Part shown: piece after piece, positions 1 through 32,526 of the stretch | How positions within the stretch are numbered: position 1 is the stretch's first letter | How the letters are laid out: the number at the start of each line of letters is the position of its first letter | Assembly: GCA_904420465.1 (NCBI GenBank) | Contig: CAJFVL010000017.1 | Span: 1 to 32,526 of the forward strand | From: an uncultured Clostridium sp. | Lineage (GTDB): Bacteria; Bacillota; Clostridia; Oscillospirales; Oscillospiraceae | Direction: 5' to 3' | DNA length: 32,526 nt | Program-made: the position numbers and the translations under genes | The notes under the pieces: model-generated | What the model saw: only the letters and a program-made list of their open reading frames with translations | Told to the model about the DNA's origin: nothing | Database searches by the model: none

Positions 1-25
1 TCCGCCACACCGGGGGCCGTTCTAG

Positions 26-301
26 TTAGTCTGGAGCGGTCTCTTGCTCTATCTGTCCGCCAACGCCGCCAAGTGCAATTCCAATCTCTAAGCCATTTTT
101 AAAGGCGCTGCACTCCACAGCCTGGGTAAATGCGTCCAGTTGAGCACCGAAACGCTCAACAACGTCCGGCGCAAGACCAAGACCGTTAAGGGATTCTCGG
201 AGTTTTGCGAACTCCGTCCAGCATTCTTTGTCCCATTCGGTACGCATATCCAATGTAACTTGTCCAGAAATTGGCATTTTGTAGATGGTAATACTATCCA
301 T
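26..301 (-). CDS. hypothetical protein of the integrative element
   Basis: ORF with internal start MDSITIYK...; ATG at 301 overlaps the end of the upstream ORF (294..530), as expected for translational coupling. Confidence 0.6.
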   Translation of the reverse strand: MDSITIYKMPISGQVTLDMRTEWDKECWTEFAKLRESLNGLGLAPDVVERFGAQLDAFTQAVECSAFKNGLEIGIALGGVGGQIEQETAPD

Positions 302-530
302 GATGACACCCAGCTCTTTTGAACTCATAGCCCACAAAATTGCTTGCAGCGTCTGCGAAATCAATCACACCGTCAACATCCGCAACCATAGCTTGTACGT
401 CGCCGCAGTCCAGCAGTGCAAGACAGGCCACACGCATTGCGTGAGGTGGCTCTCCGGAATCATCCTCTCTCGCATACAGTGCCCACATGTCAACGGGAGC
501 TGGAATGATCTGCTTAATTTTCTCTGTCAT
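294..530 (-). CDS. hypothetical protein of the integrative element
   Basis: 78-aa ORF in a same-strand gene cluster, close-packed with neighbours. Confidence 0.6.
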   Translation of the reverse strand: MTEKIKQIIPAPVDMWALYAREDDSGEPPHAMRVACLALLDCGDVQAMVADVDGVIDFADAASNFVGYEFKRAGCHHG

Positions 531-536
531 GGTGTA

Positions 537-752
537 TCATCCTTTCTTTGCTTTCTGGGCCAGCATCCACCCCAATCTGACCGCATCCAAAAAGGTGGGC
601 CGCATCGGGTCGGCCAGCTTGATAGTTGCCAACACATCAGTTGCTAAATCCTGCATCTCCGCCTCTATCGGCGTGGAGTTGAAATACTCCATAGTGGTAT
701 CAATCACCTTTATGGGATCGCCAGTTCGTGAAAAATCGACTCTTCTAATCAA
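537..752 (-). CDS. hypothetical protein (LIRRVDFSRTGDPIKVIDTTMEYF...), TTG start
   Basis: Strong RBS (aaggaggtgagacc) directly before a TTG at 752; TTGA overlap with the stop of the upstream ORF 749..958. The longer 537..1013 ORF is out-of-frame read-through of neighbouring genes. Confidence 0.6.
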   Translation of the reverse strand: MIRRVDFSRTGDPIKVIDTTMEYFNSTPIEAEMQDLATDVLATIKLADPMRPTFLDAVRLGWMLAQKAKKG

Positions 753-958
753 GGTCTCACCTCCTTCCTTTCCGCCCGGTAGACCTCCAGGCCAGAGTCG
801 CCCGATTCGATGGAGAAAACAGCGGTTGCGGCATGCAACACCACGGCGGTGCACAGTCCTGGAATTCCCGTGGTCTCCACGGCGGTGATGAACATGGGGC
901 CCAGCGTGGAGGGGTCGATTTTGACCCACTCCAGCTTGGCAAAGTTTAGCTGCTTCAT
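749..958 (-). CDS. hypothetical protein (MKQLNFAKLEWVKIDPSTLGPMFITAVETTG...)
   Basis: 69-aa ORF; ATGA overlap with the stop of the DUF3987 gene at 955-958. Confidence 0.65.
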   Translation of the reverse strand: MKQLNFAKLEWVKIDPSTLGPMFITAVETTGIPGLCTAVVLHAATAVFSIESGDSGLEVYRAERKEVRP

Positions 959-2580
959 GCTGACAACCCCCTTTTTCGGCTTTTTCGGCTTTTTCGTAGC
1001 GGGTTAAGTGCATACATTTTCTTCGGACGCCCCCCTGTTTCCTCCAGCATCTCCTTCATGTACCCCATATCAATCAGAATTTGAAGTACCGGCTCCAGGT
1101 CGTCAGCTTTCTTAAATCGCCCTCTGCACAGATTGAATATCTCGCTTCGGCTGATCTGGTCTTTATCCGACCCGTCAATTCGCTTCCATGCGCACTTTGC
1201 ACCATCCATGTTTTCGTCAGCTCCCATAACCTGGTAGGCCGCCTGTGCGTGGACAAAGTAGAACTCTGCAATCTTGATTGCAGCTGTCATGGTCTCGGCG
1301 CTTATTGGTTCACTAGCCGGGAAACTGGACAGGTGAAGAAGGGCAGCTATGCGGATCATCGTTCCGGTGATTTTATTTCCCCAGTCCTGCATAGATTCCA
1401 GCTCATTCAGAAGCCGGGATTCAATACAGCTTTGATATTCTTCCCGGAGCCGGTCAGCCTCTTTTGAAAGATGTACATCTCCACTACCCTGATCTAGCAG
1501 AAGCCTAGTAACAAAATCGTAATAGGCTTTTTTCGTCTCCGGCGTCACTGGTTTTGGAGAAACCTTTCTGTGTCCAATTTTAGATTTACAGACGGAATAC
1601 AGAAACCGCCCACAAAGGCCACGGCCCCGGAAAACGTCATTGCTCATAAGTCCTTGAATCACATTGGGTTGAACAGTAAGGGCCATGGTGAGACGGGGGT
1701 TCTCAACGTGATTTGATTTTCGTCCAATGCGGTCAATGGAGATGAAGTCTCCGCTGAAAGCCTTCAAATAGACATCAAAGTTATATGTCTTGTCATATCT
1801 GCCGGCCATTGCGTCAAATACACCGCCCTCGCTGCTGACGATTGCAATACTCCCACCTTGTTCGTTCATGATATCAACCAACTTTTCAGGTGTGGTGTCG
1901 TCGACAATTAGTCTGGTTGGGTGAAGCTCTTTGAACTCTGCCAGTTGTGCGGATAACTCCAGCATTTCGGAACGGGCATCTTCCATCTGCTCTCGGTTCT
2001 TTGCATTTGCAGCCGTCTTTTTGACAGTCTCCAGGCGTTTTTCCAACAAATCTCGCTCTGCCCTATTCTGCATGATCTCCACTGCCTCAATATCTCTCTG
2101 TTTGGCTTCACACGCAAACACCGGCTTTGTGGTTGCCGAAGATACCGCGCTTTTTCTCTCCCCTGGGGCCGCTATGGCTAGCAGATAAAGGCAAAGCGGC
2201 TCAACCCAATCTGGATTTATAACGACCACGTATCTTTTTTGAAATGCGATAGCCATAACCCCTAGGACCATCGTTGCCGACATCTCCGGCGGGGTCTGCG
2301 TACTCTCTGCAAGCTCGTCCACAAACGCTGCCGCTGGAGCCGGAAGGCAATCAACCGGAAAAGGCGGGGTGTCGATCTCGTCAAACGGAATTGGCTCGTC
2401 CCATCCCTGCGAAAAAGACGAAAAAGACGAAAAAGACGAAAAAGTCAGGTGGTCGCCTCTGGCAATAATCCGCTTGGCGCTTTCGACGATCTGGTCTAAG
2501 GTGAGATCGTCGTGATCCATCAACCTCTTGATCTCGTCCAAAGGCATCCCGTTTTCCAGTAGAAAATTCAGTCCATCCAC
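955..2580 (-). CDS. DUF3987-type primase/helicase-like protein of mobile elements
   Basis: 541 aa, GTG start, RBS gaggtg upstream; recognisable DUF3987 features (LPAPAAAFVDELAESTQTPPEMSATMVLGVMAIAFQKRYVVVINPDWVEPLCLYLLAIAAPGERKSA, ATP-binding-like loop). Confidence 0.8.
   Translation of the reverse strand: MDGLNFLLENGMPLDEIKRLMDHDDLTLDQIVESAKRIIARGDHLTFSSFSSFSSFSQGWDEPIPFDEIDTPPFPVDCLPAPAAAFVDELAESTQTPPEMSATMVLGVMAIAFQKRYVVVINPDWVEPLCLYLLAIAAPGERKSAVSSATTKPVFACEAKQRDIEAVEIMQNRAERDLLEKRLETVKKTAANAKNREQMEDARSEMLELSAQLAEFKELHPTRLIVDDTTPEKLVDIMNEQGGSIAIVSSEGGVFDAMAGRYDKTYNFDVYLKAFSGDFISIDRIGRKSNHVENPRLTMALTVQPNVIQGLMSNDVFRGRGLCGRFLYSVCKSKIGHRKVSPKPVTPETKKAYYDFVTRLLLDQGSGDVHLSKEADRLREEYQSCIESRLLNELESMQDWGNKITGTMIRIAALLHLSSFPASEPISAETMTAAIKIAEFYFVHAQAAYQVMGADENMDGAKCAWKRIDGSDKDQISRSEIFNLCRGRFKKADDLEPVLQILIDMGYMKEMLEETGGRPKKMYALNPLRKSRKSRKRGLSA
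971..997 (-). repeat. 3 x 9-bp tandem repeat (ctttttcgg on +; ccgaaaaag on the coding strand), encodes RKSRKSRKR at the DUF3987 C-terminus
   Basis: Read directly: ctttttcgg ctttttcgg ctttttcgt. Confidence 0.95.
2410..2445 (-). repeat. 4 x 9-bp tandem repeat (cgaaaaaga on +; TTTTCGTCT on the coding strand), encodes FSSFSSFSSFS in the DUF3987 N-terminus
   Basis: Read directly: cgaaaaaga x3 followed by cgaaaaagt. Confidence 0.95.
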
Positions 2581-2604
2581 AGGTCTTAATCACCTCGTTT
2601 CTGC

Positions 2605-2633
2605 TTGCAATTTGAGGCGGTCTGTGGTAAACT
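2605..2633 (+). promoter_or_regulatory. candidate sigma70-type promoter TTGCAA-17-TAAACT with TGn extended -10
   Basis: TTGCAA 2605-2610, 17-nt spacer, TAAACT 2628-2633 preceded by TGG. Confidence 0.45.
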
Positions 2634-2639
2634 AAATAT

Positions 2640-2722
2640 ACAAATTAATGGAAGTTGCCGCCTCGTGATTTCCAATATCTCCCGCTCTACCGTGTCACCG
2701 GTTGGGCGGGATTTTTCGTTTT
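2640..2722 (+). ncRNA. candidate small antisense RNA opposite the xis-DUF3987 intergenic leader
   Basis: Putative promoter at 2605-2633 followed ~50 nt later by a hairpin and T-tracts; no credible ORF between. Confidence 0.35.
2680..2716 (+). terminator. Rho-independent terminator-like hairpin
   Basis: tcccgc/gcggga plus accg/cggt stem (2680-2711) followed by TTTTTCGTTTTT. Confidence 0.6.
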
Positions 2723-2919
2723 TATGCATTTGCGTTTACTTCAGAAAAGCTATCTCGGTCTAACTGCTCCAAGAGTAATGGGACGTTTACTTTAAATCTG
2801 TTTCCACTTCGGAGTCCTGGTAAACGGCCTTGTTTCTCTAACAATCGGAGTTGATACTCGGATAGTAAGCCAGTAGCCGCCACTTGCCGAATTGTCAAGA
2901 ATTTGTTTCTATAATCCAT
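2722..2919 (-). CDS. excisionase/MerR-like helix-turn-helix DNA-binding protein
   Basis: 65 aa (MDYRNKFLTIRQVAATGLLSEYQLRLLEKQGRLPGLRSGNRFKVNVPLLLEQL), typical excisionase-type wHTH; divergent from XRE/integrase. Confidence 0.75.
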   Translation of the reverse strand: MDYRNKFLTIRQVAATGLLSEYQLRLLEKQGRLPGLRSGNRFKVNVPLLLEQLDRDSFSEVNANA

Positions 2920-2949
2920 GTTAAGGCTCCTTTCGTTTGGTATTTCCTC

Positions 2950-2978
2950 TTGACGTGCCTTATTATACAGAATATAAT
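2950..2978 (+). promoter_or_regulatory. promoter for the XRE regulator: TTGACG-17-TATAAT
   Basis: TTGACG 2950-2955, TATAAT 2973-2978. Confidence 0.75.
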
Positions 2979-2990
2979 AGTTATTGTCGA
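2962..2990 (-). promoter_or_regulatory. promoter for excisionase/DUF3987: TCGACA-17-TATAAT (minus)
   Basis: Minus-strand TCGACA at 2985-2990 and TATAAT at 2962-2967, overlapping the plus promoter. Confidence 0.7.
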
Positions 2991-3013
2991 TGACCTATTA
3001 ATTTTTATTTTGG

Positions 3014-3784
3014 GTGGTTTTTAACTTGAAAGGAATTAATAATACCTTATTTGTGCAAAAAATGATAGGTTCCCGTGTAAGGGAAGCTCGTGAAAATAAG
3101 GGACTATCTAGACCAGAATTTGCACGCCTCCTCGAACAAGACATTCATGCGCCGGTTGAAGGCAATACATATGGTTTATCTATCAATAGACTAAAACAGT
3201 GGGAGTATGGTAACAATCCAGTGAGTCTCGAGTGGATTCCTGCAATCTGCAATGTTTTAGAATGTGATGTTGGGTATCTATTTGGAGATTACGCAGAAAA
3301 AACACGGAGCATTTCAGACATTGTTGATAAAACAGGATTATCTCCATTAGCGGCAGAAAATTTATTAAAAATAAAGACAACTAGTAATGGAGAAGATTTT
3401 TGGGCAAAGATCATTGATTTTTTGTCGTTCCTTCTTGAACGGAGCAATGCAATTCTGATCCCAACTATAGTAGGTGCGTCGCAGTGCATTGACACAATGC
3501 TAGAGAGAACACACTATCAAAATGAGGTATTACCAAAACTGTCAGTTCCCCCAGATGATGAGCGCGCCTTTCTATTACATCATAAATTTAATGATTGCTA
3601 TGTTGATATAGTGTCAAAGAGAACAAAAGTTCGAGATAAGATAAAACAATTAAACGATATTTGTGATGCAAGGCTTTATCATTGTGAGAAAAATGCGAGC
3701 GCAGCAATCGAAAAATTCATTATGGAGGAAGTTGAACGTATATGGCTAACATCCAAGAACGCAGAAACAAAGAAGGAAAATTAA
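3014..3784 (+). CDS. XRE-family (Cro/CI-like) transcriptional regulator with long C-terminal domain
   Basis: HTH_3-like N-terminus (IGSRVREARENKGLSRPEFARLLEQD...LSINRLKQWEYGNNPVSLEWIPAICNVLECDVGYLFG). Start codon uncertain (GTG 3014, GTG 3053 or ATG 3062). Confidence 0.75.
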   Translation: MVFNLKGINNTLFVQKMIGSRVREARENKGLSRPEFARLLEQDIHAPVEGNTYGLSINRLKQWEYGNNPVSLEWIPAICNVLECDVGYLFGDYAEKTRSISDIVDKTGLSPLAAENLLKIKTTSNGEDFWAKIIDFLSFLLERSNAILIPTIVGASQCIDTMLERTHYQNEVLPKLSVPPDDERAFLLHHKFNDCYVDIVSKRTKVRDKIKQLNDICDARLYHCEKNASAAIEKFIMEEVERIWLTSKNAETKKEN

Positions 3785-5130
3785 TCTCTTTCTCTATCCG
3801 TGTCCACCGTGGCCGTGGTGCCGACGGCAAGCAGTTGAAACCCTGGACAGCCACGTTTGAGGTCTCCCCAACTTGGACGGAAAAGAGCGCACGAAAAAAG
3901 GCCGAGGCTTTCGCCGCGACCTTCGAGAAGGAGTGCAGAGAAGGGATTACAACTGACAGCCGCCAGAAGTTCGCCCCATACTGTGATTATGTGATTAGTC
4001 TAAAAGAGAAAACTGGAATCAAGCACTCCACCATTGTGAGATACAAGGAGCTAACCACCCGGATATACCCAGCTCTTGGGCACATGAAGTTGAAGGACAT
4101 CCGGCCCGACCATCTGAACAGTTTATATGCCCGGCTTGCCCAGCCTGGAGCCGGGAGCGCCCACGCAATCGCAAAGGTGGGCCTTGCCGCCCTGCTGAAA
4201 GAAAGGCGTCTCACCCGCCTGGAGCTGTCCAACGTGACCGGCCTCTCCCTGAAAGCTGTCTATGCAGCAGTCAAGGGGGAGCGGGTCAAAAAGGAGGTTG
4301 CAGGGGCTATTTCCACGGCCCTGGGTGGGAACCTGGAGGACTTCTTTTCCCTGAATACCGAAGAACGCACCTTATCGGGCAAGACGATCCGGGAGTATCA
4401 CCGGCTCATTCATACTGTGCTGGATCAAGCGTTGAAGGAGGGGCTTGTGGCCGTCAACGTGGCGGACAGGGCCACGCCGCCGAAGATGGAGCAGAAGGAC
4501 GTGAACTACTTCCAGCCGGAACAGGTGGCGGCCATCCGAGAGGCACTGGAACTGGAGCCGATCAAGTGGAGAACACTGGTTCACCTCCTGCTGATTACCG
4601 GGGCCCGCCGTGGGGAAATCCTGGGCCTGAAATGGGACAAGGTAGATTTTGCCAGCAATCAAGTGTACATCTGCAACAATGTCCTGTACTCCGCCGACGT
4701 GGGCATTTATGAGGACACCCCCAAGACAGAGCGGTCTAAGCGGTATGTCTCCCTACCGGCGGAGACCATGCAGCTGTTGAAGCAGTACAGAGCGTGGCAG
4801 AATGGGGAGCGCCTGCGCCTGGGAGAATACTACCAGGATCAAGGTTTTGTGTTTGCCCAGGACACCGGCGGCCCCATGCACCCTGACAGCGTGACCACAT
4901 GGCTCTCCCGGTTCAGCAAGCGCCACGGCCTCCCACACGTCAACGCCCACGCCTTCCGGCACACAATGGCTAGTATGCTCTACTTCAATGGTGTGGACAG
5001 TGTGTCCATTTCCAAGCGGTTGGGACACGCCCAGGTGTCCACCACAGCCAATATTTACGCCCACGTCATGGAGGCCGCAGACAAAAAGAACGCCGACATA
5101 CTAGCCGACGTTTTTCTGAAAAAGGCTTGA
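3742..5130 (+). CDS. tyrosine recombinase / site-specific integrase with embedded HTH-like insert
   Basis: Catalytic motifs GARRGE (R), HAFRHT (HxxR), LGHAQVSTT (H), NIYAHV (Tyr); overlaps the XRE gene by 43 nt. Confidence 0.93.
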   Translation: MANIQERRNKEGKLISFSIRVHRGRGADGKQLKPWTATFEVSPTWTEKSARKKAEAFAATFEKECREGITTDSRQKFAPYCDYVISLKEKTGIKHSTIVRYKELTTRIYPALGHMKLKDIRPDHLNSLYARLAQPGAGSAHAIAKVGLAALLKERRLTRLELSNVTGLSLKAVYAAVKGERVKKEVAGAISTALGGNLEDFFSLNTEERTLSGKTIREYHRLIHTVLDQALKEGLVAVNVADRATPPKMEQKDVNYFQPEQVAAIREALELEPIKWRTLVHLLLITGARRGEILGLKWDKVDFASNQVYICNNVLYSADVGIYEDTPKTERSKRYVSLPAETMQLLKQYRAWQNGERLRLGEYYQDQGFVFAQDTGGPMHPDSVTTWLSRFSKRHGLPHVNAHAFRHTMASMLYFNGVDSVSISKRLGHAQVSTTANIYAHVMEAADKKNADILADVFLKKA

Positions 5131-5207
5131 ATTTTAGAGGCGAGTTGAACTAAAGTTGAATTATTCGCACCCGCCCAAAAACAAATATCTCAAAAAAGTT
5201 ATAAAAA

Positions 5208-5239
5208 CCGCCCAATCCTTTCGGAAAGGGCGGCTTTTT
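5208..5239. terminator. hairpin terminator between integrase and tRNA-fMet, usable in both directions
   Basis: ccgccc-aa-tcc-tttc-gga-aa-gggcgg (5208-5233) followed by CTTTTTC; flanked by A-run on the left. Confidence 0.75.
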
Positions 5240-5240
5240 C

Positions 5241-5316
5241 TGGTTGCGGGAGGAGGACTTGAACCTCCGACCTCCGGGTTATGAGCCCGACGAGCTGCCA
5301 ACTGCTCTACCCCGCG
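5241..5316 (-). tRNA. initiator tRNA-fMet (CAU)
   Basis: Minus-strand CGCGGGGTAGAGCAG...CGGGCTCATAACCCGG...TTCAAGTC...CCCGCAACCA; C1xA72 mismatch and GGG/CCC anticodon stem are initiator hallmarks; encoded CCA. Confidence 0.92.
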
Positions 5317-5321
5317 ATATT

Positions 5322-5408
5322 TGGTGCCGGAGACCGGGATCGAACCGGCACGGGATCGCTCCCACGGGATTTTAAGTCCCGGGCGTCTGCCAATTCCGCC
5401 ACTCCGGC
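5322..5408 (-). tRNA. tRNA-Leu (UAA)
   Basis: GCCGGAGTGGCGGAATTGGCAGACGC...GGGACTTAAAATCCCG...long variable arm...GGTTCGATCCCGGTCTCCGGCACCA. Confidence 0.95.
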
Positions 5409-5601
5409 TGATGGATGATAAATCCCGCTCTCTCCCAACAGGCTAGATTATAATAACACATGGAGGCTGGGCTGTCAAGAGGAACTTTACGAAACTGACC
5501 ACATTGTTTTGACGCCCAGCCTGCAGCTTCCCGCTCTGCGCCTTTTTGTACGAGATACCACGGACCGATTCCGGACAAAGCGGCAGCTTCCTGCTTCCAC
5601 A

Positions 5602-5630
5602 TTGACAAGAGCCTCCCTCTCTCCTATACT
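5602..5630 (+). promoter_or_regulatory. promoter TTGACA-17-TATACT upstream of ylmH
   Basis: TTGACA 5602-5607, TATACT 5625-5630. Confidence 0.75.
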
Positions 5631-5664
5631 AAAATCCAGAATCATGAGAAAGGAGCCTCAGGAG

Positions 5665-6465
5665 ATGACAAAGAAGGAACTGCTGGACCGCTCTGCCCGC
5701 AGCGGGGAGGAGCGGGTATTGCTGGCCCGGGTTCTGGACAAGCTGGAGCTGGCGGAAGGCCGTGGGGTCCCCGCCCACACTCCCTTTCTCTCCCAGGGTG
5801 AGCGCGCCCTGGTGACGGATCTGCTCTCCGCCGCCGGCCACCCCCGGCACCTGTTCTGGGGCGGTTATGGGGAGGCTGAGCGCACGGTCTGCTTCTTCCT
5901 CCCAGATTGGCAGCTGGAAGAAGATATTCTGAATGACCCGGAGGGTCCGCTGGCTGCGTTGGAAGGCAGCTTTCCCTCTGACGCTTCCCTGTCTCACCGG
6001 GATATCCTGGGTTCCCTCATGGGCCTGGGCCTTACCCGGGAAAAGCTGGGAGACATTCTCTTTCCCGGTCCGGGACGCTGTCAGGTGGCGGCGCTGCGGG
6101 AGACCCTGCCTATTCTGCTCTCTCAGTGGGACTCCGCGGGGCGGTGGAAGCTCGCCCTGCGGGAAATTCCCCTGTCTGAGCTGGCGCCCGCCCCCGCCCA
6201 GGTCAAAACCATCCGGGACACGGTAGCCACCCCCAGGCTGGACGCGGTTCTGGCCGCCGGCTTCTCTCTGTCCCGCTCCAAGGCCGCTGCCTATATCTCC
6301 TCCGGCAAGGTGGCCCTTAACCATCGGGAGTGTCTGAAGGGGGACAAGCTGGTGGAAGAGGGGGATGTACTCACCTGCCGGGGACTGGGCAAGTGTGTGG
6401 TGAAGGAGGTCCCCGGCCAGTCCCGGAAGGGCCGCACCATGCTGGTGCTGGAGCGGTATTTATAA
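5665..6465 (+). CDS. ylmH: YlmH-type S4 RNA-binding domain protein
   Basis: YlmH-like architecture with C-terminal S4 domain (TPRLDAVLAAGFSLSRSKAAAYISSGKVALNHRECLKGDKLVEEGDVLTCRGLGK); start could be 5644. Confidence 0.85.
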   Translation: MTKKELLDRSARSGEERVLLARVLDKLELAEGRGVPAHTPFLSQGERALVTDLLSAAGHPRHLFWGGYGEAERTVCFFLPDWQLEEDILNDPEGPLAALEGSFPSDASLSHRDILGSLMGLGLTREKLGDILFPGPGRCQVAALRETLPILLSQWDSAGRWKLALREIPLSELAPAPAQVKTIRDTVATPRLDAVLAAGFSLSRSKAAAYISSGKVALNHRECLKGDKLVEEGDVLTCRGLGKCVVKEVPGQSRKGRTMLVLERYL

Positions 6466-6486
6466 AATGATCAGGAGGCACAGGGC

Positions 6487-6597
6487 ATGAGAAGCTGCGA
6501 GTATGAATTTGAGCGAATGGAGCTCACTGCGGGAGGATACGGCCCGAGCGGCCTGTCTCTGCGGATGGACAGGGGAGTGACGCGCCGTGAGAATTGA
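6487..6597 (+). CDS. small ORF, 36 aa (MRSCEYEFERMELTAGGYGPSGLSLRMDRGVTRREN)
   Basis: AGGAGG at 6472-6477 with 9-nt spacing to ATG; stop overlaps the GTG start of the VOC gene. Not in the ORF track. Confidence 0.4.
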   Translation: MRSCEYEFERMELTAGGYGPSGLSLRMDRGVTRREN

Positions 6598-6970
6598 ACA
6601 TGCCGCCCTCTATGTGCGGGACCTGGAGGGGGCCCGGGCGTTTTTTGAGCGGTATTTCGGGGCGGAGAGCGGCCCTGAGTACCACAACCCCAGGACGGAC
6701 TTCCGCTCCTATTTCCTCTCCTTTGAGGGAGGCACCCGGCTGGAGCTGATGACCCGCCCCCAGCTGGAGGGAGAGGACCCGGCCGCGGCCCGTGCGGGCT
6801 ATGCCCATGTGGCCTTTTCCGTGGGCAGCCGTGAGGCAGTGGACCGGCTGACAGACCGCCTGCGCCTGGAGGGGTACACGGTTCTGAGCGGCCCCAGGAC
6901 CACCGGAGACGGCTACTATGAGAGCTGTGTGGCCGGGGTGGAAGGCATTCCTGTGGAGATTACCATTTGA
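6587..6970 (+). CDS. VOC/glyoxalase family protein
   Basis: MRIEHAALYVRDLEGARAFFERYFG...GYAHVAFSVGSREAVDRLTDRLRLEGYTV...YYESCVAGVEGIPVEI. Confidence 0.88.
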   Translation: MRIEHAALYVRDLEGARAFFERYFGAESGPEYHNPRTDFRSYFLSFEGGTRLELMTRPQLEGEDPAAARAGYAHVAFSVGSREAVDRLTDRLRLEGYTVLSGPRTTGDGYYESCVAGVEGIPVEITI

Positions 6971-6985
6971 GAAAGGACGTTACAA

Positions 6986-7189
6986 ATGGATCAGGTGAAA
7001 ATAGACCGCATCAACGAGCTGGCCCGCAAGGCCAAAACTCCTCAGGGACTCACTCCGGAGGAGCAGGCGGAGCGGGACATGCTGCGCCGGGAATATATTG
7101 ACGCCCACAAGGCCAGCCTGGTGCGCCACCTTGAAAACACATACATTCAATATCCGGACGGGAGCCGGAAAAAGCTGCGGAAAAAGTGA
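6986..7189 (+). CDS. DUF896 family small protein
   Basis: RINELARKAKTPQGLTPEEQAERDMLRREYIDAHKASLVRHLENTYI is the DUF896 signature. Confidence 0.9.
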   Translation: MDQVKIDRINELARKAKTPQGLTPEEQAERDMLRREYIDAHKASLVRHLENTYIQYPDGSRKKLRKK

Positions 7190-7220
7190 AGGCGTGCGCC
7201 CCGCGATTCCCCCCTGCACA

Positions 7221-7249
7221 TTGACAATCCCCTTGCTTTTTGCGATAAT
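7221..7249 (+). promoter_or_regulatory. promoter TTGACA-17-GATAAT upstream of degV-like gene
   Basis: TTGACA 7221-7226, GATAAT 7244-7249. Confidence 0.75.
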
Positions 7250-7299
7250 AGGTCTGAGATGGGCAGGCTGCGGCCATGCCTGACACAAAGGAGGCCAAC

Positions 7300-8163
7300 A
7301 TGGCTCGTATCAAATTTTCTACTGACTCCGCTTCTGACATTCCCTTATCGCTTTGGGAGGAGCTGGATATCCAGGTGCTCCCGTTCCCCATCGCCATGGG
7401 CGACAGAGAATACCGCGACGGCGTTGATTTCACTCCAGAGGAATTTTACAGCATGCTGCTTGCCGCTCCCCAGATCCCCACTCACGCCCAGCTCACCCCC
7501 TATGTGTTCAGCCAATGCTTTGAGGACTCCTGGAAGGCCGGATATACTGACCTGATTCACACCTGCATCAACTCCAAGGGCTCGGCCACCTACCAGAACG
7601 CCGTCCAGGCCCGGGAGGAATTTTATGAGGACCACCCCGAGGCCAGGGACAGCTTTCAAATCCACCTGATCGACTCCCGCAATTACACCATGAGCTATGG
7701 CTGGGCGGTGGTCCAGGGAGCCAGGATGGCCGCCCGGGGCTGCGGAGCGCTGGAAATTGTGGAATATATCCAGAATTGGATGGACCACGCGCGCGTGGTC
7801 TTTGTCCCCCTGGATCTGCGCTTTGCCAAGAAGTCGGGCCGGGTGTCGGCCGCCGCCGCCTTTGTGGGCGAGGCGCTGGGACTCAAGCCCATCATGACCT
7901 TTCAGGATGGCGATTCCAAAATTCTGTCCAAGGTACGCGGCGAAAAAAACGTCATTTCCAGTCTGACGGAAATGTGCAAAAAGGAGCGGGAGCCGGGCAG
8001 CCCCTATCTGCTCATCCGGGCGGGCAACGCCGAGCAGGCCGACCGGCTGCGGGAAGCCTGCGTCCAGGCGCTGGGAGAGGCGCCCGCCATGGAATATTTT
8101 ATCGGCGGCGTCATCGCCATCAACGCCGGGCCCAATTTGATTGGGCTGATTTACCGGGCCTGA
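7300..8163 (+). CDS. DegV family fatty-acid-binding protein
   Basis: MARIKFSTDSASDIPLSLWEELDIQVLPFPIAMGDREYRDGVDFTPEEFY...; RBS aaaggagg before ATG 7300. Confidence 0.92.
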   Translation: MARIKFSTDSASDIPLSLWEELDIQVLPFPIAMGDREYRDGVDFTPEEFYSMLLAAPQIPTHAQLTPYVFSQCFEDSWKAGYTDLIHTCINSKGSATYQNAVQAREEFYEDHPEARDSFQIHLIDSRNYTMSYGWAVVQGARMAARGCGALEIVEYIQNWMDHARVVFVPLDLRFAKKSGRVSAAAAFVGEALGLKPIMTFQDGDSKILSKVRGEKNVISSLTEMCKKEREPGSPYLLIRAGNAEQADRLREACVQALGEAPAMEYFIGGVIAINAGPNLIGLIYRA

Positions 8164-8351
8164 CCGGCTCTGCTTACCGCCGCCCCGGCATCCTGGGACG
8201 GCGGTCTCTTTCTGAGGCTGACTTGCGGGCATGTCCACCTTTTACAGTTTATTCATGAAATTTGTGGTATCCTTATTTAGGATTCAAAAACGGTCCATGG
8301 GCGGGCTCACCGCCCAACTTGAAAAGGCAGCCGGCGGCTGCAGAAGGCGGG

Positions 8352-9518
8352 ATGGAAATGAGACCTGGACAACTTTCCTGGCGGGAGCGCGGAATGCTGT
8401 GGTTCCGGCTGGGAATCCGCATCATTCTGACGGCGCTGGTGCTCTTTCTGCTGTGGCTGCTTGCTCCTCCCCTTTTATCCCTGTTCGCCCCCTTCCTTGC
8501 GGCACTGATTGTAGCCGTCATCCTGAACCCGCTGGTCCGGTGGTGCCAGCGTTGGCTGGGGCTGTCCCGCGGCCTTCTGACCCTGGTGATTCTGCTGCTG
8601 CTGTTCGGTCTGATTGGCGCAGTCCTGGCTTATCTGTTTTATGCGACAGTTCTGGAGCTGGCCTCTCTGGCTCAAAACTGGGAGGGCCTGCTGGACAACA
8701 TGCAGGCGGTGCTGGACCAGCTGGAGGCACTGTCCATTCACCTGTGGGAGCTTGTTCCCCCTCAGCTGACCCGCTTTCTGGATACAGTAAGCCAGGAGCT
8801 GGTCGACTGGCTGAAGAGTGTGGTGCCCAATCTGCTCAACAGCGTATTGGATTACACCACCAACGCGGCCATGGGCGTGCCGTCCTTTGTGGTGGCGCTG
8901 GTCATCTTCATCATGGCCTCCTATCTGCTGACAGCCGACTATCCCTACCTGCGCACCCGTCTGGCCCAGCACATGGACGAGGGGCTGCTGCGCTTCTGGA
9001 ACCAGCTGCGGGTGACCGCTCTGGGGGCCTTCGGCGGCTATTTAAAGGCGGAGCTGCTCCTCTCGGTGTGCGTATTCTTCATCCTTCTGGTCGGCTTTTT
9101 CCTGACCCATCAGCCATACGGGCTGCTGCTGGCTCTGATCCTGGCCATTATGGATTTTATCCCCATCATCGGCGCTGGCACCGTCATGGTGCCCTGGGCG
9201 GTCATCGCCCTGATCACCCAGGACTATCCCACTGCCATCGAGATGATGGTCATCTGGGGCATTATCGCCCTGTTCCGCCGGGTGATGGAGCCCAAATTTG
9301 TGGGCGATCAGACCGGCCTGTCCCCTATTTTGTCCCTTGTCAGCATCTATGTTGGCATGAAGGTGGCCGGCGTTTTGGGTATGGTTCTGGGACCCACCGT
9401 CCTGCTGGTCATTCTGAATGTGGCCGGCATGGGAATGTTCCGCGGGCTGCGGCTGGATGTGGAGGCTGCAGCACGGGACATCGCCGCGATTTTGTCCGTT
9501 CGTCCCGACCATCACTGA
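8352..9518 (+). CDS. AI-2E family transporter (membrane permease)
   Basis: Multi-TM protein with conserved GVPSFVVALVIFIMASYLLTADY and DFIPIIGAGTVMVPWAVIALI...PKFVGDQTGLSPILSLVSIYVGMKVAGVLGMVLGP. Confidence 0.9.
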   Translation: MEMRPGQLSWRERGMLWFRLGIRIILTALVLFLLWLLAPPLLSLFAPFLAALIVAVILNPLVRWCQRWLGLSRGLLTLVILLLLFGLIGAVLAYLFYATVLELASLAQNWEGLLDNMQAVLDQLEALSIHLWELVPPQLTRFLDTVSQELVDWLKSVVPNLLNSVLDYTTNAAMGVPSFVVALVIFIMASYLLTADYPYLRTRLAQHMDEGLLRFWNQLRVTALGAFGGYLKAELLLSVCVFFILLVGFFLTHQPYGLLLALILAIMDFIPIIGAGTVMVPWAVIALITQDYPTAIEMMVIWGIIALFRRVMEPKFVGDQTGLSPILSLVSIYVGMKVAGVLGMVLGPTVLLVILNVAGMGMFRGLRLDVEAAARDIAAILSVRPDHH

Positions 9519-9542
9519 GGCACCTGACAGCTTTTCCCATTT

Positions 9543-9566
9543 GAGACCCGCCGGACGGCGGGTCTC
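9543..9566 (+). terminator. hairpin terminator
   Basis: gagacccgcc-ggac-ggcgggtctc, 10-bp perfect stem followed by ggtttattt. Confidence 0.6.
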
Positions 9567-9726
9567 GGTTTATTTCGGGAAAGTTAAAAAAACTGTGTAT
9601 TTTTCTTCATGCTTTTTTCATATTTTTCGGCTATCATAGACACTGCAGATCAGGGAGAAGATCCAGACGGGCGCGGTCCCGTCCATCAATTTGGAAAAGC
9701 AGCCTTTTGAGAGGAGCGTTTTGAGT

Positions 9727-11112
9727 ATGGATGAATTCAAATTTTACAACAGCGAAAACGACGGCTATCGCGGTGGGTTCGGAGACTACTCCGATCCTGT
9801 CCCCGCCTCCGGCGGCGACCCGCAGCCGGGCGGACAGGCCCCCAAGAAGAAAAAGGGCCGCGCGGTTCGAATTGTGGCTCTGGCGCTGGCCTGTGTGCTG
9901 GTGGGGGGCGCCTCCGGAATCGGCGGCGCGGTGGTCTACCACCGGATCACCGGCCAGGACAACGCCACCACCATTTATGAGAGCGACCCCAACATCAAGG
10001 TCAATACGGTGGTCAACTCCAATAACGGACAGCCCATGACAGCCGAACAGCTCTACGCCGCCAACCTGGCTTCCTGCGTGGGCATCACGGTAAACACCAC
10101 GGTGAACATCTTCGGCCAGACCACCACCTCCGCCGCCAGCGGCTCCGGCTTCGTGCTGACCCAGGACGGCTACATCGTCACCAACTACCATGTCATTGAG
10201 GACGCGGTCAACGACTCCTCCGTCTCCATCGTGGTGTCCTTTGCCAACGGCGACCAATACGACGCCACCCTGGTGGGCGGCGAGCGTGACAACGACGTGG
10301 CCGTGCTGAAGATCGAGGCCACCGGCCTGCAGCCCGTCACCCTGGGCGACTCTGACCAGCTGGTGGTGGGCGAGGCTGTTTACACCATCGGCAACCCCCT
10401 GGGTGAGCTGACCTACACCCTCACCGACGGCATTGTATCCGCCCTGGACCGGCTCATCACTACCTCCAGTACCAATCCGGATACCGGCCGCGAAGAAAGC
10501 ATCACTCTGAATGTGCTGCAGACCAACTGCGCCATCAACCCGGGCAACTCCGGCGGCCCGCTGTTTGACAGCTACGGCAACGTGGTGGGCATTGTCTCCG
10601 CCAAGTACACTCAGTCCACCTCCGGCGTCTCCGCCGAGGGTCTGGGCTTCGCCCTCCCCATCAACGACGTCAAGCAGATTCTGGCCGACCTGATTGAGCA
10701 CGGCTATGTCACCGGCAAGCCCTATCTGGGCATCCAGGTGAATGTGGTGGACGAGGCCGCCCAGCGCTATGGCATTCCCGCCGGCGCCGTGGTGGAATAT
10801 GTGGCCGAGGGGTCCTGCGCCCAGGCGGCCGGCCTCCAGGTCAATGACATCATCATCGCCATCGACAACACCGCTGTAGACTCTCCCTCCGCCCTGACGG
10901 CGGCCCTGTCCACCAATTACAAGGCCGGAGACACCGCCGTTCTGACGGTGGTCCGAGACCAGCAGGAGGTGCAGCTTACCGTGACGCTGGACGAGCAGAA
11001 TGCCCAGACCGAGGCGGCCAACCAGAGCAACCAGCAGCAGACCCAGCAGAATCAAGGCCAGCAGGGCTCCGACAGCTATTATCAGTTCCCCTTCGGCGGT
11101 TTCTTCTGGTAA
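9727..11112 (+). CDS. htrA: HtrA/DegP-like trypsin serine protease with PDZ domain, membrane anchored
   Basis: TM segment IVALALACVLVGGASGIGGAVVY; GSGFVLTQDGYIVTNYHVI, DNDVAVLKIEA, NPGNSGGPLFD; PDZ GIPAGAVVEYVAEGSCAQAAGLQVNDIIIAIDN. Confidence 0.95.
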   Translation: MDEFKFYNSENDGYRGGFGDYSDPVPASGGDPQPGGQAPKKKKGRAVRIVALALACVLVGGASGIGGAVVYHRITGQDNATTIYESDPNIKVNTVVNSNNGQPMTAEQLYAANLASCVGITVNTTVNIFGQTTTSAASGSGFVLTQDGYIVTNYHVIEDAVNDSSVSIVVSFANGDQYDATLVGGERDNDVAVLKIEATGLQPVTLGDSDQLVVGEAVYTIGNPLGELTYTLTDGIVSALDRLITTSSTNPDTGREESITLNVLQTNCAINPGNSGGPLFDSYGNVVGIVSAKYTQSTSGVSAEGLGFALPINDVKQILADLIEHGYVTGKPYLGIQVNVVDEAAQRYGIPAGAVVEYVAEGSCAQAAGLQVNDIIIAIDNTAVDSPSALTAALSTNYKAGDTAVLTVVRDQQEVQLTVTLDEQNAQTEAANQSNQQQTQQNQGQQGSDSYYQFPFGGFFW

Positions 11113-11158
11113 GCCGCCAGGGGATGACCCGTTTCTTCCTCCCTTTGACGTTGGGCCC

Positions 11159-11182
11159 CGCCCGCTGCCCAGGCAGCGGGCG
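11159..11182 (+). terminator. strong hairpin downstream of htrA
   Basis: cgcccgctgcc-ca-ggcagcgggcg, 11-bp perfect stem; T-tract weak. Confidence 0.5.
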
Positions 11183-11305
11183 AGGCCCTTAATCGACGAA
11201 AGAATTCCTGCGCTCGGGAAGAAGGCGGTAACCGGCGGGGCAAACAGTCAGCCTCTCAAAAATCCGTCCCGCAGCAGGCAAAAAGGCGTCTTTGCACCAA
11301 AAAGG

Positions 11306-11333
11306 TAGACAAACGGGAAAAAGGAGCTATAAT
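11306..11333 (+). promoter_or_regulatory. promoter TAGACA-16-TATAAT upstream of DEAD-box helicase
   Basis: TAGACA 11306-11311, TATAAT 11328-11333. Confidence 0.7.
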
Positions 11334-11518
11334 ATTACTGGAAAAAGGAAGCTGGGCGGAACACGCCCCCGCAGGCGCGGCCGCACGCCCGGAGAGGCGG
11401 AGGGCGCCGTCTGGCAGGATTCGAGGCCGCGCCGGGAAAAACGGCGTTCTGACATCTGTGTGTCTGTGGGTAGGCCTTGGATCGGCACATCTCACACAGA
11501 AAGGAACGGCGTAATATT

Positions 11519-12700
11519 ATGGAGATCAACGGACAGCAGGTAAACGACCGGGCGGAGTACGCCCAGCTGGGGCTCTCCCCCCAGATCATGCAGGCTATCG
11601 AAAAGAAGGGATACGTCCAGGCCACCCCCATTCAGGTGGGGGCCATTCCCTGCTTCATGGAGTGGAAGGACGTCATCGCCAAAGCCCCTACCGGAACAGG
11701 CAAAACCTTTGCCTTCGGCATCCCCATGGTGGAGCACATTGACCCGGCGGACAGTCAGCTCCAGGCCCTGGTGCTGGCTCCCACCCGTGAGCTGGCCCTT
11801 CAGATTCAGGACGAGCTGCGGGACCTGTGCGCCTTCAAGGAAGGGGTGCGGGTGGCCTGTCTCTACGGAGGACAGCCCATCGACAAGCAGATCACGCAGC
11901 TGAAGAAGCTGCCCCAGATCGTGGTGGCCACTCCGGGCCGGCTGATGGATCACATGAAGCGGCGCACCGTCCGCCTGGACAAGGTCCAGACCGTGGTGCT
12001 GGACGAGGCCGACCGGATGCTGGACATGGGCTTTGTCCGCGACGTGACCCACATTCTGGACAAGATGCCCAAGCGGCGCAACCTGGGCATGTTCTCCGCC
12101 ACCATCTCCCGGGAGGTGCTGGATATCTCCTGGGTATACCAGCGGGACCCGGTGGAGATCACCGTCCCAGCCGATCAGGAGAACCGTCCTGACATTGTCC
12201 AGTACCGTCTGGACGTGGAGCGCAACGAGAAGGCGGACACCCTGGCCAGGCTGGTGGACATGGGCGGCTATGAGCGGGTCATCGCCTTCTGCAACACCAA
12301 GAATATGACCGACCGGCTCTCCGGCCTGCTTCAGATGCGCGGGCTGTCCTGTCAGGCCATCCACGGGGATATTCAGCAGGCGGTCCGGGAACGGACCTTG
12401 AAGAAATTCCGGGAGGGCAAGATCCGGGTTCTGGCCGCCACCGACGTGGCCGCCCGCGGACTGGACATTGACGACGTGGACGCGGTGTTCAACTATGACG
12501 TGCCCGACGAAAATGAATATTACATCCACCGCATCGGCCGGACCGGACGGGCCAGACGCCACGGGGTGGCCTTCACCCTGGTCTCCACCGTAAGCGAGAG
12601 CCTGCGCATGGATGATATTCAGAAAAACACAGGCAACACCATCCGCCCTGTCCACTTCAATGAGCGGGGTGATCTGGTGGCATCCGTCGAACGGGCATGA
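11519..12700 (+). CDS. DEAD-box RNA helicase
   Basis: Q motif, APTGTGKTFAF, PTRELA, TPGR, DEAD, SAT, HRIGRTGR motifs. Confidence 0.96.
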   Translation: MEINGQQVNDRAEYAQLGLSPQIMQAIEKKGYVQATPIQVGAIPCFMEWKDVIAKAPTGTGKTFAFGIPMVEHIDPADSQLQALVLAPTRELALQIQDELRDLCAFKEGVRVACLYGGQPIDKQITQLKKLPQIVVATPGRLMDHMKRRTVRLDKVQTVVLDEADRMLDMGFVRDVTHILDKMPKRRNLGMFSATISREVLDISWVYQRDPVEITVPADQENRPDIVQYRLDVERNEKADTLARLVDMGGYERVIAFCNTKNMTDRLSGLLQMRGLSCQAIHGDIQQAVRERTLKKFREGKIRVLAATDVAARGLDIDDVDAVFNYDVPDENEYYIHRIGRTGRARRHGVAFTLVSTVSESLRMDDIQKNTGNTIRPVHFNERGDLVASVERA

Positions 12701-13284
12701 AAAAAGAGAAGCTGTCCCGGGCGCCCATAGGGCTGAATCTGGTGGTCTGCTTTTTAATTCCTGTCTGCACGGTTCTATTTGCCGGAAATGCACCATGGCT
12801 GACCTCCAATTTTTCCGTTATTGCCGTATCGGGAAAAGAACAATATCAAGATTTTTGGCGGTGGGGACTGCTGGTAGGCGGATATTTTGCGGTAGTTCTG
12901 TTTCAAATTGGCAGTACCTTTGCCGACCGCGGGGTGCGGCAGGCAATCTATCTGATTACGCTGACCTCATGCGCTTGTTTGGGATGCGCCATGCTGTTTC
13001 CCTACCTGCCCCAATTTCTGCCTCGTGTGGCTTTTCTGCATGTTCTGTGGGCCGGCACCGCCTGTATTCTCCTGATGCTTGTGCTTTTTCTTGCTTTGGC
13101 CTGCGGCTGGCGGGAGGACCGCAGCCGATACGCTTCGCTCCTTCTTGCGTGGGCAGGCATCGCCGCGGGCTCCCTCCTGCTTTTGGCCGCGGCCGGAATG
13201 GTAAGCAGCATGCTGGAGGTGTTCTTCACGCTGTCCAGCACACTGCTGTGCCGCCTGCTCTGGCTGTGCCGGAAACGCAGCTAG
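12697..13284 (+). CDS. hypothetical multi-pass membrane protein
   Basis: ATGA overlap with helicase stop; several hydrophobic segments. Confidence 0.6.
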   Translation: MKKEKLSRAPIGLNLVVCFLIPVCTVLFAGNAPWLTSNFSVIAVSGKEQYQDFWRWGLLVGGYFAVVLFQIGSTFADRGVRQAIYLITLTSCACLGCAMLFPYLPQFLPRVAFLHVLWAGTACILLMLVLFLALACGWREDRSRYASLLLAWAGIAAGSLLLLAAAGMVSSMLEVFFTLSSTLLCRLLWLCRKRS

Positions 13285-13397
13285 GTACAAATTTTATCTG
13301 TTTTTAATTCTTCCCTTATGGATTTTTCAATGGAAGCAGCGTATTCTGATAGCAGAAGCAAAACGCCCCCAGACCAAATTTTTAGGAGTGAGTATGA

Positions 13398-13607
13398 ATG
13401 GGAAGCAAGCGGTTATACAGGACGGAAGGACCATACAAAATGCTGTGCGGCGTGTGCGGCGGCCTGGCAGAGTATTTTGACATCGACCCCACCCTGATCC
13501 GTGTGGGCTGGGTTATCGCCTTCTTTCTGGGCAGCCTGGGCTTCTGGGCCTATCTGATCTGCGCCATTATCATGCCGAAAAAAAGTGACGTCTACCCCGG
13601 TTATTGA
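13398..13607 (+). CDS. PspC domain protein
   Basis: KRLYRTEGPYKMLCGVCGGLAEYFDIDPTLIRVGWVIAFFLGSLGFWAYLICAIIMP. Confidence 0.92.
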   Translation: MGSKRLYRTEGPYKMLCGVCGGLAEYFDIDPTLIRVGWVIAFFLGSLGFWAYLICAIIMPKKSDVYPGY

Positions 13608-13715
13608 CCGTCAAAAAACCGTCAAAGCCGCAAGTCCGGCCCAGTGCCGGCTTCAAGGAAAAGAGCGCCCCCTGGCAGGGGCCGCTCCACCCGTTCAACG
13701 AGAGGAGGCAGGGGC

Positions 13716-14594
13716 ATGACAACCGTTCGCCCCTCCGTTCCCGCGGATGTGACCATCCAGCGGGAGCTGTGGAAGCTGGCCTTTGGAGATCAAGACGCCT
13801 ATATTGACAACTTTTACCGCACCTACTACCGCCCGGAGCTGGTTATCGTGCTGGAGGAGGCGGGGGCCGTCCGGGCCATGACCGCCTGGTTTGACACCGC
13901 CTTCGTGGTGCCCGGCCGTGGGGAGTACCGCTGCGCCTACCTGTATGCGGTGGCCACCCACCCGGACTGGCGGGGGCGGGGGCTGGCGGGCCGGCTGCTG
14001 GCGGGGGCGGACGACTATTTCCGTTCCCTGGGCATCCCCGCCGTCTCCACCGTCCCGGCGGAGCCCTCCCTCCACGACTTTTTCGGGCGGAATGGCTTTC
14101 GGGAGTGTTTTCGCCACTTTGAGGGGACCCTCACGCCCGGGGAGCTTCCCCCGGCCCGGGAACCTGTCCTCCGGCGGACCGCCCCGGCGGAGTACGGCAG
14201 GGTACGGGAGCAGCTTCTGTCCGGGCTCCCCCACATCGCCTATCCGGAGGACGCCCTTCGGTATCAGGAGGGCTGCTGTGCTCTGGGAACCGGCGGCTTG
14301 TTCGTGGGGGACACCCCCGACGGGCCGGCATGCCTGTGTGCCGAGGATGCGGGAGGCGGGTTGGTGATCGTCAAGGAGTACCTGGGCAGCCCCGCCGCCC
14401 GCCGTCTGACCCTGCCGGATCTGTGCCGCGCCGCCCCGGCGGAGCGCTGGCTGGTCCGATGCCCGCGCCCTCAGGGGGAGAATCCCGCCGGCCAGACCCT
14501 GGGCCTGTTCGGCATGCTCAAGTGGCTGGACCCCCAGCTGGAGCAGAGCTGGGACTGGTCCTCCGCCGCCTACCTTGGTCTGGCATTTGACTGA
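13716..14594 (+). CDS. GNAT family N-acetyltransferase
   Basis: GNAT motif A AYLYAVATHPDWRGRGLAGRLLAGADDYFRSLGIPAVSTVPAEPSLHDFFGRNGF; RBS gaggaggcagggg. Confidence 0.9.
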   Translation: MTTVRPSVPADVTIQRELWKLAFGDQDAYIDNFYRTYYRPELVIVLEEAGAVRAMTAWFDTAFVVPGRGEYRCAYLYAVATHPDWRGRGLAGRLLAGADDYFRSLGIPAVSTVPAEPSLHDFFGRNGFRECFRHFEGTLTPGELPPAREPVLRRTAPAEYGRVREQLLSGLPHIAYPEDALRYQEGCCALGTGGLFVGDTPDGPACLCAEDAGGGLVIVKEYLGSPAARRLTLPDLCRAAPAERWLVRCPRPQGENPAGQTLGLFGMLKWLDPQLEQSWDWSSAAYLGLAFD

Positions 14595-14612
14595 AAACTT
14601 GCATTTTAATAT

Positions 14613-14649
14613 AAAAAGCGGCTGTTCCCTATCGGAGCAGCCGCTTTTT
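14613..14649 (+). terminator. Rho-independent terminator
   Basis: aaaaagcggctg...cagccgcttttt, 12-bp perfect stem with T-run. Confidence 0.9.
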
Positions 14650-14877
14650 GCGGGCAGCCAGCCTCTGGATTGAGGAACATAATTTCTGCCACAGCCTTTT
14701 CGTTGTGGCAGCCCCCACAAAAATCATGCTTTACTCTTTCTTTTTTTGTGCTATGCTATACACGTTCCAAGGAAAAAGAGAAAATTTCTCCTGGAAAAGC
14801 TGCCAGAAGAAAGGTTTTGCAAAATTTCCGTCAAAAAGGCAAACCGCTGAACTTACTTGCAGGAGGAGACAAACGCC

Positions 14878-16227
14878 ATGAATCAGTACATTGAGAAAGT
14901 TCTTGCCGCCACAAAAGCCAAAAATGCCAACGAGCCCGAGTTTCTCCAGACCGTGGAAGAGGTCCTCTCTTCCCTGGACCCGGTGATCGAGGCTCACCCC
15001 GAGTATGAGAAGGCCGCCCTGCTGGAGCGGATGGTGGAGCCCGAGCGGGTGGTGGAGTTCCGGGTCACCTGGATGGATGACCAGGGCGCTTATCATGTCA
15101 ACCGCGGCTACCGCGTGCAGTATAACGGCGCCCTGGGCCCCTACAAGGGCGGCCTGCGCTTCCACCCCTCTGTCAACCTGTCCATTATGAAGTTCCTGGG
15201 CTTTGAGCAGACCTTCAAGGACAGCCTGACCACTCTGCCCATCGGCGGCGCCAAGGGCGGCTCTGACTTTGACCCCCGCGGCAAGAGCGACGCCGAGGTC
15301 ATGCGCTTCTGCCAGGCCTTTATGACCGAGCTGTACCGCCACATCGGGCCCGACATCGACGTGCCCGCCGGCGACATCGGCGTGGGCGCCCGGGAGATCG
15401 GCTACCTGTACGGCCAGTACCGCCGCATCAAGGGCGCCTTTGAAAACGGCGTGATCACCGGCAAGGGCTTCTCCTACGGCGGCTCCCTGATGCGTCCCGA
15501 GGCCACCGGCTTCGGCGCCGCCTATTACGCCAACGAGGTCCTGAAGCACGAGCATGATACCTTCGAGGGCAAGACGGTGGCCATCTCCGGCTTCGGCAAT
15601 GTGGCCTGGGGCCTGTGCCAGAAGGTGGCCCAGCTGGGCGGCAAGGTGGTCACCCTGTCCGGTCCCGACGGCTATATCTACGATCCCGACGGCATCAACA
15701 CCAAGGAAAAGTATGATTATCTGCTGGAGATGCGTGCCTCCGGCCGGGACAAGGTTCAGGACTACGCCGATAAGTTCGGCTGCGAGTTCCACGCCGGCGA
15801 GAAGCCCTGGGGCCGCAAGGTGGACATCATCATGCCCTCCGCCACCCAGAACGACGTGACCATGGAGTGGGCCGAGAAGATTGTGGCCAACGGCATCAAG
15901 TACTACATCGAAGTGGCCAACATGCCCACCACCAACGACGCCCTGCGCTATATGATGAGCCAGAAGAACATGATCGTCGCCCCCTCCAAGGCGGTCAACG
16001 CCGGCGGCGTCATCGGCTCCGCCCTGGAGATGGCCCAGAACTCCGAGCGGCTGTTCTGGACCGCCGAGGAAGTGGACGAGAAGCTGCATCGCATCATCAT
16101 CAATATCCACGATTCTTCCGTCAAGGCCGCCGAGCAGTACGGCCTGGGCTATAACCTGGTGGCCGGCGCCAACATCGCGGGCTTCCAACGGGTGGCCGAC
16201 GCCATGATGGCCCAGGGCACCTTCTGA
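14878..16227 (+). CDS. gdhA: NADP-specific glutamate dehydrogenase
   Basis: FRVTWMDDQGAYHVNRGYRVQYNGALGPYKGGLRFHPSVNLSIMKFLGFEQTFKDSLTTLPIGGAKGGSDFDPRGKSDAEVMRFCQAFMTEL. Confidence 0.97.
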   Translation: MNQYIEKVLAATKAKNANEPEFLQTVEEVLSSLDPVIEAHPEYEKAALLERMVEPERVVEFRVTWMDDQGAYHVNRGYRVQYNGALGPYKGGLRFHPSVNLSIMKFLGFEQTFKDSLTTLPIGGAKGGSDFDPRGKSDAEVMRFCQAFMTELYRHIGPDIDVPAGDIGVGAREIGYLYGQYRRIKGAFENGVITGKGFSYGGSLMRPEATGFGAAYYANEVLKHEHDTFEGKTVAISGFGNVAWGLCQKVAQLGGKVVTLSGPDGYIYDPDGINTKEKYDYLLEMRASGRDKVQDYADKFGCEFHAGEKPWGRKVDIIMPSATQNDVTMEWAEKIVANGIKYYIEVANMPTTNDALRYMMSQKNMIVAPSKAVNAGGVIGSALEMAQNSERLFWTAEEVDEKLHRIIINIHDSSVKAAEQYGLGYNLVAGANIAGFQRVADAMMAQGTF

Positions 16228-16258
16228 TATGACCTGACCCCTCTCTTTCTTCCCCTGT

Positions 16259-16286
16259 CCGGCGGGTACCTCCCGGTGCCCGCCGG
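16259..16286 (+). terminator. GC-rich hairpin downstream of gdhA
   Basis: ccggcggg...cccgccgg followed by aattattttgcaaatttttt. Confidence 0.65.
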
Positions 16287-16376
16287 AATTATTTTGCAAA
16301 TTTTTTCCTGACCCCGCAACCAAAGCCGCATTTTTGCGTCCTGACAGGTGAAACCACCAAATTAGGAGGGATCTGA

Positions 16377-17012
16377 ATGAAACAGGGGACAAAACGGCTG
16401 GCGACCGCTCTGGCCGCGGCGGCCGCCTTTCTGCTTTGGATGTGGCGGGGGCTGACTCCGCCGGCCCCCCAGCCCGGCTTTATGCCCGGCGGCGCCATGG
16501 CAGAGCCGCTGGGGGCGGCGGTGGGAGCGCTGCTGGCCGCGGCGGCGGCCGGTTTTCTGGTCCGCCGCCTCCTCCGGGGGCTGGACCGGCTGAAGCTCTC
16601 CGCCCGCAAGCAGGGGCTGCTGCTGGCCGCGCTGGCCCTTGCGTTCTGCCTGCTGGCGTGGTACGCTTGGGGACGGGGAAGCCGCCCCTTCGCCCACCTG
16701 GAGGGAGCGGATCTGGTATCGGCCACCGTCCACCTCTCCCCGCCCGACGTGACGCTGGAGCTGGACCGGGCGGAACTGGACGAGCTGGCAGGGCTGCTGC
16801 GGGAGGTGGTCGTCTACGAGCGGGACGGCAGCTGGACGGAGTACGCCGGCCAGGCGGTGACCTACACCCTGGAGCTGGCTGGCGGCCTCACCTGCACTGT
16901 AACGGACTACAACCCCTTCCTGATTCTGGACGGAGTGGGCTACCGCACCAAATATGAGCCCTGCGAGGCCCTGAACAGCTTTGGAAACCGGCTGCTGCGG
17001 GGCTATCCCTGA
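16377..17012 (+). CDS. hypothetical membrane protein
   Basis: RBS aggagg upstream; N-terminal hydrophobic segments. Confidence 0.65.
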   Translation: MKQGTKRLATALAAAAAFLLWMWRGLTPPAPQPGFMPGGAMAEPLGAAVGALLAAAAAGFLVRRLLRGLDRLKLSARKQGLLLAALALAFCLLAWYAWGRGSRPFAHLEGADLVSATVHLSPPDVTLELDRAELDELAGLLREVVVYERDGSWTEYAGQAVTYTLELAGGLTCTVTDYNPFLILDGVGYRTKYEPCEALNSFGNRLLRGYP

Positions 17013-17033
17013 TCTGATACGGAGGAGACCGCC

Positions 17034-17594
17034 ATGGAGGACCACATGATTATTGACCTGTACTGGGCCCGGGACCAGCGGGCCATTGTGGAGAGTGAGG
17101 ACAAGTACGGCCCCTACTGCCGCGCCATCGCCCGGGGTATTCTGGAGCGGCGGGAGGACGCGGAGGAGTGCGTCAACGACACCTGGCTGCGGGCCTGGAA
17201 CGCCATGCCGCCCCAGCGGCCCAACATCCTGTCCGCCTTTTTCGGCAGGCTGACCCGCAACCTGTCCCTGGATCGGTGGCGGCGGGAACGGGCGGCCAAG
17301 CGGGGAGGCAGCCAGGCGGAGGCCGCCCTCCATGAGCTGGAGGACTGCCTCCCCGACCTCCGGGGACCGGAGGAGCACCTGGAGGCCGGGGAGACCGCCG
17401 CGATCATCTCCGCCTTCCTCCGGAAACAGCCCGAGCTGGACCGGAAGCTGTTTATCCGCCGCTACTTCCATCTGGAGTCCATCGCCGCCCTGGCCGGACG
17501 CTTCCGGCTGACCCAGGGGCAGGTGAAGTCCCGGCTCCACCGCACCCGTGCCAAGCTGAAGCACACATTGGAGCAGGAGGGGGTTGCCGTATGA
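17034..17594 (+). CDS. sigma-70 family (ECF-like) RNA polymerase sigma factor
   Basis: DAEECVNDTWLRAWNAMPPQRPNILSAFFGRLTRNLSLDRWRRERAAKRG (region 2) and FIRRYFHLESIAALAGRFRLTQGQVKSRLHRTRAKLKHTLEQEG (region 4). Confidence 0.9.
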   Translation: MEDHMIIDLYWARDQRAIVESEDKYGPYCRAIARGILERREDAEECVNDTWLRAWNAMPPQRPNILSAFFGRLTRNLSLDRWRRERAAKRGGSQAEAALHELEDCLPDLRGPEEHLEAGETAAIISAFLRKQPELDRKLFIRRYFHLESIAALAGRFRLTQGQVKSRLHRTRAKLKHTLEQEGVAV

Positions 17595-18157
17595 ACGCTG
17601 ATTTTTTGCTGGATGCCGTGGGGCTTCTGGATGACGACCTGATCGCGGAGGCGGACGCCCCCCTGTCCGCCCGTCCCTCCCTCCTGTCCCGCGTCCAGCG
17701 GGCGGCACCTCTCCTGGCCGCCTGTCTGGTGCTGGTCCTGGCGCTGCGCATGGTTCCCTTCGGCGGAATGTCCGGGGGCGGGGGCGAAATGAACAGCACC
17801 GGCGCCGGCGAGGGGGCTGGCGGGGACTTCTCCTCCCCCGGAGAGCCGTCCTCCCCGGCCGGCGGCTCCTCCGGCGGCGCCCCGGAGTCCAGCGAGGACG
17901 CGGGGGACCGCCCCGCCGCCATCATGGTGGATGGGGTGCTGTACTGGTCCACCGGCCGGGAGATGCCCGGCGAACCGGACCCTTCTGTCATCCAGGAAAC
18001 CACCTCCTATACCGACGGCATGCCCGAGGAGGACGGTCAGAGCAACTTTGCCCGGGAGGGCACCTGGTACGCCGTCACCGATGACGGCGTCCTGGTGCTG
18101 ATTGACCAGGAATGGGTGCTGTTTGAGCCGGCGCCCTCCTGGGCGCAGGAGGACTAA
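17591..18157 (+). CDS. hypothetical membrane protein, possible cognate anti-sigma
   Basis: ATGA overlap with sigma gene; one TM segment (APLLAACLVLVLALRMVPFGG) and Gly/Ser-rich extracytoplasmic linker. Confidence 0.6.
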   Translation: MNADFLLDAVGLLDDDLIAEADAPLSARPSLLSRVQRAAPLLAACLVLVLALRMVPFGGMSGGGGEMNSTGAGEGAGGDFSSPGEPSSPAGGSSGGAPESSEDAGDRPAAIMVDGVLYWSTGREMPGEPDPSVIQETTSYTDGMPEEDGQSNFAREGTWYAVTDDGVLVLIDQEWVLFEPAPSWAQED

Positions 18158-18165
18158 AAAAGCAT

Positions 18166-18192
18166 TGGGCGTCCCCCGGCGGGGACGCCCAA
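18166..18192. terminator. hairpin terminator between convergent genes
   Basis: ttgggcgtcccc...ggggacgcccaa, followed by agcttttcttgtttt. Confidence 0.8.
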
Positions 18193-18208
18193 AGCTTTTC
18201 TTGTTTTG

Positions 18209-18871
18209 CTAGACCCGCTCCAGCAGGCCGGCGGCCCAGGTCAGGTGCCGGCGCAGGGTCTCAGCCAGCTCCTCCCCATTCCTGCGGCGGAGACAGGCCA
18301 GGATTTCCAGATGCTGCCGGGTGCTCTCCCGGATGTCATTCAGCGCCTCCACCGACAACAGCTGATACCGTTTGACGATGGCGTTGTTGTTGGCCATGAT
18401 GGACCTGATATAGTGGTTCTGGCACCGCTCCACAATCAGCTCATGGAGCTCCCAGTCCAAAGCGGAAAACCGCCCCGGGTTGGGAAAGCTTCCCCCCTCC
18501 CCGCACTCGGCCAGCAGGGCCCGGAAGCGCTCCTCCAGGCTGTCAATCTCCTCCTCCGTGATGCGGGACACCGCCGTCCTGGCCGCCTGGACCTCCAGCA
18601 GGCAGCGGACCTCATACAGATCCTCAATGTCCTTTGCGGACAGGGGCTTGACGTATGCGCCGATCCCGTTTCGGATCTCCAGCCAGTCCTCGCTGGCCAG
18701 GGTGCGCAGGGCCTCACGCACCGGGGTACGGCTCATCCCCAGCTGCGCGGCCAGCTGGCTCTCGCTGAGGATATCCCCCGGACTGAATTTCCCCTGGCAC
18801 AGGGCCTCCTTGATGGCCTCATAGGCCCGCTGGGACAGCGTCAGCCTGGCGGGGGATCTGGCTTCCAGCAT
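18209..18871 (-). CDS. GntR family (FadR/FCD subfamily) transcriptional regulator
   Basis: LTLSQRAYEAIKEALCQGKFSPGDILSESQLAAQLGMSRTPVREALRTLASEDWLEIRNGIGAYVKPLSAKDIEDLYEVRCLLEVQAAR. Confidence 0.93.
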   Translation of the reverse strand: MLEARSPARLTLSQRAYEAIKEALCQGKFSPGDILSESQLAAQLGMSRTPVREALRTLASEDWLEIRNGIGAYVKPLSAKDIEDLYEVRCLLEVQAARTAVSRITEEEIDSLEERFRALLAECGEGGSFPNPGRFSALDWELHELIVERCQNHYIRSIMANNNAIVKRYQLLSVEALNDIRESTRQHLEILACLRRRNGEELAETLRRHLTWAAGLLERV

Positions 18872-18902
18872 GGGCTCTCCTCCTGTCCTTTGTGATCCGC
18901 CG

Positions 18903-19310
18903 TCAGTCCTGAATTTCCACCCAGCCCTCGTCGGCGTTGACGGCCACCATGTCGCCGTCCTTGACTGCCTCATAAAAGGCAGGGTCCACCTTGTCCACCA
19001 TGGGCAGCTCCATAATAATGGCGCCTGCCACCAGCACGGGGTCGGGGTCCTGGATGATCAGGGCGGCGGGCATGTTGTGGAACCGGTCCAGATGGTACAG
19101 CCCGTCCTGCTGCACCACCGAGCTGCCCTTTCCGCCGGGGAAGATCAGCACCTTCCGGGCGATGGTGCGGCCCTCCAGCTGATGGTTCTTCTCCTCCATC
19201 ACGCCGTCCTCCGGCCGGACCTGGTAAAACATAATGCGGTCCTGGGTGATCACGGCCTCAGCCTGGGCCTTGCCCTCTGAAATCTTGTGGCAGGAAAATC
19301 TTTTAGCCAT
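18903..19310 (-). CDS. aconitase X swivel/small subunit (DUF126)
   Basis: ISEGKAQAEAVITQDRI...LEGRTIARKVLIFPGGKGSSVVQQDGLYHLDRFHNMPAALIIQDPDPVLVAGAIIMELPMVDK. Confidence 0.88.
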   Translation of the reverse strand: MAKRFSCHKISEGKAQAEAVITQDRIMFYQVRPEDGVMEEKNHQLEGRTIARKVLIFPGGKGSSVVQQDGLYHLDRFHNMPAALIIQDPDPVLVAGAIIMELPMVDKVDPAFYEAVKDGDMVAVNADEGWVEIQD

Positions 19311-19311
19311 A

Positions 19312-20526
19312 TTATTTCACCTCTCCAGTCAGGGCGGCCTCGATGCAGGTATCCAGGTCGCGGATCATAAAGTGGATGCCCCTGCGGCGGGGATAATAGG
19401 CGCACTTGGGGGACTCGGTGATCCCCACCTTGCCCTTCAAATAGTGCCAGCAGGGCTGGTCGGGACAGGTATCGGGGATCAGCTCGGCGCCGGCGGCGGC
19501 CAGCACATCATACACTCCCATGCGCCGGGCCATCTCCGCCCAATCGCTGGAGGTAAGGATGTACATGGGAATGGCCAGCTTCCTGCCCTCAATCCTGCGG
19601 GCGATGTACATGGCCTCCTTCAGGGTGAAGTGGGGACAGCCGAACATGGCGAAATCCACCTTGCCGTCATGGGCCTGGTCACTGAATTTCTCTTCAAACT
19701 CCCGCAGGTCCCGATCGGTGATGACCACCTCGTGCTTGGGCTTCTTGCCGCCCAGCGCCGCCTCCAGCGTGGGAGCCTCAGGGGTAAAGCCCACAATGTG
19801 GTACATGCCGTAAGCGCCCGAGGTGTTCAGCTGAGCGCCCAGGTTGCGCAGGGCCTCGGAGCTGATGTGGCGGGGCAAACCGGTGAACACGGGGATACCC
19901 TCGCCGATCTTGTCCCCCATCATGCCCAGCAGGTGGTACTCGTAGTCCGACTTCATATTGGCCTCTACACGGACCACGATGTCCCCCTTCCGGTTCTCAT
20001 CCAGCAGCAGGCCGTACTCAGGCACGCACCCCGTCACGGCGGCACACAGGGCGCTGTTGGCGCTCTCCCGGTTGGAACGGGCCCCCCAAACGGAATTCAC
20101 ATAGGGGGTGGCACTGGACTCGGAAAAGGCGCAGATCTCCCCAAAGTTGGGGACATTGGAGGCGATGTAGGGGGTGCAGTTATAGGACAGCACCGCCCCC
20201 AGTCCCCGGTAGGCCGCGTCGGTGCGGCGCATGTGGTCGGCGTCGGCCTCATCCACCGGATGGGGGCAGTCCCCGGTAAAGTGGGCCAGGCAGAAGCCAG
20301 GGTTGACGGTAGGGGCCACCCGGCAGCGGGCACCCGCCTTGAGCATTTTCTCGGCAAACCACAGGTCGCCCGCCTGGTTGCTCAGGGCGATGTGAGCCCG
20401 GGTAATGGGCACCATGCGGGGGGCGTCAAAGGCCTCGCCCAGGGCAAACTGGATCTTCATGGCATAGGCGGCGCCCTCCCCGTACTTGCCATCCAGCATG
20501 GCCTGCTGTTCCTGCGTAAGTTTCAT
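19312..20526 (-). CDS. aconitase X catalytic/large subunit (DUF521)
   Basis: MKLTQEQQAMLDGKYGEGAAYAMKIQFALGEAF...LSYNCTPYIASNVPNFGEICAFSESSATPYVNSVWGARSNRESANSALCAAVTG...FGCPHFTLKE. Confidence 0.92.
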   Translation of the reverse strand: MKLTQEQQAMLDGKYGEGAAYAMKIQFALGEAFDAPRMVPITRAHIALSNQAGDLWFAEKMLKAGARCRVAPTVNPGFCLAHFTGDCPHPVDEADADHMRRTDAAYRGLGAVLSYNCTPYIASNVPNFGEICAFSESSATPYVNSVWGARSNRESANSALCAAVTGCVPEYGLLLDENRKGDIVVRVEANMKSDYEYHLLGMMGDKIGEGIPVFTGLPRHISSEALRNLGAQLNTSGAYGMYHIVGFTPEAPTLEAALGGKKPKHEVVITDRDLREFEEKFSDQAHDGKVDFAMFGCPHFTLKEAMYIARRIEGRKLAIPMYILTSSDWAEMARRMGVYDVLAAAGAELIPDTCPDQPCWHYLKGKVGITESPKCAYYPRRRGIHFMIRDLDTCIEAALTGEVK

Positions 20527-20583
20527 GCTGCAAATTCCTCCCTTGTTGATTCAAATAGAATAGAATGGCTGCGCAGATTCTGA

Positions 20584-21822
20584 TCACGTCTCTTCCGCCA
20601 GGCTGAGCCTGGGGTCGGCCTCCACGTCGGGCAGAAGGGCGTCGGAGACCTGGATGTACTCCAGATGCAGGGTGTTTTGGATGCGGATGATTTTGGGGTG
20701 GTCCCGGTCAATGCCCCGGCAGCACTTCAGCGCCACCCGGACGGCGGTCTCCTCATCCTCCACCGTGCAGGGAATGGAGGCGTCGCCCAGGCAGTTGCAG
20801 GCGATGGCGTTGGCATAGGTGGACTCCCAGTCCACCGCCTCCGCCGCCTGCCGGGTGACCACATCGAACAGGCCGATGCCGATACCGTTGCCGTGGCTGG
20901 CCTCGGTCACCCGGGTGAGCACCAGCTTCTGGTACCTGGGGATGTGGAGGACAAAGGTCTTGAGCACCGAGCTGCGCCCCAGGATGTTGGGGTCAAAGCC
21001 CGCCCCGGACACGTCCTTGCCGATCTCCTGGCAGACGATGACGTCGGCCTCGGGCAGCAGGATGCAGGGCATATTGGCCCGGGCCTGGAGGACCAGCTCC
21101 TTCTCCCGCTCGATCAGCCCCCGGGCAGGGACTGCCTCCACCTGGCTGGTCTGGTCGTAGGCATTCTCCAGGACGGCCACCCCGAAGCCGATGGGAGCCT
21201 TTTCCAGAATGACCCGGGCGGTCTCCTCAATAATTTGGGCAAAGTGCTCCGGGTCCTCCTCGTGGACGGCGGAACAGCCCTTATGGTTGCCCAGGCCGAT
21301 AACCAGCATCTTGCACAGGCCGCTTTGGAGCGGCCCCACAAAGTCGGTGTGCAGCTTGATCCGGTTGATGGGGACCACCAGGTCGGCCTCGAATGCGGTG
21401 CGGTCAAACCAGATGGGGCGCCCGCTTGGAGCATGCCCCAGCAGCACTGTGTCCACGCTGGTGATCACCGGCACGCCCAGGTTTTCCGGGGTGATGCCGT
21501 AACCGGCCAGCACCTCCCGCTGCCCCTCCTCGGTGCCGCCGCCGTGGCTGCCCATGGCCGAGACAATGAAGGGCTCCGCTCCCATTTCCTTCAGACAGGA
21601 CACTGTTGTCTCCACCACGGTATACAGGTCCCGGATGCCCCGGCTGCCCACCGCAACCGCTATCCGGGCTCCGGGCCTGATGGTCTCACGGACCTCAGGT
21701 CTTGCCAGCTGGGCCCGCACAGTGCCGGCCACATCCTCCAGCCGCCGGTTGTCAAACTGCTGCCTCACCCGGTGCATCTGCGGCAGAGGCCGCTCCAGGT
21801 CCTCCCGCAGCAGAATCGGCAT
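20584..21822 (-). CDS. LarA-like (DUF2088) nickel-pincer-nucleotide-dependent racemase/epimerase homologue
   Basis: GSHGGGTEEGQREVL and NRIKLHTDFVGPLQSGLCKMLVIGLGNHKGCSAVHEE; H93, H158, K171, H187 match the LarA His/His/Lys/His set in order. Confidence 0.8.
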   Translation of the reverse strand: MPILLREDLERPLPQMHRVRQQFDNRRLEDVAGTVRAQLARPEVRETIRPGARIAVAVGSRGIRDLYTVVETTVSCLKEMGAEPFIVSAMGSHGGGTEEGQREVLAGYGITPENLGVPVITSVDTVLLGHAPSGRPIWFDRTAFEADLVVPINRIKLHTDFVGPLQSGLCKMLVIGLGNHKGCSAVHEEDPEHFAQIIEETARVILEKAPIGFGVAVLENAYDQTSQVEAVPARGLIEREKELVLQARANMPCILLPEADVIVCQEIGKDVSGAGFDPNILGRSSVLKTFVLHIPRYQKLVLTRVTEASHGNGIGIGLFDVVTRQAAEAVDWESTYANAIACNCLGDASIPCTVEDEETAVRVALKCCRGIDRDHPKIIRIQNTLHLEYIQVSDALLPDVEADPRLSLAEET

Positions 21823-21881
21823 GATGATCCCCTCCCTCTCCTAAATTCAGCTTTTACCGCCTGCATCAAGCTTTTGTTCGA

Positions 21882-21893
21882 CCTGTATACAGG
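21882..21893. promoter_or_regulatory. candidate GntR operator, perfect palindrome CCTGTATACAGG
   Basis: 12-bp perfect inverted repeat with GTATAC core just downstream of the predicted TSS of the LarA-like/AcnX/GntR operon. Confidence 0.6.
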
Positions 21894-21910
21894 CTATATA
21901 CTGTATCTGC

Positions 21911-21940
21911 ATTATATATCTCCCTCTTCCCACTTGTCAA
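21911..21940 (-). promoter_or_regulatory. promoter TTGACA-18-TATAAT (minus) for the LarA-like/AcnX/GntR operon
   Basis: Minus strand TTGACA at 21935-21940 and TATAAT at 21911-21916. Confidence 0.75.
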
Positions 21941-22018
21941 TAGATTTCACAAATTTATATTCAGTTTTTCACTCCCCTTTGTCTATCTGAGACACTTTAT
22001 TTTTGGAGCCATGAAAAG

Positions 22019-22048
22019 GCGGCCGGCAGATCAGAATCTGCCGGCCGC
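22019..22048. other. perfect 13-bp hairpin in intergenic region
   Basis: gcggccggcagat-caga-atctgccggccgc. Confidence 0.9.
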
Positions 22049-22200
22049 GGACATTATTGCGCCTGTCCTCTTTTCTTTTTCCGATATTCCATAATAAAAG
22101 GAGCCGTAATCGAAATTTCCATCCTACACGGCCGACCGAATTACATTGCCGCTCAAATCAACCAATCCCCATTCTATAGGCACTCCCTAAAAAAACTCAG

Positions 22201-22229
22201 TTGACAGCCCGGCCGGTCCGTAGTATAGT
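22201..22229 (+). promoter_or_regulatory. consensus promoter of the riboflavin operon TTGACA-17-TATAGT
   Basis: TTGACA 22201-22206, TATAGT 22224-22229. Confidence 0.85.
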
Positions 22230-22250
22230 ACAAATGTCAACTGAATCAGG

Positions 22251-22357
22251 ATCTTCAGGGCGGGGTGCAAGTCCCCACCGGCGGTACAGCCCGCGAGCCG
22301 AAAGGCATGACTCGGTGAAACTCCGGGGCCGACAGTATAGTCTGGATGGAAGAAGAT
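22251..22357 (+). ncRNA. FMN riboswitch (RFN element)
   Basis: atcttcagggcggggtgcaagtccccaccggcggtacagcccgcgagcc...cggtgaaactccggggccgacagtatagtctggatggaagaagat. Confidence 0.97.
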
Positions 22358-22404
22358 CGGACTGCGCAGGGGTATTGCCTTCTGCGCCTGCGGATGTGCG
22401 ATTT

Positions 22405-22434
22405 GCTCTGGAATGGAAGTTCCAGAGCTTTTTT
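22405..22434 (+). terminator. riboswitch expression-platform terminator
   Basis: gctctggaa-tggaag-ttccagagc + TTTTTT. Confidence 0.9.
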
Positions 22435-22517
22435 GTCCCCCCGGGCGCGGGCCTTCCGCTGTTTTCGACGCCTTGGACCGACGGTTCAGGGCGTTCTCTG
22501 TTGTCAGGAGGTTCACA

Positions 22518-23624
22518 ATGCAAGAGGAAGATTATATGCGCCTTGCCCTGGCGCTGGCCGAACAGGGGGCGGGATGGACCAGCCCCAACCCCATGGTGGG
22601 GGCTGTTATCGTCAAGGGAGGCCGGATCATCGGCCGGGGGTGGCACCAGCGGTGCGGCGGCCTCCACGCCGAGCGGGAGGCCTTGATGAGCTGCACCGAG
22701 GACCCGGCGGGGGCTACGCTGTACGTCACCCTGGAGCCCTGCTGCCACCAGGGGCGGCAGCCCCCCTGCACCGACGCCATTCTGGAGGCCGGCATCCGCC
22801 GGGTGGTGGTAGGAAGTACGGACCCCAATCCCCTAGTGGCCGGGAAGGGGCTGGAAATTCTTCGCAATCACGGGGTGGAGGTGGAGACCGGGGTGCTCCG
22901 GTCGGAATGCGATACCCTGAATTCCGTGTTTTTTCACTACATCCGCACCCGGCGGCCCTATGTGGTAATGAAATATGCCATGACTCTGGACGGTAAGATC
23001 GCCGCCCGCACCGGGGCCTCCCAATGGATTACCGGGGAGGCGGCCCGACGGCGGGTCCATCAGGACCGGCACCGGTACCGGGGTATTCTGGCTGGGGTGG
23101 GCACGGTGCTCTCGGACAATCCCCTGCTGACCTGCCGGATGGAGGGCGGCCGAAACCCGGTGCGGATCATCTGCGACACCCATCTGCGGACGCCGCTGGA
23201 GAGCCGGATCGTCCGCACCGCCAACGAGGTGGACACCATCCTGGCCACCTGCGAGACAGACGGGGAGCGGACCGCCCCCTACACCGCCGCCGGCTGCCAG
23301 GTGTGGCAGCTGCCGGCGCGGGCGGGCCGTGTGGACCTGGCCGCCCTGATGGACCGGCTGGGGGCGGCGGAGATCGACAGCCTGCTGCTGGAGGGGGGCG
23401 GCACCCTGAACTGGTCCATGCTGGAGGCGGGACTGGTCCGGCGGGTGCAGGCCTACATCGCCCCCAAGCTCTTCGGCGGCGGTGCCGCCAAGTCCCCGGT
23501 GGAGGGCGCGGGAGTGGCGCTCCCATCCCAGGCGGCGCACCTGCGGGATCTCACTGTCACCCGGCTGGGAGAGGACTTTTTGCTGGAAGGGGAGGTGGAT
23601 GCGGATGTTCACAGGGATCGTTGA
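22518..23624 (+). CDS. ribD: bifunctional diaminohydroxyphosphoribosylaminopyrimidine deaminase / 5-amino-6-(5-phosphoribosylamino)uracil reductase
   Basis: MRLALALAEQGAGWTSPNPMVGAVIVK...HAERE...VTLEPCCHQGRQPPCTDAI; RBS aggagg. Confidence 0.97.
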   Translation: MQEEDYMRLALALAEQGAGWTSPNPMVGAVIVKGGRIIGRGWHQRCGGLHAEREALMSCTEDPAGATLYVTLEPCCHQGRQPPCTDAILEAGIRRVVVGSTDPNPLVAGKGLEILRNHGVEVETGVLRSECDTLNSVFFHYIRTRRPYVVMKYAMTLDGKIAARTGASQWITGEAARRRVHQDRHRYRGILAGVGTVLSDNPLLTCRMEGGRNPVRIICDTHLRTPLESRIVRTANEVDTILATCETDGERTAPYTAAGCQVWQLPARAGRVDLAALMDRLGAAEIDSLLLEGGGTLNWSMLEAGLVRRVQAYIAPKLFGGGAAKSPVEGAGVALPSQAAHLRDLTVTRLGEDFLLEGEVDADVHRDR

Positions 23625-24252
23625 GGAGATGGGCGTCATCCGCTCCATCCGGCGGGGCGCCCGCTCGGCGGTGCTGTCCATTGAGGGCCGGACCGTACTG
23701 TCCGACCTGAAGATCGGGGACAGCGTGGCGGTGAACGGGGTGTGCCTCACCGCCACATCCGTGGACAACGGCGGCTTTACCGCCGACGTGATGCACGAGA
23801 CGCTCCGCCGCTCCTCCCTGGGAAGCCTGGGGCCTGGGAGCCCGGTAAACCTGGAGCGGGCCATGGCGGCGGACGGCCGGTTCGGGGGGCATATCGTCTC
23901 CGGCCACATCGACGGCACCGGCACCATCACGGACGTGCGAAAGGACGACAACGCCGTGTGGTACACCGTCTCCGCCGCCCCGGCCCTGCTGCGGTACATC
24001 GTGGAGAAGGGCTCCATCGCCATCGACGGCATCTCCCTGACGGTGGCAGCCGTGGCGGCGGACCGGTTCTCCGTGTCCGTTATCCCCCACACGGCGGCGG
24101 TGACGGCGCTGGGCTGCAAGCGGCCGGGAGCCATCGTCAACCTGGAGACGGACATCATCGGCAAGTATGTGGAGAAGCTGCTGTGCCCGGCGGGGGACAC
24201 CACCCCCAAGGGCGGCATCTCCCTGGAATTTTTGATGGAACACGGATTTTGA
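23605..24252 (+). CDS. ribE: riboflavin synthase alpha subunit
   Basis: [18 protein letters not shown]...[11 protein letters not shown]...[13 protein letters not shown]; overlaps ribD end. Confidence 0.96.
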
Positions 24253-24269
24253 GTAAGGAGGAACGACCC

Positions 24270-25472
24270 ATGGATTCCCAATTCTGCACGGTGGAGGAGG
24301 CGCTGGAGGAGCTCCGCGCCGGCCGCCTTATCATCACCATCGACGACCCGGACCGGGAGAACGAGGGGGACCTGATCTGCGCCGCCCAGTTTGCCACCAC
24401 GGAGAACGTCAACTTTATGGCCAGATACGCCAAGGGGCTGATCTGCACCCCCATGAGCCAGGAGATTGCCGACCGGCTGGGGCTGGAGCAGATGGTCAAG
24501 GTGAACACTGACAACCACTCCACCGCCTTCACGGTGTCCATCGACCACGTGGACACCACCACCGGCATCAGCGCCCAGGAGCGGGGCTACACCTGCCGCA
24601 AATGCACGGCCCCGGATACCAGGCCGGAGGACCTGCGCCGCCCCGGCCATGTGTTTCCCCTGGTGGCCCGGCGGGGCGGCGTGCTGGTGCGCAGCGGCCA
24701 CACGGAGGCCACAGTGGACCTGTGCCGCCTGGCGGGACTGACCCCATGCGGACTGTGCTGCGAGATCATGCGGGAGGATGGCACCATGATGCGCACCACC
24801 GAGCTGCTGGAAAAAGCAAAGGAATGGGGGTTGAAGGTGCTGACTATCCAGGCCCTGCAGGACTACTGCCGCCGCCATGACAAGCATGTGGTGCGGGAGG
24901 CCTCCGCCGACCTGCCCACCAAATATGGCAGCTTCCAGGTCTACGGCTATGTCAACGACCTGACGGGGGAGCACCATGTGGCCCTGGTGAAGGGGAGCAT
25001 CGGAGACGGGGGCAACGTGCTGTGCCGGGTCCACTCTGAATGCCTCACCGGGGACGTGTTCGGTTCGCTGCGCTGCGACTGCGGCCAGCAGCTCTCCGCC
25101 GCCCTGGGTCAGATCGAGGCCGAGGGACGGGGGGTGCTCCTCTACATGCGCCAGGAGGGCCGGGGCATCGGCCTCATCAACAAGCTGAAGGCATACGCCC
25201 TTCAGGAGCAGGGGCTGGACACCGTGGACGCCAATGTGAAGCTGGGCTTCGCCCCCGACCTGCGGGAGTACTGGACCGGGGCCCAGATCCTCCGGGACCT
25301 GGGTGTGCGGACCATGCGGCTGCTGACCAACAACCCGGACAAGATCTACCAGCTGTCCGGCTTCGGGCTGGAGATTGTGGAGCGGGTGCCCATCCAGATG
25401 CCCGCCACCCAGAACGACCTGTTCTATCTGCGCACCAAGCAGCGCCGGATGGGACATCTGCTGAATTACTGA
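24270..25472 (+). CDS. ribBA: fused 3,4-dihydroxy-2-butanone-4-phosphate synthase / GTP cyclohydrolase II
   Basis: [34 protein letters not shown]...[23 protein letters not shown]...[22 protein letters not shown]. Confidence 0.97.
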
Positions 25473-25506
25473 ATATTGGAATCAAACTGTATCAGGAGGA
25501 AATTTT

Positions 25507-25971
<465 letters not shown>

Positions 25972-25990
25972 TTTGAGCGGCAAGCCAAAA

Positions 25991-26024
25991 GCGGCGGCCG
26001 AACCTGCTCCGGTTCGGCCGCCGC
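25991..26024. terminator. strong hairpin terminator between convergent ribH and CmpB-like gene
   Basis: gcggcggccgaacc-tgctcc-ggttcggccgccgc, 14-bp perfect stem. Confidence 0.8.
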
Positions 26025-26041
26025 CTCTTTGATTTCCGCCG

Positions 26042-27370
26042 TCACCTCTCCACCTGGATGGCGCTGGGGTAGATGCGCTCCATCCGCTCGTCGGGGAAGT
26101 GCTGGTCCAGGAAGGCTCCTAGAGCACTCTGGGAGGGCTGCTCCTCCGTGCTTCTCTCATTGTACCGGATCAGGGCCAGTCCGGACACCAGCATATTGCA
26201 CACCATAAAGACCAGAATCACCCAGGTCAGCACTTTTCCAACCCGGCGTGGAATCCGCTCGATCCACCGGGACAGAATGGGGTAGCAGCCCTTCAGCCAT
26301 ACCACCGCGGCGATCCCCCAAAAGAAGCAGTAGAGCAGGTTGATGCGCCCGCCCAGATTGAAGGGCAGGTGGCTGTAATCCCAGAACACGGCGCCGAAGG
26401 CCAGCTCGGTGCCCACCGAGCAGATGTACTCATAGGCGCCTCCCGCCACCGTGCCCACCAGAAAGACATAGCGGTCGTTCCGGTCCCGGTATTTGTAGAG
26501 GACGGCGGTGAGGAGCACCGCTCCAAACCCCCACACAACGGAGAAGGGGCCCCAGACCAGGCTGCTGCGGCTCATCCACTCCCCCATGGTGAAGCGGCAG
26601 AACACCGTCTCGATCAGGTCTCCCAGCAGAGAGGCCACAAAGAACAGGCACACCAGCTTGTCAAAGCAGCATCCCTGGGCAAACGCCGTCTTGTCCCGCA
26701 GCGTTCGGGCCGCCGCGTGCTCCCGCATGTGCTGCCGCTCCATGGCCGGGTAGGCCCGGGCCATACGGCGCTGAACGTACCTGGTGACCGCATTGTCCAG
26801 CCGCTGGGTGATGCTCCTCAGGACACGGGAGAGCTGGTCGGGCGCCCGCAGGCTCCCCTTCAGCTGAAACAGGGCGGCAAAGGAGGTGAGCACATCCAGC
26901 CCCAGCAGAATATAGACCGCCAGCAGGACGATCCGTCCCACCCCCCGGGGGATCAGACCGGTCAGCCGCACCAGCAGGGGGTTGCCCACAAACAGGCAGA
27001 ACAGGGCGGCCAGGCCCCACACCAGAGCGTATCTCAGGCTGATGTATCCCTCGAACTGAAAGCGCTCCCCACTGTAGTCCCACCACCGCTCGCCGGTGAG
27101 CTTCTGCAGGAGGACGCCGGTGAACAGTTCCACCACGGTGGCCAGAACCATGCCGAACAGGAACAGGAAAAAGGGGTCGTCCCGCAGTTCGGGCAGAAAG
27201 ACGGCAAAGAGCACCGCCGTCAGGCCGTATACCGGGGAGAAAGGGGTGCTGAGAAAGCCCCGGTTGATCAGACGGCGCCGCCGCGCCGCCGCCAGCGCGG
27301 TCTCGGCCAGCCATCCCAAAAAGGCGTAGACCAGGAAAAACCACAGCAGCTGGTAACTTGTATACTCCAT
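26042..27370 (-). CDS. putative ABC-transporter permease-like membrane protein (CmpB-type), two tandem copies of the domain
   Basis: LVYAFLGWLAETALAAARRRRLINRGFLSTPFSPVYGLTAVL...GERWWDYSGERFQFEGYISLRYALVWG and a second block VASLLGDLIETVFCRFTMGEWMSRSSLVWGPFSVVWGFGAVL...AVFWDYSHLPFNLGGRINLLYCFFWG. Confidence 0.75.
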   Translation of the reverse strand: MEYTSYQLLWFFLVYAFLGWLAETALAAARRRRLINRGFLSTPFSPVYGLTAVLFAVFLPELRDDPFFLFLFGMVLATVVELFTGVLLQKLTGERWWDYSGERFQFEGYISLRYALVWGLAALFCLFVGNPLLVRLTGLIPRGVGRIVLLAVYILLGLDVLTSFAALFQLKGSLRAPDQLSRVLRSITQRLDNAVTRYVQRRMARAYPAMERQHMREHAAARTLRDKTAFAQGCCFDKLVCLFFVASLLGDLIETVFCRFTMGEWMSRSSLVWGPFSVVWGFGAVLLTAVLYKYRDRNDRYVFLVGTVAGGAYEYICSVGTELAFGAVFWDYSHLPFNLGGRINLLYCFFWGIAAVVWLKGCYPILSRWIERIPRRVGKVLTWVILVFMVCNMLVSGLALIRYNERSTEEQPSQSALGAFLDQHFPDERMERIYPSAIQVER

Positions 27371-27411
27371 AAAGTCTCCTTCCCGCAAACTCAGGGGCAG
27401 GTCTGGGTCAG

Positions 27412-28551
27412 TTATCCGGCGAAAAAGGCCTCAATTTCACTTCGGGCAGCCTGAACGGCCCCCTGGACAAACTCCGGCTTGCCCCCGCCCCGGCCGTTGA
27501 GCGCCCCGTTCAGCTTTTTCACAAAGGGGCGCAGGTCTGCCCCCAGCTGGCCGATGGCGTAGTGGTAGGCCCCCTCCTCCCCGGAGAAGCAGGCGCACCG
27601 CCCGCCGCAGGCATGGAGCACCGCGTCACACAGCCGCCGCAGCGCGTCGGGAGACAGGCCGGGCTCGAAAAGGACCACGTCTCCCGCTCCGGCGTACTGA
27701 CCGGCCAGCTGGGCAAAGCGTGCCTCCTCCAGGGTGAGAACACGGGATTTCAACGCCCCGTTCTCCTCTAACAGGCGGCGGACCGCCGCGCCTGTTTCAA
27801 AGGGCTTGGCGGACAGCAGGTTGGATACCTGATGATTCTGCGCCGCAATTTGATTGACATAACGCAATGCCCGGCCGCCGCATACCAGTTCGATGCGCAC
27901 CCCCTGGCGAAACTTCTGGACGGAGAGCAGCTTGACCACTCCCACCTGTCCGGCGGAGGCCACATGGGTGCCGCAGCAGGCACAGCAGTCGGCCCCGGGA
28001 AAGGTGACGATGCGCACTCGTCCGGTCAGTTCCTTTTTGCTGCGGTAGTCCAGCTTCTCCAGCTCCTCCGGAGCCGGATAGGTAATCTCCACCGGCCTGT
28101 CCTGCCAGAGATATTGATTGGCCGCCTCCTCCAGCTCTTCCAGCTGCCCCTCATCCAATTCCACATTCAGGTCGATGGTAACCACCTGAGAACCCAGGTG
28201 AAAGCCCACATTGTCACAGCCCCAACAGGCATGGGCCAGACCGGAGACAATGTGTTCCCCCGAGTGCTGCTGCATCAGGTCAAAGCGGCGCTCCCAGTTG
28301 ATCTCCCCCATGACCCGCTCCCCCACCGCCAGGGGAGCCGCGCAGGTGTGGATCACCCGGCCGTCCCGCTCATGGACCTCCAGCACGGAGACGCCGCCCA
28401 GCACCCCCGTGTCCCAGGGCTGGCCGCCCCCCTCCGGGTAAAAGGCGGTGCGGTCCAGCGCCACGTCATAGCCGTTCTTTCCTTTCTCACAAGAGACTAC
28501 CTGAGCCTCAAATTGGGCAAGAAAGGCGTTTTCCTCATACAATTTTTCCAT
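27412..28551 (-). CDS. alanyl-tRNA editing protein (AlaX-like with DHHA1 domain)
   Basis: DRTAFYPEGGGQPWDTGVL...QQHSGEHIVSGL...GADCCACCGTHVASAGQVGVVKL; C-terminal DHHA1-type GGRCACFSGEEGAYHYAIGQLG...NGRGGGKPEFVQGAV. Confidence 0.92.
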   Translation of the reverse strand: MEKLYEENAFLAQFEAQVVSCEKGKNGYDVALDRTAFYPEGGGQPWDTGVLGGVSVLEVHERDGRVIHTCAAPLAVGERVMGEINWERRFDLMQQHSGEHIVSGLAHACWGCDNVGFHLGSQVVTIDLNVELDEGQLEELEEAANQYLWQDRPVEITYPAPEELEKLDYRSKKELTGRVRIVTFPGADCCACCGTHVASAGQVGVVKLLSVQKFRQGVRIELVCGGRALRYVNQIAAQNHQVSNLLSAKPFETGAAVRRLLEENGALKSRVLTLEEARFAQLAGQYAGAGDVVLFEPGLSPDALRRLCDAVLHACGGRCACFSGEEGAYHYAIGQLGADLRPFVKKLNGALNGRGGGKPEFVQGAVQAARSEIEAFFAG

Positions 28552-28642
28552 GTTGATTCCTTTCCTCTCCCCGCAAAAGGTGTGTAACAGCATACCATAT
28601 TTCCCGGAAAAAGAAAAGCCCGGGTTCTTCCGCACGCGGGAC

Positions 28643-28671
28643 TTGCCAACCGGCGGGAAAGGCGTTATAAT
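28643..28671 (+). promoter_or_regulatory. promoter TTGCCA-17-TATAAT
   Basis: TTGCCA 28643-28648, TATAAT 28666-28671. Confidence 0.7.
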
Positions 28672-28703
28672 TTTCTCAAACATTTGTATGAGGAGGGGGC
28701 GGC

Positions 28704-29102
28704 ATGACGCTGGTCCTGTGCGCCGATGACCGGGGCGGCCTGCTGTTCAACGGCCGGCGTCAGAGCCGGGACCGGGCGGTGACAGCTGACATTTTGACGG
28801 AAGGGGAGGGCGGCACCCTCTGGATGGACGCCTACTCCAAGGGCCAGTTTCCGGAGGACGCCCCCATCCGGGTCTGCGAGGCCTTCCCCCCGCCGGGTCC
28901 CGGCGACCTGTTCTTTCTGGAGCGGCAGGACCCCATCCCCCTCCTTCCCCGGGCCAGCCGGCTGATCGTCTACCGCTGGAACCGGCTGTACCCCTCGGAC
29001 CGGCGGCTTCCCCTCCCCCCCGGCGGCTGGAAGCTTCTGTCCCAGACCCAGTTTCCCGGCCATTCCCACAAGCAGATCACAAAAGAGGTATACATCCCAT
29101 GA
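28704..29102 (+). CDS. conserved small protein of unknown function
   Basis: RBS aggaggggg before ATG; 4-nt stop/start overlap with downstream lipoprotein gene. Confidence 0.7.
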   Translation: MTLVLCADDRGGLLFNGRRQSRDRAVTADILTEGEGGTLWMDAYSKGQFPEDAPIRVCEAFPPPGPGDLFFLERQDPIPLLPRASRLIVYRWNRLYPSDRRLPLPPGGWKLLSQTQFPGHSHKQITKEVYIP

Positions 29103-30001
29103 AACACATCCGATCCCTTTCCCTCTCCCTGCTCCTGCTGCTCTCCCTGCTTCTATCAGCCTGCGGAGCTCTTCCGCAGGAGCAGCAGCTGTCCTTCTCT
29201 CTGGAGGAGGTGCCCGCCTTCTCCGGCGAGCCCTATGTGGTTCTCAACGACAACCAGCCCGGCTTCACCCAGGAGGAGCGGGAAAACGACGCTTCATTTG
29301 AGGCCTACAGCCCGCTGGACTCTCTGGGGCGCTGCGGTCCCGCCTTTGCCAATATCGGCCCGGAGCTGATGCCCACCAAGGAGCGGGGTTCCATCGGCCA
29401 GGTGAAGCCCTCCGGCTGGCACACCGTAAAATATGACAGTGTGGACGGCAAATACCTCTATAACCGCTGCCACCTCATCGGTTACCAGCTTACCGCCGAG
29501 AATGCCAATGAGGAGAACCTGATCACCGGCACCCGCTACCTCAATGTAGAGGGGATGCTCCCCTTTGAAAATCTGGTGGCTGACTATATTCAGGAAACGG
29601 GCAACCATGTTCTCTACCGGGTCACTCCCGTCTTTGAAGGCTCCAATCTGGTGGCCAGCGGGGTGCAGATGGAGGCATTCTCTGTGGAGGACCAGGGGGA
29701 GGGTGTGTGCTTTCACGTCTACTGCTACAACAGCCAGCCCGGCATCACCATCGACTACGCCACCGGAGAGAGCTGGGAGACTGGAGACGAGACAGAGGAG
29801 CCCGCCGGGAGTTCCGGGGACGCCTCCACTCCGGAGGAAGGCCAGTCACACTATATTCTCAATACCAGCTCCCGGAAATTCCACCTGCCTGACTGCTCCG
29901 GGGCCGCCAGCATCAGCGCAGACAACCGGCAGGACTACACCGGCACCCGCCAGGACCTGATTGACCAGGGCTATTCCCCCTGCGGCATCTGCAAGCCGTA
30001 G
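29099..30001 (+). CDS. lipoprotein DNA/RNA non-specific endonuclease (DNA-entry nuclease-like) with C-terminal Cys/His module
   Basis: Lipobox LLSAC; YLYNRCHLIGYQLTAENANEENLITGTRYLNVEGMLPFENLVADYIQETGNHVLYRVTPVFEGSNLVASGVQMEA; tail KFHLPDCSGAASIS...GYSPCGICKP. Confidence 0.88.
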   Translation: MKHIRSLSLSLLLLLSLLLSACGALPQEQQLSFSLEEVPAFSGEPYVVLNDNQPGFTQEERENDASFEAYSPLDSLGRCGPAFANIGPELMPTKERGSIGQVKPSGWHTVKYDSVDGKYLYNRCHLIGYQLTAENANEENLITGTRYLNVEGMLPFENLVADYIQETGNHVLYRVTPVFEGSNLVASGVQMEAFSVEDQGEGVCFHVYCYNSQPGITIDYATGESWETGDETEEPAGSSGDASTPEEGQSHYILNTSSRKFHLPDCSGAASISADNRQDYTGTRQDLIDQGYSPCGICKP

Positions 30002-30069
30002 GGGCGGCGGGCAGGCAGCCCGGCTTTGCCAAAAGGAATCAAGGCCGGCCTTGCGTACAGCCTTTTTCC

Positions 30070-30093
30070 AACATGCGGCTGCAGCCGCATGTT
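30070..30093. repeat. perfect 24-bp palindrome AACATGCGGCTGCAGCCGCATGTT
   Basis: Read directly. Confidence 0.97.
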
Positions 30094-30250
30094 GACGAAC
30101 AGAGACCTTTCGCGGCGGGGAAGCTTGAGGGGGCCTGCCGCGAATGGGATCGCATGCCCGCACGGCGGGGACTTTTGCACCGCAGCGGAGGATAAAAGCA
30201 ACGGCATTGCGAAGTTTATCAAAAAAGTCCCCGGACCCTTCGACAGACTG

Positions 30251-30282
30251 AGGCGGGGCCGCCCGAGTGGGCGGCCCCGCCT
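30251..30282. repeat. perfect 14-bp hairpin aggcggggccgccc-gagt-gggcggccccgcct
   Basis: Read directly. Confidence 0.95.
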
Positions 30283-30520
30283 TGCTGCTGCATGTTCCCA
30301 ATGGTTCTTGTTCGGCTTTGGCAGGGAAAAGGGGACTGCCCCCTCTTCCGCCGTCTGCCGGGGCACGGCGCCCGGTGCTCGGCTGAAAGAAGCCTGACTT
30401 TCCGTGCCGAGTCTAGTTTGTCCTTTCTTTTTCCCTTCATCCCCGGTTAAAGGGCGGAATATTTGTCCAAACTAGCCATACAATGGTAACGCCGGAACAG
30501 GAAAGGAGAGGAGGGGCGCT

Positions 30521-30760
30521 ATGGCAGAACCGGCTCAGGTGTTCTTTTTCCGCCGTCCCCGCAGGCCCCACGAGGCGGAGCGGCAGGAGCTGATGGCCTC
30601 GCTGGCCCACACCCGGACCCTGATCAACCAGGCATACGGCGGCTTCAACACCGCCAGCGACGGGGATCTGATCGAGTCCTACGTTTTTGAAATCAACGCG
30701 CTCCAGGCCCGGTACAATTATCTGCTGCGCCGGGTCAAGGAGCTGGAGCATGACCCATGA
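30521..30760 (+). CDS. DUF2508 (YaaL-like) family protein
   Basis: 79 aa, LMASLAHTRTLINQAYGGFNTASDGDLIESYVFEINALQARYNYLLRRVKEL. Confidence 0.85.
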   Translation: MAEPAQVFFFRRPRRPHEAERQELMASLAHTRTLINQAYGGFNTASDGDLIESYVFEINALQARYNYLLRRVKELEHDP

Positions 30761-31023
30761 CGGGCCTGTCCGATCTGGGGGCCTGGGGACTGACCGGACT
30801 GCTGCTGTGCGCCGCCCTTCTGCTGCTGCGCCGCCCCCTGGTGTGGCTGCTCCGCCTGGTCCTGCGCTCCTCAGTGGGTCTGGCAGTGCTGGCCATCCTC
30901 TCCCCGCTGGGCGGCTCGATGGGAATTTCCCTGGGGGTCAATCTGGTCAATGCCCTGGTGCTGGGCCTGCTGGGGGTGCCCGGCTTCGGGCTGCTGCTCA
31001 TGCTCCAGTGGGCGCTGCGGTAA
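30757..31023 (+). CDS. bofA: pro-sigmaK processing inhibitor BofA family protein
   Basis: NLVNALVLGLLGVPGFGLLLMLQWAL BofA signature; ATGA overlap with DUF2508 gene. Confidence 0.88.
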   Translation: MTGLSDLGAWGLTGLLLCAALLLLRRPLVWLLRLVLRSSVGLAVLAILSPLGGSMGISLGVNLVNALVLGLLGVPGFGLLLMLQWALR

Positions 31024-31033
31024 CAAAGGGAAA

Positions 31034-31281
31034 GGCGGACCGCCTGAGACTGTCGAAAAAGCGGCAAGCCGCTTTTTCGAGAAAGGCTGCACGAAAGACG
31101 GACCTCGTTTTCTAATGAAAAAGTCGGCCCGTCTTTCGTGAGAGGTGTCATTTCCGAGGCGCATGTCCTCGGAAATGACGGGATTTCATTTGATTCCGCC
31201 GTCTGCGGACGGCGGAACTCCTTGCAGGAGGGCTTTTTTTGACAAGCAAAGGCGGACCGTCAAGCGGTCCGCCTTTGCTTG
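31034..31281. repeat. cluster of consecutive perfect hairpins in the bofA/SLH intergenic region
   Basis: 31053-31080 (13 bp), 31090-31140 (12 bp), 31147-31179 (13 bp), 31194-31217 (10 bp), 31218-31240 (5 bp + T7), 31243-31281 (17 bp). Confidence 0.92.
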
Positions 31282-31304
31282 CTGGCTGTGTCCTGCGGGA
31301 TGGC

Positions 31305-32523
31305 TTACCGGCCCATGACCCGGGCCATCTGGGTCATGGTGACGGCCACCTCGGCCCGGGTAGCGGTGTCCTGGGGAGCGAATGTGCCATCCTCATTGCC
31401 GCTCATCAGGCCCAGTTCATAGCAGGTCTGAACCCCCTCGGCGGCGTAGTCCGCGATGGAGGCGGCGTCGGAAAAGGAGGCTTCGCCCTCGTTCACCGCC
31501 TCGCCGGAGTGGTCATAGGCGGCCAGGAAATTGCCGAACAGGGCGGCCATATCCTGCCGGGTGATGGAGGCGTCAGGGGAAAAGGAGGTCATCCCGGCGG
31601 GGATCAGTCCGGCGCGCTGGGCCCAGTCCACATAGCTCTGGTACCACGCCCCCTCAGAGGCGGGGAGCGGCTCGCCGGAGAACTGGCTGAGCACCACCAG
31701 GAACTGGGCGTAGGTCATGTTGTCCTCGGGGCCGAAGGTGCCGTCCTCGTTGCCGGAGAACAGGCCCTTCGGGTTCCGGTTCAGGCTCAGCGGAGCCGGA
31801 GCCTTCCGCGGTGACGAAGGAAAGATAGTAGCCGCCGCCCCACATATCATCCACTCTCAGCTGGAACACACCGGATGCAGGCAGGGTAAAGCCATAGCTG
31901 ACCATCTGTTCCCCGGTGGTCAGGTTCACAACGCCGGAGAAGTTATCCCACATGGGGTCCATGGCGAAGAAGGCCGTCCCGGCGGGATAGAGATAGGCCG
32001 TCTGACTCTGGCCCTGGCTGTCTGTGACAGTGATGCTGCCGGTAGACTCTTTGTCCGTCTTTAGCCGCCCATTTCCGGGAACGGCATAGGTGGGCGGCTC
32101 CGGCTCCGGTTCGGGTTCCGGTTCAGGTTCAGGTTCCGGCTTGGGCTGGGGTTCGGGGATGGGGGCGCCCTCCGCCATGACGTAGGCCGTGGTGGTCCAG
32201 ATGCCCTGGTCAAAGGCGTTCAGCTCGTAGGCCCCGGTCTCGGGCAGGGTAAAACTCTGATTGAGGTACTGGGATTCCCCGGTAGAAAGGTTGTCGGCAT
32301 ACTGGAAGTTGGTCATGCCTGACTTGGGGGTAAAGACCGTTCCGGCGGGGTAGAGGTACACGGTGTGGCTCTCCCCGTCCTGATCGGTGACGGTAGCGGT
32401 GCCGGAACTGGGGTTGCTGGCCTGCAGCAGGGAGTTGTCCGGCAGGTCATAGGCCAGGGTGGAGACGGTCAGCATCCCCAGCACCATGACCGCGGCCAGG
32501 ACGCGCGAGAGAAATTTCTTCAT
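31305..32523 (-). pseudogene. SLH-domain secreted protein, reading frame disrupted near 31763-31775
   Basis: N-terminal ORF (31654..32523: signal peptide, two ~95-aa repeats, EP linker) runs into nonsense after EPEPEPEG; the SLH half (GLFSGNEDGTFGPEDNMTYAQF...VMGR) continues in another frame (31305..31850). Confidence 0.7.
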
Positions 32524-32526
32524 GTT

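Follow-up and report, generated by a model that had tools for sequence, protein, structure and literature searches.

The two arrays of 9-bp repeats carried by the DUF3987 gene of the window (the whole stretch of 32,526 nucleotides that was analysed) are very probably iterons of the replication origin of the element, bound by the winged helix of the element's own DUF3987 initiator helicase, a reading drawn from comparative sequence analysis. In the mechanism proposed here, the in-phase 9-bp repeats are putative binding sites for the winged helix at the C-terminus of the DUF3987 protein, and the two arrays together would mark the origin of a small integrative element composed of an integrase, a repressor, an Xis-like ORF, and the initiator helicase. 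An oligomer of the initiator would occupy each array, and the inverted arrangement would place two helicases pointing in opposite directions, which would unwind the DNA for copying after excision. In the window and a few other lineages, the left array appears to have been relocated into the linker codons ahead of the helicase domain. A more specific proposal, that residues 479 and 483 constitute a two-residue recognition code and that the window lineage has a split origin with arrays 1.4 kb apart in linker codons flanking the helicase domain, is tentative, and we hold it to be somewhat more doubtful than probable. In such a split origin, the arrays would be joined by looping or would each load one helicase, with most of the gene lying between the start points.

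The assignment of the window gene to the DUF3987 (YfjI-type) family is well above threshold, with a Pfam match to PF13148 of 322 bits against a cut-off of 27, and the protein matches phrog_2373 (“DNA helicase”) in PHROG at 1e-77 (Table 1). The first-pass annotation had described four 9-mers near the 5′ end of the gene and three near the 3′ end, encoding FSSFSSFSSFS and RKSRKSRKR and lying in opposite orientation about 1.4 kb apart, and this description is confirmed, with small corrections. Tandem Repeats Finder returns 3.9 copies with a 100% match and a 9-bp period for the left array (+ strand unit CGAAAAAGA) and 2.9 copies with a 100% match for the right array (+ strand unit CTTTTTCGG). The left array encodes its peptide from aa 47, in the linker immediately ahead of the helicase domain, and the right array from aa 529, in the disordered C-terminal tail. 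The duplex of about 26 nt that had been proposed between them corresponds to a 27-nt inverted repeat that is 93% complementary, with 1420 nt between the arms. The final unit is partial in both arrays. In addition, the ninth base differs systematically between the left and right arrays, so the proposed duplex has the same mismatch between every unit pair. The window contains 12 copies of the core CGAAAAAG, compared with 0.97 expected, and 7 of the 12 lie within the two arrays; the two-unit tandem pattern has no further occurrence in the genome. No AT-rich stretch is present between the window arrays (50% AT). A search for a second copy of the window element found none, and the nearest relative is 86% identical and carries other units.

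Table 1. Features of the window element, with positions counted from the first letter of the window
Feature	Position	Strand	Remarks
Right iteron array	971..996	(-)	3 x CGAAAAAG(C) on coding strand; inverted with respect to left array; near gene 3′ end
DUF3987 (YfjI-type) MGE initiator helicase	955..2580	(-)	541 aa, GTG start; PF13148 E=5e-96
Codons of C-terminal winged-helix domain (aa 456-525), proposed iteron reader	1006..1215	(-)	AlphaFold model topology; co-variation with iterons
Asn483 codon	1132..1134	(-)	second most associated column, i+4 on the Ser479 helix
Ser479 codon	1144..1146	(-)	column most strongly associated with iteron sequence
Left iteron array	2410..2444	(-)	4 x CTTTTTCG(T) on coding strand; near gene 5′ end
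Small excisionase-like HTH ORF	2722..2919	(-)	by look only; no PHROG match
HTH repressor-like gene	3014..3784	(+)	PF13560, 5e-6
Tyrosine integrase	3742..5130	(+)	PF00589, 3e-27
tRNA-Met, tRNA-Leu	5241-5408		after tyrosine integrase

The AlphaFold model of the window protein has a mean pLDDT of 88.6, with block values of about 79-90 across aa 450-530. Within this region, aa 456-525 adopt the secondary structure order H-E-H-H-E-E. The arrays encode residues 53-57 and 535-541, where the model shows the least order (pLDDT < 50) and the protein probably accommodates whatever sequence the DNA requires. Residues 479 and 483 are located on helix 478-484 of the winged-helix fold. This helix precedes the usual recognition helix of winged-helix folds, an arrangement that counts against a reader role for it. 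The best Foldseek matches are to MCM, ComM, AAV Rep, papilloma E1, and the SaPI5 helicase, all of them weak (E >= 1e-3, TM about 0.1-0.37), and a sequence search of the PDB returned no relative.

DUF3987 loci were collected from genomes of the same family and the same order, from viral contigs, and from annotated phages and plasmids, giving 118 non-redundant loci; among the viral contigs, single-protein queries returned no loci and an alignment query returned 80. Across the 118 loci, 9-bp arrays concentrate at the 3′ end of the gene and ahead of the helicase domain. The arrays may be coding or non-coding, and the unit varies between elements. At a stringent threshold, 47 arrays of period 9 are present in 100 loci, compared with 0-6 for each of the other tested periods from 5 to 18, and 54 arrays of 9 bp were observed versus 0-2 in order-2 Markov shuffles. 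The two positions that carry arrays in the window also carry them, built of other units, in L014 (62% identical to the window gene in the domain), L001 (86% identical), L006, L128, L029, and L012, and the left/right units found among these relatives include TTTTGGCAC/GTGCCAAAA, CTTTTTTCC/GGGAAAAAA, CTTYTGGCC/GGCCAAAAG, CTTTTGCAC/GTGCAAAAG, and TTTTGGGGG/CCCCCAAAA. In other relatives, the right array lies over or just past the stop codon, and the inverted partner of this array is found 5-40 bp, 100-200 bp, or 1.2 kb downstream. A partner array about 350 bp upstream of the domain is present at some loci, and some relatives show no array. Most relatives have both arrays close behind the gene and on one side of the helicase domain, and in the largest group the arrays enclose an AT-rich gap. 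The layout with the left array in the linker falls into three groups of the tree (window/L001/L014, L006/L128, and L012/L029, the last of which unites two long branches and is possibly spurious), and relatives with a downstream pair are interspersed among the three groups.

Where a second array is present, it is almost always an inverted match of the first. The pair is inverted in 33 of the 35 loci with two similar arrays, and a more sensitive scan of 39 loci found an inverted partner in 31, only a direct partner in three, and none in five. Scored by the best three-unit window, array similarity is 7.1/9 within a locus's own pair versus 4.4/9 across loci (permutation P 5e-5). The 9-bp arrays and their opposite orientation recur beyond the window with different letters, and the earlier suggestion that selection acts on the DNA and not on the protein is borne out by relatives that keep the 9-bp architecture with other units, with other residues, and even past the stop codon. 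Judged from these comparisons, the conserved feature is a DNA architecture and not a peptide.

Several further observations were made in the same set of loci. Conserved peptide repeats were considered as the common feature and rejected, as the FSS/RKS tracts of the window give way to FGT/AKS, SGPF/DKRAKR, GGFGG/NPQNP, and others, or the array lies past the stop codon. At least three iteron arrays with mixed spacing are present in L022, L029, L047, and L123, and several of those in L047 are in a single orientation. One in-frame stop codon (TGA or TAG), which may reflect decay, a gene end, or recoding, lies in the frame aligned with the DUF3987 query in L008, L009, L010, L013, and others.

If the protein reads the arrays, the sequence of the unit should track the DNA-binding domain of that protein. 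Iteron similarity rises with identity over the C-terminal 56 residues (r 0.45; Mantel P 5e-4), with the caveat that kinship among the sequences inflates some P values; this affects the held-out test described below and the distant phyla less. The partial correlation is 0.33 for the winged helix given the helicase, compared with -0.04 for the helicase given the winged helix. Columns 479 and 483 (window numbering; Ser and Asn in the window) rank first and second of 440, and the pair ranks first of 310 i,i+4 pairs. Between the window and L001, the helicase is 90% identical and the winged helix 57% identical, and the units differ on both sides; both arrays changed along with their presumed reader. 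Similarly, L124 and L126 have helicase domains that are 80% identical, winged helices that are 33% identical, and different iterons, and their reader and sites look to have been exchanged together as a module.

The identities of residues 479 and 483 predict the unit. Arg479/Arg483 is associated with GACA(A): of 26 Arg/Arg loci, 23 have GACA, compared with 0 of 24 loci with other residues; the three Arg/Arg exceptions are L006, L014, and L128, which carry GCCA-type units. Among the remaining combinations, Ser/Arg is accompanied by GGAAA (in L001, GGGNAAAA), Ser/Gln by TGCAATAAA, Asn or Thr/Gln by TACARTA (two of three cases), Arg/Asn by TGCAAAA or AGCAAAA, and Arg/Gln by TCAAAA (two of five). 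The Ser/Asn combination of the window is accompanied by GACGAAAAA, in a class that has one member with known iterons. Among distant relatives, the actinobacterial units from Tsukamurella (GGGACAGAA) and from a Streptomyces plasmid (CTGACAGAA), both of the Arg/Arg class, obey the rule, as does a Bartonella plasmid of the Arg/Gln class with CTTCAAAAC. A held-out set consisted of 52 Arg/Arg loci in which no array had been detected and which were unused in finding the rule. In these 52 loci, GACAAA occurs 200 times downstream of the gene versus 47 +- 7 expected, at a density 11 times that in the helicase codons, and the motifs of the other residue classes are not raised. The rule is put forward for DUF3987 loci outside the gamma-proteobacterial phages of this broad family. 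It is co-variation and prediction that point to a cognate specificity between initiator and iterons.

An origin-like layout is visible in relatives of the window gene. At 47 loci, inverted sites of the form TTTGTC ... GACAAA just downstream of the gene bracket a gap averaging 100 bp. This gap is 70% AT versus 51% in the flanks and is the AT-richer part in 47 of 47 divergent-layout loci; it is motif-free by definition, which hardly accounts for the difference in AT content. The gap would be a typical unwinding element. An 18.4-kb circular Streptomyces plasmid carries eight TGACAGAA sites in both orientations (0.26 expected), located at and directly after the end of the DUF3987 gene, and contains a primase-polymerase and no other recognizable initiator. 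The argument from the Bartonella plasmid is weaker because that plasmid also carries RepC.

These layouts bear on whether the arrays are instead winged-helix sites that serve control, through autoregulation, handcuffing, or incompatibility, with the true origin elsewhere in the element and the distant array acting like the crr site of phage P4. A separation of 1.4 kb between arrays and the lack of an AT-rich gap, as in the window-type lineages, would suit such a function, as would the loci with at least three arrays at mixed spacing. In the 47 relatives, however, the same sites bracket an AT-rich gap beside the gene, and on the 18-kb plasmid they occupy the intergenic region that follows the gene; we consider a purely controlling function unlikely. 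With respect to the origin proposed here, the window element is interrupted at position 1, which is the start of the contig. Further arrays or an unwinding element could be missing because the contig end cuts the element at this point, and the absent left part may hold the strand-opening site.

The prevalence of inverse pairs would also be expected if the arrays paired in the mRNA and thereby circularized or regulated the transcript, and a duplex of about -32 kcal/mol could arise between the two arms of the window. Selection for base pairing would be expected to leave each unit variant matched by the unit opposite it, but in-register identity is 0.84 compared with 0.82 for any units, and the window units share one uncompensated mismatch. 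The two arrays of a pair can also be both upstream, both downstream, or far apart, and the units track two residues of a DNA-binding domain, a relationship that base pairing does not predict. The mRNA-circularizing duplex raised by the first-pass annotation is accordingly disfavoured by uncompensated mismatches, a partner array that moves, and units that co-vary with the winged helix, and we regard it as very improbable. Its suggestion of an inversion target, or more generally of recombination sites that swap or invert a helicase cassette, finds some encouragement in the arrays that flank the helicase domain in several lineages and in the 80% versus 33% identities of L124 and L126, as differing histories of helicase and winged helix imply that segments were exchanged. 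Inversion would nevertheless wreck the gene, both arrays are on one side of the helicase domain in most relatives, and arrays that vary between elements cannot act as shared homology; with the position of the partner array shifting and the unit co-varying with the winged helix, we assign almost no likelihood to this role. Neutral repeats produced by slippage in the linker codons, or phase-variable peptide tracts as had also been suggested, would fit the low-confidence linkers and the near-identity of units inside each array, but are scarcely credible given that arrays recur at the same places in genes of 33-86% identity with different letters and also in non-coding DNA, that the two arrays within a gene resemble one another, that the partner array moves, that other periods are scarcely found, and that the unit co-varies with the winged helix.

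DUF3987/YfjI proteins are predicted to be MGE helicases (PMC5862659), and the window protein is by sequence a direct member of this family; DUF3987 was the sole family that Pfam found in it, with no homology to lambda O. A literature search yielded no origin or recognition rule for DUF3987/YfjI and no report on DUF3987 with tandem repeats or on the repeats themselves. Closest to this arrangement are the SaPI Rep and SCCmec Cch2 helicases, whose C-terminal domains bind short repeats immediately downstream of the respective helicase genes (PMC7581432). Similar to SaPI Rep and SCCmec Cch/Cch2, the window protein is an MGE helicase with several in-phase direct repeats in or beside its gene, and its C-terminal domain is predicted here to bind them with cognate specificity. 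The differences are that the SaPI and SCCmec repeats are located just downstream of the helicase gene, whereas both window arrays are inside the coding sequence, and that the SaPI and SCCmec systems have DUF927 and D5/Primase_Cterm ATPases, with 5-nt iterons in Cch2, in place of the DUF3987 domain, strict 9-bp period, and inverted arrays seen here.

The alpha protein of phage P4 is a primase-helicase that recognizes one kind of short site grouped into two separate sets, ori and crr. Its ATPase and DNA-binding domain are unrelated to those of the window protein, and the P4 sites are non-coding and further apart. In phage lambda, the iterons lie between the domains of the initiator O as one cluster of four longer iterons, and the helicase is a separate host protein. 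As in lambda O, the putative iterons of the window are inside the initiator's own coding sequence, between domains. Unlike lambda, the window has two inverted 9-bp arrays that flank the helicase domain, and initiator and helicase are combined in one protein. The location of the lambda iterons inside a replication gene has been described (PMC11447400), and the same paper reports no such repeats for phage TLS, which has a helicase that is possibly a member of this broad DUF3987 family. The proposal made when the window was first read, that the arrays are iterons or mark an origin inside a primase gene, is well supported, although the window protein is the helicase/initiator part and does not have the primase part present in the sister L014.

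Helicases of the DUF3987/YfjI type occur widely in phages, integrative elements, and plasmids, and their role as replicative helicases is so far a prediction. If the present reading is correct, their origins could be found from sequence as inverted 9-bp repeats at the gene end, with a unit predictable from two residues. It would also provide a testable recognition code, forecast which elements compete for one initiator, and offer a clear case of regulatory DNA that has repeatedly moved into linker codons of its reader.

A sister element is present in the same genome on contig C41 (L145, 475-5959), with an Xis-like ORF, a repressor-like gene, and an integrase beside tRNA-Gln. The 785-aa protein of L145 carries a CHC2/TOPRIM-like primase part, assigned by eye, fused ahead of its DUF3987 domain. 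The window and L145 contigs terminate in the same conserved small ORFs, which probably reflects an assembly break in common sequence. A small ORF at 749-958 of the window overlaps the DUF3987 stop codon (ATGA) and is kept in L001 and L014 (MKxLxFAKLEWVKIxPSTLGPMF...); a PHROG search with it gave no match. Just upstream of the DUF3987 gene, at 2615-2665, inverted GAGGCGG and CCGCCTC motifs flank an AT-rich stretch that is possibly the promoter and operator of the gene. Near the other end of the window, a Pro-Glu repeat (PEPEPE) at 32095-32141 is an ordinary low-complexity linker of a predicted secreted protein.
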